The position numbers and the translations under genes are program-made. DNA of 64,000 bases, taken from Geobacillus subterraneus (lineage in GTDB: Bacteria > Bacillota > Bacilli > Bacillales > Anoxybacillaceae). Below are positions 1-64,000 of the stretch, piece by piece (within the stretch, counting starts at the first letter, position 1; every line of letters starts with the position of its first letter). The notes under the pieces are model-generated. The model made no database searches. It had not been told where the DNA came from and saw only the letters and a list, made by a program, of their open reading frames with translations. The stretch spans positions 496,001-560,000 of the forward strand of contig NZ_CP014342.1 in the NCBI RefSeq assembly GCF_001618685.1, given 5' to 3'.

Positions 1-1
1 T

Positions 2-64
2 AGCGGCCTGTTGATTCAGCGCCCGATCGATCGGGAGCGTGGAGCGATGAAAAGGAGGAGATGA
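2..64 (+). CDS. possible 3' tail of an upstream gene
   Basis: One frame is open from base 2 to a TGA at 62-64. It would end in about 20 codons rich in Arg and Lys. The ribosome site of the next gene lies inside it, so the two would be translationally coupled. There is too little sequence to name a family, and it may be chance. Confidence 0.25.
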   Translation, partial: SGLLIQRPIDRERGAMKRRR

Positions 65-66
65 CA

Positions 67-1554
67 ATGATTTCCGCTCAAACGACAGAAGCGGATTTAT
101 GGATTGATGGAGAATGGCGGCCGTCCTCAAGTGGCGAACGGTTTGACGTCATCGATCCAGCGACGGGCGAAGTGACGGCACGCGTCGCCAACGCTGGGGA
201 AGACGATGTTGACGCGGCGGTTGCTGTCGCACAAGAGGCGTTTTTGGATCAGCGCTGGCTGGCGATTCCGCCGCTCGAGCGCGGGCGCATCTTGCGCCGC
301 ATTGCTGAGCTGATCCGCCAGCATCACGATGAGCTGGCCCGGCTGATGACAAGGGAAAACGGCATGCCGATCAACATGGCGCGGTTTATCGAAATTCCGC
401 TCGCCGCCGATTGTTTCGACTTTTTCGCCTCGCTTGTCGTCAAGCCGCAAGGAGAGGTGCTGCCGTTTTCCGTTGCCGGCGCGGCGCCCGATTATATGGC
501 GTGGACGATGAAAGAGCCGATCGGGGTGGCGGGACTGATTACGCCATGGAACTTCCCGCTTTTGATGCCGGCATGGAAAATCGCCCCGGCGCTGGCGGCG
601 GGCTGTACGATGGTGCTAAAACCGGCGCCGGAAACGCCGCTAACGGCGCTCAAACTTGCCGAACTTTGCCAGGAAGCCGGCGTGCCGGACGGCGTCGTCA
701 ACGTTCTGCCGGGGCGGGATGAAGCGGGCAAAGCGCTCGTCCGCCATCCGAGCGTGCCGAAGATCGCGTTTACCGGCGAGACGGCAACGGGGCGCCATAT
801 CTTGCAGGCGGCCGCCCCCCACATTAAGCGGGTGACGCTCGAGCTCGGCGGCAAGTCGCCGAACATCATCTTTGCTGATGCGGATCTCGAGCAGGCGGCA
901 AAAAGCGCGCTGTTTGGCGTGTTCTACAACTCCGGGCAAGTATGCCAGGCCGGGAGCCGCATTTTAGTCGAACGGCCGGTGTACGAAACATTCGTTCAGC
1001 TGTTGGCCGACCGGGCCAACACATTGCGAATGGGCCCCGGGATGAACGCGCGCACTGACATTGGTCCGGTCGTCAGCCGCGAGCAGTACGACAAAGTGCT
1101 GCACTACATCGATATCGGCCGGCAGGAGGGAGCGAAACTGGTGGCTGGGGGGAGCGCGCGGCCGGAGCTCGGCGGCTACTTTATCGAGCCGACGATCTTT
1201 GCCGATGTCAAGCCATCGATGCGCATCGCCCGTGAAGAAATTTTCGGCCCGGTGGCGGCGGTTATTCCGTTCGAGGATGAAGAAGAAGCCGCTTCCATTG
1301 CCAATGATACGATGTATGGCTTGGCAGCAGCGGTGTGGACGAACGACATCAAGCGGGCGCTCCGCTTAGCGCGCCGGGTGAAAAGCGGAACGGTATGGAT
1401 CAACACGTATCAAGTGCTGTCGCCGACCGCCCCGTTTGGCGGCTATAAGCAGAGCGGCCTCGGCCGCGAGCTCGGGATGCAGGCGCTTGAACCGTATTTG
1501 GAGACGAAAACCGTCATTTGCGACGTAAACGACCGGCCGATGACTTTGTTTTAA
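67..1554 (+). CDS. aldehyde dehydrogenase (NAD(P)-dependent, ALDH superfamily)
   Basis: Oxidises an aldehyde to its acid with NAD(P)+. The 495-residue protein has the usual length. It shows the TPWNFP segment (about residues 160-165), a GETATG nucleotide loop (237-242), the general base Glu259 in LELGGKSP, and the catalytic Cys293 in NSGQVCQAG. The ATG at 67 is preferred over the ATG at 61, because AAGGAGG at about 52-58 sits too close to the latter. The real substrate cannot be read from sequence. It lies just upstream of the R2lox gene, separated by an intrinsic terminator. Confidence 0.93.
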   Translation: MISAQTTEADLWIDGEWRPSSSGERFDVIDPATGEVTARVANAGEDDVDAAVAVAQEAFLDQRWLAIPPLERGRILRRIAELIRQHHDELARLMTRENGMPINMARFIEIPLAADCFDFFASLVVKPQGEVLPFSVAGAAPDYMAWTMKEPIGVAGLITPWNFPLLMPAWKIAPALAAGCTMVLKPAPETPLTALKLAELCQEAGVPDGVVNVLPGRDEAGKALVRHPSVPKIAFTGETATGRHILQAAAPHIKRVTLELGGKSPNIIFADADLEQAAKSALFGVFYNSGQVCQAGSRILVERPVYETFVQLLADRANTLRMGPGMNARTDIGPVVSREQYDKVLHYIDIGRQEGAKLVAGGSARPELGGYFIEPTIFADVKPSMRIAREEIFGPVAAVIPFEDEEEAASIANDTMYGLAAAVWTNDIKRALRLARRVKSGTVWINTYQVLSPTAPFGGYKQSGLGRELGMQALEPYLETKTVICDVNDRPMTLF

Positions 1555-1628
1555 GAGAGGGGTTTAAAAGACCGGTGACAACCAGCCGGTTCGCTCGGTT
1601 TGCGAGAAGCCGAAAGGGAGCGCGTGAT

Positions 1629-1678
1629 GGTGCTGCAAAATGTTTCCGCTTGAGAAACGCGGTTGAGAGCACCTTTTT
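1629..1678 (+). terminator. intrinsic terminator or attenuator between ALDH and R2lox
   Basis: GGTGCT at 1629-1634 pairs with AGCACC at 1668-1673, with an inner GTTTC/GAAAC stem (1642-1646, 1653-1657), followed by five T. No obvious promoter lies between it and the next start at 1716. It may therefore attenuate read-through rather than fully separate the genes. Confidence 0.65.
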
Positions 1679-1715
1679 CCCTTACATCACTAGCCTTCAA
1701 AGGAGGAGAAAAGCG

Positions 1716-2624
1716 ATGACTCGCCATGATGGATTTCAAACGGTGAAAGGAACGATCGATTGGGAGCATCCGATGTACAAATTGTATGAAAAGGCGAAGC
1801 GCAACGGGAAATGGAATCCGGCCGACATCGATTTCAGCCAAGACAAAGAAGATTTCGCCCGTTTGACAAGCGAAGAAAAGATCGTGGCGCTGCCGCTCGT
1901 CGCCGGCTTTTCCGCCGGAGAAGAGGCGGTGACGCTCGATATTTTGCCGATGACGAACGCCCTCGCGCGCCAAGGGCGGCTCGAGGATGTCCTGTTTTTA
2001 ACGACGTTTATGCACGACGAAGCGAAACATGTCGAGATGTTTTCCCGCTGGCAGCAAGCCGTTGGCATTGGACAAATGGACTTGTCCGTCTTCCATAACG
2101 ACCATTACAAACGAATCTTTTACGAAGCGCTGCCGGAAGCGATGGATCGATTGTATACCGACGACTCGCCGCAAGCGATCATCCGCGCCGCCACGGTGTA
2201 CAACATGATTGTCGAAGGAACACTTGCCGAATCGGGGTATTATACATTCCGGCAAATTCACAAAAAAGCTGGGCTGTTCCCAGGGCTGCTGCAAGGCATC
2301 GATTATTTGAACATGGACGAGGGCCGCCATATTCAGTTTGGTCTGTACACGATCCAGCGGCTTGTCAACGAAGACGAGCGGTATTACGATTTGTTCATCC
2401 AATATATGGATGAATTATGGCCTCATGTTGTCGGCTATGTCGCCTATTTGACCGAGCTCGGACAGCGCCAGCAGCAGCTCGCCCGCACATCTACGTTAGA
2501 AATCGATTATGAGATGCTGAACAACTATGTTATCAAGCAGTTCAACATCCGCAAAAAACAAATCAGCCGCACGAAGCGGTATGACAGCGTCGAGGAACTG
2601 GAAAAAACATCTGCCGAGTCCTAG
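1716..2624 (+). CDS. R2-like ligand-binding oxidase (Mn/Fe, R2lox)
   Basis: Ferritin-like oxidase related to ribonucleotide reductase R2. The studied family members assemble a Mn/Fe centre that binds a long-chain fatty acid and forms a Tyr-Val ether cross-link. The protein has 302 residues. Expected ligands are Glu69, Glu102, His105, Glu167, Glu202 and His205. The cross-link pair is Val72 and Tyr162. All fall at the numbers I recall for the G. kaustophilus protein. The ATG at 1716 follows AGGAGG at 1701-1706; the longer open frame upstream has no ribosome site. Its physiological reaction is unknown. A neighbouring aldehyde dehydrogenase could suggest lipid or aldehyde chemistry, but that is inference. 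It is not a true RNR subunit, as no R1 gene is nearby. Confidence 0.95.
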   Translation: MTRHDGFQTVKGTIDWEHPMYKLYEKAKRNGKWNPADIDFSQDKEDFARLTSEEKIVALPLVAGFSAGEEAVTLDILPMTNALARQGRLEDVLFLTTFMHDEAKHVEMFSRWQQAVGIGQMDLSVFHNDHYKRIFYEALPEAMDRLYTDDSPQAIIRAATVYNMIVEGTLAESGYYTFRQIHKKAGLFPGLLQGIDYLNMDEGRHIQFGLYTIQRLVNEDERYYDLFIQYMDELWPHVVGYVAYLTELGQRQQQLARTSTLEIDYEMLNNYVIKQFNIRKKQISRTKRYDSVEELEKTSAES

Positions 2625-2625
2625 A

Positions 2626-2661
2626 GCAGACGGGCGGGTTTCGCCCGCCCGCCTGCGTCTG
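2626..2661 (+). terminator. GC-rich hairpin after R2lox
   Basis: CGGGCGGG at 2631-2638 pairs with CCCGCCCG at 2644-2651 around a TTTCG loop, with outer CAGACG/CGTCTG arms. It has no T run downstream, so it may be a weak or factor-dependent terminator or an mRNA 3'-end stabiliser. Confidence 0.5.
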
Positions 2662-2846
2662 GCAGAAGAAAAAATCGGTTTCGCCAGCATCCTTCTGGAG
2701 GGAACCGGAAAGCAGCAGGAGAGAAAGGGATTCGTGCCCGATGTCTGTGGCAACTGTCGGTTTCGTGGGAAACAAGGTATTTATTTTGGGGGGAATAGGG
2801 ATGAAGAAAGAATCATCGGATGGGAGAAAAACAGGGGGTATGAAAA

Positions 2847-3452
2847 ATGGGGAACTTGTTTGCGGTCAATCCAAAACGATTTGCGATTGCGGGCGGAACG
2901 GGATTTCTCGCAGTCATCGCCCTAGTTGCTATGTTGCTTCTGTCAGGGACGGCGTTTGCCGCGTTTCCGCTGTCAGGCGTCGGCGGATTTACGATCAGCG
3001 CAGATAAAATTACGGGCACCGGATTTAAACTGTATCCTGCCATCGGTGAAACGGAACAAACAGGGGCCTGGGGACAGGCAGCCATCGACTTGGCGTCGGC
3101 GAACATCACGAATTTGGTGCTGGCGAAAAACATTAACACTGAATCGGCTCTCGGCGCTTATGGTATTAAAAGCATCGATGTCGTCGTCACCGGCGGCAAT
3201 GTAAGTGGGCAAAATTTGAGACTGCGCGTCACCGGCATTCAAACGGACAGCACGTCATTTGCCGGCTTGGAGGTGCAAGAGCATAAAACCGACAACCCAC
3301 TCAATGTCATAGACATGAGCGCGCCGAACTTGACGCTTGACAAACCGAGCTTGAATACGCATTACCTGTCGGCGGGCTCGATCACCATTCCGAACATGAA
3401 GGTGAAATTGATTGCCAACATGAAAGATGGAAGCCGGATCGGCGACTTTTAA
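2847..3452 (+). CDS. exported DUF6230-like protein, first gene of a three-gene cluster
   Basis: The 201-residue protein has one hydrophobic segment at about residues 13-37 ending in an AFAAF-type cleavage or anchor site. A polar, beta-rich domain of about 165 residues follows, with Asn/Thr-rich strands. The domain begins GFTISADKITG and ends near LSAGSITIPNMKVK. The pattern resembles the DUF6230 family, which in actinobacteria sits next to DUF6114 membrane proteins, as here. The third gene of the cluster repeats the same opening and closing motifs. Function is unknown. The start is the first ATG in frame, with only a GGGGG stretch as ribosome site. Family assignment is from memory of the pattern, not a search. 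Confidence 0.7.
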   Translation: MGNLFAVNPKRFAIAGGTGFLAVIALVAMLLLSGTAFAAFPLSGVGGFTISADKITGTGFKLYPAIGETEQTGAWGQAAIDLASANITNLVLAKNINTESALGAYGIKSIDVVVTGGNVSGQNLRLRVTGIQTDSTSFAGLEVQEHKTDNPLNVIDMSAPNLTLDKPSLNTHYLSAGSITIPNMKVKLIANMKDGSRIGDF

Positions 3453-3729
3453 TCCGTTCTGATCATCATTTGGATGCGAGCTGTTCATGCCCTATTCCTC
3501 CCAAAATAAATGAGAAGTTCTATTTGTCATCTTGTTTCCTGTGTCATCACGTATTCATGCACAAGGCTTGTGCGCCGCTTCTTTTCATACAGGAAGGTTT
3601 TCTTCTCATCATCGCTTTTGGCAAATGAAGGGATGGTAAAGCAAGGGGGAGCCAAGAGACGAACTGCGGCGTGTTCATGCTGTTGCTCGGCCAAAAAGGA
3701 ACTGAAAACAGTTAAGGAGGCAAGATGAG
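3453..3729. other. AT-richer gap with a short perfect dyad
   Basis: This 277-base gap between the first two genes of the cluster is visibly poorer in GC than its neighbours. It contains a 15-base dyad, GCACAAGGCTTGTGC, at 3559-3573 (7-base arms, one-base centre). That could be a protein-binding site. A 72-codon open frame here (3510-3728) has no ribosome site and no recognisable composition. Confidence 0.4.
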
Positions 3730-4875
3730 ATGATGAGGAAAATAGTTGAAATGGGACAAATGACGGCCATCGGTGCGCTGACGGGCGCGTTTATCAGTGG
3801 AATCGTCGTTCGCGGTGGAGTGAACGGAGCGCTGTGGGGGGGACTGTTGTTGGCGGTCGTTCTCTCCTTGCTTGTCTGGTTCTTTTCTAACCGTCCAACG
3901 GCGATGGTCCGCATGAAATACGGAGCGGCTGCTTTTTTGCCGGGGATGCTTGTTGGTGGCAGCCAATGGGTGTCGCTTGGGGCTGTCGGCGCTGTGGTGG
4001 GAGGGATAGCAAGCAGCGTGCTGGCTGCTTTTTTGGCACATGACATCATCGAGAAGCAGGAAGAACAAGGACGATACATTCGCACACGGTTTCATTATAT
4101 TTGGTTGTTTTTTGGAGGATCCGTTGCGACGTTTTGTGCTTTGAACGCCTTTTTTGCCGTTGAGCAGGCGGTGCCGTGGCAAACATGGGTGCGCTCCATT
4201 CCTATGGTGGTTCAGACATCGGTCGTTCTGGCTGTCGTGCTGCTTGGGTCTGTCATTTGCGTCGGTTGGAAAAAGAGAAACGCTGAAACTTGGCAGCAAG
4301 CGTGGACGTCTGCCCGCCGCCCGAGAGGAGTGCTAGTGGTTGGTGGAATGGTGGCCATCATCGCCGCTTCGCTTTTCCATTACGGCTTTTTGTCTGTCCA
4401 TACCGCCGCCCGCTTCGTCGGTCCTCTGTTGTCGTATGCCTTCGGTTGGATGTTGCCGTGTGCTGTCGGGTATTTGCTTGCCGCCAACCGCCGTCGCCCT
4501 GTTTTAGGATCGGTGCTGGCGATGATTGGTGCGGTGTTTGTCTTGATTGTAGGTATCAGTGTGTTTCCAATGTTGTTGCTTCCTGGAAGTGGACTGATGT
4601 GGGCTGGGCTGGTAACGGGGTTGGTGATGATCGTTTTGGCCATTTTAAGCATCATCAAGCCGCAAAGCCATGTGGTACTCGGCAGTTTTCTCATTCTTGC
4701 TTCCATTCTTTCGTTTGTCGGTGCAGCCGGCGGCCTGATCATCGGGGGCATCATCGGTCTTTTGGGCGGTGCGCTGGTGGCGGGATGGAACGGACGGCAA
4801 GCGGGGGAGACGGACAGCGACTATCCTCCTCCCGCTTCACCTCTTCCCAACCGCTCATCAACGATGACGGGATGA
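3730..4875 (+). CDS. polytopic membrane protein, DUF6114-like
   Basis: The 381-residue protein consists almost entirely of hydrophobic segments, about ten, separated by short Gly-rich or basic loops. It ends in a short hydrophilic Pro/Ser tail. The last third (about residues 230-355) resembles the DUF6114 domain that accompanies DUF6230 proteins in actinobacteria. The N-terminal third has extra Gly-rich helices (IGALTGAFISG, GAVGAVVGGI). AAGGAGG at 3714-3720 supports the ATG at 3730. It lies 12 bases before the next gene, so the two are surely co-transcribed. It could be a transporter, an anchor or a scaffold for the two exported partners. No catalytic motif is visible. Confidence 0.72.
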   Translation: MMRKIVEMGQMTAIGALTGAFISGIVVRGGVNGALWGGLLLAVVLSLLVWFFSNRPTAMVRMKYGAAAFLPGMLVGGSQWVSLGAVGAVVGGIASSVLAAFLAHDIIEKQEEQGRYIRTRFHYIWLFFGGSVATFCALNAFFAVEQAVPWQTWVRSIPMVVQTSVVLAVVLLGSVICVGWKKRNAETWQQAWTSARRPRGVLVVGGMVAIIAASLFHYGFLSVHTAARFVGPLLSYAFGWMLPCAVGYLLAANRRRPVLGSVLAMIGAVFVLIVGISVFPMLLLPGSGLMWAGLVTGLVMIVLAILSIIKPQSHVVLGSFLILASILSFVGAAGGLIIGGIIGLLGGALVAGWNGRQAGETDSDYPPPASPLPNRSSTMTG

Positions 4876-4887
4876 AGGAGGAGACAA

Positions 4888-6036
4888 ATGAAATCAAGCA
4901 AATGGTTGAAAACAGCGCTTCTCGCTTTGACGCTTCTTCTCTGCCTGCCGCTTGGCGGGGCGCGTTCGCTTGCCGCCGGGGAAGAACAAGGCTTTGTCAT
5001 TCATGCCGATAAAGTGGTCGGCATCTTGGACTTAGGTGGGATTGTCCTTGGTTCGCCGAAAGTGATCGTCGGCAAGCTTCCAATTGCTTTCATCCAAGCC
5101 GACATCAGCGGATTGTCCATGGAGAGGGCCATCGACACGCCGCAAGGAACGATCATGTTGTCGATTCGATCGGAAGGAACGGCGCGAGCCACTTGGATGA
5201 AGCTGGATGTAACGAAATTAAAGTTTGGGGGCCTTTGCTTCGATGGTTTCCCGATTAAACAATGCTTGAAAGACGTCACGTTGGTGGCGACGAAAATGAC
5301 GGCCTCGCGCCTCGCCATTCCCGATATGTCGCTGTCAGCCTCATTTTCCGGCGCATCAATGATGCAAGCAGAGCGAAGCGCGCTCGAACAAACGGATCTC
5401 GCCCAAGAAGTCGAACGGCTCATTTGGCAGCTTGATGAGCAAAAGCAAGGCAGCAACAGCGCTGCCCGCATGGTGAAGACGCTGCAAACTGATATCCCGA
5501 CGCTTGAGAAGCACGTCAAGTCCAGGATGGACGAATGGACGGCGATGGAAGAAAAGCAAACCGCTGTTTCAGCTTCCCTCGAACCGCTTGAACAGGCCAT
5601 GACGGGAGAACAGATAGCCGGAAGCGAAGAGCGGACGCAATATGAAGCGGTGGTGATGCGCTTTCAAGAGTGGAAACAAATGCTGGAGCGGCAAAGCGTC
5701 GCCCTTAGTGAAGACGTAGTAAAATGGAATGAACAAGATGCTTTATGGGAAAAAGCCGCTTCATACGCCGCAAAGAGCTTGAAGCTTGGAGAACAATCGA
5801 ACGCGATGAGCATTCTTTCCGATTTGCGCTCATCGCTCGATGGCATCAAACAGCAGCTCGACAAGCAGAAAGAGGCCAAAGCCGTTTGGAGCCAAACGGT
5901 GAACGAGTTCGAGAAGCGGCTGGATGCGGTCGAGGAATGGTTGAAACGGAAACCGGCTGCCGGAGAGAAGAGCACAGCTGGGCGTTCCGACTTACCGCTT
6001 TCTTCGCCTAGAACAGACGGTGAAGCCACTCCATAG
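4888..6036 (+). CDS. secreted protein: DUF6230-like domain plus coiled-coil tail
   Basis: The 382-residue protein has a classic Sec signal (residues 1-31, LLCLPLGGARSLAAG). A beta-rich domain of about 125 residues opens GFVIHADKVVG and closes near LAIPDMSLSASF, echoing the first gene of the cluster. From about residue 155 to 360 it is long, charged and helical, with Glu/Lys/Gln heptads typical of coiled coil. The tail ends in a Pro/Ser-rich stretch. It has two Cys in the first domain (CFDGFPIKQC), which could form a disulfide outside the membrane. GGAGG at 4876-4880 supports the start. I know no described family for the whole architecture. Confidence 0.7.
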   Translation: MKSSKWLKTALLALTLLLCLPLGGARSLAAGEEQGFVIHADKVVGILDLGGIVLGSPKVIVGKLPIAFIQADISGLSMERAIDTPQGTIMLSIRSEGTARATWMKLDVTKLKFGGLCFDGFPIKQCLKDVTLVATKMTASRLAIPDMSLSASFSGASMMQAERSALEQTDLAQEVERLIWQLDEQKQGSNSAARMVKTLQTDIPTLEKHVKSRMDEWTAMEEKQTAVSASLEPLEQAMTGEQIAGSEERTQYEAVVMRFQEWKQMLERQSVALSEDVVKWNEQDALWEKAASYAAKSLKLGEQSNAMSILSDLRSSLDGIKQQLDKQKEAKAVWSQTVNEFEKRLDAVEEWLKRKPAAGEKSTAGRSDLPLSSPRTDGEATP

Positions 6037-6048
6037 AGGAATAGAAGG

Positions 6049-6079
6049 GGGTGTCCCAGAAGGAGCGGGACACCCTGTT
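6049..6079 (+). terminator. terminator of the DUF6230/DUF6114 cluster
   Basis: GGGTGTCCC at 6049-6057 pairs with GGGACACCC at 6067-6075, followed by a short T-rich stretch. It closes the three-gene unit. Confidence 0.7.
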
Positions 6080-6206
6080 TCATCTTATATGCAATGTCTG
6101 CTTGTATCTACAGTGGGGATTGTGTCTGTCTTGAAGACAAACGGACCCTAACGCGAAGCGATGCCGTCGGGAAGCTCGGGCACGCGACCGAGGCACCGCC
6201 GCTGCC

Positions 6207-7688
6207 TTAAATGATCCCGTCGCGAATGGCCTTGACGATGGCTTCCGTCCGGTTTTTGGCGTTCATTTTTTGCAAAATCGCCGACACATAGTCGCGCACC
6301 GTATACTCGCTCAAATGGAGCCGTTTCGCGGTCTCATAGGTTGACGCACCTTCGGCGACGAGCTTCAGCACCTCGATTTCCCGTGGCGACAGGTGAGGCG
6401 TCGATGGAACGAGCTCCGGACGGCCGCCGCTGCACTTGGCCAAAATCTCCCCCGCACTTTGTCCGAATTTCATCATCGCCGTGTAGAGGTCATTGGGCAA
6501 TTGAAAGGCTGTCTTCGGGCCACAATCCAAAATGGCGACGCCGATGAGCCGGTTTTCCGACGGTGCATAAATCGGGGCAATGACGATTGATTCAAGTTGA
6601 AACTGCTTGACGTATTTCATCGGCAATGCTTGCTCCGCATGGCGGATGTAAATCGGTGGTACGTTTGTCATTTGGTGAATGTATCGCTTAATGAAAGGAA
6701 GATTGTCAATATGTTCATGAATGCTTTTGATTTCATGATTATCAAGCTGATAGCCGTACAGTCCAAATCCGCTTTTATGAGTGCTGGAATAGGCGAACAG
6801 CGCACATCGTTCGAATGGCAGGTAGGCGACAAATCCAGTTGAAATGTATTCAATTGCCTGATAGAGCGATTTGGCTCGCATGATCCATTGATCAAACAAC
6901 AAGACTGCGTCTTTCCAAAGATGCTGCTCTTTCGTGCGGATGAAAGTCTTCTGAGCGGCATGAAACTGTTCAAGAGCGTGAAGAAGAAACGGGATGGCGA
7001 ACCGATCTTCCCCTTCGGTACAAACGAGCAAAAGATCGTCCCCCCATGGGAGCGGGATCAATCGCGTTCTGCTGGTATCCATGCGGGAAAGAATGCGTTC
7101 ACATAAAGCGAAAATCGTCTCTCCGTACACCGCGCTGTCGATAAGCGCATCAGCCGCGTTCCCATACCATTTGGCGACGATGAATAATCCATTGGCTGTT
7201 CTTACCAATTGGGCGATCCATGCGATCGGCAACTGCTTGGATGAAACGATTTGCTCAAGAAACTGCTCCAAATCGAATTCCGTGCAATCAGAAGTATTAA
7301 CGGACTCATGAAGCTTCAAAAAAACGTACTGAATGGCTTGATGGACACGGAAATCCATAACACCGTCCGACTGAATGGCTTCGTGGACCGCGTTTTCCAT
7401 CATCGATAAAATGGCGGTCGATTGGTTGGACGACAGTTCTCCATTTCGTTTTTCCCATTCGCGGCGAAACGACGCCAGCCATTCGGCGATATCATTCATC
7501 GGATGGATCCATCGCGAAGAGAACGCGTCAATGGCAAGCCGCAAAGGCTGGGCGGCGGCGTGCTGTTTGTCCTCCAGTTCACCATATTTGTATAACCAAG
7601 CAGAAAGAATGCTGTCGCGGTGATGTTCGATCACATTCCACCCTTCTTTCAAAATGGCGTCCAATCGGCTTGAGAGGCGCAAGTTCAT
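6207..7688 (-). CDS. LuxR-type transcriptional regulator with GAF-like sensor region
   Basis: The 493-residue protein ends in a LuxR/GerE helix-turn-helix (about residues 430-490: LSPREIEVLKLVAEG, then a YTVRDYVSAILQKM recognition helix). A region resembling a GAF domain occupies about 275-410. The long N-terminal part is helical and unassigned. No phosphoacceptor domain is seen, so it is not a classical response regulator. The start at 7688 follows an AAGGAGG-like site; an in-frame ATG at 7769 has none. It converges on the DUF6230/DUF6114 cluster and might control it or the R2lox region, but that is only position-based inference. Confidence 0.8.
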   Translation of the reverse strand: MNLRLSSRLDAILKEGWNVIEHHRDSILSAWLYKYGELEDKQHAAAQPLRLAIDAFSSRWIHPMNDIAEWLASFRREWEKRNGELSSNQSTAILSMMENAVHEAIQSDGVMDFRVHQAIQYVFLKLHESVNTSDCTEFDLEQFLEQIVSSKQLPIAWIAQLVRTANGLFIVAKWYGNAADALIDSAVYGETIFALCERILSRMDTSRTRLIPLPWGDDLLLVCTEGEDRFAIPFLLHALEQFHAAQKTFIRTKEQHLWKDAVLLFDQWIMRAKSLYQAIEYISTGFVAYLPFERCALFAYSSTHKSGFGLYGYQLDNHEIKSIHEHIDNLPFIKRYIHQMTNVPPIYIRHAEQALPMKYVKQFQLESIVIAPIYAPSENRLIGVAILDCGPKTAFQLPNDLYTAMMKFGQSAGEILAKCSGGRPELVPSTPHLSPREIEVLKLVAEGASTYETAKRLHLSEYTVRDYVSAILQKMNAKNRTEAIVKAIRDGII

Positions 7689-8030
7689 TCGTTTTCCCTC
7701 CTTATGTTTCTTATATGTCTTGCTTTGTTTTTTGTTTGAAAGATGAAATCGCTTTTTTCTGTCCATCAATCGTTCCGCACAAAACAGGGCATGTTGGTCG
7801 AGTTTGTCTATATGGCTGGTGAAAAACTAGTTTTTGCTTAAACCGGCGATATTTGATCAGAAAGGAGAACAGATCTGACAAGGCTTCTTTAACTGAAAAA
7901 GAGTTGGGATGAGCCGCCTTTTTCATTAAATCACCGGCCTTCTATGTCGGGAGAGAAAACCGAGTTCAAACATTTTGACAACAAGAAAAACCGGCTGTGG
8001 AGTTCCCTTTTATTTATCAAGGTAATTTAT

Positions 8031-8075
8031 GTTAATAATATTATAACATTATTTATAGTTAATAATATTATAACA
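8031..8075. repeat. two direct copies of an 18-base AT-only-core repeat
   Basis: GTTAATAATATTATAACA occurs exactly at 8031-8048 and 8058-8075, 27 bases apart centre to centre. Each copy is built on a perfect ATAATATTAT palindrome with GTT/AAC ends. The pair lies about 30-70 bases upstream of the -35 of the moaB promoter. That would suit an activator site, a repressor loop or an UP element. Confidence 0.75.
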
Positions 8076-8101
8076 ATTCAGTCTATTATGATACAAATGA
8101 T

Positions 8102-8130
8102 TTGCGAACCGTATTCTAGTTGTGTACGAT
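8102..8130 (+). promoter_or_regulatory. predicted SigA promoter of moaB
   Basis: TTGCGA at 8102-8107 and TACGAT at 8125-8130 are separated by 17 bases, and moaB starts 33 bases further on. Confidence 0.45.
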
Positions 8131-8163
8131 AGAGGCAAAGAAAAGAAAGGGGCTCGTGAACGG

Positions 8164-8676
8164 ATGAGCACGACCGAACATAAGCAAGAAGCGCTCAAAA
8201 CCGTCCGCTGCAAAGTCATCACTATCAGCGACACGAGAACGGAGGAAACCGACCGGAGCGGCCGGCTGATGATCGAGCTGCTCACGGAAGCCGGGCATGA
8301 GGTCGTCAGCTATGAGGTCGTCAAAGACGAAGCGGACGCCATTCGCGAGGCGGTGCTGGACGGCTGCCGCCGCGCCGATGTTGATGCGGTGCTCACCAAC
8401 GGCGGCACCGGCATCGCCAAGCGCGACGTGACGATCGAAACGGTGAAAGCGCTGCTTGAGAAAGAACTCGTCGGCTTTGGCGAGCTGTTCCGCTTCCTAA
8501 GCTACACCGAAGACATCGGCCCGGCCGCCATGCTGTCGCGCGCCGTCGCCGGCGTGGCGATGGACACCGCCGTCTTTTGCACTCCCGGCTCCACCGGCGC
8601 TGTGCGCCTCGCGATGACGAAGCTCATCTTGTCGGAGCTCGGGCATGTCATAAGAGAGATTCGGAAAGACCGGTAA
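8164..8676 (+). CDS. moaB: molybdenum cofactor biosynthesis protein MoaB
   Basis: MoaB/MogA-family protein that adenylylates or handles molybdopterin during molybdenum cofactor synthesis. At 170 residues it has the usual length. It carries the MoCF signature TNGGTGIAKRD at about 78-88 and a second conserved loop PGSTGAVRLAM near the C-terminus. The ATG at 8164 is used because an upstream in-frame ATG at 8122 has no ribosome site and overlaps the -10 box. In B. subtilis moaB also sits beside argGH. A molybdate-binding protein gene begins at the far end of this window. Confidence 0.93.
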   Translation: MSTTEHKQEALKTVRCKVITISDTRTEETDRSGRLMIELLTEAGHEVVSYEVVKDEADAIREAVLDGCRRADVDAVLTNGGTGIAKRDVTIETVKALLEKELVGFGELFRFLSYTEDIGPAAMLSRAVAGVAMDTAVFCTPGSTGAVRLAMTKLILSELGHVIREIRKDR

Positions 8677-8718
8677 AGAAAAACGTGTCCGTTCGGTAAG
8701 AACGGACACGAAGTTTGA

Positions 8719-10377
8719 TCAGGCGTTTTTCTGTTTTTCCCTTTCTTGATTGCGAAGGATAAACCGCTGGATTTTTCCGCTCGGCGTTTTCGGCAGTTCG
8801 GCGACAAATTCGACTTCGCGTGGGTATTCGTGCTTTGACAAACGCGTTTTGACAAACAACGACAGCTCTTCAGCCAGCTCATCGGATGGAGCATAGCCCT
8901 CTTTCAGCACGACAAACGCTTTGACGATCTCTCCTTTGACGGGATCCGGCTTCCCGACGGCGGCTGCTTCGACGACAGCCGGATGCTCAAGGAGGCAGCT
9001 TTCGATTTCAAACGGCCCGATGCGGTAGCCGGCGCTGGAGATGATATCGTCAGCCCGCCCCTGGAACCAGAAATACCCGTCTTCATCTTTGGTCGCCAAA
9101 TCGCCGGTCAAAAACCAATGGCCGACGAGCCGCTCGGCGGTTTTTTCAGGGTCTTTCCAATCCCCCTTAAAGACGTTGGGGATCGAGTCGGTGTTAAAGG
9201 CAATTTGTCCAACTTCGCCGTCGGCGACCGGATTCCCATTCTCATCGAGCAAGGCGATGTCAAACCCCGGAAGCGGCCATCCTATCGAGCCCGGGCGGAT
9301 GTCCATGTCAGCGGCGTTGAGGTTTCCAATCAGCATCAACGTTTCCGACAAGCCATAATGGTCGTGGATCGTGACGCCCACGTGCTCTTGGAAAAAGCGG
9401 ATGACTTCCGGATTGAGCGGTTCGCCGGCTGAGCTCATCGCGCGCACGTTTAGATGATAGCGGCGGATGACGTCCGCGCCGGCCGCCGCCATCGCCCGGT
9501 ACGCGGTCGGGGCGTACGCGAAATTGGTCACCCGGTATTTTTCCATCAAGGAATAGCACGTTTCCGGTTGAAACGGCCCTTCGTAAAAGACGATCGGCAC
9601 GCCGAACGCCATCGGGGCAAAGGTGCAGAAAATCAATCCGTACGCCCAGCCCGGGTCGGCTCCGCCAAAAAAGATATCGTCGTCCCGCAAATCGATGGCA
9701 TAGCGCATGTACGGATAAATATTGATCAGCATGTTATGCGGCCACATGGTTCCTTTTGGCATTCCAGTCGAGCCGGACGTATATTGGATGGCGAGCAGGT
9801 CATCGGCCGTCGTTTCTTCGATCGAGTGCTCAGTCGATGCTTTCGAAAGCGTTTCCAAAACGGATGATCTTGGCTATCTTCGCGCTCATCATCGACGACA
9901 AAAATGTGCTCGAGCGTCGGCATTTTTTCCTTTGCCGGCAATTTGGCGCGCTGTTCCTTGTTCGTCAAGAGGACTTTCGCCTCGGAATGGTTGATGCGAT
10001 ATTCAATTGCCTGCGGGCCAAACGCGGTAAAGAGCGGCACATACACGGCGCCGACTTTCCAAGCCGCCAAAATGTAGACGACAAGAGCCGGGTTTTTCGG
10101 CATGAGCGCGCAGACGCGATCCCCTTTTTTCACGCCCAGCTTGCGGAGCACGTTTGCCATTTGGTTGGACCAATCGCGCAATTGCCGATAGGTGATCGTT
10201 TTTTGCTCTCCTAAAGCGCTTTCATAAAAGAGCGCAATGCGGTCGGGTCATTGGCATAGCGGTCGCATATTCATGGGCGACGTTGAACCGGCTGCGGGGA
10301 TCTCCATCATAATGGGCAAATACGTGATCCCAGGAAAACGATTGGATGAGTGAGACGGGTGATGTGTTGTTCACCAT
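8719..10377 (-). pseudogene. acyl-CoA synthetase (AMP-dependent ligase), three frameshifts
   Basis: Read with three corrections this is one ligase of about 550 residues. The start at 10377 has a GGAGGG site. The adenylate-forming P-loop YTSGSTGMPKG and the C-terminal Lys motif PKTPSGKIQR are both present. Frame is lost near 10266 (a T seems missing after HEY), near 10248 (one G of GG missing before DRIALFYE) and near 9860 (one G missing in WKRLSKA). As it stands no piece contains a whole domain set. All three changes are single-base losses in short runs. That suggests an old inactivation, or sequencing error if the assembly is unpolished; the rest of the window is largely free of such errors. 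The substrate was probably a short or medium acyl chain. Confidence 0.85.
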
Positions 10378-10485
10378 GTTGATCCCTCCGTTTTGTATAA
10401 AAGAAGATAAGTTAATAATAATCAAAATAACGGAAAAATTCATTATATTTTTGAAGGATAATAACGGGAGTCGTTCACACACTGA

Positions 10486-10518
10486 ATAAAAAAGGGGGCG
10501 ATTCCCTTATATCGCCCT
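10486..10518 (-). terminator. terminator of the 111-codon gene
   Basis: On the minus strand AGGGCGAT pairs with ATCGCCC and is followed by six T. The stem includes the stop codon of the gene it ends. Confidence 0.8.
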
Positions 10519-10842
10519 CATTCCTTTGTTTGTACGTTTTCGCAACGTGACATTCGGCCTTGTCCGATACCAAATCCACAAATCGTTGACCATCGAGGCG
10601 AGTTCGGCGATGTCGGCGTTGAGCTGGCAGGAGCGCGCAAAATCCGTTTCTTCGCCGAGCGCGTTTTGTTTTTCATTGATCTGCCGCTCCAACGCAGCGA
10701 TGCGGTCAGGGATCAAGCCGCGGATCGCTTCCCACTCGAGCAAAATCGCCTCCTGTTCCTCGGCGCTGTAGTCTTCCCAATGTTTGTCCAACTGCGGCAC
10801 GCGGATGCCGAGCCGCGCGTCATCGACAAATCGATGGTTCAT
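10507..10842 (-). CDS. hypothetical protein with helical, charged sequence
   Basis: A 111-residue soluble protein with a good AGGGAGGGG ribosome site and its own terminator, so it is very likely expressed. The middle (about 30-85) is helical with Glu/Gln/Ala heptads and a short WIWY aromatic cluster follows. No signal peptide or membrane segment is present. I do not recognise the family. It is transcribed away from argG. Confidence 0.75.
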   Translation of the reverse strand: MNHRFVDDARLGIRVPQLDKHWEDYSAEEQEAILLEWEAIRGLIPDRIAALERQINEKQNALGEETDFARSCQLNADIAELASMVNDLWIWYRTRPNVTLRKRTNKGMRAI

Positions 10843-10923
10843 CTGATCCCCTCCCTTTTCTCCATTATACTAAAATGTGACAGAACTAGGAGCGGAATTT
10901 TTATGCTTTTCGTTGAATAAGTA

Positions 10924-11000
10924 TTGAAAAATCATCGGAAAGCTGATAAAGTGATTAATGTATCTGATTTGAATATTTATTTATATTTAAGTATATTTAT
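10924..11000 (+). promoter_or_regulatory. argG control region, possible ARG box
   Basis: TTGAAA at 10924-10929 with GATAAA about 15 bases further on is a poor promoter candidate. The segment TTGAATATTTATTTATATT near 10969-10987 resembles the AT-rich operators of the arginine repressor AhrC/ArgR. Arginine repression of argGH is expected in Bacillaceae. The site call is by eye only. Confidence 0.35.
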
Positions 11001-11022
11001 GTGACAGGAGAGGAGAACGACC

Positions 11023-12243
11023 ATGGCAAATCCAAAATTGGTGCTGGCCTATTCCGGCGGTTTAGATACATCGGTAGCGATTAAATGGCTGCAGGAGCGC
11101 GGGTATGATGTGATCGCCTGCTGCCTGGACCTTGGGGAAGGAAAAGATCTTGATTTCGTGAAAGAAAAAGCGCTCAAAGTCGGCGCGATCAAATCGTACG
11201 TCATCGATGTCAAAGACGAGTTTGCGAACGACTATGCGCTCATCGCTTTGCAGGCGAATGCGCTGTATGAAGGGAAATATCCGCTCGTCTCGGCGCTGTC
11301 GCGTCCGCTCATCGCGAAAAAACTCGTTGAAATCGCCGAGCTGGAAGGCGCCGTGGCGGTCGCCCACGGCTGCACGGGGAAAGGGAACGACCAAGTGCGC
11401 TTTGAAGTGTCGATCAAAGCGCTCAATCCGGATTTGGACGTCATCGCCCCCGTGCGCGAATGGAGCTGGTCGCGCGAGGAAGAAATCGAATACGCGAAAA
11501 AACACGGCATTCCGATCCCGGTTGATCTGGACAGCCCGTTTTCGATCGACCAAAACTTATGGGGCCGCAGCAACGAATGCGGCATTTTGGAAGATCCGTG
11601 GGCTGCGCCGCCGGAAGAGGCGTACGAGCTGACGGCTTCGCTTGAAAACGCGCCGGATGTGCCGGATGTCATCGAGATCGGTTTTGAACAAGGCGTGCCG
11701 GTGACGTTAAACGAGAAAGCTTACCCGCTTGCCCAATTGATTTTGGAGCTGAACGCGCTGGCCGGCAAGCATGGCGTCGGCCGCATCGACCATGTTGAGA
11801 ATCGCCTTGTCGGCATTAAGTCGCGCGAAGTGTACGAATGCCCGGGGGCGATCACGCTCATTAAAGCGCATAAAGAGCTGGAAGACTTGACGCTTGTGCG
11901 GGAAGTTGCCCATTTCAAACCGCTCATCGAGCAAAAAATCGCCGAAGTCATTTACAACGGCCTTTGGTTCTCGCCGCTCAAAGACGCGTTGGTTGCGTTT
12001 TTGAAAGAAACGCAGAAAAACGTCACCGGCGTCGTGCGCGTGAAGCTGTTTAAAGGCCATGCGATCGTTGAAGGGCGCAAATCGCCGTTCTCGCTCTATG
12101 ATGAAAAACTGGCGACGTACACGTCGGAAGATGAATTTGACCATCAAGCGGCGGTCGGCTTCATTTCGCTGTACGGCTTGCCGACCAAAGTCAACAGCAT
12201 CGTGAACAAACAAAACAAAGCGTCGGTGTCGACCGGCCAATAA
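11023..12243 (+). CDS. argG: argininosuccinate synthase
   Basis: Joins citrulline and aspartate using ATP in the penultimate step of arginine synthesis. The 406-residue protein begins with the pyrophosphatase-type ATP loop AYSGGLDTS (residues 9-17). It contains the conserved [14 protein letters not shown] segment (about 117-130) and [13 protein letters not shown] (about 183-195). GGAGAGGAG precedes the ATG. It is followed 49 bases later by argH, forming an argGH operon. Confidence 0.98.
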
Positions 12244-12292
12244 ACCATCGGGAATAGGAAGGAGGAAGTCGCATTCCTCTGCGGCGTGAGGC

Positions 12293-13672
12293 GTGAAAAA
12301 GCTTTGGGGTGGACGGTTTACGAAAACAGCGGAAGAATGGGTCGACGAGTTTGGCGCGTCGATCCCGTTCGACCAAGAGCTCGTCGAGGAAGACATTGAA
12401 GGTAGCCTCGCCCATGTGACGATGCTCGGCGAGTGCGGCATTCTGCCGGCGGACGACGTCGAAGCCATCAAAGGCGGGCTTTTGCGCCTGCTCGAAAAAG
12501 CGAAGCGGGGAGAGCTCGAGTTTTCCGTCGCGTATGAAGATATTCATTTAAACATTGAAAAAATGTTGATTGACGACATCGGTCCGGTCGGCGGCAAGCT
12601 GCACACAGGAAGAAGCCGGAACGACCAAGTGGCGACCGATATGCATCTATATTTGCGCAAGCGCGTCGAAGAGATTCTCGGCCTCATCCGCGGGCTGCAG
12701 CGGGCGCTTGTGTCTCAAGCCGAGAAGCATGTCGAAACGATCATGCCGGGGTATACGCATTTGCAGCGGGCGCAGCCGATTTCGTTCGCCCATCATCTGC
12801 TGGCGTATGTTTGGATGTTGGAGCGCGATTATGAGCGGTTTTCCGAGTCGCAAAAGCGCATCAACAAGTCGCCGCTTGGCGCCGGGGCGCTCGCCGGCAC
12901 GACGTTCCCGATCAACCGGCAGCGGACGGCCGAGCTTTTGGGCTTTGCCGATAGTTACGAAAACAGCTTAGATGCCGTGAGTGACCGCGATTTCATCATC
13001 GAATTTTTCAGCAACAGCTCGATGCTTATGATGCACTTGTCGCGGCTCGCTGAGGAGCTCATCCTTTGGTCAAGCCAAGAGTTCCAGTTCGTTGAGCTTG
13101 ATGACGCGTTTGCGACCGGCAGCAGCATCATGCCGCAAAAGAAAAACCCGGACATGGCCGAGCTCATCCGCGGCAAAACCGGGCGCGTGTATGGGCACTT
13201 AATGGCCTTGTTGACGGTGATGAAAGGGCTGCCGCTTGCCTACAACAAAGATATGCAAGAAGATAAAGAAGGCATGTTCGATACGGTGAAGACGGTCATC
13301 GGTTCGTTGAAAATTTTCACCGGCATGATCGAGACGATGAATGTGCGCGCGGATGTGATGGAGCGGGCGACGAAACAAGACTTTTCGAACGCGACCGAGC
13401 TCGCCGATTACTTGGCTGCCAAAGGCATGCCGTTCCGCGAGGCGCATGAGGTCGTCGGCAAGCTCGTCTTGCGCTGCATTGAACAAGGCGTCTTTTTGGC
13501 CGATTTGCCGCTTGACGTGTATCAAGAAGCGTCGCCGCTCTTTGAAGAGGACATTTATGATGCGTTGAACCCGCGCACCGCCGTCAACCGCCGCAACAGC
13601 GCCGGCGGCACCGGGTTCGCGGAAGTGCGCACGGCGCTTGAAAAAGCGAAAGAACGATTGGGCACCCTGTAA
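12293..13672 (+). CDS. argH: argininosuccinate lyase
   Basis: Splits argininosuccinate into arginine and fumarate. The 459-residue protein belongs to the fumarase/aspartase superfamily. It carries the signature [12 protein letters not shown] at about residues 276-287, [11 protein letters not shown] at about 104-114, and TPxHLQRAQP-like [10 protein letters not shown] at about 152-161. The start is GTG, the only sensible one before KKLWGGRF. It is the second gene of the argGH operon. A terminator overlaps its stop codon. Confidence 0.98.
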
Positions 13673-13692
13673 CATGGCAGGGTGCTTTTTTT
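13662..13692 (+). terminator. argGH terminator
   Basis: GCACCCTG at 13662-13669 pairs with CAGGGTGC at 13678-13685, followed by seven T. The stop codon of argH is in the loop side of the hairpin. Confidence 0.92.
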
Positions 13693-13831
13693 GCCGTTGG
13701 ATCGGTAGGGGCGACGCGGCGGATGATCACCGGGGAGGACGCGGTTGTGTGCTTCCTAGGCCTGCCATCTGATTGGACCGTCCTTGAGGCCCAACACCGC
13801 CTGTGTCTCTAGTGAAAGCGGGAGGCAAAGG

Positions 13832-14278
13832 TTATTCTTTCGGCGTCCTGACGACCAACACATCGCATTTCGCATGGCGGACGATGTTTTCCGACACGCT
13901 GCCGATTAAGAACCGCTCGACCGCGTTCAGCCCGGTCGCCCCGCAAATGATGAGGTCGGCTTTGTATTTTGGGGCAACGTCCTTGGCGATTTTTGCTTTC
14001 GGCGAGCCAAACGCAATGTCAATCTCCACATCGTTGAGTCCAGCGCCAACGGCCTCGTTTTTATACTGCTCGAGCAGGTCGTTGGCGTATTGCTCCGCCC
14101 GCTCCGCGAGCGCATAATCATGCGCTTCGACGGTCGTAAAGCCGCGCAAATCAATGATGTGGGATAAAATGAGCTTCGCCCCATTTCGTTTTGCCATTTC
14201 GATCGCTTTTTTCAGCGCCCATTCTGCTTCTTTCGAGCCGTCAACGGCGACGACGATCGTTTTGTATGTCGTTGCCAT
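13832..14278 (-). CDS. universal stress protein (UspA family, ATP-binding type)
   Basis: Small cytoplasmic stress protein of 148 residues with a single Usp domain. The C-terminal half has the nucleotide motif Gly-X2-Gly-X9-Gly-Ser (Gly113, Gly116, Gly126, Ser127), so it should bind ATP rather than being of the UspA type. The start at 14278 uses AAGGGAG; a GTG three codons earlier is less well placed. Upstream on the same strand lies a good SigB-type promoter. The exact role is not known from sequence. Confidence 0.93.
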   Translation of the reverse strand: MATTYKTIVVAVDGSKEAEWALKKAIEMAKRNGAKLILSHIIDLRGFTTVEAHDYALAERAEQYANDLLEQYKNEAVGAGLNDVEIDIAFGSPKAKIAKDVAPKYKADLIICGATGLNAVERFLIGSVSENIVRHAKCDVLVVRTPKE

Positions 14279-14322
14279 GTTCTCCACTCCCTTTGGATAA
14301 AAATGTTACCTCTATATATAGT

Positions 14323-14348
14323 ATACCCTCCCCGTTCTGGCGGGAAAC
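14323..14348 (-). promoter_or_regulatory. SigB-like promoter of the universal stress gene
   Basis: On the minus strand GTTTCC (14348-14343) is followed after 14 bases by GGGTAT (14328-14323), matching the general-stress pattern GTTTAA-N12-15-GGGTAT at 10 of 12 positions. A SigA -10 (TATACT) overlaps it, so dual control is possible. Confidence 0.6.
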
Positions 14349-14390
14349 TAGGCCATATATTTCGATTTCGTGAACGAGGGAGGAAAAACA

Positions 14391-14531
14391 ATGGAAAAGC
14401 GGTATGACGGCTGGCAATACGATGAGGAAGAAGTGCGGACGATCACCGAGCAAATTACCGAATCGTATGAGAGCGGCATCATCGATGACGACGAACCGTA
14501 TTACGACCCGCGCCGGGAAGTCGGCGAGTAA
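14391..14531 (+). CDS. small acidic protein, 46 residues
   Basis: A short gene with a strong GGGAGG site at 14378-14383, an ATG at 14391 and its own perfect terminator immediately after the stop. The product is highly acidic (about one third Asp and Glu), Tyr-rich, with no membrane segment. It starts MEKRYDGWQYDEEE and ends DPRREVGE. It is divergent from the universal stress gene and shares the intergenic control region. I do not know the family. The tight signals make it a believable gene despite its size. Confidence 0.72.
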   Translation: MEKRYDGWQYDEEEVRTITEQITESYESGIIDDDEPYYDPRREVGE

Positions 14532-14563
14532 CCATAGCGGCCACGCGCTATGGTTATTTTTTT
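14530..14563 (+). terminator. terminator of the small acidic gene
   Basis: AACCATAGCG at 14530-14539 pairs perfectly with CGCTATGGTT at 14546-14555, followed by a T tract. Confidence 0.93.
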
Positions 14564-14628
14564 GTATTCTCTCCTGTTTGTAGTAAAGTAAAAATGAGAC
14601 AGGCGAATAGCGGCAAGGAGGGAGAACA

Positions 14629-15393
14629 GTGCGGCACGCCTTAATCACGGCCGGAGCAAAAGGGCTGGGGAGAAAAGTGACGGAGCTGCTGCTTGACAAA
14701 GGGTATTCGGTGACGGTCAACTACCGGAGCGATGAGCGGGCAGCGCGCTCGCTCCAAGAGCGGTATAAGGATGCGAGCGATCGGCTTCAATTTGTGCGCG
14801 GCGATGTGACGAACAAAGACGATTTGGCGGCGTTGATCGACGCCGCCATGGAACGGTTCGGCCGCATTGATTGCCTCATTAACAACGCCGGGCCGTATAT
14901 TTTTGAGCGGAAAAAGCTGGCCGATTATACGGAAGATGAATGGTATGAAATGATCGAAGGCAACTTGAGTTCTGTGTTCCATTTGGTGAGGCGGACGATC
15001 CCGATTATGCGCAAGCAGCGGTTCGGCCGCATTATCACCTACGGGTTCCAGGGAGCGGCCGATGCCCCGGGATGGGTGCATCGTTCGGCGTTTGGCGCGG
15101 CGAAAGTCGGATTGGTGTCGCTGACGAAAACGATCGCCCTCGAGGAGGCGGAATACGGCATCACCGCCAACATGGTCTGTCCAGGCAACATCGTCGGCGC
15201 CATGAAAGAGGCAGCGATCGCTGACGCCCGCGCGAAGCGGGATGAGGAGACACCGGTCGGGCGCCCGGGAACAGGCGAAGACATCGCTCGCGTCATCGCC
15301 TTTTTATGCGAGGATGATTCCGATTTCATCACCGGCGCGGTCATTGACGTTACCGGCGGGGTGAACGTGCTGTACCGCCACTTTTTCCAATAG
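14629..15393 (+). CDS. short-chain dehydrogenase-like protein with altered active site
   Basis: A 254-residue SDR fold, similar in place and type to the B. subtilis YtkK protein annotated as a 3-oxoacyl-ACP reductase. The nucleotide loop reads TAGAKGLG (7-14) instead of TGxxxGxG. NNAG is intact (85-88). The catalytic Tyr of YxxxK is Phe155, with Lys159 kept (FGAAK). The usual catalytic Ser region is ITYGFQG. Ordinary SDR oxidoreduction is therefore doubtful. The start is GTG after GGAGGGAG. Confidence 0.88.
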   Translation: MRHALITAGAKGLGRKVTELLLDKGYSVTVNYRSDERAARSLQERYKDASDRLQFVRGDVTNKDDLAALIDAAMERFGRIDCLINNAGPYIFERKKLADYTEDEWYEMIEGNLSSVFHLVRRTIPIMRKQRFGRIITYGFQGAADAPGWVHRSAFGAAKVGLVSLTKTIALEEAEYGITANMVCPGNIVGAMKEAAIADARAKRDEETPVGRPGTGEDIARVIAFLCEDDSDFITGAVIDVTGGVNVLYRHFFQ

Positions 15394-15480
15394 GCGCCCG
15401 CGCCGCTTTTTCGTTTGCTTTTCCGCCGAACGGGGAACAATAAAAGGGGAAAAGCGAAGGAAACAGGAGGAAAAGCGGCC

Positions 15481-16596
15481 ATGAAAATCGGAGTTCCGAA
15501 AGAGATGAAAAACAATGAGAACCGTGTCGCCATCACGCCGGCCGGCGTCATGACGCTCGTCAAAGCCGGGCACGACGTTTACGTCGAAACGAACGCCGGC
15601 GCCGAGTCCGGTTTTTCAGATGCGGAGTATGAAAGCGCCGGGGCGGTGATCGTGCCAAACGCCGAGGACGCCTGGGCGGCGGAGATGGTGTTGAAAGTGA
15701 AAGAACCGCTGCCGGAGGAGTTCCGCTATTTTCGGCCCGGATTGATTTTGTTTACGTATTTGCATTTGGCGGCGGCCGAAGCGCTGACGAAAGCGCTTGT
15801 CGAACAAAAAGTTGTCGGCATCGCCTATGAGACGGTGCAGCTTGCCAACGGCTCGCTGCCGCTTTTGACGCCGATGAGCGAGGTGGCGGGCCGCATGTCG
15901 GTGCAAGTCGGTGCCCAGTTTCTCGAGAAGCCGCACGGCGGCAAAGGCGTTTTGCTTGGCGGTGTGCCTGGGGTGCGGCGCGGCAAAGTGACGATCATCG
16001 GCGGCGGAACGGCTGGAACGAATGCGGCGAAAATCGCCGTCGGCCTCGGCGCGGACGTGACGATTTTGGACATTAACGCCGAGCGGCTGCGCGAGCTCGA
16101 TGATTTGTTCGGCGACCATGTGACGACGCTCATGTCCAACTCGTACCATATCGCTGAATGTGTGCGCGAATCGGATCTGGTCGTCGGTGCCGTCTTAATC
16201 CCGGGGGCCAAAGCGCCGAAGCTCGTCACGGAAGAAATGGTGCGCTCGATGGCGCCGGGGTCGGTGCTTGTCGATATTGCGATCGACCAAGGCGGCATTT
16301 TTGAAACGACCGACCGGGTGACGACCCATGACGACCCGACATACGTCAAGCACGGTGTCGTCCATTACGCGGTTGCCAACATGCCGGGCGCTGTTCCGCG
16401 CACGTCGACGTTCGCGCTTACGAACGTCACGATTCCATACGCCTTGCAAATCGCCAACAAAGGCTACCGCGCCGCGTGCCTTGACAATCCGGCGCTGTTA
16501 AAAGGGATCAACACGCTAGACGGGCATGTCGTGTACGAAGCGGTGGCGGCAGCGCACAACATGCCGTATACTGATGTTCATCAGTTGTTACAGTGA
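15481..16596 (+). CDS. ald: alanine dehydrogenase
   Basis: NAD-dependent oxidative deamination of L-alanine to pyruvate and ammonia; in Bacillus it serves alanine catabolism and sporulation. The 371-residue protein has the substrate residues Arg15, Lys74 and His95 in place. The Rossmann loop [12 protein letters not shown] starts at about residue 175. AGGAGG at 15466-15471 supports the ATG at 15481. It stands alone between the SDR gene and a bidirectional terminator. Confidence 0.98.
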
Positions 16597-16670
16597 CGAA
16601 AAGGCGGGGCGCCTGCTGATTCGCTGAAGAGGGAGCACAAAAAACAGGGCCCGGCCCCCATCTTAATCAA

Positions 16671-16726
16671 GCACAAAGCTGCCCGAACCGGCCTTGCAAC
16701 AGGCTGACGGGCAGCTTTCGTTGTGC
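16671..16726. terminator. bidirectional terminator between ald and the M24 peptidase gene
   Basis: AAAGCTGCCCG at 16675-16685 pairs exactly with CGGGCAGCTTT at 16708-16718, extended by GCACAA/TTGTGC. It can serve both converging genes. Confidence 0.8.
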
Positions 16727-16736
16727 AGGCAATCCT

Positions 16737-17831
16737 TTAAACGATGATCAAGTCTTTCGAAAATGATGTCAGCACCTCGACCCCGCTGGCGGTGACAGCG
16801 ACGTCATCTTCAATGCGCACGCCGCCGATCGCCGGGACGTAAATGCCCGGCTCAATCGTAAACACCATGCCGGCAACGAGCGGCTCGTGGTTGGTGCTAT
16901 GGAGCGACGGGTATTCGTGAATGTCGATCCCTAAGCCATGGCCGACGCGATGGGGGAAGTATGGGCCGTAGCCCGCTTGTTCAATGACGCTGCGGGCGGC
17001 GCGGTCGATCTCCCCCATGGCGATTTGCGGGCGGCAAGCGTCGATCGCCGCCTGCTGGGCGCGCCGGACGGTGTCGTAAATGAGCCGCTGCTCGTCGCTC
17101 GCCATCCGGCAGACGACGGTGCGGGTAATGTCTGAACAATAGCCGTCAACGATGACGCCTAAGTCAAACAAGACGAAGTCACCCGGGGCGACCGTCGCCG
17201 CTCCTGGGACGCCGTGCGGGTCGGCCGTGCGCGCGCCCGTGAGCACGGTCGTCGGGAATGACATCCCCTCGACGCCGAGCTTTTTCAGCTCATATTCAAT
17301 GACGGCGACAAGCTCGAGCTCTGTTACGCCTGGGCGGATGGCCGATACGCCGATTTCGATCGCCCGGTCGGCGAGTTCGGCTGCTTGGCGCAACCGCTTC
17401 ATTTCTTCCTCGTCTTTCATGAGGCGAAGCTGGCGCAGCTTTTCTTCGGCATCCTGCCATTGGGCGTTAGGAAACAGCGCCGAAAGCCGCTCAAAACGGG
17501 CGAACGACAAATGATGTTTCTCGACGGCGATGATGGTTGCGTTGATGTTTCGCCTTTGCAGGTGGCGGTGAATCTCCTCCCACGGGTCGGTGCTGTCGTC
17601 ATAGCCGATCACCGTATCCTCCCAGCCCGCGCGTCGGGCGCGGGGAACTTCCATTTGCGGGCAGACGAGCACGGGTTCGCCCTCGGGAAAAACGAGAAGC
17701 GCGAGCAGCCGCTCATGTGGGTCACACCAAAATCCGCTGAAATAAAAGACGTTGGCGCTTGACGTGATCAAGGCGAATGAACTATGTTGTTGTTGAAGCC
17801 AAGAGGAAAATGCTTGCAGCCGTTGATTCAT
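16737..17831 (-). CDS. Xaa-Pro dipeptidase-like M24 metallopeptidase
   Basis: Predicted cytoplasmic aminopeptidase acting on X-Pro peptides. The 364-residue protein has a creatinase-type N-terminal domain (1-130) and a pita-bread catalytic domain. Dinuclear metal ligands are visible: two Asp in [16 protein letters not shown], His in [13 protein letters not shown], and two Glu in TIEPGIY and [16 protein letters not shown] precedes the ATG. It could be the counterpart of the B. subtilis peptidase YkvY (PepQ). Confidence 0.93.
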
Positions 17832-17969
17832 CGTTCCATTCCTTCCTTTTTTGCTATGGTTTATTTTGAGCGTACCAAGAAACAGGCAGCTTGTAAATGG
17901 ACAAGCGGGAAAAGAAGGAAATGGACGCGCGGCGGCGAACCATGTTTAAGTGGAAAGGAGAGATGGACA

Positions 17970-18650
17970 ATGAAAATCAGTTACCATGGCCATTCGGTCG
18001 TCCGCATTGAAACGAACGGAAAAACGATTTTGATCGACCCGTTCATTACCGGCAACGCGACGACTGATTTGAACGCGGCGGATGTGAAGGCGGATGTCAT
18101 TTTGTTGACGCACGGGCATGGCGACCATGTCGGCGACACTGTTGATATCGCCAAACGAAACAACGCGCTTGTCGTGGCGACGTTTGAACTGGCGACGTAT
18201 TTGAGCTGGCAAGGGGTCGAGACGTTCGGCATGAACATCGGCGGGGCGCGCCAGTTTGATTTTGGCACCGTCAAGTTGACGCAGGCGTTTCACAGCTCCG
18301 GCTTTGTGACCGATGGCCAACAAATCATTTATTTAGGCATGCCGACCGGCATTTTGTTCACCGCTGAAGGCAAAACGATCTACCATGCCGGTGACACCGG
18401 GCTGTTTTCTGACATGAAGCTGATCGGCGAGCGCCATTCAATCGATGTGGCGTTTTTGCCGATCGGCGACAGCTTTACGATGGGGCCGGAAGACGCGGCG
18501 GTCGCCGCCGAGTGGCTCGGTGCCAAACTGGTCGTGCCGATTCATTACAACACGTTCCCGCCGATTGTGCAAGATCCGGAGCGGTTCACCTCGCTCCTTC
18601 CGCCGGGCGTCGGCCGCGCATTAAAGCCGGGCGAAAGCATCGAACTGTAA
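17970..18650 (+). CDS. ytkL: metal-dependent hydrolase, UPF0173 family
   Basis: Metallo-beta-lactamase-fold protein of 226 residues with the zinc motif HGHGDHVGD at about residues 50-58. Further ligands are in [14 protein letters not shown] and PIHYNTFP. The natural substrate is unknown. It matches B. subtilis YtkL in length, sequence style and place. GGAAAGGAG precedes the ATG at 17970; the longer upstream frame lacks a ribosome site. Confidence 0.95.
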
Positions 18651-18654
18651 AGCA

Positions 18655-18688
18655 AGCGCTCTTCCCCAGACGGGAAGGGCGCTGTTTC
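18655..18688 (+). terminator. terminator of ytkL
   Basis: A 12-pair stem runs from 18655-18666 to 18672-18683 (core CTTCCC/GGGAAG and GCGC/GCGC), with only a short T-rich tail. Confidence 0.7.
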
Positions 18689-18857
18689 AATCAGTGCCCC
18701 GCTCTACCAATCCCTCTTTGCGACATCATTCCCTAAGGAGAAATGGTGTTACTTATGACATGCTCATTCGCCTTTGGATCGGTTGATTCATGATGAAACA
18801 AGATGAACATGCCGCAGGGAGAGAACGGGAAGATCGCCGCTGCCTCCTGCCTAACCG

Positions 18858-18887
18858 TTGAACCCCCGCCGCCGCCACCGTTATAAT
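18858..18887 (+). promoter_or_regulatory. SigA promoter of ytoI
   Basis: TTGAAC at 18858-18863 and a perfect TATAAT at 18882-18887 are separated by 18 bases. The spacer is unusually C-rich. Confidence 0.7.
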
Positions 18888-18919
18888 AAAAGTAACAATG
18901 CGTAAAGGGTGAAGGACCG

Positions 18920-20227
18920 TTGGCGACAAAACATGAACAAATTTTAGAATACATCCATCGGCTGCCGATCGGCGAGAAAATTTCCGTCCGCCAGATCGCC
19001 AAAGAAATGGGCGTGAGCGAAGGAACGGCGTACCGGGCGATCAAGGACGCGGAAAACAAAGGGTATGTGAGCACGATTGAGCGCGTCGGCACGATTCGGA
19101 TCGAGAAGAAGCGGAAGGAAAACATCGAAAAGCTCACGTACGCCGAAGTCGTCAACATTGTCGACGGGCAAGTGCTCGGCGGGAAGGAAGGGCTGCATAA
19201 AACGCTGAACCGCTTTGTCATCGGCGCGATGCAGCTCGAGGCGATGATGCGCTATACCGGGGCGGGCGATTTGTTGATTGTCGGCAACCGGACGAAGGCG
19301 CATGAACTCGCGCTGCAGGCTGGGGCGGCAGTGCTCATCACCGGCGGGTTTGATACGGCCGACCACGTCAAAAAGCTCGCCGATGAGCGGCAGCTGCCGA
19401 TCATCTCGACAAGCTACGATACGTTTACTGTGGCGACGATGATCAACCGTGCCATTTACGACCAGTTGATCAAAAAAGAAATTGTGCTCGTCGAGGATAT
19501 TATTATCCCGCTGGAAAAAACAGCGTACTTGCGCGTCGATGATCCGGTCGAGCGGTGGTATGCGTTAAACAAAGAAACGCGCCACAGCCGCTTTCCGGTC
19601 GTCGATGACGATTGGAGAGTGCAAGGGATTGTAACAGCGAAAGACGTGCTTGATATGGATCGCCAGCTGCCGATCGAAAAAGTGATGACGAAGCAGCCGA
19701 TTACGGTGAACGGAAAAACGTCGGTCGCTTTTGCCTCCCACATTATGGTATGGGAAGGGATCGAACTTTTGCCTGTTGTCGATGACCACCACCGGCTGCA
19801 AGGAATCATCAGCCGCCAAGATGTGTTAAAAGCGCTGCAGATGGCACAGCGCCAGCCGCAAGTCGGCGAAACGATCGATGATCTCGTCACCGCTCAGTTT
19901 CGCGAGTCAGGAGACAAAGAGACGCTGTTTCGCTGCTCGATCACCCCACAAATGACGAACTATTTAGGGACGCTCTCGTACGGCGTGTTTACGACGATCG
20001 TCACCGAGGCGGCGGCGCGGATGCTGCGGGCGTACAAACGCGGCGATTTAGTGATGGAAAGCATCACCATTTATTTCATCAAGCCGGTGCAAATTGACAG
20101 CACGGTCGATGTGCAGGCAAAGCTGCTTGAGCTCGGGCGCAAGTTCGGGAAAGTGGATGTCGAGGTGTATAACGAAGGGGCCATCGTCGGCAAGGCGATG
20201 ATGATGTGCCAGCTGATCGACCGATAA
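18920..20227 (+). CDS. ytoI: DRTGG/CBS-domain regulator YtoI
   Basis: A 435-residue multidomain protein. It has a helix-turn-helix-like N-terminus (1-60), a DRTGG domain (about 70-175), a CBS pair (about 195-310) expected to bind an adenine nucleotide, and a hot-dog thioesterase-like domain (about 330-430). The start is TTG after AAAGGGTGAAGG, with MATKHEQILEYIHRLP following. Function is unknown; the architecture suggests a nucleotide-sensing regulator. Its position between ytkL and nrnA matches B. subtilis. Confidence 0.93.
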   Translation: MATKHEQILEYIHRLPIGEKISVRQIAKEMGVSEGTAYRAIKDAENKGYVSTIERVGTIRIEKKRKENIEKLTYAEVVNIVDGQVLGGKEGLHKTLNRFVIGAMQLEAMMRYTGAGDLLIVGNRTKAHELALQAGAAVLITGGFDTADHVKKLADERQLPIISTSYDTFTVATMINRAIYDQLIKKEIVLVEDIIIPLEKTAYLRVDDPVERWYALNKETRHSRFPVVDDDWRVQGIVTAKDVLDMDRQLPIEKVMTKQPITVNGKTSVAFASHIMVWEGIELLPVVDDHHRLQGIISRQDVLKALQMAQRQPQVGETIDDLVTAQFRESGDKETLFRCSITPQMTNYLGTLSYGVFTTIVTEAAARMLRAYKRGDLVMESITIYFIKPVQIDSTVDVQAKLLELGRKFGKVDVEVYNEGAIVGKAMMMCQLIDR

Positions 20228-20231
20228 AAGC

Positions 20232-20270
20232 AAAAAAGAATGTCCATTCCATATTTGGACATCCTTTTTC
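20232..20270. terminator. bidirectional terminator between ytoI and ytpI
   Basis: ATGTCCA pairs with TGGACAT, flanked by AAAAAA on the left and TTTTT on the right, so it works for both converging genes. Confidence 0.88.
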
Positions 20271-20304
20271 CTTTCCGGTTAGCCGGCGCATGCACTGCTC
20301 CCTG

Positions 20305-20613
20305 TTATCCTTGTTTCGCCGCTTCTTCCGCTTCTTTGACCGCCTGCGGCAAATAATGGCGATAGGCGCGATAGCCGGCCCAAACGCTGCCAAAGCCCAG
20401 GGCGATAAAAATGGCGGAGACGATGTACGTCACCGTTGTCGAATACAAAAACAGTTGGTTGATGCCGAACAACGCGACAAACAATCCGAGCGCCATGCTC
20501 GATTTCGCCGAGAAAAACTGGCGCTCGATCGGACGACGGGCGCGGACATAGCGGATTTTATAATAGACGTAAAACGAAAAGGAAAATATAATGAAAATAA
20601 CCAATGCTGGCAT
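20305..20613 (-). CDS. ytpI: small membrane protein YtpI
   Basis: A 102-residue protein with three hydrophobic segments (about 3-18, 42-58, 63-82) and a basic loop RARRPIERQFFSAKSSMALG between the first two. It corresponds to B. subtilis YtpI. Function is unknown. The start at 20613 follows GGAGGGAG; an in-frame ATG further upstream does not. It is divergent from nrnA. Confidence 0.9.
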   Translation of the reverse strand: MPALVIFIIFSFSFYVYYKIRYVRARRPIERQFFSAKSSMALGLFVALFGINQLFLYSTTVTYIVSAIFIALGFGSVWAGYRAYRHYLPQAVKEAEEAAKQG

Positions 20614-20713
20614 CGCTGCTCCCTCCGTTGTCCATTTCTTTTTCCATTGTACATAGAAACGGAAAAAAAGGCCAGCGGTTGAAAATGACAGGTGATCCAA
20701 AAGGGGAAGAACA

Positions 20714-21661
20714 ATGAGAGAACAATGCCAAGAAATTTTAGATGCCATTCGCCAATTTGAGACGATCATCATTCACCGTCATGTGCGCCCGGATCCGGAC
20801 GCGTACGGGTCGCAAGGCGGATTGGCCGCGCTGCTTCAGGCGTCGTTTCCGGAAAAGCGGGTGTATGCGGTCGGGACAGATGACCCGTCGTTGTCGTTTT
20901 TGCGGAAAATGGATGCCATTGACGATGTGGTCTATGAACAGGCGTTGGTCATCGTCTGCGACACAGCCAACGAGGAGCGGATTTGCGACAGCCGCTACCG
21001 GCTCGGGCGGAAGCTCATTAAAATCGACCACCACCCGAACGACACGCCGTACGGTGACATCATGTGGGTCAATACAGACGCCAGCTCGACGAGCGAGATG
21101 ATTTACGAGCTGTATTTGGCCGGGAAAGATCAAGGGCTGACGATGACGGCTGAGGCGGCGCGCTTGATTTATGCTGGCATCGTCGGCGATACGGGCCGCT
21201 TTTTGTTTCCGCGCACGAGCGAAAAAACGTTCCGCTACGCCGGGGAGCTCATTTCGTACGGCTTTTCCCTTTCGGAGCTGTATGACGGGCTGTACCGGAC
21301 GAGCCTGCCGCTGGCGCGTTTGAGCGGTTACGTATTATCCCATTTCACGATCGACGAAGGGGTGGCAGCGGTGAAAATGCCGCGGGCGCTCCTTGAAGAG
21401 TACGGCGTCACCCCGCTCGAGGCGTCGCAGCTTGTCGGACTGCTCGGCAATATCGACGGCATTGTCGCCTGGGTGTTTTTTATTGAGGAGGAGAAAGACA
21501 TTCGCGTCCGCTTCCGCTCGAAAGGGCCGATCATTAACGTTGTCGCCAAACGGCACGGCGGCGGCGGCCATCCGCTTGCGGCCGGCGCTTCCATCGCGTC
21601 ATGGGAAGAAGCGGACCGCGTTGTTGAAGACGTGAAAGCCGCTTGCCGAGCTGGGCGGTAA
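20714..21661 (+). CDS. nrnA: oligoribonuclease/pAp phosphatase NrnA
   Basis: DHH-family enzyme that degrades very short RNAs (nanoRNA) and dephosphorylates 3'-phosphoadenosine 5'-phosphate. The 315-residue protein shows the motifs RPDPDAYGS (about 19-27), a CDTANEE metal site, KIDHHPND (about 104-111) and the C-terminal DHHA1 loop GGGGHPLAAGAS (about 281-292). GGGGAAGAAC precedes the ATG. It matches B. subtilis YtqI. Confidence 0.96.
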   Translation: MREQCQEILDAIRQFETIIIHRHVRPDPDAYGSQGGLAALLQASFPEKRVYAVGTDDPSLSFLRKMDAIDDVVYEQALVIVCDTANEERICDSRYRLGRKLIKIDHHPNDTPYGDIMWVNTDASSTSEMIYELYLAGKDQGLTMTAEAARLIYAGIVGDTGRFLFPRTSEKTFRYAGELISYGFSLSELYDGLYRTSLPLARLSGYVLSHFTIDEGVAAVKMPRALLEEYGVTPLEASQLVGLLGNIDGIVAWVFFIEEEKDIRVRFRSKGPIINVVAKRHGGGGHPLAAGASIASWEEADRVVEDVKAACRAGR

Positions 21662-21717
21662 GGGAATGCGGCCGCTCTTTTAGACAAAGAACGATATAGG
21701 CCGATGCGGCAATGAGA

Positions 21718-21752
21718 AAAGGTGTCCCGACGCTTTGGGGACACCCTCTTTT
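21718..21752. terminator. bidirectional terminator between nrnA and ytrI
   Basis: GGTGTCCC at 21721-21728 pairs with GGGACACC at 21738-21745, with AAAA before and a T-rich tail after it. Confidence 0.88.
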
Positions 21753-21789
21753 GCCGCCGACGGGCAATGGCGCGCAGCCGGACGCTTGA

Positions 21790-22293
21790 TTACGGGAGCG
21801 GCGTTAATTTTACTTCGACAGCTAAGACGGTAAAAATGGTGAGTGTGTGAATTTGAAGCCGGTATGGTTTTTCGTGGATCGTATACGTTTTGTTTTCGAT
21901 GGCCCGCTTGATCAATTCGCGGCTGTTGTATACTGTTTCAATGTCCTTTGTAATTAAATGGGACAAGTCTTCTTTGACGCTGTCTTCGATACGGAACGTC
22001 GTGTACGAGTCAAGTTTGTATTGCTCGGCGTTGGCGAGATGAACGGAAACGTCTTGCACGGTCAGCTTTTTTTTCATTTCTTTGTTGTAATGGATATAGT
22101 CTTCTTGCCAAATGCGGATTTCATTTTGCAAATCGGCGATCTGCTCGTTGAGCTCATTGACATGCCGCACTTGTTTTTCCTGCAGGACGCCGAAAATATA
22201 TAAAAAGACAAACCAGCTAATCAGCGCTCCGATCGCTGCGCCGGCGAAAAAGCGCTGCCATGACGGGGATTGGTAATACGGAGGAATTCTCAT
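21790..22293 (-). CDS. ytrI: sporulation membrane protein YtrI
   Basis: A 167-residue protein with one transmembrane helix (about 15-37) and a periplasm-side coiled coil and beta domain. Its N-terminus MRIPPYYQSPSWQRFFAG is characteristic of YtrI, which B. subtilis needs for efficient spore formation. Its start overlaps the ytrH stop by four bases (ATGA), so the two are translationally coupled in the order ytrH-ytrI. Confidence 0.94.
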   Translation of the reverse strand: MRIPPYYQSPSWQRFFAGAAIGALISWFVFLYIFGVLQEKQVRHVNELNEQIADLQNEIRIWQEDYIHYNKEMKKKLTVQDVSVHLANAEQYKLDSYTTFRIEDSVKEDLSHLITKDIETVYNSRELIKRAIENKTYTIHEKPYRLQIHTLTIFTVLAVEVKLTPLP

Positions 22294-22631
22294 GGCGAAA
22301 TGTGCTCCTGCGTCAGCCACGTAATGATCGCTACCCCTGTTTGCGCGCCGCCCATGGCGGACAAAATAAGCAAAAATTGCCGTACGATATCTTTCGTTTC
22401 TCCAAGAAACAGCCCTCGCTCGACGACGTAAAACGTATCAAACGTCCCGCCGATGGCGGCCACCACCGCCCAAATGCGCAAATCGCCGGCGAACCGATAC
22501 ATGGCGGTCAGCGGCTGGCCGCCGCTCAAAAAAGCGCCGAGCGCGCCGATCATGGCGCCGCCAAGCAGCACGCCGACCGCGATGAAATAGCTTTGGATAA
22601 ATGCCGGCAAAAAGGCCACTTTTTCGTTCAT
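22290..22631 (-). CDS. ytrH: sporulation membrane protein YtrH
   Basis: A 113-residue integral membrane protein with about three hydrophobic segments and a Gly-rich first half (VGVLLGGAMIGALGAFLSGG). It is the first gene of the ytrHI pair that acts in the mother cell during sporulation in B. subtilis. The start at 22631 follows GGGCGGGGAAAC. A SigE-like promoter lies just upstream on the same strand. Confidence 0.94.
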   Translation of the reverse strand: MNEKVAFLPAFIQSYFIAVGVLLGGAMIGALGAFLSGGQPLTAMYRFAGDLRIWAVVAAIGGTFDTFYVVERGLFLGETKDIVRQFLLILSAMGGAQTGVAIITWLTQEHISP

Positions 22632-22663
22632 CTGTTTCCCCGCCCTTTCTTTATCTTTTACTA

Positions 22664-22692
22664 TGTATATCAACAAATTGGACGGAATATGT
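22664..22692 (-). promoter_or_regulatory. possible SigE promoter of ytrHI
   Basis: On the minus strand ACATATT (22692-22686) and GATATACA (22671-22664) are separated by 14 bases, close to the mother-cell pattern (K/M)ATATT-N13-15-CATACAxT. The genes it serves are sporulation genes. Confidence 0.45.
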
Positions 22693-22745
22693 AGCCGAAG
22701 GAAAAGTTTCTGCCCGTGAAACGTACGGATGAAGGAGGGATGGCC

Positions 22746-25700
22746 ATGACGTTTGTCCATTTGCATGTGTTAAGCGGATACAGCTTGCTGCAAAGCACGG
22801 CGACGGTCGAGGCGCTTGCGGCCAAAGCGAAACAGCTCGGCTACGAGGCTTTGGCGCTCACGGACCGCCATGTGCTGTATGGCGCCATTCCGTTTTACCG
22901 GGAGTGTCAGCGCCACGGCCTTCGCCCGATCATCGGCATGACGGCTGATGTCGCCCTTGACGGGGATGGTGTGGCATTTCCGCTCGTCCTGCTGGCGGCC
23001 AATGAGGAAGGATATCGCCATTTAATCGAGATCAGCACAGCGGTTCAAATGGGGGAAGAAAAGCATATTCATGAAGTCGCCCTCCGCCGTTTGAGCGGCG
23101 GCATCATTGCCCTCACTCCGGGGCCGGACGGACGGGTTGAATCGCTGCTTGCCGCCGGAGAGATTGCGCGGGCGAAAGAATCGCTGCTTCGCTACCGGCA
23201 GCTGTTTGCCGGCCGTTTGCATATAGCCATCCGGCGCGGCGAGCGGACGCGCGCTCCATACGAAGGCGGGCTGCTGCGGCTGGCTGAAGAGACCGGCGTT
23301 CCGATCGTTGCGACGAACGATGTCCGCTACGTTGAGCGCGAGGATGCACTCGCATGGCGCTGCTTGCAGGCGATTGACCGAGGGGTGCCGCTTGCAGATA
23401 TGGCGGAAGAGGCTGGGCGTTATTTGGCGGCGCCAGACGAGATGGCCCGCCGCTTTGCTGATTTGCCGGAGGCGCTTGCCAACAGTATGAAGATCGCCAA
23501 TCAATGCGCGCTCCATATCGAGTTCGGCCGCCGGCGGCTGCCGAAGTTTCCGGTGCCGGATGGAGAGACGGCGGATGGCTATTTGCGCCGCTTGTGCGAA
23601 CAAGGGCTCGCCCGCCGCGTGCCATCAGCTGACGCACGCTACCGGGAACGGCTTGAGCATGAGCTGCGCATCATTCAAACGATGCGTTTTAGCGACTATT
23701 TTTTGATCGTCGCCGATGTGCTCGCCTATGCCCGTCAGCGCGGCATTTTGACCGGCCCGGGCCGCGGCTCGGCGGCCGGGTCGCTCGTCGCCTACGTTTT
23801 GTCGATCACCGATGTCGATCCGATCCAATACGGGCTCTTGTTTGAGCGGTTTTTAAACCCGGAACGGGTGTCGGTCCCGGATATTGATTTAGATTTCCCC
23901 GATGACCGCCGCGAAGATGTGATCCGCTATGTCGTCGGCAAATACGGCCGTGACCGCGTCGCGCAAATCATTACGTTCGGCACGTTCGGCGCCAAAGCGG
24001 CGCTGCGCGAGACGGCAAAGGCGCTTGGCGTCCCCAGGCGCGAAGCGGAACAAGTTATGGCGCTGCTGCCGAACAAACAAGGCGTGACCATCAGCCAATG
24101 GCAGCGCGAATCCGCCGCCTTCCGCCGCGCGTTCAGCGCCCTCCCTAACGGGGAGCGGTGGCTTGCGATCGCCCAAAAACTCGAAGGGCTGCCGCGCCAT
24201 ACGTCGATCCACGCTGCTGGCGTCGTCATCAGCCCGGAGCCGCTCATGCGCGATGTGCCGCTGCAGCCAAGCCATGGCGAGTGGCCGCTTACGCAATACG
24301 CCATGGGGGCGTTAGAAGCGCTTGGTCTGTTGAAAATCGATTTTCTCGGCTTGCGCACGTTGTCGCTGCTCGGAGAGATGGTGCGCCTCGTCGAACGGCA
24401 GACGGGAAAGCCGTTTGACGTGCGTGCGTTGCCGCTTGATGATGAAAAAACGTATGCGCTGCTTGGCGCTGGGGATACAAGCGGCGTTTTCCAGCTTGAG
24501 TCAGGCGGCATGAAGCGCGTGCTTGCCGAACTGCGTCCGTCGACATTGGAAGAGGTCGTCGCCGTCAATGCGCTGTACCGGCCGGGGCCAATGAACATGA
24601 TTCCCACTTATATCCGGCGCAAGCGCGGCGAAGAGGCGATTTCGTATCTCCATCCGGACCTTGAGCCGATTTTGGCCCCGACATACGGCGTTCTCATTTA
24701 CCAAGAACAAATTATGCAAATCGCCGCCCGGCTCGCCGGGTTTTCGCTCGGCAAAGCGGATGTGCTCCGGCGGGCGGTGGCGAAAAAGGAAAAAGCGCTG
24801 CTCGCTGAATATCGGGAAGAATTTGTGGCCGGCTGCGCAGCGAACGGCTATCCGGCGCCGATGGCCGAGGAGTTGTACCGGCAAATCGTCCGCTTCGCCG
24901 ATTATGGCTTTAACCGAAGCCATGCCGTCAGCTATACGCTGTTGTCGTATGCGATGGCGTACATGAAAGCCCATTACCCGCGTTGCTTTTATGCGGTCAT
25001 GCTCTCGAACGCGTCCGGTGATCGGGAAAAAATGGCGCTTTATAGCCGTGAGGCGTCACGAAAAGGCATTCCGATCCTGCCGCCGTCGGTCAACCGGAGC
25101 GGCTATCGGTTCACCGTGGAAGGGGAGGCGATCCGCGCGGGGCTGGCGGCGGTGAAGCACGTCGGCTCGGCGGCGAAGCTCATCATGGACGAACGAAGGG
25201 AGCATGGGCCGTTTGCCGACTTTTTTGATTTTGCCGTTCGCCTGCTGCCAAAGGGGTTGGCGCGTCCAGCGCTTGAGGCGCTGATTTCCGTCGGCGCGTT
25301 TGACGAGTTGGGCGGGGAGCGGGGGGCACTTTTGGCCAGCATGGAGATCGCCATCGAACACGTGCAATTGATGGGGCCATACTTAGAGGCTGGCGGGCTG
25401 TCGCTCAAACCGAAATACGCGGATGCACCGCCGCTTTCCCCTGCCGAGCGGCGGCAGCGGGAAAACGAATGGCTCGGCTTCGCTGTCACCCCGCACCCGG
25501 CCGTCGTCTGCCGCCCGCTGTTTCAAGCGGCTCGGGCGGTGCCCATAGCGGAAGTGCACGGTTCGCCGGCCGTTGTCGGCGGCTGCATCGCCGAGCTGCG
25601 GAAAACGAGAACGAAGTTCGGGGATGAAATGGCGTTTATCACGGTCAGCGATGAAAGCGGAGAAATGGAGGCGGTCGCTTTTCCGTCCGTCTATGCCCGC

Positions 25701-26027
25701 GCGGCTGGCGAACTTGCGGAAGGGAATTTTGTGCTGCTCGCGGGAACGATGGAGATGCGCGCCGGACGGCGGCAGCTCGTTCTCCGCCGGGTGGAACGTC
25801 TGTCGGCGTCGGCGCTGTATATTCATGCGCGGCTTGCTGACAAACCGCGGCTTTCCGCGCTCAAGCCGCTGCTTGAACAGCATCGCGGCAGCACTCCGGT
25901 TTATTTGTACGATGAAGTCAAGCGGACGCTCCTCCGCCTGCCGGAGCAGTATGGCGTCGCGCTGACCGCGCCGCTTATTGATGCATTGACCGCTTTGTTC
26001 GGCGCCGGTGGCCTAGCCGTCAAATAA
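22746..26027 (+). CDS. dnaE: DNA polymerase III alpha subunit, DnaE type
   Basis: Replicative polymerase of Bacillaceae that extends lagging-strand primers before PolC takes over. The 1093-residue protein has an N-terminal PHP domain (HLHVLSGYSLL; LTDRHVLYG), the catalytic PDIDLDFPDD aspartates at about 378-387, a GPGRGSAAGS palm loop just before, and an OB-fold near the C-terminus. It lacks the exonuclease domain of PolC. The ATG at 22746 is favoured because AAGGAGGG is too close to the ATG at 22740. It is divergent from ytrH. Confidence 0.97.
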   Translation: MTFVHLHVLSGYSLLQSTATVEALAAKAKQLGYEALALTDRHVLYGAIPFYRECQRHGLRPIIGMTADVALDGDGVAFPLVLLAANEEGYRHLIEISTAVQMGEEKHIHEVALRRLSGGIIALTPGPDGRVESLLAAGEIARAKESLLRYRQLFAGRLHIAIRRGERTRAPYEGGLLRLAEETGVPIVATNDVRYVEREDALAWRCLQAIDRGVPLADMAEEAGRYLAAPDEMARRFADLPEALANSMKIANQCALHIEFGRRRLPKFPVPDGETADGYLRRLCEQGLARRVPSADARYRERLEHELRIIQTMRFSDYFLIVADVLAYARQRGILTGPGRGSAAGSLVAYVLSITDVDPIQYGLLFERFLNPERVSVPDIDLDFPDDRREDVIRYVVGKYGRDRVAQIITFGTFGAKAALRETAKALGVPRREAEQVMALLPNKQGVTISQWQRESAAFRRAFSALPNGERWLAIAQKLEGLPRHTSIHAAGVVISPEPLMRDVPLQPSHGEWPLTQYAMGALEALGLLKIDFLGLRTLSLLGEMVRLVERQTGKPFDVRALPLDDEKTYALLGAGDTSGVFQLESGGMKRVLAELRPSTLEEVVAVNALYRPGPMNMIPTYIRRKRGEEAISYLHPDLEPILAPTYGVLIYQEQIMQIAARLAGFSLGKADVLRRAVAKKEKALLAEYREEFVAGCAANGYPAPMAEELYRQIVRFADYGFNRSHAVSYTLLSYAMAYMKAHYPRCFYAVMLSNASGDREKMALYSREASRKGIPILPPSVNRSGYRFTVEGEAIRAGLAAVKHVGSAAKLIMDERREHGPFADFFDFAVRLLPKGLARPALEALISVGAFDELGGERGALLASMEIAIEHVQLMGPYLEAGGLSLKPKYADAPPLSPAERRQRENEWLGFAVTPHPAVVCRPLFQAARAVPIAEVHGSPAVVGGCIAELRKTRTKFGDEMAFITVSDESGEMEAVAFPSVYARAAGELAEGNFVLLAGTMEMRAGRRQLVLRRVERLSASALYIHARLADKPRLSALKPLLEQHRGSTPVYLYDEVKRTLLRLPEQYGVALTAPLIDALTALFGAGGLAVK

Positions 26028-26236
26028 ATCGCCCTTTACTATTTCGTTATTTTGTTATATCGTATAACCATTAGGTGGTCAGACCAGTATGGAAGCTAGA
26101 AGGCAGGGGAAACAGCGGCTTCTCGTCATTCAACGGCTTTGAAGGCCGTTAAAGAGCAGGATTCATAAGTTTTTTCATTGGAGAAATATCCTTATTACCG
26201 AATCGCCGGGAGGGATCTCCGTTCAACGACGAAAAA

Positions 26237-26839
26237 GTGTATGCCGAGACGCTCAAGCATATTCACCGCCTCATTGTTCACGATGGCCTCGCCCCCGGCG
26301 ACAGACTGCCGTCGGAGCGGGAGCTCGCTGAACGGCTCGGTGTCGGCCGTTCGTCGGTGCGCGAGGCGCTGCGGGCGCTCGAATTTCTCGGCCTGATTGA
26401 GACGCGGCGCGGGGAAGGTACATACATGCGCGAGATCGGCAGCCATCAGCTGATCGATTTGCTGGCGATGTTTTTGCTTGAAAATGAACGGGCGAAAGCC
26501 GACTTGGCGGAAACGAAATGGCTTGTCGAACGGTTGCTGCTTGAGCTTTTCTGTCAACGCCGTAGCGAGGAAGCCATAAGCAGGCTTGAAAAAACCGTTC
26601 GCCAAAAGCCGATCGATTTCGAGCGATTTTTTCAGACGGTCGCCGAGGAGGCCGACAATTATTTGCTTGTCCGCATTTGGCGGGCGCTGTCCGCGTTTGC
26701 GGCCGCCTTTGCGCCGAAGCCGCCGCTTGCGGATTCGTTTTATGACCAGCTGCTAGCAGCATTGAAAAAGCGCGATCGGACGGAAGCCGTCGCCGTATGG
26801 GAGGCGCATCGGCCCTGGCCATTGTCGAAAAAGAACTGA
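26237..26839 (+). CDS. GntR/FadR-family transcriptional regulator, ends possibly damaged
   Basis: Winged-helix N-terminus (RLPSERELAERLGVGRSSVREALRALEFLGLIETRRG, about residues 23-58) joined to an all-helical FCD-type effector domain. The 200 residues are short for the family. The only start in frame is a GTG 20 bases after the GGGAGGG site. One missing G near 26811 would explain the end: with it the C-terminus would read on as a helix (ALAIVEKELTPF) to a stop at about 26880 instead of ending PWPLSKKN. It precedes accDA, where B. subtilis has ytsJ, so it may control fatty-acid or acetyl-CoA genes. Confidence 0.8.
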   Translation: MYAETLKHIHRLIVHDGLAPGDRLPSERELAERLGVGRSSVREALRALEFLGLIETRRGEGTYMREIGSHQLIDLLAMFLLENERAKADLAETKWLVERLLLELFCQRRSEEAISRLEKTVRQKPIDFERFFQTVAEEADNYLLVRIWRALSAFAAAFAPKPPLADSFYDQLLAALKKRDRTEAVAVWEAHRPWPLSKKN

Positions 26840-26845
26840 CACCGT

Positions 26846-26876
26846 TTGACAAACAATCCTACCTATTTTCGATAAA
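26846..26876 (+). promoter_or_regulatory. predicted accDA promoter
   Basis: A perfect TTGACA at 26846-26851 is followed by GATAAA at 26871-26876 (19 bases apart, longer than ideal). It lies just past the end of the FadR-type gene and 39 bases before accD. Confidence 0.5.
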
Positions 26877-26914
26877 GTAGTAGAGAGGCGAAAACGCAAA
26901 GGAGGGGCTCCCTC

Positions 26915-27787
26915 GTGTGGAAAGATTTGTTTGTAAAAAAGAAAAAATATGCGGCACTCCCTTCCGAGCAGGTGAGGGCCGAAGTGCCGGAAGGCGTGAT
27001 GACGAAATGCCCGCAATGTAAAAAAATTATGTATACAAAGGAATTGGTGAAAAACTTGCGCGTTTGTTTAAGCTGCGGTTACCATCATCCGATGCCGGCG
27101 CGCGAACGGATTGCCAGCATGCTTGATGACGGCAGCTTCCGCGAGTATGATGCCGGCATGGTGTCGGTCAACCCGCTTGGGTTTCCCGGCTACAGCGAAA
27201 AGCTGGAAGAAGACCGGCGCAAATCAGGGCTAAACGAGGCGGTCGTTACCGGCGAAGGGACGCTTGAAGGCCATCCGCTCGTCATCGCCGTGATGGACTC
27301 GTCGTTCCGCATGGGCAGCATGGGCTCCGTTGTCGGCGAAAAAATCGCCCGCGCCGTCGAGCGGGCGCGCGAACAACGGATGCCATTTCTCATTTTTACC
27401 GCTTCCGGCGGCGCCCGCATGCAAGAAGGAGTGCTAAGCCTGATGCAAATGGCCAAAACGAGCGCCGCGCTCAAACGATTCAGCAATGACGGCGGCTTGT
27501 TTATTTCCGTTATGACCCATCCGACGACGGGCGGCGTGTCGGCAAGTTTCGCCTCGCTTGGCGATTACAACTTCGCCGAACCCGGGGCGCTCATCGGTTT
27601 TGCCGGCCGCCGCGTCATCGAGCAGACGGTGCGCGAAGAGCTACCGGAAGATTTCCAGACGGCGGAGTTTTTGTTAAAGCACGGCCAGCTGGATGCCGTC
27701 ATTCACCGCCATGAGCTCAAAGAGAAGCTCGCGATTGTGTTCGCAATTCATGCGGGAGGAGGGGAATCGGGATGGTGGCGGAATTAG
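26915..27787 (+). CDS. accD: acetyl-CoA carboxylase carboxyltransferase beta subunit
   Basis: With AccA, moves the carboxyl group from biotin carrier protein to acetyl-CoA to make malonyl-CoA. The 290-residue protein has a four-Cys zinc ribbon (Cys32, Cys35, Cys51, Cys54) and the crotonase-type Gly-rich loops ([26 protein letters not shown]). The start is GTG, nine bases after AAGGAGG. It overlaps accA by 16 bases, so the subunits are made together. Confidence 0.97.
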
Positions 27788-28749
27788 AATTTGAAAAGCC
27801 GCTTGTTGAGCTGCGCCGCAAAATTCAAGAGCTGAAAGAGTTTATGAAAACGGCGGACGTCGATTTGTCGGCGGAAATCGAGAAACTGGAGGCGCGGCTC
27901 GCCAAGCTTGAGAACGAAGTGTATGCGAACTTGACGCCGTGGGACCGCGTACAAATCGCCCGCCATCCGCAGCGGCCGACGACGCTTGATTATATTGAGC
28001 GGCTGTTTACGAACTTTCTCGAATGCCATGGCGACCGCTGCTTTGGCGATGATGAGGCGATCGTCGGCGGCATCGCCGATTATGATGGGCTTCCGGTGAC
28101 AGTCATTGGCCACCAGCGCGGCAAAGATACGAAAGAAAACTTGCGCCGCAACTTCGGCATGCCGCACCCGGAAGGCTACCGGAAGGCGCTCCGGCTCATG
28201 AAGCAGGCGGAAAAGTTTTCCCGTCCGATCATTTGCTTTATTGATACAAAAGGCGCCTATCCGGGCAAAGCGGCCGAAGAGCGCGGCCAAAGCGAAGCGA
28301 TCGCCCGCAACTTATTTGAAATGGCGGGACTGACGGTGCCGGTCGTCTGCATCGTCATCGGCGAAGGCGGAAGCGGCGGGGCGCTGGCGCTTGGTGTCGG
28401 CAACCACATTCATATGCTCGAAAACTCCACGTACTCGGTCATTTCGCCGGAAGGGGCGGCGGCCATCTTATGGAAAGATGCATCATTGGCGCAGCGGGCG
28501 GCGGAAACGATGAAAATTACCGCTCACGACTTAAAGACGCTTGGCGTCATTGATGAAATCATTCCGGAAGTGAAAGGCGGCGCCCACCGCAATGCCGACG
28601 AGCAGGCGAAAGAAATCGACCGCGTGCTGCGCGCTTCGCTTAAGCAGCTGCTGGCGCTCGACGGCGAGGCGCTCGTGGAACAGCGCTACGAAAAATTTAA
28701 ACAAATGGGCCAAGTCTCGTTTTTACAAGAGACGATTCGGGCAAGATAA
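27772..28749 (+). CDS. accA: acetyl-CoA carboxylase carboxyltransferase alpha subunit
   Basis: Partner of AccD in malonyl-CoA formation. The 325-residue protein has an N-terminal helical region (1-60) and the carboxyltransferase domain with [26 protein letters not shown] and [14 protein letters not shown] loops. GGAGGAGGGG inside the accD end serves as ribosome site. A terminator follows directly. Confidence 0.97.
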
Positions 28750-28751
28750 GG

Positions 28752-28786
28752 AAAAAAGCTGTCTCCTTCTGTGGGACAGCTTTGTT
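28752..28786 (+). terminator. accDA terminator
   Basis: AAAGCTGTC at 28755-28763 pairs with GACAGCTTT at 28775-28783 with a T-rich tail. Confidence 0.82.
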
Positions 28787-28836
28787 CTGTTCAGAAAAAC
28801 TTGTTCGTGTAAGCCGTTTCAGCGAAGGCTTCCATA

Positions 28837-28865
28837 TTGTGTTCCGTAGTGGTTCATGGTACATT
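28837..28865 (+). promoter_or_regulatory. predicted pfkA-pyk promoter (extended -10)
   Basis: TTGTGT at 28837-28842 and TACATT at 28860-28865 are 17 bases apart, with TGG directly before the -10. Confidence 0.55.
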
Positions 28866-28920
28866 AGGAATGTTCAAGAGCGACAGACGTATGAGGTCGG
28901 ACGTGTTGAATTTGATGTAA

Positions 28921-29895
<975 letters not shown>

Positions 29896-29922
29896 TTCCC
29901 GAGGGGAAAGGAAGAAGAAACG

Positions 29923-31686
29923 ATGAAGCGGAAAACGAAAATCGTCTGTACCATTGGGCCGGCAAGTGAAAGTGTGGACAAGCTCGTACAGCTCATTGAA
30001 GCGGGAATGAACGTGGCCCGTCTGAACTTTTCACACGGCGATCACGAGGAGCATGGACGGCGCATTGCCAACATTCGCGAGGCGGCGGAGCGGACGGGCA
30101 AAACGGTCGCCATTTTGCTCGATACGAAAGGTCCGGAAATCCGGACGCACAATATGGAAAACGGAGCGATTGAACTGAAAGAAGGGGCGAAGCTCGTCAT
30201 TTCGATGAGCGAAGTGCTCGGCACGCCGGAAAAAATCTCGATCACTTATCCGGGATTGATTGACGATGTATCCGTCGGTTCGAAAATTTTGCTCGACGAC
30301 GGGCTGATCGGCCTTGAGGTCACTGCGGCCGACAAACAAGCCGGAGAAATCGTGACGACCGTTTTAAACGGCGGTGTGCTGAAAAACAAAAAAGGGGTCA
30401 ACGTCCCGGGCGTGCGCGTCAACTTGCCAGGGATTACCGAGAAAGACCGTGCTGACATTTTGTTTGGCATCCGCCAAGGAATCGATTTTATCGCCGCTTC
30501 GTTCGTGCGCCGGGCGTCCGATGTACTCGAAATTCGCGAGCTGCTTGAGGCGCACGATGCCCTCTATATTCAAATTATCGCCAAAATTGAAAATGAAGAA
30601 GGCGTCGCCAACATCGACGAAATTTTAGAAGCGGCCGACGGCCTGATGGTGGCCCGCGGGGATTTAGGCGTCGAAATCCCGGCTGAAGAAGTGCCGCTCA
30701 TCCAAAAGCTGTTGATCAAAAAGTGCAATATGCTCGGCAAGCCGGTCATTACGGCGACGCAAATGCTCGATTCGATGCAGCGCAATCCGCGGCCGACGCG
30801 GGCGGAAGCAAGCGACGTCGCCAACGCTATTTTTGACGGCACGGACGCCGTCATGCTTTCCGGGGAAACAGCGGCCGGCCACTACCCCGTCGAAGCGGTC
30901 AGAACGATGCACCAAATCGCGCTCCGCACCGAACAGGCGCTTGAGCACCGCGACATTTTGTCCCAGCGTACAAAAGAAAGCGCGACGACGATTACTGATG
31001 CCATCGGGCAGTCGGTCGCCCATACGGCGTTGAATTTGGATGTCGCCGCGATCGTCACGCCGACGGTGAGCGGAAAAACGCCGCAAATGGTGGCAAAATA
31101 CCGCCCGAAAGCGCCGATTATCGCCGTTACCTCAAACGAAGCGGTATCGCGCCGGTTGGCGCTCGTCTGGGGCGTCTATACGAAAGAAGCGCCGCATGTG
31201 AACACGACCGATGAAATGTTGGATGTGGCCGTCGATGCGGCGGTGCGTTCCGGTTTGGTGAAGCACGGAGACTTGGTCGTCATCACGGCCGGCGTGCCGG
31301 TCGGGGAAACCGGTTCGACGAACTTAATGAAAGTGCACGTCATCAGCGATCTTCTCGCCAAAGGGCAAGGCATCGGCCGCAAGTCAGCGTTCGGCAAGGC
31401 CGTTGTGGCGAAAACAGCGGAAGAAGCGCGGCAAAAAATGGTCGACGGCGGCATTTTAGTCACGATCAGCACCGATGCCGACATGATGCCGGCGATCGAA
31501 AAGGCGGCGGCGATCATTACGGAGGAAGGCGGGCTGACAAGCCATGCCGCCGTTGTCGGTTTAAGCCTTGGCATTCCGGTCGTCGTCGGGGTGACCAACG
31601 CGACAAGTTTGTTTAAAGACGGGCAGGAAATTACCGTCGACGGCGGGTTTGGCGCTGTCTACCGCGGCCATGCGAGCGTCTTGTAA
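29923..31686 (+). CDS. pyk: pyruvate kinase with C-terminal PEP-utilising-like domain
   Basis: Makes pyruvate and ATP from phosphoenolpyruvate and ADP. The 587-residue protein has the normal catalytic core ([24 protein letters not shown]; the [12 protein letters not shown] loop). It also has an extra domain of about 110 residues at the end that resembles the PEP-synthase phosphohistidine domain ([20 protein letters not shown]), as known for Bacillus and Geobacillus. It is second gene of the pfkA-pyk operon. Confidence 0.98.
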
Positions 31687-31704
31687 TGCGGTTGTCGACC
31701 AACG

Positions 31705-31739
31705 AAAACAGCCTTGGCCATAAGCCAAGGCTGTTTTTA
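31705..31739. terminator. bidirectional terminator between pyk and ytvI
   Basis: AAAACAGCCTTGGC at 31705-31718 pairs exactly with GCCAAGGCTGTTTT at 31724-31737; the stop codon of ytvI lies in the T tract. Confidence 0.93.
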
Positions 31740-32855
31740 TGAGACCGGCTTGCCGATGATAAAGCGCCAAATGTCGCGAAAGACGTTGGCGCTATGGAGC
31801 GTGCGGATGATGACGAGCGCGACCGGACCGGCGATCAGTCCGAGAAAGCCGAGCAGCTTGAAGCCGACAAACAAGGCGATGAGCGTCGCGAGCGGGTCAA
31901 GGCCGATCGATGAGGAGAGCACTTTCGGCTCCATAATTTGCCGTTGGACGAGAACGACGATATACAACACGCCGAGCCCGATCGCAAACGGGATGTCGCC
32001 GCTGACCGCCGCGTAAATGATCCAAGGAACGAACACAATCCCCGTCCCTAAGTAGGGCAAAATATCAACGAACCCGATGATCAAGGCGATCGTAATGGCG
32101 TAATCGACGCGCAAAATAAGCAAGCCGATCAGCACGATGACCGTCGTAATCGAAATGAGCGTCGCCTGCGCCTTAATAAAGCCAAACAGCGCCCGCTTCA
32201 AATCAAGAAACACCGTTTTTCCGCTCGTGCGGGCTTTCGCCGGCAGCCATTGCTGCACCATCCGCATGAGGCGATGCCAGTCTTTGCTGATGAAAAATGT
32301 CGCGAGAAGCGAAAAAATAAACACCGTCGCCGCGTTCGGCAGCCAGGCAAGAAGCTGCGGAATGTTTTGCAGCACGCGCTGGATAAATTCGCCGACCGTC
32401 GTCGCGATTTGCGTCCCGACCGCCTGGATGTTTTGCATAATCGTATCTTGTTGGTTAGCGTTTAAGCTTTTAAACAAGACCGCCAAGTCTTGATAGAGCG
32501 GGATGAGCTGATTGGCGGCAAACGACTCCATATACGCAATGAGCGCTTGGAATTTTTCCGGCACAACGTCGGCCAAGTATTGCGTTCCGGAAACGATTTC
32601 GGCAATTAACAGCGTCACGATTCCAGCGACGGCGGCAAACAGGACGATCAACGTAATGCTGACGGCGAGCCAGCGCGGCATTTTCGCCCTCCGCTCTAAA
32701 AAATCAACGAGCGGATTGATGAAAAGCGCGATAAAAAAGGCAATAATAAACGGGTACGTCACCGTCGAGACATAGTACGCGGCAATGGCGCCGAACACAA
32801 CGGCGGCGATGACAATGAGCAAGCGCAAAAAACGGTCGACATAGACTCGGGACAA
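31737..32855 (-). CDS. ytvI: AI-2E-type membrane transporter YtvI
   Basis: A 372-residue polytopic membrane protein of the AI-2 exporter-like family, with about seven to eight hydrophobic helices and a long soluble helical part (about 75-155). The conserved DILPYLGTG-like segment is present (FVDILPYLGTGIVFVPW). The transported compound is not known. The start is TTG at 32855 after GGGGGTG, since the open frame further upstream has no ribosome site. Position matches B. subtilis ytvI. Confidence 0.92.
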   Translation of the reverse strand: MSRVYVDRFLRLLIVIAAVVFGAIAAYYVSTVTYPFIIAFFIALFINPLVDFLERRAKMPRWLAVSITLIVLFAAVAGIVTLLIAEIVSGTQYLADVVPEKFQALIAYMESFAANQLIPLYQDLAVLFKSLNANQQDTIMQNIQAVGTQIATTVGEFIQRVLQNIPQLLAWLPNAATVFIFSLLATFFISKDWHRLMRMVQQWLPAKARTSGKTVFLDLKRALFGFIKAQATLISITTVIVLIGLLILRVDYAITIALIIGFVDILPYLGTGIVFVPWIIYAAVSGDIPFAIGLGVLYIVVLVQRQIMEPKVLSSSIGLDPLATLIALFVGFKLLGFLGLIAGPVALVIIRTLHSANVFRDIWRFIIGKPVS

Positions 32856-32948
32856 TGTTTCACCCCCAACGGTTCTCCATACTGATATATTACATGTTTC
32901 TTTACGAAGAAGCAAAAAGACAAGTTTCAGAGGAAAGGGCGGACGATC

Positions 32949-33404
32949 GTGAACGAACCGGTGTTGTTTTTGCTCTTGTTGCTGGCGATCGGGATGCTGG
33001 CGAAAAATCAGTCGCTCGTTATCGCCATTGCCGTGTTGCTGGCCATCAAACTGTTCGGCTTGGACGGGCGGTTGCTGCCGGCCATTCAGGCGAAAGGAAT
33101 CAACTGGGGGGTTACGGTGATTACGATTGCCGTGTTGGCGCCGATCGCCGCGGGAGAGATCGGTTTTAAGCAGCTCGTCGGCTCGCTGCAGTCGGCGGCA
33201 GCTTGGATTGCGCTCTTATCCGGCATTTTTGTGGCGCTAATTGCCAAAGGCGGCGTGACGCTTTTGGCCAATGATCCGCACATCACGGCGGCGCTCGTGT
33301 TCGGCACGATCATTGCCGTATCGCTGTTTCACGGGGTGGCAGTCGGGCCGTTAATTGGCGCAGGCATTGCCTATACGGTCATAAAAATGGTAGAATATTT
33401 TTGA
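32949..33404 (+). CDS. ytwI: DUF441 (UPF0756) membrane protein YtwI
   Basis: A 151-residue protein with four hydrophobic segments, very poor in charged residues, typical of the DUF441 family. Role unknown. The start is GTG after GGAAAGGGCGG. It sits upstream of citZ as in B. subtilis. Confidence 0.92.
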   Translation: MNEPVLFLLLLLAIGMLAKNQSLVIAIAVLLAIKLFGLDGRLLPAIQAKGINWGVTVITIAVLAPIAAGEIGFKQLVGSLQSAAAWIALLSGIFVALIAKGGVTLLANDPHITAALVFGTIIAVSLFHGVAVGPLIGAGIAYTVIKMVEYF

Positions 33405-33464
33405 AGCTGGGGCGAGAATCGTTATTCCTGTGTAATAATCTTTTGCCAAATGGATGCATTCCCA

Positions 33465-33493
33465 TTCACAAAAGTCTGATAATTGTTTATAAT
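33465..33493 (+). promoter_or_regulatory. SigA promoter of citZ
   Basis: TTCACA at 33465-33470 and a perfect TATAAT at 33488-33493 are exactly 17 bases apart, giving a leader of about 170 bases before citZ. I found no confident CcpA or CcpC box in it. Confidence 0.75.
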
Positions 33494-33672
33494 AATAGGC
33501 GTAAGCAAGTTTTCGGGTCAAGCAACACGCACGCTGCCGCAGCAGGGCGGCAGCCGGTGCGGCAATGTAAGCACTTTCGTGTGCGGATTTGTTTTTGCAT
33601 CCATTTCGAGCAAGCGCTCATCGGCCATCGGTCGTTATGGCCGGAACTTATGAAGAGAAGGGGAGATTGAAC

Positions 33673-34791
33673 ATGACAGTAACCCGTGGGTTAGAGGGAG
33701 TTGTGGCCACAACTTCAAGCATCAGTTCGATCATCGATGACACGTTGACGTATGTCGGTTATGACATTGACGATTTAGCCGAAAACGCTTCCTTCGAAGA
33801 AGTCGTTTATTTGCTCTGGCATCGGGTGCTGCCGACAAAAGAGCAGCTGGCGGAGCTGAAACAGCAGCTTGCTGAAAATGCGGCCATTCCGAACGAAATC
33901 ATTGAGCATTTTAAATTATATCCGATCGATCAAGTGCACCCGATGGCGGCGTTGCGCACGGCGATTTCGCTTCTCGGCCTCTATGATGAAGAAGCGGATG
34001 TCATGACGAAAGAGGCAAACTATCGGAAAGCGATTCGCCTGCAGGCAAAAATCCCGACGATCGTCACCGCATTCGCCCGCGTGCGCAAAGGATTGGAACC
34101 GGTTGCGCCGCGCCAAGATTTAAGCTTTGCCGCCAATTTCTTGTACATGCTTACCGGTGAGGAGCCGAACGAGATCGCGGAGGAGGCATTCAACAAGGCG
34201 CTCGTGCTTCATGCCGACCATGAGCTGAACGCGTCGACGTTCACGGCGCGCGTCTGCGTGGCGACGCTGTCAGACATTTATTCCGGCATCACCGCTGCGA
34301 TCGGTGCGTTAAAAGGGCCGCTTCACGGCGGGGCGAACGAAGCGGTCATGAAAATGTTGACGGAAATCGGCACGGTCGACAACGTTGAGCCGTACATCCG
34401 CGGAAAACTGGCCAACAAAGAAAAAATCATGGGCTTTGGCCACCGCGTCTACCGGAAAGGCGATCCGCGCGCCAAGCATTTGAAAAAAATGTCGGAAAAG
34501 CTGACGAAGCTAGTCGGCGAACCGCACTGGTATGAAATGTCGACGAAAATTGAAGAGATCGTCACATCGGAAAAAGCGTTGCCGCCGAACGTTGACTTTT
34601 ATTCCGCCTCGGTTTACCATTGTTTAGGAATCGATCATGATTTATTTACGCCGATTTTTGCCGTGAGCCGGACATCGGGATGGCTGGCCCATATTTTAGA
34701 GCAATACGACAACAACCGTCTCATTCGTCCGCGCGCGGAATACACCGGCCCGGGCAAGCAGGTGTACGTTCCGATCGAACAGCGCGGCTAA
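33673..34791 (+). CDS. citZ: citrate synthase
   Basis: Condenses oxaloacetate and acetyl-CoA, the entry to the TCA cycle. The 372-residue protein is a short, type-II-like Gram-positive citrate synthase. Active-site segments are visible: HADHELNAST, GPLHGGANEAV, and GFGHRVYRKGDPRA, with the final Asp in YSASVYH-region strands. AAGGGGAG precedes the ATG at 33673. It forms a cluster with icd and mdh in the same order as B. subtilis. Confidence 0.98.
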   Translation: MTVTRGLEGVVATTSSISSIIDDTLTYVGYDIDDLAENASFEEVVYLLWHRVLPTKEQLAELKQQLAENAAIPNEIIEHFKLYPIDQVHPMAALRTAISLLGLYDEEADVMTKEANYRKAIRLQAKIPTIVTAFARVRKGLEPVAPRQDLSFAANFLYMLTGEEPNEIAEEAFNKALVLHADHELNASTFTARVCVATLSDIYSGITAAIGALKGPLHGGANEAVMKMLTEIGTVDNVEPYIRGKLANKEKIMGFGHRVYRKGDPRAKHLKKMSEKLTKLVGEPHWYEMSTKIEEIVTSEKALPPNVDFYSASVYHCLGIDHDLFTPIFAVSRTSGWLAHILEQYDNNRLIRPRAEYTGPGKQVYVPIEQRG

Positions 34792-34801
34792 ACAAGTGGA
34801 C

Positions 34802-34834
34802 AAGGCGGTGAAGGCAAGTCCTTCACGCCTTTTC
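34802..34834 (+). terminator. hairpin between citZ and icd
   Basis: AAGGCGGTGAAGG pairs with CCTTCACGCCTT (one bulged G), followed by TTT. It may partially terminate citZ transcripts, giving citZ-only and citZ-icd-mdh messages. Confidence 0.6.
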
Positions 34835-34863
34835 AATAAAAAATGGCATTGGGGGTTTTACTC

Positions 34864-36135
34864 GTGACGCAAGGGGAAAAAATTACTGTCACCAATGGTG
34901 TGCTCAACGTTCCAAACAATCCGATCATTCCGTTCATTGAAGGGGACGGAACCGGCCCGGACATTTGGGCAGCCGCTTCGCGCGTGCTCGAAGCAGCGGT
35001 GGAAAAAGCGTACAAAGGCGAGAAGAAAATCGTCTGGAAGGAAGTGCTCGCCGGTGAAAAGGCGTATAAACTGACGGGCAGTTGGCTTCCGGATGAAACG
35101 TTGGAGACGATTCGTGAATACATAATCGCCATTAAAGGGCCGTTGACGACGCCGGTCGGCGGCGGCATCCGCTCGCTGAACGTGGCGCTCCGCCAAGAGC
35201 TCGACTTGTTCGTCTGCCTCCGCCCGGTCCGCTACTTCCAAGGCGTTCCGTCGCCGGTCAAACGGCCGGAAGATACGGATATGGTCATTTTCCGCGAAAA
35301 CACGGAAGACATTTACGCCGGCATCGAGTATGCGAAAGGCACGCCGGAAGTGAAAAAAGTGATCGACTTTTTGCAAAACGAAATGGGTGTGCGCAAAATC
35401 CGCTTCCCGGAAACGTCCGGCATCGGCATCAAGCCGATTTCTGAAGAGGGAACGAAGCGGCTCGTGCGTGCGGCGATCAACTATGCGATCGAACACGGCC
35501 GCAAATCGGTCACGCTCGTCCATAAAGGGAACATTATGAAGTTCACCGAAGGGGCGTTTAAAAACTGGGGCTACGAGCTGGCTGAACAAGAGTTCGGCGA
35601 TAAAGTGTTCACATGGGCGCAATACGACCGCATCGTTGAAGCGGAAGGAAAAGAAGCGGCGAACAAAGCGCTGGCGGACGCGGAAGCGAATGGCAAAATC
35701 ATCATTAAAGACGCCATCGCCGACATCTTCCTGCAGCAAATTTTGACGCGCCCGCGCGAGTTTGACGTCATCGCGACGATGAACTTAAACGGCGACTACA
35801 TTTCCGACGCGCTCGCGGCCCAAGTCGGCGGCATCGGCATCGCGCCGGGGGCGAACATCAACTATGAAACCGGACATGCCATTTTCGAAGCGACGCACGG
35901 AACGGCGCCGAAATACGCTGGCTTGGACAAAGTCAATCCGTCGTCCGTCATTTTGTCCGGCGTCATGATGTTTGAGCATCTCGGCTGGAATGAAGCAGCT
36001 AAATTGATTATTCAAGCCATGGAAAAAACGATTGCGTCCAAAGTTGTAACGTACGATTTCGCCCGCCTGATGGAAGGGGCAACCGAAGTGAAATGTTCGG
36101 AATTTGCTGATGCGCTCATCCGCAATATGGACTAA
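34864..36135 (+). CDS. icd: isocitrate dehydrogenase (NADP)
   Basis: Oxidative decarboxylation of isocitrate to 2-oxoglutarate in the TCA cycle. With the GTG at 34864 the protein is 423 residues, the same as B. subtilis Icd, and begins [14 protein letters not shown]. Phosphate/substrate segments [13 protein letters not shown] and the metal-binding [17 protein letters not shown] are intact. An in-frame ATG at 34843 would add seven residues but overlaps the ribosome-site region. It is followed 25 bases later by mdh. Confidence 0.97.
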
Positions 36136-36160
36136 CCATTTAAGAAGGGGATGGCAAACG

Positions 36161-37099
36161 ATGGCGATGAAACGGAAAAAAATTTCGGTCATTGGCGCCG
36201 GATTTACGGGGGCGACGACGGCGTTCCTTTTGGCGCAAAAAGAACTTGGCGACATCGTGCTTGTCGACATTCCACAGCTTGAGAATCCGACGAAAGGGAA
36301 AGCGCTCGATATGCTTGAGTCGAGCCCGGTGCTCGGCTTTGACGCAAACATCATCGGCACGTCGGATTACGCCGACACGGCGGACTCCGACATCGTCGTC
36401 ATTACGGCCGGCATCGCCCGCAAGCCGGGAATGAGCCGCGACGACTTAGTGACGACAAACCAAAAAATTATGAAACAGGTGACGAAGGAAGTCGTCAAAT
36501 ACTCGCCAAACTGCTACATCATCGTCTTGACGAATCCCGTCGATGCGATGACGTATACGGTCTTTAAGGAGTCGGGATTCCCGAAAAACCGCGTCATCGG
36601 CCAATCGGGCGTCCTCGATACGGCGCGCTTCCGCACGTTCGTCGCCCAAGAGCTGAACGTTTCAGTAAAAGACGTCACCGGGTTTGTGTTGGGCGGCCAT
36701 GGCGACGATATGGTGCCGCTCGTCCGCTACTCATATGCCGGCGGCATTCCGCTTGAAACGCTGATTCCAAAAGACCGTCTGGACGCCATCGTTGAGCGGA
36801 CGCGCAAAGGCGGCGGTGAAATCGTCAACCTGCTTGGCAACGGCAGCGCCTACTACGCGCCGGCTGCTTCGCTCGCCGAAATGGTCGAGGCGATTTTGAA
36901 AGACCAACGCCGCATTTTGCCGGCGATCGCCTACCTTGAAGGCGAATACGGCTATGAAGGCATCTATCTCGGCGTGCCGACGATCTTGGGCGGCAACGGC
37001 ATCGAGAAAGTGATCGAGCTTGAGCTGACCGAGGACGAAAAAGCGGCGCTCGCCAAGTCGGTCGAGTCGGTCAAAAACGTCATGCGCGTGTTAGAATAA
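36161..37099 (+). CDS. mdh: malate dehydrogenase (LDH-like type)
   Basis: Interconverts malate and oxaloacetate with NAD. The 312-residue protein belongs to the LDH-like malate dehydrogenase group. Features are the Rossmann loop [10 protein letters not shown] (about 11-20), an Asp at the end of strand two for NAD choice (VLVDIP), and [10 protein letters not shown]-like [14 protein letters not shown]. The catalytic His lies in [12 protein letters not shown]. The ATG at 36161 follows AAGAAGGGG. Last gene of the citZ-icd-mdh group. Confidence 0.97.
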
Positions 37100-37106
37100 C
37101 GATAAA

Positions 37107-37138
37107 GCAAAAATTCGGGCATTGTCCCGAATTTTTGC
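37107..37138 (+). terminator. citZ-icd-mdh terminator
   Basis: GCAAAAATTCGGG at 37107-37119 pairs exactly with CCCGAATTTTTGC at 37126-37138. Confidence 0.92.
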
Positions 37139-37180
37139 GCCTTCTCTTTGAAAGCGTTTTCTATACAAAGGGGTGGGAAC

Positions 37181-37648
37181 GTGTTAAAAAAACGGAAGCT
37201 CGGGAGAACGATCGGGGAAATTCAACCGGGAGAAAAGCTTGTCTTCCAGGCGGCTATCGAAGATAAAGATTTGCTTCTTTATCTCGGGCTGACCGATGAT
37301 GCGAATCCGCTTTACATTCAGCATGACTACGCCTCACAGACGCCGCTTGGGAAGCCGATCGTCCCGTCCGTCATGCTGACGGGGATGATCACGTCAGCCG
37401 TCTCCAAATATTTGCCGGGTCCAGGAAGCTACATTACGCGTCAAGATATTCGCTTTCTCCGCCCGGTCTACCATTATGAAACGCTCGAATTTTTGCTAGA
37501 AGTGACAGAGGTCGACGAGGCGGGCCACTGTGTCACATTGACCGTGGCGGCGACACGCGGTGAGGAGACGGTGCTTGACGGAACGCTGTCCGTCTGTCCG
37601 CCGCATGCGCTGCCGCGCTTTGACGGCCGCGTGTTAGAGAATTTTTGA
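37181..37648 (+). CDS. MaoC-like hot-dog dehydratase
   Basis: A 155-residue single hot-dog domain of the MaoC/(R)-specific enoyl-CoA hydratase group. The substrate motif (LYLGLTDDANPLYIQHDYA, about 40-58) resembles the Asp-His catalytic pair region of R-hydratases, with Asp and His placed ten residues apart. The start is GTG after AAGGGGTGGG. It lies alone between terminators, between mdh and phoP. Acyl-CoA or acyl-ACP substrate unknown. Confidence 0.85.
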   Translation: MLKKRKLGRTIGEIQPGEKLVFQAAIEDKDLLLYLGLTDDANPLYIQHDYASQTPLGKPIVPSVMLTGMITSAVSKYLPGPGSYITRQDIRFLRPVYHYETLEFLLEVTEVDEAGHCVTLTVAATRGEETVLDGTLSVCPPHALPRFDGRVLENF

Positions 37649-37660
37649 CAGAAAGAGAAA

Positions 37661-37703
37661 ACGAGACTGCTCGGGACTGTTTTTCCAGGGCAGTCTCGTC
37701 CCT
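37661..37703 (+). terminator. first of two hairpins between the MaoC-like gene and phoP
   Basis: ACGAGACTGC at 37661-37670 pairs exactly with GCAGTCTCGT at 37690-37699 around a 19-base loop containing TTTTT. The T tract after it is weak. Confidence 0.55.
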
Positions 37704-37752
37704 TGTTGACAAAACGATCGTTATCCTCTCCGAAAACGGCAAACAAAGGGTT

Positions 37753-37809
37753 AGAGGCTGTTCTTCGCGGGTAAGCCGACCGTCGAAAGAACAGCTTCTT
37801 TCATTTTTT
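37753..37809 (+). terminator. second hairpin, with T tract, before phoP
   Basis: AGAGGCTGTTCTT at 37753-37765 pairs with AAGAACAGCTTCT around 37787-37799 (one bulge), followed by a T-rich tract. Two stacked hairpins insulate phoPR from upstream transcription. Confidence 0.7.
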
Positions 37810-37833
37810 GACGAGTTAAAGCACGAATTATGG

Positions 37834-37839
37834 TATGAT
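37834..37839 (+). promoter_or_regulatory. possible extended -10 promoter of phoPR
   Basis: TGGTATGAT gives an extended -10 (TATGAT at 37834-37839). TTGACG at 37808-37813 is 20 bases upstream, too far to be a normal -35. The start of phoP is 37 bases downstream. Confidence 0.45.
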
Positions 37840-37875
37840 AAAAACGGGAGATATTGGACGGAATGGAGGCGTAGC

Positions 37876-38583
37876 ATGGGGAAGAAAATTTTAGTTGTCG
37901 ATGATGAGCAGCCGATTGTGACGCTTTTGTCTTACAATTTGGAGAAAGCCGGTTTTCAAGTCGCCGTCGCCTACGACGGCGAAGAGGCGCTTGCCAAGGT
38001 GGCGTCTGAGCAGCCGGCGCTGATCATTTTGGACTTGATGCTGCCAAAGCTTGACGGTGTCGAAGTGTGCAAACAGCTCCGCCAGCAGCAAATCATGACG
38101 CCGATTTTAATGTTGACGGCGCGGGACGATGAATTTGACAAAGTGCTCGGCCTTGAGCTTGGCGCGGATGATTACATGACGAAACCGTTCAGCCCGCGCG
38201 AAGTCGTCGCGCGTGTGAAGGCGATTTTGCGCCGCACCGAGTTTGTCCCTGCGGTGGCCGAATCGGGCGAACGGATCGTCATCGGCGAGCTGGAGATTTT
38301 TCCGGAGCGATACGAAGCGGTGATCGGCGGCAAGCCGCTTGAGCTGACGCCAAAAGAATTTGAGCTGCTTCTTCACTTGGCGCGGCATAGAGGACGGGTG
38401 CTGACGCGCGATCAATTGCTCAGCGCGGTCTGGAACTACGACTTTGCCGGCGATACGCGCATTGTTGACGTCCATATCAGCCATTTGCGCGAGAAAATTG
38501 AGGAAGATACGAAAAAACCGGCGTACATTAAAACGGTGCGCGGCCTCGGCTACAAATTGGAGGAGCCGAAGCGGCATGAATAG
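37876..38583 (+). CDS. phoP: response regulator PhoP
   Basis: OmpR/PhoB-type regulator of the phosphate-starvation response, activated by PhoR. The 235-residue protein has a receiver domain with acidic Asp9/Asp10, phosphoacceptor Asp53 and Lys102-region TKPFSPRE. A winged-helix DNA-binding domain follows from about residue 130 (LTPKEFELLLHLARHRGRVLTRDQLL). GGAGG precedes the ATG at 37876. Its end overlaps the start of phoR by eight bases. Confidence 0.96.
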   Translation: MGKKILVVDDEQPIVTLLSYNLEKAGFQVAVAYDGEEALAKVASEQPALIILDLMLPKLDGVEVCKQLRQQQIMTPILMLTARDDEFDKVLGLELGADDYMTKPFSPREVVARVKAILRRTEFVPAVAESGERIVIGELEIFPERYEAVIGGKPLELTPKEFELLLHLARHRGRVLTRDQLLSAVWNYDFAGDTRIVDVHISHLREKIEEDTKKPAYIKTVRGLGYKLEEPKRHE

Positions 38584-40327
38584 CTTCCGCACCCGGCTTC
38601 TATTTTGGCTCGTAACGCTCATTGTCACCGTCTTGATCGCCCTTGGCCTTTTGCTCGGGCAAGTGCTCAAGGACTTTTACGCCGAGACGATGAACAAACG
38701 GATGGAAAAAGAAGCGAAAGCGCTCGCCATTTTGCTTGAAAATGAGCCGCTTGAGCAAATTCGCGCGGACTTGAAGGAAATGGGGGATGAGCTGTCGTCG
38801 CGCATCACGGTGCTCGATCGCCAAGAGCGGCTGCGGTTTGACAGCGGGCGCATCGCGGCGATCAGCGACGAAGACCACGAGCGCATCATCCGCACCATTT
38901 TGCACAAAAAGCAGTTTCCCCGCTTTTCGGTGATCGAGAAAGCGAACGACGTGTACTACTATATTGCGCCGTATGGGCGCGGCGGCGAGCGGGGCGGATA
39001 TGTCATTTTAAGCACGCCGACGAGTTCGCTGAAAAAAGTGAACCAGCAAATTTGGGGCGTGCTCATCAGCAGCCTTGGCATGGCGCTCGTCGTTATCGTT
39101 GCTCTCGGCTGGAAGATCGCCAACCAATATATGAGGCCGATTGAGGCGGCGACCAAAGTGGCGTTTGAGCTCGAAAAAGGCAATTATGCCGCTCGGGTGC
39201 CTGATGGCGAATATAAAGAAGCCGGCATGCTTGTCCGCTCCATCAACCGGCTTGCCCGCAACTTGCAGGAAATGAGCCGGGCGCGGGAAATTCAAACCGA
39301 CCGGCTCCATACGCTCATCGAAAACGTCGGCAGTGGCTTGTTGTTTATCGACCACCGCGGGCATATCCATTTGATCAACCGCGCATTCCAAACGTATTTT
39401 CATCTTGAGCCGTCCGCCTGTTTGTACCGTCCGTATGCCGATGTGCTGCCGCACCGCGACATTGTCAAGTTGATCGATGATATTTTTATCACCGAAACAG
39501 CGATGCGCCGGCACATGCGGTTGACGATCGGCATTGAACGGAAGCATTTCGACGTGTACGGCGCCCCGATTATCGGGACGAACGCGGAATGGAAAGGGAT
39601 CGTCGCAGTGTTCCATGACATTACCGAATTGAAGCGGCTCGAGCAAATTCGCAAGGACTTTGTCGCTAACGTTTCCCACGAGCTGAAAACGCCGGTCACC
39701 TCCATTAAAGGGTTCGCCGAGACGCTGCTTGACGGGGCGATGAAAGACGAAGAGGCGCTAGAGCACTTTTTGACGATTATTTTAAAGGAAAGCGAGCGGC
39801 TGCAAACGCTCGTTGAAGAGCTGCTCGATTTGTCGAAAATTGAGCAGCACGGATTTCAGCTGCTGCTCGATGACGTTAACGTCGCCGAAGTGACGGCCGA
39901 GGCGGTGGCGGTGTTTCGTCAAAAGGCGGAGGAAAAACAAATCGACTTGCGCGCCGAAGCGCCGCCAGGGCTTGTCATCCGCGGCGACCGAAATCGGCTG
40001 AAGCAAATTTTGCTCAACTTGCTCGCAAACGCCATCGCTTATACGCCGGAACATGGGCAAGTGGCCGTCGAAGCGGAAGAAAACGAGCGGGAAGTGCTCA
40101 TTCGGGTAAAAGATACGGGCATTGGCATTGAAGAGAAGGAAATCCCCCGCATTTTTGAGCGTTTTTACCGCGTTGACAAGGCGCGCAGCCGCGATTCCGG
40201 CGGAACGGGGCTAGGTCTTTCAATCGTCAAACATTTGGTGGAGGCTCATCACGGCCATATTACGGTAGCGAGCGAAGTCGGGCGCGGCACCGTGTTTACG
40301 ATTCATTTTCCAAAGCCGGAGCGGTAG
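38576..40327 (+). CDS. phoR: sensor histidine kinase PhoR
   Basis: Membrane sensor kinase for phosphate limitation, partner of PhoP. The 583-residue protein has two transmembrane helices (about 8-30 and 157-180) around an extracytoplasmic domain. HAMP, a PAS domain (about 245-350), the HisKA box with phosphorylated His368 (FVANVSHELKTPVTSIKG) and an HATPase domain (N, G1 KDTGIGIEEKE, G2 GGTGLGLSI) follow. It overlaps phoP, so the pair is translationally coupled. Confidence 0.96.
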   Translation: MNSFRTRLLFWLVTLIVTVLIALGLLLGQVLKDFYAETMNKRMEKEAKALAILLENEPLEQIRADLKEMGDELSSRITVLDRQERLRFDSGRIAAISDEDHERIIRTILHKKQFPRFSVIEKANDVYYYIAPYGRGGERGGYVILSTPTSSLKKVNQQIWGVLISSLGMALVVIVALGWKIANQYMRPIEAATKVAFELEKGNYAARVPDGEYKEAGMLVRSINRLARNLQEMSRAREIQTDRLHTLIENVGSGLLFIDHRGHIHLINRAFQTYFHLEPSACLYRPYADVLPHRDIVKLIDDIFITETAMRRHMRLTIGIERKHFDVYGAPIIGTNAEWKGIVAVFHDITELKRLEQIRKDFVANVSHELKTPVTSIKGFAETLLDGAMKDEEALEHFLTIILKESERLQTLVEELLDLSKIEQHGFQLLLDDVNVAEVTAEAVAVFRQKAEEKQIDLRAEAPPGLVIRGDRNRLKQILLNLLANAIAYTPEHGQVAVEAEENEREVLIRVKDTGIGIEEKEIPRIFERFYRVDKARSRDSGGTGLGLSIVKHLVEAHHGHITVASEVGRGTVFTIHFPKPER

Positions 40328-40361
40328 CCGGCTTGTTTTTTATGGCGGGCCGCCGGCATGG

Positions 40362-40367
40362 TACAAT
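40362..40367 (+). promoter_or_regulatory. possible extended -10 promoter of polA
   Basis: TGGTACAAT contains an extended -10 (TACAAT at 40362-40367); the -35 region (TTTATG at 40339-40344) is weak. It lies about 30 bases before polA. Confidence 0.45.
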
Positions 40368-40397
40368 AGAACAAGGAGCGTTCGAGGAGGGATGAGA

Positions 40398-43028
40398 TTG
40401 AAGAAAAAACTCGTTTTAATTGACGGCAACAGCGTGGCGTACCGCGCCTTTTTCGCCTTGCCGCTTTTGCATAACGACAAAGGCATTCATACGAATGCGG
40501 TTTACGGGTTTACGATGATGTTGAACAAAATTTTGGCCGAAGAACGGCCAACCCACTTGCTGGTGGCGTTTGACGCCGGAAAAACGACGTTTCGCCATGA
40601 AACGTTTCAAGAGTATAAAGGCGGGCGGCAGCAGACTCCCCCGGAACTGTCTGAGCAGTTTCCGCTGTTGCGTGAGCTGTTAAACGCGTACCGCATCCCC
40701 GCTTATGAACTCGATCGTTATGAAGCGGACGATATTATCGGGACGCTTGCCGCCCGCGCTGAGCAGGAAGGATTTGAAGTGAAAGTCATTTCCGGCGACC
40801 GCGATTTAACCCAGCTCGCCTCCCCTCATGTAACGGTCGATATTACGAAAAAAGGGATCACCGATATCGAGCCGTACACGCCGGAAACGGTCGAGGAGAA
40901 ATACGGCTTGACTCCGGAGCAAATGGTCGATTTAAAAGGGCTGATGGGCGATAAGTCGGACAACATCCCTGGTGTTCCGGGCATCGGGGAAAAAACAGCG
41001 GTCAAGCTGCTGAAGCAGTTTGGCACGGTCGAAAACGTGCTCGCATCGATCGATGAGATCAAAGGGGAAAAGCTGAAAGAAAACTTGCGCCAGTACCGCG
41101 ATTTGGCGCTCTTAAGCAAACAGCTGGCGGCCATTCGCCGCGACGCCCCGGTTGAGCTGTCGCTAGATGACATCATCTACGAAGGGCAAGACCGGGAAAA
41201 AGTGATCGCGTTATTTAAAGAGCTCGGGTTTCAGTCGTTTTTGGAAAAAATGGATGCGCCGACAGCCGAAGACGAGACGCCGCTTATGGAGATGGAGTTT
41301 GTCATCGCTGACGGCATCACTGACGAGATGCTGGCCGACAAGGCGGCGCTTGTCGTTGAGGTGATGGAAGAAAACTATCACGATGCCCCGATTGTCGGAA
41401 TCGCGCTAGTGAACGAGCACGGGCGTTTTTTCCTGCGTGCGGAGATGGCGCTTGCGGATTCGCAATTTTTGGCCTGGCTTGCCGATGAGACAAAGAAAAA
41501 AAGCATGTTTGACGCCAAGCGGGCTGCAGTTGCCTTAAAGTGGAAAGGAATTGAACTGCGCGGCGTCGCCTTTGACTTATTGCTCGCTGCCTATTTGCTC
41601 AACCCGGCTCAAGATGCCGGCGATGTTGCTGCAGTGGCGAAAATGAAACAATATGAAGCGGTGCGGCCGGATGAAGCGGTCTATGGCAAAGGCGCCAAGC
41701 GGTCGCTGCCCGACGAGCCGACGCTTGCTGAGCATCTCGTCCGCAAAGCGGCGGCCATTTGGGCGCTGGAACGGCCGTTTCTGGACGAATTGCGAAGCAA
41801 CGAGCAAGACGGGTTGTTAATCAAGCTCGAGCAGCCGCTGGCAACCATTTTGGCTGAAATGGAGTTCACTGGAATAAAAGTGGATACAAAGCGGCTTGAG
41901 CAGATGGGTTCCGAGCTCGCCGAGCAGCTGCGTGCCGTCGAGCAGCGCATTTATGAGCTGGCCGGTCAAGAGTTTAACATCAACTCGCCAAAACAGCTCG
42001 GGATCATTTTATTTGAAAAGCTGCAGCTGCCAGTGCTGAAGAAAACGAAAACGGGCTATTCGACCTCGGCCGATGTGCTTGAGAAGCTCGCGCCCCACCA
42101 TGAAATCGTCGAAAACATTTTGCATTACCGCCAGCTTGGCAAGCTGCAGTCGACGTATATCGAAGGATTGTTGAAAGTTGTGCATCCGGATACAGGCAAA
42201 GTGCATACGATGTTCAACCAAGCGCTGACGCAAACCGGGCGGCTCAGCTCGGCTGAGCCGAACTTGCAAAACATCCCGATTCGGCTCGAAGAAGGGCGGA
42301 AAATCCGCCAGGCGTTCGTCCCGTCAGAGCCGGACTGGCTCATTTTCGCCGCCGATTACTCGCAAATCGAACTGCGCGTCCTCGCCCATATCGCCGATGA
42401 CGACAATTTAATCGAAGCGTTCCGGCGCGATTTGGATATTCATACAAAAACGGCGATGGACATCTTCCATGTGAGCGAAGAGGAAGTCACGGCCACTATG
42501 CGCCGTCAGGCAAAGGCGGTGAATTTCGGCATCGTTTACGGCATCAGCGATTATGGGCTGGCGCAAAATTTGAACATTACGCGCAAAGAAGCCGCCGAAT
42601 TTATTGAACGTTACTTCGCCAGCTTTCCGGGCGTGAAGCGGTATATGGAAACCATTGTGCAAGAAGCGAAACAGAAAGGATATGTAACGACGCTGTTGCA
42701 CCGGCGCCGCTATTTGCCTGATATTACAAGCCGCAACTTCAACGTCCGCAGCTTTGCTGAGCGGACGGCGATGAACACGCCGATTCAAGGAAGCGCCGCT
42801 GACATTATTAAAAAGGCGATGATCGATTTAGCAGCGCGGCTGAAAGAAGAGCGGCTGCAGGCGCGCCTGTTGCTGCAAGTGCATGACGAGCTCATTTTGG
42901 AAGCGCCAAAAGAGGAAATGGAGCGGCTATGCCAGCTCGTTCCGGAGGTGATGGAGCAGGCGGTTGCGCTCCGCGTGCCGCTGAAAGTCGATTATCATTA
43001 CGGCCCGACATGGTATGATGCCAAATGA
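40398..43028 (+). CDS. polA: DNA polymerase I (Bst type)
   Basis: Repair and Okazaki-fragment polymerase. With the TTG at 40398 it is 876 residues, as I recall for the B. stearothermophilus enzyme. The ATG at 40392 is jammed against the ribosome site. Order: 5'-3' nuclease (1-290), a 3'-5' exonuclease fold (about 300-470), and the family-A polymerase domain with DYSQIELRVLAHI (motif A), RRQAKAVNFGIVYG (motif B) and LLQVHDELILEAP (motif C). The exonuclease fold has lost the acidic metal ligands (AALVVEV where active enzymes have a DTE motif), so proofreading should be absent. Confidence 0.98.
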   Translation: MKKKLVLIDGNSVAYRAFFALPLLHNDKGIHTNAVYGFTMMLNKILAEERPTHLLVAFDAGKTTFRHETFQEYKGGRQQTPPELSEQFPLLRELLNAYRIPAYELDRYEADDIIGTLAARAEQEGFEVKVISGDRDLTQLASPHVTVDITKKGITDIEPYTPETVEEKYGLTPEQMVDLKGLMGDKSDNIPGVPGIGEKTAVKLLKQFGTVENVLASIDEIKGEKLKENLRQYRDLALLSKQLAAIRRDAPVELSLDDIIYEGQDREKVIALFKELGFQSFLEKMDAPTAEDETPLMEMEFVIADGITDEMLADKAALVVEVMEENYHDAPIVGIALVNEHGRFFLRAEMALADSQFLAWLADETKKKSMFDAKRAAVALKWKGIELRGVAFDLLLAAYLLNPAQDAGDVAAVAKMKQYEAVRPDEAVYGKGAKRSLPDEPTLAEHLVRKAAAIWALERPFLDELRSNEQDGLLIKLEQPLATILAEMEFTGIKVDTKRLEQMGSELAEQLRAVEQRIYELAGQEFNINSPKQLGIILFEKLQLPVLKKTKTGYSTSADVLEKLAPHHEIVENILHYRQLGKLQSTYIEGLLKVVHPDTGKVHTMFNQALTQTGRLSSAEPNLQNIPIRLEEGRKIRQAFVPSEPDWLIFAADYSQIELRVLAHIADDDNLIEAFRRDLDIHTKTAMDIFHVSEEEVTATMRRQAKAVNFGIVYGISDYGLAQNLNITRKEAAEFIERYFASFPGVKRYMETIVQEAKQKGYVTTLLHRRRYLPDITSRNFNVRSFAERTAMNTPIQGSAADIIKKAMIDLAARLKEERLQARLLLQVHDELILEAPKEEMERLCQLVPEVMEQAVALRVPLKVDYHYGPTWYDAK

Positions 43029-43248
43029 GGTGTATGTGCCCGGGCGCCAACCGGTAATGCGTGCAGGCTGCTGCTAACCGAAAAAACTTCCCCTAGCCGC
43101 GGGCTGAGGCCAATATGGAAAGATGCCGAGTCGGCGTCAATCAAGAGAACCGTCCTTGCCCGATTCGGGACGCCGGCGGGCGGCAAGGAAGAAGCCGGCA
43201 TGTTTGTGAGTGTACAGACAAACGAGCAAAAAGAAAGGAGGGGGCGTG
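43029..43248. other. 220-base gap between polA and mutM
   Basis: GC-rich and rich in inverted repeats. CCTTGCC around 43153-43159 pairs with GGCAAGG around 43181-43187, and short GCCGAGTCGGC and AGCCGCGGGCT dyads also occur. No T tract follows and there is no convincing open frame or promoter, so polA and mutM may still be co-transcribed through it. Confidence 0.4.
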
Positions 43249-44073
43249 ATGCCGGAATTGCCGGAAGTGGAAACGATCCGCCGCACGCTGTTGCCGCTTG
43301 TTGTTGGCAAAACGATTGCAGATGTCGAAGTGTTTTGGCCGAACATCATCCGCCATCCGCAAGATCCGAAGGCGTTTGCCGCAAGGCTTGCCGGACAGGC
43401 GGTGCGCGGCATCGATCGGCGCGGGAAATTTTTGAAGTTTTTGCTTGACCGCGATATGCTCGTTTCCCATTTGCGCATGGAAGGGCGTTACACCGTCGCC
43501 GGCGCACATGAGCCGCTTGATCCGCATACGCACGTCGTGTTCCGCTTCACGGACGGCAGCGAACTCCGTTACCGCGATGTACGCAAGTTCGGAACGATGC
43601 ATGTGTACGCGAAGGAGGAGGGCGACCGCCGGCCGCCGCTTGATCAATTGGGGCCGGAGCCGCTGTCCCCGGCGTTTTCCCCGTCCGTATTGGCGGAACG
43701 GGCTGCGAAAACGAAGCGGACCGTGAAAGCGTTGCTGCTTGACCAAACGGTCGTCGCTGGGTTTGGTAACATTTACGTTGATGAATCGCTGTTTCGCGCC
43801 GGCATTCTTCCCGAACGGTCGGCCGCTTCGCTGACGGACGAAGAAATTAAGCGGCTGCATGAACAGATGGTCGCAACGATCGGCGAGGCGGTCATGAAAG
43901 GGGGAAGTACGGTGCGAACGTACGCCAACACGCAAGGGGAAGCCGGCACGTTTCAGCATAGCTTGTTCGTCTACGGCCGCAAAGGGGAACCGTGCAAACG
44001 GTGCGGAACCCCGATTGAAAAAACGGTCGTCGCCGGCCGCGGTACGCACTATTGTCCGCACTGCCAACGGTAG
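43249..44073 (+). CDS. mutM: formamidopyrimidine-DNA glycosylase
   Basis: Removes 8-oxoguanine and ring-opened purines and nicks the abasic site. The 274-residue protein starts PELPEVETIRR, giving the catalytic Pro and Glu after Met removal. It has the beta-lyase Lys region (FLKFLLDRDM) and a C-terminal zinc finger of four Cys (CKRCG ... CPHC). GGAGGGGGCGTG precedes the ATG at 43249. Followed 27 bases later by coaE. Confidence 0.97.
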   Translation: MPELPEVETIRRTLLPLVVGKTIADVEVFWPNIIRHPQDPKAFAARLAGQAVRGIDRRGKFLKFLLDRDMLVSHLRMEGRYTVAGAHEPLDPHTHVVFRFTDGSELRYRDVRKFGTMHVYAKEEGDRRPPLDQLGPEPLSPAFSPSVLAERAAKTKRTVKALLLDQTVVAGFGNIYVDESLFRAGILPERSAASLTDEEIKRLHEQMVATIGEAVMKGGSTVRTYANTQGEAGTFQHSLFVYGRKGEPCKRCGTPIEKTVVAGRGTHYCPHCQR

Positions 44074-44100
44074 GCGGCAAATAAAAAGGAGAGAAGTTCA

Positions 44101-44706
44101 ATGGCATTAACGATCGGGTTGACCGGCGGAATCGCAAGCGGCAAAAGTACGGTCAGCGCCATGATGCGTGAACTCGGCCTTCCGGTCATTGACGCGGATG
44201 AGGCGGCGCGCGCTGTCGTCGAACCGGGAGAAGAGGCGTATCGGCAAATCGTCGCCGTCTTCGGTCCGGACGTTTTACAGGAGAACGGCGAGATCGACCG
44301 GGCAAAACTCGGGGCGATCGTCTTCAACAACGAACAAGAACGGAAAAAGCTGAACGCCATCGTCCATCCGGCTGTGCGCCGAAAAATGCTTGCGGAAAAA
44401 GAGAAGCTCGTCCGTTCCGGGGCCAAAACGGTCGTATTGGATATTCCGCTCTTATTTGAAAGCGGACTGACCGATTGGGTAGACAGGGTGCTTGTTGTTT
44501 ACGTCGACGATGATGTCCAGCTTCGCCGCCTCATGGTGCGAAACGGCTTCACCGAGGAGGAAGCGCTCGCCCGCATCCGCGCCCAGTGGCCGCTCGAAGA
44601 AAAAGTGAAACGGGCCGATGCGGTCATTGACAATAACGGAACAATGGAAGAGACGCGCCGACAGCTATTGTCGATTTTACAACAATGGGACGCCTTGGAA
44701 AAATAG
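44101..44706 (+). CDS. coaE: dephospho-CoA kinase
   Basis: Last step of coenzyme A synthesis, phosphorylating the ribose 3'-OH of dephospho-CoA. The 201-residue P-loop kinase has GGIASGKST at residues 9-17. A DADEAAR segment follows strand two, and there is a lid region with KRADAVIDN near the end. AAGGAGAG precedes the ATG. It shares an operon with mutM and probably polA. Confidence 0.97.
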
Positions 44707-44718
44707 GCGTCTTTTTTG
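44689..44718 (+). terminator. terminator overlapping the end of coaE
   Basis: GACGCCT at 44689-44695 pairs with AGGCGTC at 44705-44711, followed by six T. The stop codon lies in the loop. Confidence 0.85.
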
Positions 44719-44757
44719 TTTCTTTTTTGCCATTTTGTTCTCCACATTCCCGAAAAA

Positions 44758-44801
44758 TATGATATACTATTTGTATAGATATGAATAAATAGTATAACAT
44801 A
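44758..44801 (+). promoter_or_regulatory. gapB promoter with two inverted CcpN-type operators
   Basis: TTGTAT at 44771-44776 and TATAAC at 44793-44798 (16 apart) form the promoter. TATGATATACT at 44758-44768 and, on the other strand, TATGTTATACT at 44801-44791 each match the CcpN consensus TRTGHYATAYW (as I remember it) at all 11 positions. Together they form a dyad around the promoter. A further exact dyad, TATACTATTT/AAATAGTATA, sits at 44763-44772 and 44787-44796. Repression during glycolytic growth is expected. Confidence 0.75.
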
Positions 44802-44822
44802 TATGAGAGGAGAACAAGGTGA

Positions 44823-45851
44823 ATGAAGGCGAAAGTGGCGATTAACGGATTCGGACGAATTGGACGGATGGTATTCCGGAGAGCCATCGATTCCCCTGAT
44901 CTTGATATTGTGGCGGTCAATGCCAGCTATCCGCCCGAAACGTTAGCCCATTTAGTGAAATATGACTCGAACCACGGCAAGTTTGACGGGGATGTCGCCC
45001 CCTTAGAAGACGGCCTGCTTGTCAACGGCAAAAAAGTGAAGCTATTAAACTCGCGCGATCCGCAGCAGCTGCCGTGGAAAGAGCTTGATATCGATATCGT
45101 CATCGAAGCGACCGGCAAATTTAACGCTCGCGAAAAAGCGAGTCTCCACTTAGACGCCGGGGCGAAGCGCGTCATTTTGACCGCCCCGGGCAAAAATGAG
45201 GATGTGACGATCGTCGTTGGCGTCAACGAGCAGATGCTTGACATCGACCGCCATTTCATCATTTCGAACGCGTCGTGCACGACGAACTGCCTGGCGCCGG
45301 TTGTCAAAGTGCTTGACGAGGCATTCGGCATTGAAAACGGGCTGATGACGACCGTTCATGCCTATACGAACGACCAAAAAAATATTGACAACCCGCATAA
45401 AGATTTGCGCCGCGCCCGTTCATGCGCGCAATCGATCATCCCGACGACGACCGGGGCCGCAAAAGCGCTTGGCTTAGTGTTGCCGCATTTAAAAGGAAAG
45501 CTTCACGGCATGGCGCTGCGCGTCCCGACACCGAACGTCTCGCTTGTCGATTTGGTCGTCGACGTTAAGCGGGATGTGACGATTGATGAAGTGAACGAGG
45601 CGCTGCTTCGCGCGGCCAACGGTCCGTTGAAGGGCATTTTAGATTTTACGATGGAACCGCTTGTGTCGATTGATTTCAACACGAATCCGCATTCAGCGAT
45701 CATTGACGGTTTGTCGACGATGGTCATCGACGGACGGAAGGTGAAAGTGCTCGCTTGGTACGATAACGAATGGGGCTATTCGTGCCGCGTTGTTGACTTG
45801 GCCCGTCTTGTCGCCGCCAAAATGAATGAGCGTCTGCACGTCAATGCGTAA
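44823..45851 (+). CDS. gapB: glyceraldehyde-3-phosphate dehydrogenase, gluconeogenic type
   Basis: Runs the GAPDH step towards glucose, preferring NADP in Bacillus. The 342-residue protein has the Rossmann motif INGFGRIGRMVFRR (7-20) and the catalytic Cys152 in SNASCTTNCLAP. The residue after the second strand is not the Asp of NAD-specific GapA (VAVNASYPPETLAHL), fitting GapB. AGGAGAACAAGGTG precedes the ATG. The CcpN sites and its place before speD match B. subtilis gapB. Confidence 0.96.
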   Translation: MKAKVAINGFGRIGRMVFRRAIDSPDLDIVAVNASYPPETLAHLVKYDSNHGKFDGDVAPLEDGLLVNGKKVKLLNSRDPQQLPWKELDIDIVIEATGKFNAREKASLHLDAGAKRVILTAPGKNEDVTIVVGVNEQMLDIDRHFIISNASCTTNCLAPVVKVLDEAFGIENGLMTTVHAYTNDQKNIDNPHKDLRRARSCAQSIIPTTTGAAKALGLVLPHLKGKLHGMALRVPTPNVSLVDLVVDVKRDVTIDEVNEALLRAANGPLKGILDFTMEPLVSIDFNTNPHSAIIDGLSTMVIDGRKVKVLAWYDNEWGYSCRVVDLARLVAAKMNERLHVNA

Positions 45852-45856
45852 TGACT

Positions 45857-45884
45857 CCGCCGGCCATCCGCCGGCTTATTTCAT
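45857..45884 (+). terminator. GC hairpin directly after gapB
   Basis: GCCGG pairs with CCGGC within CCGCCGGCCATCCGCCGGC, followed by TTATTTC. A moderate terminator. Confidence 0.55.
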
Positions 45885-46066
45885 CATCCCGAACCGGGAA
45901 AAGCCCCGCTTCTTGGCGTGACTGTAGGCAGGAGAGCGTACCGCGGCCAGTTGCCTGAAAGTGCACCGCAAGGCCCATCCGATCCGCTTTTGAAAGCGCC
46001 CCGGCCGACGTCGATCGGCTTGGGCGTTTTTTCCTTTTCTTATGTAAAAAAAATTAAAAAAGCCTG
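45885..46066 (+). other. gapB-speD gap, possible structured RNA ending in a terminator
   Basis: About 180 bases without a believable gene. The GC-rich part has several complementary pieces (AGGCA/TGCCT at about 45927-45931 and 45952-45956; GGCC/GGCC) and then the strong terminator at 45997. I could not match it to a known riboswitch. It could be a small RNA, the long 3' end of gapB, or decayed sequence. Confidence 0.35.
45997..46032 (+). terminator. strong terminator in the gapB-speD gap
   Basis: CGCCC and GGCCGA on the left pair with TCGGCT and GGGCG on the right (11 pairs, one mismatch), followed by six T at 46027-46032. Confidence 0.85.
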
Positions 46067-46095
46067 TTGCAAAAACCCCCTAAACAAAGTATACT
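46067..46095 (+). promoter_or_regulatory. SigA promoter of speD
   Basis: TTGCAA at 46067-46072 and TATACT at 46090-46095 are 17 bases apart. Transcription should start near 46102, leaving a leader of about 150 bases. Confidence 0.75.
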
Positions 46096-46101
46096 ATGTT
46101 T

Positions 46102-46253
46102 CGTGAACTTCTTAAGGGCAAAGGTAATGTGACTACTTAAAGGGTTAGGACCTCTTAGGACTAACTTTCCCCCGTGGTAGTTATACATGCCATTTTGCAA
46201 ACGACAATCTGTTTTTTTATTTGAGAAAATTGGTTCAAAGGGGGATTCTTTGC
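46102..46253 (+). promoter_or_regulatory. structured 5' leader of speD, candidate cis-regulatory RNA
   Basis: The leader is far longer than needed and contains paired elements. GTTAG-GA-CCT-CTT-AGG-A-CTAAC forms a hairpin at 46144-46165, flanked by AAAG and CTTT. A CTTAAG/CTTAA pair lies upstream (about 46110-46141), and CCCCC at 46168-46172 faces the GGGGG of the ribosome site at about 46240-46244. A short AAAC/GTTT hairpin leads into an eight-T run at about 46211-46218. This suits attenuation or ribosome-site masking. The ligand is unknown; S-adenosylmethionine or a polyamine would fit SpeD. Confidence 0.5.
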
Positions 46254-46628
46254 ATGGATACGATGGGTCGTCACGTTATCTCGGAACTTTGGGGATGCGA
46301 CTTTGACAAACTGAATGATATCGATTTTATTGAAAAAACGTTCGTCGACGCCGCATTAAAGTCAGGGGCGGAAATTCGCGAAGTCGCGTTCCATAAATTC
46401 GCTCCACAAGGCGTAAGCGGAGTCGTCATTATTTCAGAATCGCATTTAACGATTCACACGTTCCCCGAACATGGCTATGCGAGCATTGATGTGTATACAT
46501 GCGGCCATTTAGACCCGACGATTGCCGCTGACTACATCGCGGAAAAGCTCGGCGCGCAAACGCGGGAAACGATCGAACTTCCGCGCGGCATGCGTCCAAT
46601 CGAAGTGAAAAAGGCGCACGCGCTGTAA
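46254..46628 (+). CDS. speD: S-adenosylmethionine decarboxylase proenzyme
   Basis: Makes decarboxylated S-adenosylmethionine, the aminopropyl donor for spermidine. The 124-residue class-1B proenzyme cleaves itself before Ser63 (ISESHLTIH), generating the pyruvoyl cofactor; catalytic His68 and Cys83 regions are present (YTCGHLDP). The ATG at 46254 follows AAAGGGGG. The upstream leader may regulate it; a terminator follows. Confidence 0.97.
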
Positions 46629-46646
46629 TTGGATAATGATAAACCG

Positions 46647-46677
46647 AAAGGAGCGTAAGCGGAACGCTCCTTTTTTT
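46647..46677 (+). terminator. speD terminator
   Basis: GGAGCGT at 46650-46656 pairs with ACGCTCC at 46664-46670, followed by seven T. Confidence 0.93.
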
Positions 46678-46751
46678 GCGCCCTCGGCGGTGCAACAGCG
46701 GTGAAAATCATGGTATGATGGAAGAAAAAGAACGACTAGGGAGACGTGGCT

Positions 46752-47150
46752 ATGAGCGTGTGGAAAAAGTTGAAGTATGCGTTGACAAACCATTGCGAAA
46801 CGCGGGAAACCCATGAAGACCCCGAGCTGCGAAGCCATTATTATAAGGCGACGAACCGCGCTGTCATCGATGCGGTCAAGGAGCTGCTCTCGTCGCTGCC
46901 CGGCGCCGAGCTCGTTTCTGTTTCCGAAGAGCGCGGCGAAATTTGTGCGCAAACAAAGCGCGGCAAAAAGTTGTTCATCGTCGCTACCGTCATTTCCGTG
47001 CGGCCGTTTGAAACGGCGGTCGATTTTTCCGTGACGACGGAGACGAAGCTGTTGCCGTTTGATTTCGGCCGCAGCCGGGCGGTGATCCTTGAGCTGTACC
47101 GGAAGCTTGATGCTCGCCTGCCATATATCGGCTCCGGGTTAAACAGCTAA
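46752..47150 (+). CDS. conserved hypothetical cytosolic protein
   Basis: A 132-residue soluble protein with no signal peptide. An N-terminal basic helix ([11 protein letters not shown]) with a His/Glu-rich segment ([18 protein letters not shown]) is followed by an alpha/beta domain of about 95 residues. The ATG at 46752 sits nine bases from AGGGAG; a GTG two codons upstream is too close. It lies between speD and nrdR. I do not recognise a function. Confidence 0.78.
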
Positions 47151-47217
47151 GTATGGCTTGTCTGCTTCCCGCCATTCCGGTATGATAGAAAATAAGAAGA
47201 CAAACGGAGTGAATGTT

Positions 47218-47679
47218 ATGCGATGTCCGTCATGCCATCATCAAGGCACGCGCGTGCTTGATTCGCGTCCGGCCGAGGAAGGCCGTTCGATCCGCCGCCG
47301 GCGGGAGTGCGAACAATGCCATTACCGGTTTACGACGTTTGAGCGGATCGAGGAGCCGCCGCTCATTGTCGTGAAAAAAGAGGGAACGCGAGAGGAATTC
47401 AGCCGGGAAAAAATTTTGCGCGGCTTGATTAAAGCGTGCGAAAAACGGCCGGTGGCGCTCGAGGAACTGGAAAAAGTGACGCAAGAAATCGAGCGTGAGC
47501 TGCGCAACCAAGGTGTATCGGAAGTGAAAAGCGAAACGATCGGCGAAATGGTCATGGAGCGGCTGTCGCGCATCGATGAAGTGGCCTATGTGCGCTTCGC
47601 TTCCGTCTATCGGCAGTTTAAAGACATTAATGTGTTTATCGAAGAACTAAAAGAGCTGATTAAAAAAGGACAGCGGTAA
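47218..47679 (+). CDS. nrdR: transcriptional repressor NrdR
   Basis: Repressor of ribonucleotide reductase genes that senses ATP/dATP. The 153-residue protein has a zinc ribbon (Cys3, Cys6, Cys31, Cys34) followed by an ATP-cone domain (about 49-139). Start at MRCPSCHH with GGAGTG before it. In B. subtilis the orthologue (YtcG) also precedes dnaB. Confidence 0.97.
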
Positions 47680-47713
47680 AAGGGCTTTGGCGTTAGGCGG
47701 CAAGCCCTTTTTT
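47678..47713 (+). terminator. hairpin between nrdR and dnaB
   Basis: AAAAGGGCTT at 47678-47687 pairs with AAGCCCTTTT at 47702-47711, then T-rich. It may only partly stop transcription into dnaB, as the genes are otherwise close. Confidence 0.8.
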
Positions 47714-47783
47714 CAACGGTTTTTCGGGCAGGAAAGGAGAGAGACGGGTTGAAACAACTACGGCGGAATGGAAGGTCGGGACG

Positions 47784-49175
47784 ATGGAACACCATTGGAA
47801 AGAACTGATTGCCGTCGACCGGTACACGGTGCAAAGCCGCGGAATCGTGCATGATGTGGATCGGAAAGTGTTGACGATGCTCTATCAGCCGCTCATTGGC
47901 TATCGCGCGCTCGCGCTTTATATGACGCTTTGGGGGGAGCTTGAGCTGCTCGGCGGACGGGAAGCGACCCATCACCGGCTAATGGCGCTGATGCAATGCG
48001 GGCTGCCGGACATTTACAGCGAACGGCTGAAGCTTGAAGGAATCGGACTGTTGAATACATATGTCCGCGCTTTGGAAACGGAAGAGACGAAACAGTTTCT
48101 TTACGAGCTGCGTCCGCCGTTGGCGCCTGATCAGTTTTTCCGCGACGAAATGCTCAGTGTCTTTTTGTATCGGCAAGTCGGCCGCCATTTGTTTGCTCGA
48201 CTGAACGAGTTTTTTGCCCGCCCCTCGGTCGACGAGACGAAGTTTACCCGGGTGACGCGCTCGTTTTCCGATGTTTTTTCATCCGTCCAAGCGGAGCAAA
48301 TCGTCGCCGGTTTCGGCGAAGAAGCGAGACATGAACTCGAGCCGCCGGACGGGAAGGTGCACATCGGACGGGATGAGGCAGCGTATGCGCTCGATGACGG
48401 CGTGTTTGATTTTGATCTGTTTTTTGCCGGATTATCGAAACAGATGGTGCCGCGCCGGGCGGTGACGGCGAAAGTGAGAGAGGCGATCAAAAGGCTGGCC
48501 TTTTTATACGGCATTCCGCCGCTTGAAATGCAAAAAATCGTCCTTGGCGTCATCGATCCGGCGTACCATATCGATATTGATGCGCTGCGCCAGGCGGCGC
48601 GCGAATGGTATGAGCTTGAGCATGGGGGCGCCGCGCCGCGGCTTGTCGAACGGGTGCAGCCGCTCGCCCACCGGACGATGGAGAGCGTCGAACCGCGCAC
48701 GAAGGAAGAGCTGTTAATGAAGCAGCTCGAAACGATTTCCCCGCGCCAGCTGCTGAAAGAAATTGCCGGCGGTGCGGAACCGTCGCTGGGCGATTTGCAG
48801 CTGATTGAAGACATTATGTTTCAGCAACAGCTCCTCCCCGGTGTCGTCAACGTATTGATTTATTACGTGATGCTGCGGACGAATATGAAACTATCAAAAA
48901 AATATGTCGAAAAAATTGCCAGCCATTGGGCGCGCAAAAAAGTGCGGACGGTCAAAGAAGCGATGGAGCTGGCCAAAGAGGAAGCAAAGACATACCAAAA
49001 TTGGGCGAATGAGAAGGAAAAAGGAACACGGACTGTGCGCAAGGTTGTGCGTACAGAAATCGTTCCCGATTGGCTGAAGATGGATTACAGCCAACCGGAC
49101 GACGACGACTTTGATGTGGAACAGGCGCGCAAAGAGCTTGAAGAACGGCTGAAAAAATATCGTGATGGATCGTAG
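47784..49175 (+). CDS. dnaB: replication initiation and membrane attachment protein DnaB
   Basis: Bacillus-type helicase-loading protein (not the helicase), which acts with DnaD and DnaI at oriC and restart sites. The 463-residue protein is helical with DnaB/DnaD-type (DDBH) modules near the N-terminus and at about 320-400. A charged C-terminal tail ends in KELEERLKKYRDGS. GGAAGG precedes the ATG at 47784. Followed 11 bases later by dnaI. Confidence 0.95.
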   Translation: MEHHWKELIAVDRYTVQSRGIVHDVDRKVLTMLYQPLIGYRALALYMTLWGELELLGGREATHHRLMALMQCGLPDIYSERLKLEGIGLLNTYVRALETEETKQFLYELRPPLAPDQFFRDEMLSVFLYRQVGRHLFARLNEFFARPSVDETKFTRVTRSFSDVFSSVQAEQIVAGFGEEARHELEPPDGKVHIGRDEAAYALDDGVFDFDLFFAGLSKQMVPRRAVTAKVREAIKRLAFLYGIPPLEMQKIVLGVIDPAYHIDIDALRQAAREWYELEHGGAAPRLVERVQPLAHRTMESVEPRTKEELLMKQLETISPRQLLKEIAGGAEPSLGDLQLIEDIMFQQQLLPGVVNVLIYYVMLRTNMKLSKKYVEKIASHWARKKVRTVKEAMELAKEEAKTYQNWANEKEKGTRTVRKVVRTEIVPDWLKMDYSQPDDDDFDVEQARKELEERLKKYRDGS

Positions 49176-49186
49176 GTGTAAAAGTG

Positions 49187-50128
49187 ATGGAACGAGTAAA
49201 CCACTTGTTGCAGCGGCTGCTTGGCAACCAAGGGTTTAAGCAGCGTTACGAACAAATGAGGCGCTATATTTTGACACATCCGGACGTGCAGCCGTTTTTG
49301 CGGGCGCACGAGCAGCGGCTGTCAGACGATATGGTTGACCGCAGTTTGATGAAGCTGTATGAATTTATCGAGCAAAGCCGGCACTGCCGCCAATGCCCGG
49401 GGCTTGAGCAATGCCCGAACATGCTGCCGGGGTACCACCCGAACTTGGTGATCGTCGGCGGGCGGATTGACACCGAGTATGACCGCTGTCCCAAAAAAGT
49501 GCAAGACGACGAGCGGAGGCAGCAGGAATCGCTGATTCAAAGCATGTTTGTCCCGCGGGAAATTTTAAACGCCTCACTGTCTGACCTTGACCTTAGCGAT
49601 GACGGGCGGATTAAAGCGATCAAGTTCGCCGAGAAGTTTGTGACAGAATACAAACCGGGAAAAAAAATGAAAGGGTTATATTTGCACGGATCGTTTGGCG
49701 TCGGCAAAACGTATTTGCTTGGGGCGATCGCCAATGAGCTCGCCAAGCGAAACATTCCGTCGCTCATTGTCTATGTGCCGGAGCTGTTTCGTGAGCTGAA
49801 ACATTCGCTTCAAGACCAGACGATGAACGAAAAGCTCGATTACGTGAAAAAAGTGCCTATTTTGATGCTCGATGATCTCGGCGCTGAGGCGATGTCAAGC
49901 TGGGTGCGCGACGATGTGCTCGGCCCGATTTTGCAATACCGGATGTTTGAAAACTTGCCGACCTTTTTTACGTCCAACTTTGATCTGCAGCAGCTTGCCC
50001 ATCATTTAACGTATTCGCAGCGCGGCGAGGAGGAGAAGGTGAAGGCGGCGCGCATCATGGAACGGATTCGCTACTTGGCGTACCCGATTGAACTGACCGG
50101 GCCAAACCGCCGCGAGCAAAACGGCTAA
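49187..50128 (+). CDS. dnaI: primosomal helicase loader DnaI
   Basis: AAA+ ATPase that loads the replicative helicase. The 313-residue protein has an N-terminal helicase-binding domain with a Cys/His zinc site (CRQCPGLEQCPNMLPGYHP, about 67-85). The ATPase follows, with Walker A GSFGVGKT at 168-175 and Walker B PILMLDDLGAE at about 222-232. The ATG at 49187 is preferred to the adjoining GTG at 49184. Operon with dnaB. Confidence 0.96.
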   Translation: MERVNHLLQRLLGNQGFKQRYEQMRRYILTHPDVQPFLRAHEQRLSDDMVDRSLMKLYEFIEQSRHCRQCPGLEQCPNMLPGYHPNLVIVGGRIDTEYDRCPKKVQDDERRQQESLIQSMFVPREILNASLSDLDLSDDGRIKAIKFAEKFVTEYKPGKKMKGLYLHGSFGVGKTYLLGAIANELAKRNIPSLIVYVPELFRELKHSLQDQTMNEKLDYVKKVPILMLDDLGAEAMSSWVRDDVLGPILQYRMFENLPTFFTSNFDLQQLAHHLTYSQRGEEEKVKAARIMERIRYLAYPIELTGPNRREQNG

Positions 50129-50169
50129 TCGACGCGCCGCATTCTCGCAACCCTTGTCCGCTCTTTGCC

Positions 50170-50202
50170 ATCGGCTCCTGAAAACAGGGCGCCGATTTTT
50201 TT
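50170..50202 (+). terminator. dnaBI terminator
   Basis: ATCGGC at 50170-50175 pairs with GCCGAT at 50191-50196, with an inner CCTG/CAGG stem, followed by seven T. Confidence 0.88.
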
Positions 50203-50250
50203 GTCTGGCCGCGCTTAGGTGAAACGACGCTAAGCTTTGCGCTTTTTTTA

Positions 50251-50280
50251 GTCTAAACGGCCGGTTGTCCCCATATATAT
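50251..50280 (+). promoter_or_regulatory. possible SigE/SigK promoter of ytxC
   Basis: GTCTAAA at 50251-50257 and CATATATA at 50272-50279 are 14 bases apart, resembling mother-cell sporulation promoters. The start is about 40 bases downstream. Confidence 0.4.
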
Positions 50281-50318
50281 AAACCAAGCATTGATCTCGG
50301 ACGAAGGGGGGACAGCGG

Positions 50319-51194
50319 GTGATCGAAATCCATTTTGACGAGGCAAGCGAGGCGGAGAAATTGTTTTGGCTGCTGAATGAACGGAAACGGGATGCGTGTC
50401 CGCTGTTTCACGCCGCCTATGACGGAAACAACACCGTGGCGGTTTACATACATGGTGAGGAGAAGCACGTGCTTGAGAGGCATATCATACCGGCCATGAC
50501 GGCGTTTGTGCAGGAAATGGTGGAAGATCGGCTGCTTTTATCGATCATCTCTGACGTCTTTTATTTCCGTGATGTGGAAGAACAGCAGCAAATTTTAGCG
50601 CTCGCCCATTCGTTTTTGGACGGCGAGCGGCGCGACTACCGGAAAGGGGCGGCGTTTGCCGCTTCGCGCGCGGCTCTTGTGCGCGGCGCGTTCGCTTCCT
50701 TTTTGCGCGATGGGCTGTCGTTTTCGTTTTCTTCCTTTGTCACGTTTCGGTTAAAGCCGTATATGGAGCGCCTCCAACATTACGTCGAGCTGGCGATTGA
50801 CGAATACAAACTGGAGCAGGAATACCAAACCTTTGTGCAAATGCTGCGCGACTGTCTTGCCTCCCGGACGCCGAAATGGACGCGCCTCTATTTAGTGCAC
50901 GATCCGCCGCGCTTTTTGTTTTATGACAGCGACCGACGCGAATTGTCAACGGCTGAAGTGAAGCAAATGATTGACCGCCACCTCGTCTTCAGCCAGCCGA
51001 TGTACATCGATTCTTCCGTGCTGGCGCCGCTTGTTTCGCTTGCCCCGGCTGAAATCGAGCTGTACACGGACCACCCGGATGACGGCATGGTGCAGACGAT
51101 GCAAAACGTGTTCCAAGAGCGGCTTCGCCTCCGGCGGCGCGCCGATTTTCTCCGCCCGTCTCCCGCCAGCGCGGGAAAGCGGGAAGAATCTTGA
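50319..51194 (+). CDS. ytxC: sporulation protein YtxC family
   Basis: A 291-residue soluble protein matching B. subtilis YtxC in place and length; the family is linked to sporulation but its action is not known. It is mixed alpha/beta with a long helical centre (about 140-185) and an aromatic segment SFVTFRLKPYMERLQ. The start is GTG after GAAGGGGGGACAG. The putative sporulation-type promoter upstream supports its role. Confidence 0.9.
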   Translation: MIEIHFDEASEAEKLFWLLNERKRDACPLFHAAYDGNNTVAVYIHGEEKHVLERHIIPAMTAFVQEMVEDRLLLSIISDVFYFRDVEEQQQILALAHSFLDGERRDYRKGAAFAASRAALVRGAFASFLRDGLSFSFSSFVTFRLKPYMERLQHYVELAIDEYKLEQEYQTFVQMLRDCLASRTPKWTRLYLVHDPPRFLFYDSDRRELSTAEVKQMIDRHLVFSQPMYIDSSVLAPLVSLAPAEIELYTDHPDDGMVQTMQNVFQERLRLRRRADFLRPSPASAGKREES

Positions 51195-51219
51195 TTTTTC
51201 CTGTTGTTTTCGCTATAAT
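51191..51219 (+). promoter_or_regulatory. SigA promoter of the thrS T-box unit
   Basis: TTGATT at 51191-51196 and a perfect TATAAT at 51214-51219 are exactly 17 bases apart. It overlaps the ytxC stop codon. Confidence 0.8.
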
Positions 51220-51225
51220 GACGTC

Positions 51226-51487
51226 ATGAAAATGAATGAACACAAGCGATGATGAGGACATGGGCGCATTTTTACGGTTTCCAGAGAGGGAAGGCAGCGG
51301 CTGGAACCTTCCTAACACGAAAAATGTGCTTACCCCCTCAGAGCTGCGGCAGCGAACGCAACGCCCAGTAGTTGCCGCCGGCGGACGGCCGTTATCGGTG
51401 TTGAGCCATGGCGTTGGTTTGCCATGGGAAGAAGGGTGGAACCACGACGAAAACTCGTCCCTTTTTGAGGGAGGAGTTTTTTTATTT
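51226..51487 (+). ncRNA. T-box leader of thrS (threonine)
   Basis: tRNA-sensing leader that allows read-through when uncharged tRNA-Thr binds. Visible parts are the stem-I AG bulge region (AGAGAGGGAAGG at about 51281-51292), a candidate ACC specifier at 51332-51334, and the T-box AGGGTGGAACCACG at 51433-51446. The competing terminator is ACTCGTCCC (51453-51461) with GGGAGGAGT (51469-51477) and seven T. The specifier position is by eye. Confidence 0.95.
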
Positions 51488-51514
51488 TGACATCAATGCA
51501 AAGGAGTGAACTTC

Positions 51515-53464
51515 ATGCCAGACGTCATTCGCATTACGTTCCCGGACGGAGCGCAAAAGGAGTTTCCAAGCGGAACGTCAACCGAAGACATCGCCGCCTC
51601 GATCAGCCCGGGGCTGAAGAAAAAAGCGGTCGCCGGAAAATGGAACGGCCGATTCGTCGATTTGCGCACGCCGCTTCACGAAGACGGCGAGCTCGTGATT
51701 ATTACCCAAGACATGCCTGAGGCGCTTGACATTTTGCGCCATAGCACCGCCCATTTAATGGCGCAGGCCATCAAGCGGCTGTATGACAACGTTAAGCTTG
51801 GCGTCGGCCCGGTCATTGAAAACGGCTTCTACTATGATATTGATATGGAGCATAAGCTGACGCCGGATGATTTGCCGAAAATTGAGGCGGAAATGCGCAA
51901 CATTGTCAAAGAAAATCTCGACATCGTCCGCAAAGAAGTGAGCCGCGATGAGGCCATTCGCCTGTATGACGAAATCGGCGACGACTTGAAACTCGAGTTG
52001 ATCCGCGACATTCCGGAAGGTGAGACGATTTCCATCTACGAGCAAGGCGAGTTTTTCGATCTTTGCCGCGGCGTGCACGTGCCGTCGACCGGGAAAATCA
52101 AAGAGTTTAAGCTCCTTAGCATCTCGGGCGCGTACTGGCGCGGCGACAGCAACAACAAAATGCTGCAGCGCATTTACGGCACGGCGTTTTTCAAAAAAGA
52201 AGAGTTGGATCATTATTTGCACTTGCTTGAAGAGGCGAAAGAGCGTGACCATCGCAAGCTTGGCAAAGAGCTCGAGCTGTTTACGACATCGCAAAAAGTC
52301 GGACAAGGGCTGCCGCTTTGGCTGCCGAAAGGGGCGACGATCCGCCGCCTGATCGAACGGTACATCGTCGATAAAGAAATCGCCCTTGGCTACGACCACG
52401 TATATACGCCGGTGCTCGGCAGCGTCGAGCTGTATAAGACGTCAGGCCACTGGGACCATTATAAAGAAAACATGTTCCCGCCGATGGAAATGGATAACGA
52501 ACAGCTTGTGCTGCGGCCGATGAACTGTCCGCACCATATGATGATTTATAAAAGCAAGCTTCATAGCTACCGCGAGCTGCCGATCCGCATCGCCGAGCTC
52601 GGCACGATGCACCGCTACGAAATGTCCGGGGCGCTTACCGGGCTGCAGCGCGTCCGCGGCATGACGCTCAATGACGCCCATATTTTCGTGCGTCCGGACC
52701 AAATTAAAGATGAGTTTAAGCGCGTCGTCAATTTGATTTTGGAAGTATACAAAGACTTTGGGCTCGACGAATATTCGTTCCGCCTGTCGTACCGCGACCC
52801 GCACGATAAAGAAAAATATTACGATGACGACGAGATGTGGGAAAAGGCGCAACGCATGCTGCGCGAGGCGATGGACGAGCTTGGGCTCGACTACTACGAG
52901 GCCGAAGGAGAAGCGGCGTTTTACGGGCCGAAGCTCGATGTGCAAGTGCGCACGGCGCTCGGCAAAGATGAAACGCTCTCGACCGTGCAGCTTGATTTCC
53001 TCTTGCCGGAGCGGTTTGACTTAACATACATCGGCGAAGACGGAAAACCGCATCGCCCGGTCGTCATCCACCGCGGCGTTGTTTCCACGATGGAACGGTT
53101 TGTCGCCTTCTTGATCGAAGAATACAAAGGCGCGTTTCCGACGTGGCTTGCCCCGGTGCAGGTGGAAGTCATCCCGGTATCGCCGGAAGCCCATCTCGAT
53201 TATGCATATGAAGTAAAACAAGCGCTGCAGGCGAACGGCTTCCGTGTCGAAGTCGACGAACGTGATGAAAAAATCGGTTATAAAATCCGCGAAGCACAAA
53301 TGCAAAAAATTCCGTATATGCTCGTCGTTGGCGACAAAGAAGCGGCCGAGCGGGCGGTCAACGTCCGCCGCTACGGCGAAAAAGAAAGCCGGACGGTCGC
53401 GCTTGATGAATTTATTGCTATGCTGGAAGAAGATGTGCGGCAAAAACAGGCGAAGGAACGATGA
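51515..53464 (+). CDS. thrS: threonyl-tRNA synthetase
   Basis: Charges tRNA-Thr. The 649-residue class II synthetase has an N-terminal TGS domain (5-63) and an editing domain with [10 protein letters not shown] and a downstream CRGVHVP segment. The catalytic core has zinc ligands Cys and His in MNCPHHM and His in VVIHRGVV. An anticodon-binding domain lies at about 540-640. AAGGAGTG supports the ATG at 51515 rather than an in-frame GTG inside the site. Controlled by the T-box upstream. Confidence 0.98.
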
Positions 53465-53471
53465 ACTAACA

Positions 53472-53514
53472 GCGGCCCGCAGGCGGCATGCCCGCTTGCC
53501 GGGCCGCGTTTGTT
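53472..53514 (+). terminator. thrS terminator
   Basis: GCGGCCCG at 53472-53479 pairs with CGGGCCGC at 53500-53507, with an inner GCAGGCGG/CCCGCTTGC stem. The tail GTTTGTTTC is only moderately T-rich. Confidence 0.75.
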
Positions 53515-53656
53515 TCATGGCGGACGGCTGCGCTGTACCAGAAACAGAGGAGAGAAGGACGGCAAAACTTTTTTGTAAAAAATCATCAATTTTCTCTTGT
53601 CAACGAAATGATGTTTCGCTATAATAAAGGACGTTGTGTTTATCAAGAGTGGCTCC

Positions 53657-53685
53657 TTGACATGCCATCGCCAAGGTGGTATAGT
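53657..53685 (+). promoter_or_regulatory. SigA promoter of infC-rpmI-rplT
   Basis: A perfect TTGACA at 53657-53662 and TATAGT at 53680-53685 are 17 bases apart. Transcription should start near 53692. Confidence 0.85.
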
Positions 53686-53691
53686 GTATAA

Positions 53692-53837
53692 AGTGGAATG
53701 ATTGCTTGTTTGTAACAAAAGCAGAAGCACCCGCTTCTCACCTGACCGGCGCCTGGGCGGCTGTTGGCAGGTTGTTACGGTTCGCCAATGGTTTGTTCGA
53801 ACGTCGTGCGCGGGTGCTTTGTGCATCCGCGCTTTTT
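53692..53837 (+). ncRNA. L20 leader (ribosomal protein L20 autoregulation)
   Basis: GAAGCACCCGC at about 53727-53737 can pair with the left arm of the terminator GCGCGGGTGC (53808-53817) or leave it free to pair with GCATCCGCGC (53823-53832), followed by five T. This matches the known Bacillaceae L20 leader, where L20 binding favours termination. The operon it controls encodes L20, as expected. Confidence 0.9.
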
Positions 53838-53900
53838 CATTAGGAGCGGGGCTCTGCCGGCAAACAAGCCAGTCGGAAAAAACCTTGGAGGTGGCTCATT

Positions 53901-54419
53901 ATTAGCAAAGATTTTATTATCAACGAACAAATTCGTGCCCGGGAAGTGCGCTTAATCGATCAAAACGGCGATCAGCTCGGCATTAAGTCGAAGCAGGAAG
54001 CGCTCGAGATCGCGGCAAGACGCAACTTGGACCTTGTCCTTGTCGCCCCGAACGCCAAACCGCCCGTTTGCCGCATTATGGATTACGGCAAATTCCGTTT
54101 TGAACAGCAAAAGAAAGAAAAAGAAGCGCGCAAAAAACAAAAGGTGATCAACATTAAAGAGGTGCGCCTCAGCCCGACGATCGAGGAGCATGACTTCAAC
54201 ACGAAACTGCGCAACGCGCGCAAGTTTTTGGAAAAAGGCGATAAAGTGAAGGCGACGATCCGGTTTAAAGGGCGGGCGATCACCCATAAAGAAATCGGAC
54301 AGCGCGTCCTTGACCGCTTCTCGGAAGCATGCGCCGACATTGCGGTCGTCGAAACGGCACCGAAAATGGACGGACGCAACATGTTTTTAGTGCTGGCACC
54401 GAAAAACGACAACAAGTAA
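53901..54419 (+). CDS. infC: translation initiation factor IF-3, ATT start
   Basis: Binds the 30S subunit and enforces start-codon choice. Read from ATT at 53901 the protein has 172 residues and begins [14 protein letters not shown], the expected N-terminus. GGAGGTGG is placed six bases before it. The first ordinary start would be an ATG 45 bases later, cutting away conserved residues. The N-domain, Lys-rich linker (about 73-90) and C-domain are complete. ATT starts in infC are known to permit autoregulation by IF-3. Confidence 0.95.
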
Positions 54420-54431
54420 GGAGGAACTACG

Positions 54432-54632
54432 ATGCCAAAAATGAAAACTCACCGCGGCTCGGCCAAACGGTTCAAAAAAACGGCGAGCGGCAAATTAAAA
54501 CGCGGCCATGCGTATACGAGCCACTTGTTTGCGAATAAAACGAAAAAACAAAAACGCCAGCTGCGCAAAGCGACGCTCGTCTCGCCTGGCGATTTCAAGC
54601 GCATCCGTCAAATGCTTGACAACTTGAAATAA
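54432..54632 (+). CDS. rpmI: ribosomal protein bL35
   Basis: A 66-residue, strongly basic 50S protein beginning [19 protein letters not shown], typical of bL35. AAGGAGGAAC precedes the ATG. It lies 12 bases after infC and 25 before rplT in the autoregulated infC-rpmI-rplT operon. Confidence 0.98.
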
Positions 54633-54657
54633 TGACCGATCATAGGAGGGAACGATT

Positions 54658-55017
54658 ATGCCACGCGTAAAAGGTGGACCAGTGACGCGCAGACGTCGCA
54701 AAAAAGTATTAAAGCTTGCGAAAGGGTATTTTGGCGCGAAACACGCGTTATATAGAGTTGCGAACCAGCAAGTGATGAAATCGCTCATGTATGCGTACCG
54801 TGACCGCCGTCAACGGAAGCGCGATTTCCGCAAATTGTGGATCGCCCGCATCAACGCGGCGGCCCGCCAAAACGGCCTGTCTTACAGCCGCCTCATGCAC
54901 GGCTTGAAACTGGCTGGCGTCGAAGTAAACCGGAAAATGCTCGCTGACTTGGCGGTCAATGACCAAGCGGCATTTGCCCAACTCGCTGATTTGGCAAAAG
55001 CGAACTTGAATAAGTAA
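54658..55017 (+). CDS. rplT: ribosomal protein bL20
   Basis: A 119-residue basic 50S assembly protein beginning [15 protein letters not shown]. It also acts as the repressor of its own operon through the leader at 53692-53837. Its ribosome site is AGGAGGG. A strong terminator follows the stop. Confidence 0.98.
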
Positions 55018-55021
55018 TTAC

Positions 55022-55055
55022 GATGGCCATCCTGAACGGGGATGGCCATTTTTAT
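55022..55055 (+). terminator. infC operon terminator
   Basis: GATGGCCATCC pairs with GGATGGCCATT, followed by TTTATT. Confidence 0.92.
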
Positions 55056-55084
55056 TATAGAAAATGGAGTGAGGGAGGGACCGT

Positions 55085-55336
55085 ATGATACAATATGCCA
55101 TAGCCGTCAATCTTCTCGCTTTTTTTGCCATGGGGCTTGATAAATATAAGGCGAGACGCCATCGTTTCCGCATCGCTGAGCGGACGCTTTGGCTGCTGGC
55201 GTGGGTGGGCGGCGCTTTCGGAGCCATGGCGGGCATGTATACGTTTCGCCATAAAACGCGCCATCGTGGATTTCGATACGGCTTGCCGCTGTTGGCGACG
55301 GCAGAATTCATTGTGTATTGGCAGTGGATCGAGTAG
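55085..55336 (+). CDS. ysdA: DUF1294 membrane protein YsdA
   Basis: An 83-residue protein with about three hydrophobic segments and the conserved DKYKARRHRFRIAERTLWLL and HKTRHRGFRYG stretches of DUF1294. Function unknown. GGAGGGACCGT precedes the ATG; place after rplT is as in B. subtilis. Confidence 0.9.
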   Translation: MIQYAIAVNLLAFFAMGLDKYKARRHRFRIAERTLWLLAWVGGAFGAMAGMYTFRHKTRHRGFRYGLPLLATAEFIVYWQWIE

Positions 55337-55351
55337 AAAGGGGAGGAGAGA

Positions 55352-55837
55352 ATGAACTGGACCTTGCTTTACGACATGCAGCGGATGTTGGATGAGCGGA
55401 TTGAAGCGGAGCACGGTCTCGTGCAGGAAGACTTGTTCAGCCGAAAGATGCTCGCCTTTCTCGTTGAACTCGGCGAGCTGGCGAACGAGACGCGCTGTTT
55501 TAAGTTTTGGAGCGTGAAGCCGTCTTCACCGACAGAGAAAGTGCTTGAAGAGTACGTCGATGGGTTGCACTTTTTGCTTTCGCTCGGCCTTGAGTGCGGC
55601 TTGTTTTATCAAGAAAATGAAGCCCCGTTAGCCGAGCGGTCGCTAGTCGAACAGTTTCTCGCCGTGTTTCATGCCGCTGACCGGTTTGGGATGACGAAAG
55701 CGAGTGCGGATTATCACGAGCTGTTTACCGAGTATTTGTGCCTTGGCGCGGCGCTTGGTTTTTCGCCAGATGAAATCACCGCCGCGTATCGCCGGAAAAA
55801 TGAAGTGAACCACCAACGGCAAAATGAACGGTATTAA
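55352..55837 (+). CDS. all-alpha dUTP diphosphatase
   Basis: Predicted to hydrolyse dUTP to dUMP and so keep uracil out of DNA. The 161-residue protein belongs to the dimeric, all-helical dUTPase/MazG-like group. Acidic metal-binding motifs are seen in ELGELANETR (about 34-43) and EEYVDGLHF (about 69-77), with KFW between. The ATG follows GGGGAGGAGAG. B. subtilis does not have it at this place. Confidence 0.88.
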   Translation: MNWTLLYDMQRMLDERIEAEHGLVQEDLFSRKMLAFLVELGELANETRCFKFWSVKPSSPTEKVLEEYVDGLHFLLSLGLECGLFYQENEAPLAERSLVEQFLAVFHAADRFGMTKASADYHELFTEYLCLGAALGFSPDEITAAYRRKNEVNHQRQNERY

Positions 55838-55935
55838 GTTCTTTTTCTTTCGGATGACAAATGATTGAATTTTGCCAACCGCCAGCTTTTTCAAGTATAA
55901 TAAAAAAGTGGACAAAAACGGAAAGGGGTGCCAAG

Positions 55936-57024
55936 ATGGCGAAGTTAGACGAAACGTTGACGATGCTGAAAGCGCTGACCGATGCCAAAGGCGTGCCGGG
56001 CAATGAACGGGAAGCGCGCGAAGTCATGAAAACATACATAGCTCCTTATGCCGATGACGTGACCACCGACGGGCTCGGCAGCTTGATCGCCAAAAAAGAA
56101 GGGAAATCCGGCGGGCCGAAAGTGATGATCGCCGGTCATTTGGACGAAGTCGGCTTTATGGTCACGCAAATCGATGACAAAGGATTCATCCGCTTTCAGA
56201 CGCTCGGCGGCTGGTGGAGCCAAGTGATGCTCGCCCAACGCGTGACGATTGTGACGAAAAAAGGCGACATCACCGGTGTCATCGGGTCGAAGCCGCCGCA
56301 CATTCTTCCGCCGGAAGCGCGCAAAAAGCCGGTCGACATCAAAGACATGTTCATCGACATCGGCGCGACGAGCCGCGAGGAAGCCATGGAATGGGGCGTT
56401 CGCCCGGGCGATATGATCGTGCCGTATTTTGAATTCACGGTATTGAACAATGAAAAAATGCTGCTCGCCAAAGCGTGGGACAACCGAATCGGCTGTGCGG
56501 TCGCCATCGATGTGCTCAAGCAGCTGAAGGGCGTCGACCATCCGAACACGGTATACGGCGTTGGCACGGTGCAGGAAGAAGTCGGCTTGCGCGGCGCGCG
56601 CACGGCTGCCCAGTCCGTCCAGCCGGACATCGCCTTTGCCGTTGACGTCGGCGTGGCTGGCGACACGCCGGGCGTGTCGGAAAAAGAAGCGATGGGCAAA
56701 CTCGGTGCCGGCCCGCACATTGTGTTGTACGATGCGACGATGGTGTCACACCGCGGGTTGCGCGAATTTGTCATCGAGGTGGCGGAAGAACTGAACATTC
56801 CGTACCATTTTGACGCCATGCCTGGCGGCGGCACGGACGCAGGGGCGATCCATTTGACAGCGAGCGGTGTCCCGTCGCTGACGATCGCCATTCCGACGCG
56901 CTACATCCACTCGCACGCCGCCATTTTGCATCGCGACGATTATGAAAACACGGTCAAGCTGCTTGTCGAAGTAATCAAACGGCTTGACGCCGACAAAGTG
57001 AAACAACTGACGTTTGACGAATAA
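55936..57024 (+). CDS. ysdC: M42-family aminopeptidase/glutamyl aminopeptidase
   Basis: Dinuclear zinc or cobalt aminopeptidase of 362 residues, related to the thermostable aminopeptidase I of Geobacillus. Ligands are visible as His in AGHLDEVGF (about residue 66), Asp in KAWDNRIGC, the Glu pair in [10 protein letters not shown], Asp in AVDVGVAGD, and His in IHSHAAI. AAGGGGTG supports the ATG at 55936. Position matches B. subtilis ysdC. Confidence 0.95.
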
Positions 57025-57052
57025 AAACACCGGCCAATTCGGCCGGTGTTCG
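57024..57052. terminator. bidirectional terminator between ysdC and sspI
   Basis: AACACCGGCC at 57026-57035 pairs exactly with GGCCGGTGTT at 57041-57050. The T tract is strong on the sspI side and weak on the ysdC side. Confidence 0.85.
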
Positions 57053-57262
57053 TCATTGTTTCACCGCCTGCTCGAGTGTCGTGAGCATCATGTCTTTTTG
57101 CTGTTCATTGGCGTGCGTCCAAATGGCTTCAAAGAGGACGCCGAGGCCGGGCAAATATTTTTCCTCGCCACGCTGGATCGCGTCCTCGATTGTATTCTCG
57201 AGCTGTTCTTTCGAGTTGTTGGCGACGTTGTGCATAATGGCTTTCCGCAAGTTCAAATCCAT
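57053..57262 (-). CDS. sspI: small acid-soluble spore protein SspI
   Basis: A 69-residue minor spore protein with the SspI pattern [13 protein letters not shown] and [14 protein letters not shown]. It is made in the forespore. GAGGTGAG supports the start at 57262; the longer frame upstream has no site. I could not find a clear SigG promoter. Confidence 0.95.
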
Positions 57263-57344
57263 TTGTCTCACCTCATTGGCCGTATTGTACACCGTTATCG
57301 TTTGCCAATGGCGGCGGATTTATACATGGAGCGGCTCTCGTATA

Positions 57345-57353
57345 TGGTATAAT
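57345..57353 (+). promoter_or_regulatory. extended -10 promoter of the MNT-HEPN gene
   Basis: TGGTATAAT is a perfect extended -10 (TATAAT at 57348-57353). There is no good -35. Transcription should start near 57360, leaving a leader of only about 30 bases. Confidence 0.6.
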
Positions 57354-57389
57354 AGAGGAAAAACTAGACCGAAATGAGTGATGGCGACG

Positions 57390-58133
57390 ATGGACGAGAA
57401 ACCGCTCTATGGATTGGAACGAACGGTATTTCGCCAACTGCTCCATCTATTTTCCCGTTATGCTGATGTCATTGAAAAAGTCATTTTGTTCGGCTCAAGA
57501 GCACGAGGCGATTACAAGGAAGGATCGGATATCGATTTGGCGATCAAATTTCGAAAACCGGGAGGCCCGCTGTACCTTCTGCAATCGGACTTGGATGAAC
57601 TTCCGATCATTTATCCGATCGATGTTGTTGATTACAATCAAATTCACAACGAACAGCTAAAAATGAATATTGACCAAGAAGGAAAGACGATTTTTCAAAC
57701 GAACGAGCACGGGAAGGTGATGGTCACCATGAGCCGGCTGATGGATCGATATTACGATTTCGAACGGGCGCTCGCCAAACTCCGGCAAAGCGCCGCAAGA
57801 GACGCGCAAACGGATGACCTTGTTGTCGATGCGGCCATTCAACGGTTTGAATTCACGTACGAACTGGCGTGGAAATGGATGAAACTTTATTTGGAGTACC
57901 AAGGATACTCCGAAGTGACGAGCCCAAGAAAAACGATTCGCGAGGCGTTTCGAGAAGGGTTGATTGAAGACGGAGAGACATGGCTTCGCATGCTGGAAGA
58001 CCGCAACCGGACGTCCCATACGTATGATGAAGAAACGGCGATGGACATGTATGAACGCATTCGCACCGACTATATCCCGCTGTTTGACCGCTTGCTTGCC
58101 GAAATGAAACAACGGCTTGACTCGGAGACATGA
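57390..58133 (+). CDS. fused MNT nucleotidyltransferase and HEPN/HI0074-type protein
   Basis: A 247-residue single chain with two parts usually encoded by two genes. Residues 1-105 form a minimal nucleotidyltransferase with GSX10DXD (Gly35-Ser36, Asp47, Asp49) and a third Asp strand (IDVVDY). Residues 110-240 are a helical HEPN/HI0074 domain with RX4HXY (Arg205, His210, Tyr212: RNRTSHTY). In MntA-HepT systems the first AMPylates the Tyr of the second, a HEPN RNase-type toxin. The ATG at 57390 has GAGTG nine bases ahead; ATG 57381 and GTG 57378 are alternatives. It might instead be a nucleotidyltransferase with its substrate-binding domain, as in the HI0073/HI0074 pair. Confidence 0.82.
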   Translation: MDEKPLYGLERTVFRQLLHLFSRYADVIEKVILFGSRARGDYKEGSDIDLAIKFRKPGGPLYLLQSDLDELPIIYPIDVVDYNQIHNEQLKMNIDQEGKTIFQTNEHGKVMVTMSRLMDRYYDFERALAKLRQSAARDAQTDDLVVDAAIQRFEFTYELAWKWMKLYLEYQGYSEVTSPRKTIREAFREGLIEDGETWLRMLEDRNRTSHTYDEETAMDMYERIRTDYIPLFDRLLAEMKQRLDSET

Positions 58134-58263
58134 GCGGCTGGCGTGCGGAACGGAACGCGTCTAGTTTGGTGAAGGAACTTGGCTTTGGGCGTGAAAGATG
58201 ACAATTGTACACCGTTTGCTATAATCAGAAAGAAGAAACTTGACGCATGAGGTGACGACCCAA

Positions 58264-58788
58264 ATGGAAAAAGCGACATTCGCCGGCGGCTGCTTTTGGT
58301 GCATGGTGACGCCGTTTGAGGAACTCGACGGCATTTACGGCATCGTCTCCGGCTATACGGGCGGGCATGTCGAAAACCCGACGTATGAGCAAGTGAAAAC
58401 GGGGACGACCGGCCATTACGAGGCGGTGCAAATCACGTTTGACCCAGACGTGTTCCCGTATGAGCGGCTTTTGGAGCTGTATTGGTGTCAAATCGACCCG
58501 ACCGATGACGGCGGCCAGTTTCACGACCGCGGGCCGCAATACCGGACGGCGATTTTTTACCATAACGAAAAACAGCGCCAGCTCGCCGAGCAGTCAAAGC
58601 GGGCGCTCGAGGAAAGCGGGCGCTTCTCGAAGCCGATTGTGACGAACATTTTGCCGGCCACAACGTTTTATCCGGCGGAAGAGTATCATCAAAACTACCA
58701 TAAGAAAAACCCGGAGCATTATAAGCAAGACCGCGCCGCCTCCGGGCGCGATGAGTTTATCGCCAAACATTGGGGGGCGAAGCGGTGA
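58264..58788 (+). CDS. msrA: peptide methionine (S)-S-oxide reductase MsrA
   Basis: Repairs oxidised methionine. The 174-residue protein has the active site GGCFWC with catalytic Cys10 and a second Cys13 close by. The family pattern GYTGGHVENPTYEQV and HYEAVQITFDP is intact. It is a stand-alone MsrA without a fused MsrB. The ATG at 58264 follows GAGGTGACG; a TTG at 58240 lacks support. Its stop overlaps the next gene's start by four bases. Confidence 0.96.
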   Translation: MEKATFAGGCFWCMVTPFEELDGIYGIVSGYTGGHVENPTYEQVKTGTTGHYEAVQITFDPDVFPYERLLELYWCQIDPTDDGGQFHDRGPQYRTAIFYHNEKQRQLAEQSKRALEESGRFSKPIVTNILPATTFYPAEEYHQNYHKKNPEHYKQDRAASGRDEFIAKHWGAKR

Positions 58789-59540
58789 AGCGAATTGAAT
58801 CGCCAAAAAACGCGCGCGTGAAGCAATGGAAAAAGTTGCTGACGAAAAAAGGACGTGAGGAAACCGGGTGGTTTTTGCTCGAAGGGTTTCATCTCATCGA
58901 AGAGGCGCTAAAAAGCCAAGCGCCGCTTGTTGAGCTGATTGTGGATGAGCGGGCCGCGATTCCGCCCGGCTGGGACGTCAGCGATGTGCCGGTAGTGATC
59001 GTAACGGAAGCGGTGATGAAGGCGATCAGCAGCACGGAAACACCGCAAGGGATCATGGCTGTCTGCCGGCAAGCCGCGACCGAGCTTGGCGATGTGAACA
59101 CGGCGTTGCTCATTGATGCCGTGCAAGATCCCGGCAATCTCGGCACGATGATTCGCACGGCTGATGCGGCCGGCATCGATGCGGTCATTTTAGGGGAAGG
59201 ATGCGCCGATTTGTACAACCCGAAAGTCGTCCGTGCGACGCAAGGATCGCTGTTTCACCTTCCGGTTGTCAAAGGCGATCTGGCGCAGTGGATCGCGCGT
59301 TTCAAGGAGCAGGGCATTCCGGTGTACGGCACCGCCTTGGAGAACGCCGTCGATTACCGCACCGTTCCACAATCGTCTTCGTTCGCCTTGCTTGTCGGCA
59401 ATGAAGGAAGCGGCGTCCGACCCGACCTGCTGCGCCTAACGACAGAGAACGTGTACATCCCGATTTACGGCCGCGCCGAGTCGCTGAACGTCGCCGTTGC
59501 GGCCGGAATTTTGCTTTATTCCTTGCAGGCGGTGCGGTAA
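58785..59540 (+). CDS. ysgA: TrmH/SpoU-family rRNA methyltransferase YsgA
   Basis: Predicted 23S rRNA 2'-O-methyltransferase. The 251-residue protein has an N-terminal substrate-binding domain (1-95) and a SPOUT knot domain with motifs DPGNLGTMIRTADAAG (about 112-127), LLVGNEGSGV (about 204-213) and IPIYGRAESLNVAVAAGI (about 226-243). Start is GTG in a GTGA overlap with msrA. Precedes pheST as in B. subtilis. Confidence 0.93.
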   Translation: MKRIESPKNARVKQWKKLLTKKGREETGWFLLEGFHLIEEALKSQAPLVELIVDERAAIPPGWDVSDVPVVIVTEAVMKAISSTETPQGIMAVCRQAATELGDVNTALLIDAVQDPGNLGTMIRTADAAGIDAVILGEGCADLYNPKVVRATQGSLFHLPVVKGDLAQWIARFKEQGIPVYGTALENAVDYRTVPQSSSFALLVGNEGSGVRPDLLRLTTENVYIPIYGRAESLNVAVAAGILLYSLQAVR

Positions 59541-59580
59541 AATAGAATCGAAAATCAATAGGACAAGGGAGCGGAGACAG

Positions 59581-59952
59581 ATGGATGGCGAACTGCGGGC
59601 GTTATTGAACGCTGTGCTCGAGCGTCTTGATGTTCAAGGGGCCTACATCGAACAAATGCGCATGGATATCGTCAAGTTGCAAGGAAGCGTGAAACAACTC
59701 GAAGACAAAGTCGATCGCCTTCAAAGTGATGTGGACGCCATGAAAAAAGACATGGACGCCATGAAAAAAGACATGGATGCCATGAAAAAAGACATGGATG
59801 CCATGAAAAAGGACATGTTGGGGGTCAAAAAAGATGTCGCCGCGCTCAAGGAAGGGCAAGTGCGGCAGGAAAAAATTATGGAGCGCCTTGCCATCCGCTC
59901 GATTGAACAGGAAGCGGAAATCGATGAGCTGCGCAAAGAAATTTCGGCCTGA
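59581..59952 (+). CDS. small coiled-coil protein with heptad DNA repeat
   Basis: A 123-residue, entirely helical, charged protein. Its centre holds four successive DAMKKDM heptads (about residues 52-79), which are coded by a 21-base tandem DNA repeat. The rest continues as coiled coil (VDRLQSDV; VRQEKIMERLAI). No signal or membrane segment is present. GGGAGCGGAG precedes the ATG. I do not know its function. Repeat number may vary between strains. Confidence 0.78.
   Translation: MDGELRALLNAVLERLDVQGAYIEQMRMDIVKLQGSVKQLEDKVDRLQSDVDAMKKDMDAMKKDMDAMKKDMDAMKKDMLGVKKDVAALKEGQVRQEKIMERLAIRSIEQEAEIDELRKEISA
59734..59815 (+). repeat. 21-base tandem repeat inside the coiled-coil gene
   Basis: About four copies of a 21-base unit (GCCATGAAAAAAGACATGGA with one further base) run head to tail in frame, each coding one heptad. 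Copies differ only at the GAC/GAT and AAA/AAG third positions, indicating recent duplication. Confidence 0.9.
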
Positions 59953-59954
59953 CC

Positions 59955-59983
59955 TTGCCTTCGCCCACTCATTTGCGTATAAT
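59955..59983 (+). promoter_or_regulatory. SigA promoter of the pheST T-box unit
   Basis: TTGCCT at 59955-59960 and a perfect TATAAT at 59978-59983 are 17 bases apart. Confidence 0.8.
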
Positions 59984-59989
59984 GAATAG

Positions 59990-60269
59990 CGACATTTCTC
60001 ATACGGACAACAACGATGACGGAGAAAAGTAGCTTGCCGCTCGCCATCCAGGGAGAAAACGCCTTAGACTGGGAGCGTTTTTATGGCCGACGCAAGTGAA
60101 GTTCACCTCCCGAGTTGACACCAGGACCATCCCCCATAGGTGGGATGTAAAGGTGATCCGGCTTTTGGCCGTTATGGCAAGGAAGCGAACAGCGCGTCTT
60201 CATTGGCGCTGTTAACAAGGGTGGTACCGCGAGCAACAACTCGTCCCTTACTGGGGGCGGGTTTTTTTA
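59990..60269 (+). ncRNA. T-box leader of pheST (phenylalanine)
   Basis: Leader sensing uncharged tRNA-Phe. It has a TTC specifier at 60102-60104 preceded by GTGAAG and the T-box AAGGGTGGTACCGCG at 60217-60231. The competing terminator is CTCGTCCC (60240-60247) with GGGGCGGG (60254-60261) and seven T. The stem-I region lies at about 60009-60120. Confidence 0.95.
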
Positions 60270-60291
60270 TTTGAAACGAGGAGGGATTGGC

Positions 60292-61326
60292 GTGAAAGAA
60301 CGGTTGCATGAACTCGAGCGAGAAGCGCTTGCGAAAATTGAACAAGCTGGCGATTTAAAAGCGCTCAATGATGTGCGCGTCGCCTATTTAGGCAAAAAAG
60401 GGCCGATTACCGAAGTGCTGCGCGGCATGGGAGCATTGCCGCCAGAAGAGCGCCCGAAAATCGGCGCGCTGGCTAATGAGGTAAGAGAGGCGATCCAACA
60501 GGCGCTTGAGGCAAAACAAACGAAACTCGAGGAAGAAGAAGTCGAGCGGAAGTTGGCGGCTGAGGCGATCGATGTGACGCTTCCGGGCCGTCCGGTGAAA
60601 TTGGGAAACCCGCACCCGCTGACGCGCGTCATCGAGGAAATTGAGGATTTGTTCATCGGCATGGGGTATACGGTCGCTGAAGGGCCGGAAGTTGAGACTG
60701 ACTATTACAACTTTGAGGCGCTCAATTTGCCGAAAGGCCACCCGGCCCGCGATATGCAAGATTCGTTTTATATTACGGAAGAAATGTTGCTTCGCACCCA
60801 CACGTCGCCGATGCAGGCGCGGACGATGGAGAAGCATCGCGGGCGCGGTCCGGTAAAAATCATTTGCCCGGGCAAAGTGTATCGCCGCGACACCGATGAT
60901 GCGACCCATTCGCACCAGTTTACGCAAATTGAAGGATTGGTGGTGGACCGCCACATCCGGATGAGCGACTTGAAAGGGACGCTGCGCGAATTCGCCCGCA
61001 AGCTGTTCGGCGAAGGCCGCGACATCCGTTTCCGGCCGAGCTTTTTCCCGTTTACGGAGCCGTCGGTCGAAGTCGATGTGTCCTGCTTCCGCTGCGAAGG
61101 GCACGGCTGCAGCGTCTGCAAAGGCACGGGCTGGATTGAAATTTTGGGCGCCGGTATGGTGCACCCGAACGTGCTCGAGATGGCCGGTTTTGATTCGAAA
61201 ACATATACCGGGTTTGCGTTCGGCATGGGGCCGGAGCGAATCGCGATGTTGAAATACGGCATTGACGATATCCGCCATTTCTATCAAAACGATCTTCGTT
61301 TCTTGCAACAATTTTTGCGTGTCTAA
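60292..61326 (+). CDS. pheS: phenylalanyl-tRNA synthetase alpha subunit
   Basis: Catalytic subunit of the alpha2-beta2 enzyme. The 344-residue protein has an N-terminal coiled coil (1-85) and the class II core with motif 2 ([22 protein letters not shown]) and motif 3 ([17 protein letters not shown]). A Cys-rich loop [17 protein letters not shown] is a probable zinc or structural site. Start is GTG at 60292 after GAGGAGGG. Controlled by the T-box upstream. Confidence 0.98.
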
Positions 61327-61347
61327 AAGAAAAAGGAGGAGTTGGGA

Positions 61348-63762
61348 ATGCTCGTTTCGTATCGTTGGCTAGGCGAATACGTCGATTTGACGGGCGTGAC
61401 GGCCGAAGAGCTCGCTGACCGCATCACCAAAAGCGGCATTGAAGTCGAGCGGGTCGAAGTGCTCAACCGGGGGATGAAGGGAGTTGTCATCGGCCATGTG
61501 CTCGAATGCGAGCCGCACCCGAACGCCGACAAACTGCGGAAGTGTCTTGTTGATCTAGGTGAAGGAGAGCCGGTGCAAATCATTTGCGGCGCCCCGAACG
61601 TCGCCAAAGGGCAAAACGTCGCTGTCGCCAAAGTCGGCGCGGTGCTGCCGGGCCATTTTAAAATCAAACGGGCGAAGCTGCGCGGCGAAGAGTCAAACGG
61701 CATGATTTGTTCGCTCCAAGAGCTCGGCGTCGAAACAAAAGTCGTGCCAAAAGAATACGCCGAAGGCATTTTCGTTTTCCCGAGCGACGCGCCGGTCGGC
61801 GCCGATGCGTTGGAATGGCTCGGCTTGCACGATGAAGTGCTCGAACTCTCGTTAACGCCCAACCGCGCTGACTGCTTAAGCATGATCGGCGTCGCCTATG
61901 AAGTGGCCGCCATTCTCGGCCGCGCGGTGAAGCTGCCGGAAGCGGCGGTCAAAGAAAACAATGAAATGATCCACGACTACATTTCCGTTCGCGTCGAAGC
62001 GCCGGAAGACAATCCGCTGTACGCCGGGCGGATCGTGAAAAACGTCCAGATCGGCCCGTCGCCGCTTTGGATGCAGGCGCGCTTGATGGCGGCCGGCATT
62101 CGCCCGCACAACAATGTTGTCGATATCACCAACTACATTTTGCTTGAGTACGGCCAGCCGCTACACGCGTTTGACTACGACCGCCTCGGTTCGAAGGAGA
62201 TCGTCGTCCGCCGGGCGAAGGCAGGGGAAACGATCGTGACGCTTGACGATGCCAAGCGGAAGCTGACCGAAGACCATCTCGTCATCACGAACGGCCATGA
62301 GCCGGTCGCTTTAGCCGGCGTGATGGGCGGAGCCAACTCGGAAGTGCGCGATAACACGAAAACAGTGTTCATCGAAGCGGCGTATTTTACGAGTCCGGTC
62401 ATTCGTCAGGCGGTAAAAGATCACGGACTGCGCAGCGAAGCGAGCACCCGCTTTGAAAAAGGGATCGATCCGGCGCGGACGAAAGAAGCGCTCGAGCGCG
62501 CCGCGGCGCTGATGGCCGAATACGCCGGCGGTGAGATTGTCGGCGGCATCGTCGAAGCCAGCACATGGAAAGAAGAGCCGGTGGTCGTGACGGTCACGCT
62601 TGAACGGATCAACGGTGTCCTCGGCACGGCGATGTCGAAAGAGGAAGTGGCCGCGATTTTGGCGAACTTGCAATTTCCGTTCACAGAAGACAACGGAACG
62701 TTCACCGTTCATGTCCCATCGCGCCGCCGCGATATTGCGATCGAAGAAGATATCATCGAGGAAGTCGCCCGCCTGTACGGCTACGACCATTTGCCGGCGA
62801 CGTTGCCGGTGGCCGAGGCAAAACCGGGCGAGCTGACGCCATACCAAGCGAAACGCCGCCGCGTCCGCCGCTATTTGGAAGGCGCCGGCTTGTTCCAGGC
62901 GATCACGTATTCATTGACGAGCCCGGACAAAGCGACGCGGTTTGCTTTGGAGACCGCCGAACCGATCCGCTTGGCGCTGCCGATGAGCGAGGAGCGGAGC
63001 GTTCTCCGGCAAAGTTTAGTGCCGCATTTGCTTGAAGCGGCGAGCTACAACCGCGCCCGCCAAGTCGAGAACGTCGCTCTGTATGAAATCGGCTCCGTCT
63101 ATTTGTCGCGTGGGGAAAACGTCCAGCCGGCGGAAAACGAGCGGCTCGCCGGCGTCATCACCGGTTTATGGCATGCTCACCTTTGGCAAGGAGAGAAAAA
63201 AGCGGCCGATTTCTATGTTGCAAAAGGCGTGCTTGACGGCTTGTTCGACCTGCTTGGGCTGTCTGATCGCATCAGCTACCGCCCGGCGAAGCGCGCCGAC
63301 TTGCATCCGGGGCGGACGGCGGAGATTGCGCTTGACGGAACGGTGATCGGCTTTGTCGGCCAGCTCCACCCAGCCGTGCAAAAAGAGTACGATTTGAAAG
63401 AAACGTACGTCTTTGAGCTCGCCTTGGCCGAGCTGTTGAACGCGGAAGGAGAAGCGATCCGCTACGAATCGATTCCGCGCTTCCCGTCGGTCGTGCGCGA
63501 CATCGCTTTAGTCGTCGATGACAACATCGAAGCAGACGCCCTCAAGCAGGCGATCGAAGAAGCCGGGAAACCGCTGTTGAAAGACGTCGCCCTCTTTGAC
63601 GTCTACCAAGGCGACCGCCTGCCGGCCGGAAAAAAATCGCTCGCCTTCTCGCTCCGCTACTATGATCCGGAACGGACGCTCACCGATGAAGAAGTCACGG
63701 CCGTCCATGAGCGGGTATTGGCGGCGGTCGAAGAGCAGTTTGGCGCGGTGTTGCGCGGGTAA
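61348..63762 (+). CDS. pheT: phenylalanyl-tRNA synthetase beta subunit
   Basis: Structural and editing subunit of the synthetase. The 804-residue protein has an N-terminal tRNA-binding OB domain (about 40-150), B3/B4 editing domains (about 205-390), a B5 domain (about 405-480), a core resembling a catalytic domain, and a C-terminal ferredoxin-fold anticodon domain (about 710-803). The ATG at 61348 is eight bases from AAGGAGG; a TTG at 61342 is too close. Operon with pheS. Confidence 0.98.
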
Positions 63763-63779
63763 TGCCGCAGCGGTATGAA

Positions 63780-63809
63780 GCAGGGAGCACGGGCAGCTCC
63801 CTGTTTTTC
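63780..63809 (+). terminator. pheST terminator
   Basis: CAGGGAGC at 63781-63788 pairs with GCTCCCTG at 63796-63803, followed by five T. Confidence 0.92.
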
Positions 63810-63848
63810 TATTCTGTCACACCGAAGCGTGCAAAAAGGGGGAGAACG

Positions 63849-64000
63849 ATGCGAACCATTCAGGCCGCGATCATTGCCTTGCTTTTGCTTGCCGGGTTGT
63901 ATGGATGCGCCGCGGGGCGGCCGGATGGCAGACAACAACCGGTTGAGCTCACCGTCTCAGCGGCTGCCAGTTTGCAAGACGCGCTAGAGGAAGTGAAAAC
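63849..64000 (+). CDS. modA: molybdate ABC transporter substrate-binding lipoprotein (5' part)
   Basis: Only the first 50 codons are in the window. They show a lipoprotein signal (hydrophobic stretch, lipobox LYGC with Cys20) followed by LTVSAAASLQDALEEVK, the typical start of the mature ModA domain that captures molybdate outside the membrane. GGGGGAGAAC precedes the ATG. The gene runs off the window edge. It fits the presence of moaB in this genome. Confidence 0.85.
   Translation, partial: MRTIQAAIIALLLLAGLYGCAAGRPDGRQQPVELTVSAAASLQDALEEVK

Follow-up and report, generated by a model that had tools for sequence, protein, structure and literature searches.

A fused MNT-HEPN gene of Geobacillus carries an internal start signal and may encode a one-gene toxin-antitoxin module

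In the type VII toxin-antitoxin system MntA-HepT of Shewanella oneidensis, the motifs GSX10DXD and RX4HXY are carried by two genes, and AMPylation of a tyrosine silences an RNase (PMC7641770, in the part of that report available to us). The window analyzed here, a 64,000-nucleotide stretch of Geobacillus subterraneus DNA, holds both motifs in one gene. This raises the question of whether antidote and toxin could work from a single chain and, if so, how the toxin would ever be free to act. An earlier note on this DNA had proposed either a fused MntA-HepT toxin-antitoxin or a tame relative of HI0073/HI0074.

Architecture and family placement of the fused gene

The gene encodes one MNT-HEPN chain whose motifs begin, in ATG numbering, at residues 35 (GSX10DXD), 151 (QxFE) and 205 (RX4HXY), which confirms both the 247-residue single chain described in the earlier note and its spacing of 156 residues, counted from D49 to R205 (Table 1). 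An alignment of 28 fusions leaves a linker of about 6 residues between the MNT and HEPN halves, a length that would seem to allow no long helix such as MNT alpha-4. A chance motif match is ruled out by the profile E-values: the HEPN half matches PF08780 at 1.6e-47 (161 bits, cut-off 31.8), which places it in the HI0074 family, and the MNT half matches PF18765 (Polbeta) at 1.2e-17 (64.3 bits, cut-off 26.9) and PF01909 (NTP_transf_2) at 6.4e-10 (39.7 bits, cut-off 21). The HI0074-family model TIGR01987 also matches the HEPN half, at 2.7e-42 (143.7 bits against a cut-off of 55.8). An assembly artefact is likewise rejected as the source of the fusion, since 27 species of the clade, not counting L156, have the same architecture in intact form. 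The fusion gene is the one PF08780 match in the 3.47 Mb genome, and two further MNT-type (PF01909) matches lie elsewhere in it (G000:C1:2361348-2361527 and 3432687-3432914).

Table 1. Features of the fused gene and its surroundings, in window coordinates
Feature	Position	Strand	Basis or remark
Fused MNT-HEPN gene	57390..58133	+	247 aa from ATG; ATG aligned across Geobacillus orthologues
Alternative start of the gene	GTG 57378	+	251 aa
Extended -10 TGnTATAAT, probably the resident sspI-msrA promoter	57345..57353	+	about 30-37 nt before ATG; transcription start inferred
MNT half, residues 1-108, predicted AMPylator nucleotidyltransferase	57390..57713	+	PF18765, PF01909 and L. pneumophila MNT matches
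GSX10DXD (G35, S36, D47, D49)	57492..57536	+	sequence; invariant in 28/28 aligned fusions
Internal Shine-Dalgarno GGGAAGGTGAT	57711..57721	+	7 nt before ATG 57729; duplex energy -13.9
Predicted second product, free HEPN, 134 aa from internal ATG (Met114)	57729..58133	+	37 codons before QRFEF
HEPN half, about residues 117-247	57738..58130	+	PF08780, 161 bits (match residues 120-241); TIGR01987, 143.7 bits
Q151 and E154 (IQRFEF)	57840..57851	+	counterparts, by alignment, of L. pneumophila toxin catalytic Q44/E47
RX4HXY (R205, H210, Y212; Y212 the predicted AMPylation site)	58002..58025	+	invariant in 28/28 fusions

Unlike the S. oneidensis pair, the MNT half scores just below the NCBIfam MntA equivalog model (57 bits, cut-off 60) and the HEPN half far below the HepT equivalog model (18.3 bits, cut-off 60); by profile the gene is therefore not MntA-HepT and is type-VII-like at best. 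The proposal of a fused MntA-HepT thus stands as to the single chain with both motifs and falls as to the family, and a toxin-antitoxin role is plausible. When a profile built from the 28 fusions (A1) is compared with solved structures, the HEPN toxin 8xdj of Legionella pneumophila (1.3e-31) and Thermus 1wty (1.6e-31) rank among the best matches for HEPN. The L. pneumophila MNT, 8xeh chain E, is matched at 1.2e-9 by phmmer and at 4.7e-14 with A1, and the structures 1no5 and 1jog, of HI0073/HI0074 from Haemophilus influenzae, are matched by A1 at 7.8e-7 and 3.3e-18, respectively. The HEPN of the Legionella pair belongs to this subfamily too (PF08780), and its MNT is comparably short and carries GSX10DXD; the pair consists of two proteins, whereas the present gene encodes one chain with a few-residue linker and a possible second product. 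According to the accessible portion of the Legionella report (PMC11586414), HEPN is a Mg-dependent RNase that works through Q44 and E47, MNT poly-AMPylates HEPN Y105 and so silences the RNase, and R98 and H103 are dispensable for RNase activity. In our alignment, Q44, E47, R98, H103 and Y105 of this toxin correspond to Q151, E154, R205, H210 and Y212. Hence, retention of RX4HXY alone is no proof of RNase function, and a relative of HI0074 need not be tame, since the Legionella relative is an RNase toxin. HI0073 and HI0074 share the profile family TIGR01987 with the fusion but are separate proteins, for which the literature covered yielded no functional test. The suggestion of a tame HI0073/HI0074 relative is thus borne out for the HI0074 family and mistaken in opposing that family to toxins, the closest solved HEPNs including 8xdj. 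Placement of both halves in non-toxic substrate-binding families, which had been named as an observation that would count against a toxin, is found in name only, in the Pfam label NTase_sub_bind of PF08780.

In the available part of Anantharaman et al. (2013, PMC3710099), PF08780/DUF86 HEPNs are described as "occasionally fused to MNT", and MNT-fused HEPNs as typically without catalytic RNase residues. The MNT-fused HEPN-M proteins treated there have the same domain architecture as the present gene; unlike them, this clade retains the catalytic residues. G35, S36, D47, D49, E154, R205, H210 and Y212 are invariant in every one of the 28 fusions of the alignment, which comprises 27 main-clade members and L156 and excludes broken alleles, down to 40% identity, and Q151 is retained in 27 of them. 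This retention rules out the candidate of a dead HEPN, and as far as residues can tell, the clade is an exception to the 2013 rule. Among six distinct fusions found later, the R, H and Y are kept in all six and GSX10DXD in five; the Ilyobacter fusion L213 is without the Gly of the latter. Ratios of dN/dS lie between 0.03 and 0.29 in both halves (6 of 8 compared pairs, those with finite dS in both) and between 0.055 and 0.29 in the Geobacillus comparisons (the window gene with L008, L005 and L078, and L008 with L009). Judged by these ratios, both halves are under purifying selection.

An internal start signal at the HEPN boundary

The earlier note had assumed that the fused chain is always neutralized, with release through proteolysis or loss of ATP. 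The sequence suggests another route, in which an internal start would yield HEPN without MNT. Pairing with the anti-Shine-Dalgarno was scored before each in-frame ATG, GTG and TTG of 19 fusions, several of which are close relatives. In the window gene the internal site is the strongest of 19 in-frame starts (synonymous-shuffle p=0.005), and across the set a start located 37-41 codons before QRFEF is the strongest in 15 of the 19 fusions, tied in one and second in three. In two-gene MNT-first relatives, the separate HEPN begins 35-39 codons before this same motif, and for 15 of the 19 pairs listed the beginning of HEPN and the end of MNT share 14-44 nt, with the same offset between the reading frames. 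Such an overlap means that a single indel would fuse the pair and leave the HEPN start inside. In some fusions Met114 has been lost, and there a nearby start codon bears the signal (GTG in L104, L085 and L134; ATG in L154 and L146).

Because Gly-Glu/Lys-Val codons can mimic a Shine-Dalgarno signal, synonymous codons were shuffled within each gene. The internal signal is stronger than the shuffles, with a Fisher combined p of 5.9e-6 over 15 genes, picked as lineages from the 19 scored fusions, and p=0.99 at the control site Met202. When 8-codon blocks are compared along the gene, the block at the HEPN start alone stands out (p=3.6e-6), the 23 others giving at least 0.58. It should be noted that the site was first spotted by eye in the window gene; hence, the test was rerun on 13 genes without the window gene and L008, which gave p=9.0e-5. 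Singly, 6 of the 15 genes fall below p=0.05, and L146 (0.86) and L154 (0.75) are not above their shuffles. The held-out fusions give p=0.029 (6 genes, with L207 and the identical L206 counted once; p=0.0044 if both are counted), a result carried by the phage-type fusions, and the combined p of the held-out main-clade fusions is 0.80 (L212 p=0.44; L213 without any internal start). The Rickettsiales fusion L222 also has no internal HEPN start, and together with L213 this indicates that a fusion can persist without one. Taking the codon patterns together, we consider the odds that free HEPN is made from the internal start to be about even.

The domain architecture is ordinary; what is new is the conserved, catalytically equipped one-gene form with a probable internal toxin start. 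In particular, the HEPN start codon and Shine-Dalgarno appear to have been retained at the position where HEPN begins in two-gene systems, and in a form stronger than synonymous shuffles. No description of this clade or of an internal start in an MNT-HEPN gene was found in the literature covered, seen in part and with subscription papers and supplements outside its scope, and the internal start is likewise absent from the available part of the 2013 account. A Geobacillus toxin-antitoxin screen (PMC6929052) reports, in its accessible portion, two two-gene MNT-HEPN types belonging to other COGs; the fused gene was not found in that portion. The nearest parallel in gene organization is provided by the Rpn gene-within-gene toxin-antitoxins, which also have an internal translation start and two opposing products per gene. 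As described in the part of the source we could consult (PMC10327210), the short internal Rpn product is an antitoxin that binds the toxin, whereas in the present gene it would be the toxin domain that starts internally, with the N-terminal enzyme acting as antitoxin.

Spread, loss and exchange of the locus

Two-gene homologues and other fusions, for which a search had been suggested, were both found across the order and phylum samples. PF08780 is matched at E<=1e-12 in 71 of the 299 order genomes and 91 of the 398 phylum genomes. Intact fused ORFs are present in 18 of the 41 genomes of the window's family, and further ones in six order-sample genomes (L102-L106, L108) and four phylum-sample genomes (L134, L146, L154, L156), which overturns a restriction of the fusion to Geobacillaceae; the remaining MNT/HEPN pairs are two genes, with either HEPN or MNT first. 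A second sample of 397 order genomes, searched with the fusion profile, added no fusions. In the HEPN tree, the window group forms one branch of 16 fusions and L111, in which MNT and HEPN lie in different frames (SH-aLRT 97); in a tree with additional rows, 18 fusions and L111 group together with support of 88/93, under the starred level. Outside the window branch lie L156, the Rickettsiales plasmid fusion L222 and the phage-type fusions L205, L206 and L214. The fused state changes four times on the best tree, and two of these changes are forced by well-supported branches. Both trees exclude HEPNs more than 90% identical and fragments shorter than 95 residues and include one third of the HEPN-first pairs, and three long-branch rows were removed from the larger one.

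In the window, the genes upstream of the fusion are ones that we take, from their sequence, to be thrS, infC, rplT, an M42 peptidase gene and sspI, and those downstream are presumably msrA, a trmH-type methylase gene, pheS and pheT. The fusion gene sits between sspI and msrA in Geobacillus, and the order thrS...sspI / msrA...pheT is maintained in other Geobacillus, in agreement with the description of this region as conserved core. The extended -10 element that the earlier note had assigned to the gene exists, although a promoter scan demanding a -35 did not list it, and its TATAAT is aligned in both MNT alleles and in most of the Anoxybacillus fusions shown. The empty-site relatives G021 and G024 have a single TATAAT in the same place between sspI and msrA; the element is therefore probably a resident promoter and not the fusion gene's own. 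Farther downstream in the window (59497-59952), a coiled-coil-like ORF contains a tandem MKKDMDA repeat, and its matches in relatives are fragmented.

Beyond this setting the flanks differ in L010, none of the tested Geobacillus neighbor genes lies beside the Anoxybacillus fusions, and the neighbors in other genera differ again. For example, the fusion adjoins an AbiH gene in L108 (PF14253, 7.8e-48) and an IS605-type transposase gene in L154, and in L213 it lies beside MobA/MobL on a plasmid typed as conjugative. The fusions L222, L214 and L205-L207 lie on plasmid or phage-type contigs. A DNA search of the whole locus in 14 Geobacillus genomes found 8 intact genes and 6 that are broken, scarred or empty: the MNT half of G025 is interrupted by a stop codon, internal deletions in G020 and G028 take most of MNT and part of HEPN, G022 has lost almost all of the gene, leaving a join with a shared stretch of about 9 bp, and the site is empty in G021 and G024. 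The differing neighbors, the adjoining AbiH gene, the plasmid and phage-type contigs and this patchy state in Geobacillus together suggest a toxin-antitoxin-like spread. A separate, shorter MNT-HEPN fusion, with open frames of 223-247 residues, is found in the viral contigs L205, L206 and L207 and in L214 (phage MT838095), and L206, L207 and L214 also carry a strong internal HEPN start.

The window gene is itself a mosaic. Compared with G. icigianus (L008), its dS is 1.41 for MNT and 0.062 for HEPN, whereas compared with G. zalihae (L005) the imbalance is reversed, with 0.014 for MNT and 0.288 for HEPN. The switch in divergence falls near the domain border, the swapped block includes the leader (window 57285-57710), and two MNT alleles that are 71-74% identical are paired with nearly the same HEPN. 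These contrasting values indicate that the MNT half and leader have been exchanged between Geobacillus species.

Four alleles combine a broken MNT half with a full-length HEPN. G009 (A. thermarum; L015/L091) has a 207-bp in-frame deletion of the MNT catalytic core, an open HEPN frame and an altered -10 region; the N-terminal part is replaced in G116, the halves are out of frame in G187, and in G025 the internal start is intact downstream of the MNT stop. The RX4HXY motif is altered, at residue 206 or 209, in 3 of these 4 alleles and in 1 of 27 intact ones (p=0.0035, in a comparison that was chosen post hoc and ignores relatedness). These changes fit a HEPN that needs disarming once MNT is lost, and decay or relaxed selection could do likewise. 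The stronger rule, that HEPN is always mutated after the loss of MNT, is not upheld as proof, the comparison being post hoc, relaxed selection being equally able to produce it and RX4HXY being unchanged in G025. That allele presents a real difficulty, as a potent free HEPN toxin would hardly be compatible with it, unless the substitution that it carries at residue 186 is of consequence. No allele with an intact MNT and a lost HEPN was found in the whole-locus search of the 14 Geobacillus genomes; outside Geobacillus such alleles would escape, because most loci were found via the HEPN profile.

Proposed mechanism and competing explanations

We propose that the gene descends from an overlapping pair, MNT followed by HEPN, whose reading frames were joined by a shift within the overlap. 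In the long product, the nucleotidyltransferase would AMPylate Tyr212 of HEPN subunits, either in its own chain or in adjacent chains where HEPN forms a dimer or tetramer. Within the fusion, the former HEPN gene's start codon and Shine-Dalgarno would persist and be used, and the resulting free HEPN would join the same oligomers as MNT-HEPN. An active MNT supplied with ATP would keep the HEPN RNase silent; were MNT blocked, or outrun by free HEPN, RNA would be cut and growth would stop. The benefit would probably be phage defense or the upkeep of mobile DNA. To this one-gene, type-VII-like toxin-antitoxin module, with MNT-HEPN, free HEPN and silencing by AMPylation at Tyr212, we assign a probability of about 0.5. 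The fusion and its family assignments are certain, and it is likely that the gene is an AMPylation-controlled RNase module of some kind. The most specific form of the proposal falls somewhat short of even odds, namely a nested system in which the internal start is kept by selection, the fusion-tied antitoxin silences both itself and free subunits, and the ratio of products from two ribosome sites tunes RNase release.

The families and motifs would be the same if the gene had a single product, in which MNT-HEPN AMPylates itself in cis and the internal Shine-Dalgarno either makes translation pause where the domains meet or is a relic. L213 and L222, lacking an internal start, speak for this explanation, and a pause site between domains would likewise favor Shine-Dalgarno-like codons. 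A pause, however, needs no start codon, and where Met114 has been lost it is again a start codon within a few codons that carries the signal. The peak is also confined to the block at the old HEPN start, and a relic would not survive synonymous saturation (dS from above 1.4 to saturated between genera) if the fusion was one old event. We regard a single product as rather unlikely, and only slightly more probable than domestication. Under the latter, HEPN would serve only to bind substrate, as the corresponding domain of kanamycin nucleotidyltransferase does, and the target would be another protein or a small molecule. This is what the names suggest (NTase_sub_bind in Pfam and "HI0074 family nucleotidyltransferase substrate-binding subunit" in RefSeq), and it agrees with the fixed core-region site within Geobacillus and with alleles that keep an open HEPN frame without the MNT core. 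Yet HEPN typically loses its RNase residues in such cases, going by the accessible part of PMC3710099, whereas R205, H210, Y212 and E154 are kept throughout the aligned fusions. Patchy loss, with 8 of 14 Geobacillus genes intact, and plasmid carriage would be odd for a housekeeping enzyme, and the internal HEPN start would be left unexplained.

The six broken, scarred or absent Geobacillus genes could also mean that the gene is what remains of a module, now decaying and without function in that genus. Such decay is improbable, given the purifying selection on both halves in the Geobacillus comparisons, the invariant active-site residues and the intact copy in the window itself. If the proposed one-gene module is real, antidote and toxin would share one chain while the toxin is also made free, with two ribosome sites setting stoichiometry and release. 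The question raised by the 2013 account, whether MNT-fused HEPNs are dead substrate-binding domains, would then become directly testable; the proteins of this thermophile should be stable enough for structures, and natural alleles without a working MNT half exist.

Related domains were also encountered in other combinations. Type I methylase (HsdM) occurs with a PF08780 HEPN fused at its C terminus, and type I HsdS (specificity) or HsdR subunits occur with an N-terminal MNT (loci L036:2477-4390, L057:3983-5425, L059:4420-5919 and L041:2940-6137), an arrangement in which HEPN-MNT toxin parts appear to be spread over restriction-modification subunits. In a Prevotella MAG (L017:2323-4033), the two domains form a tandem HEPN-MNT-HEPN-MNT array.
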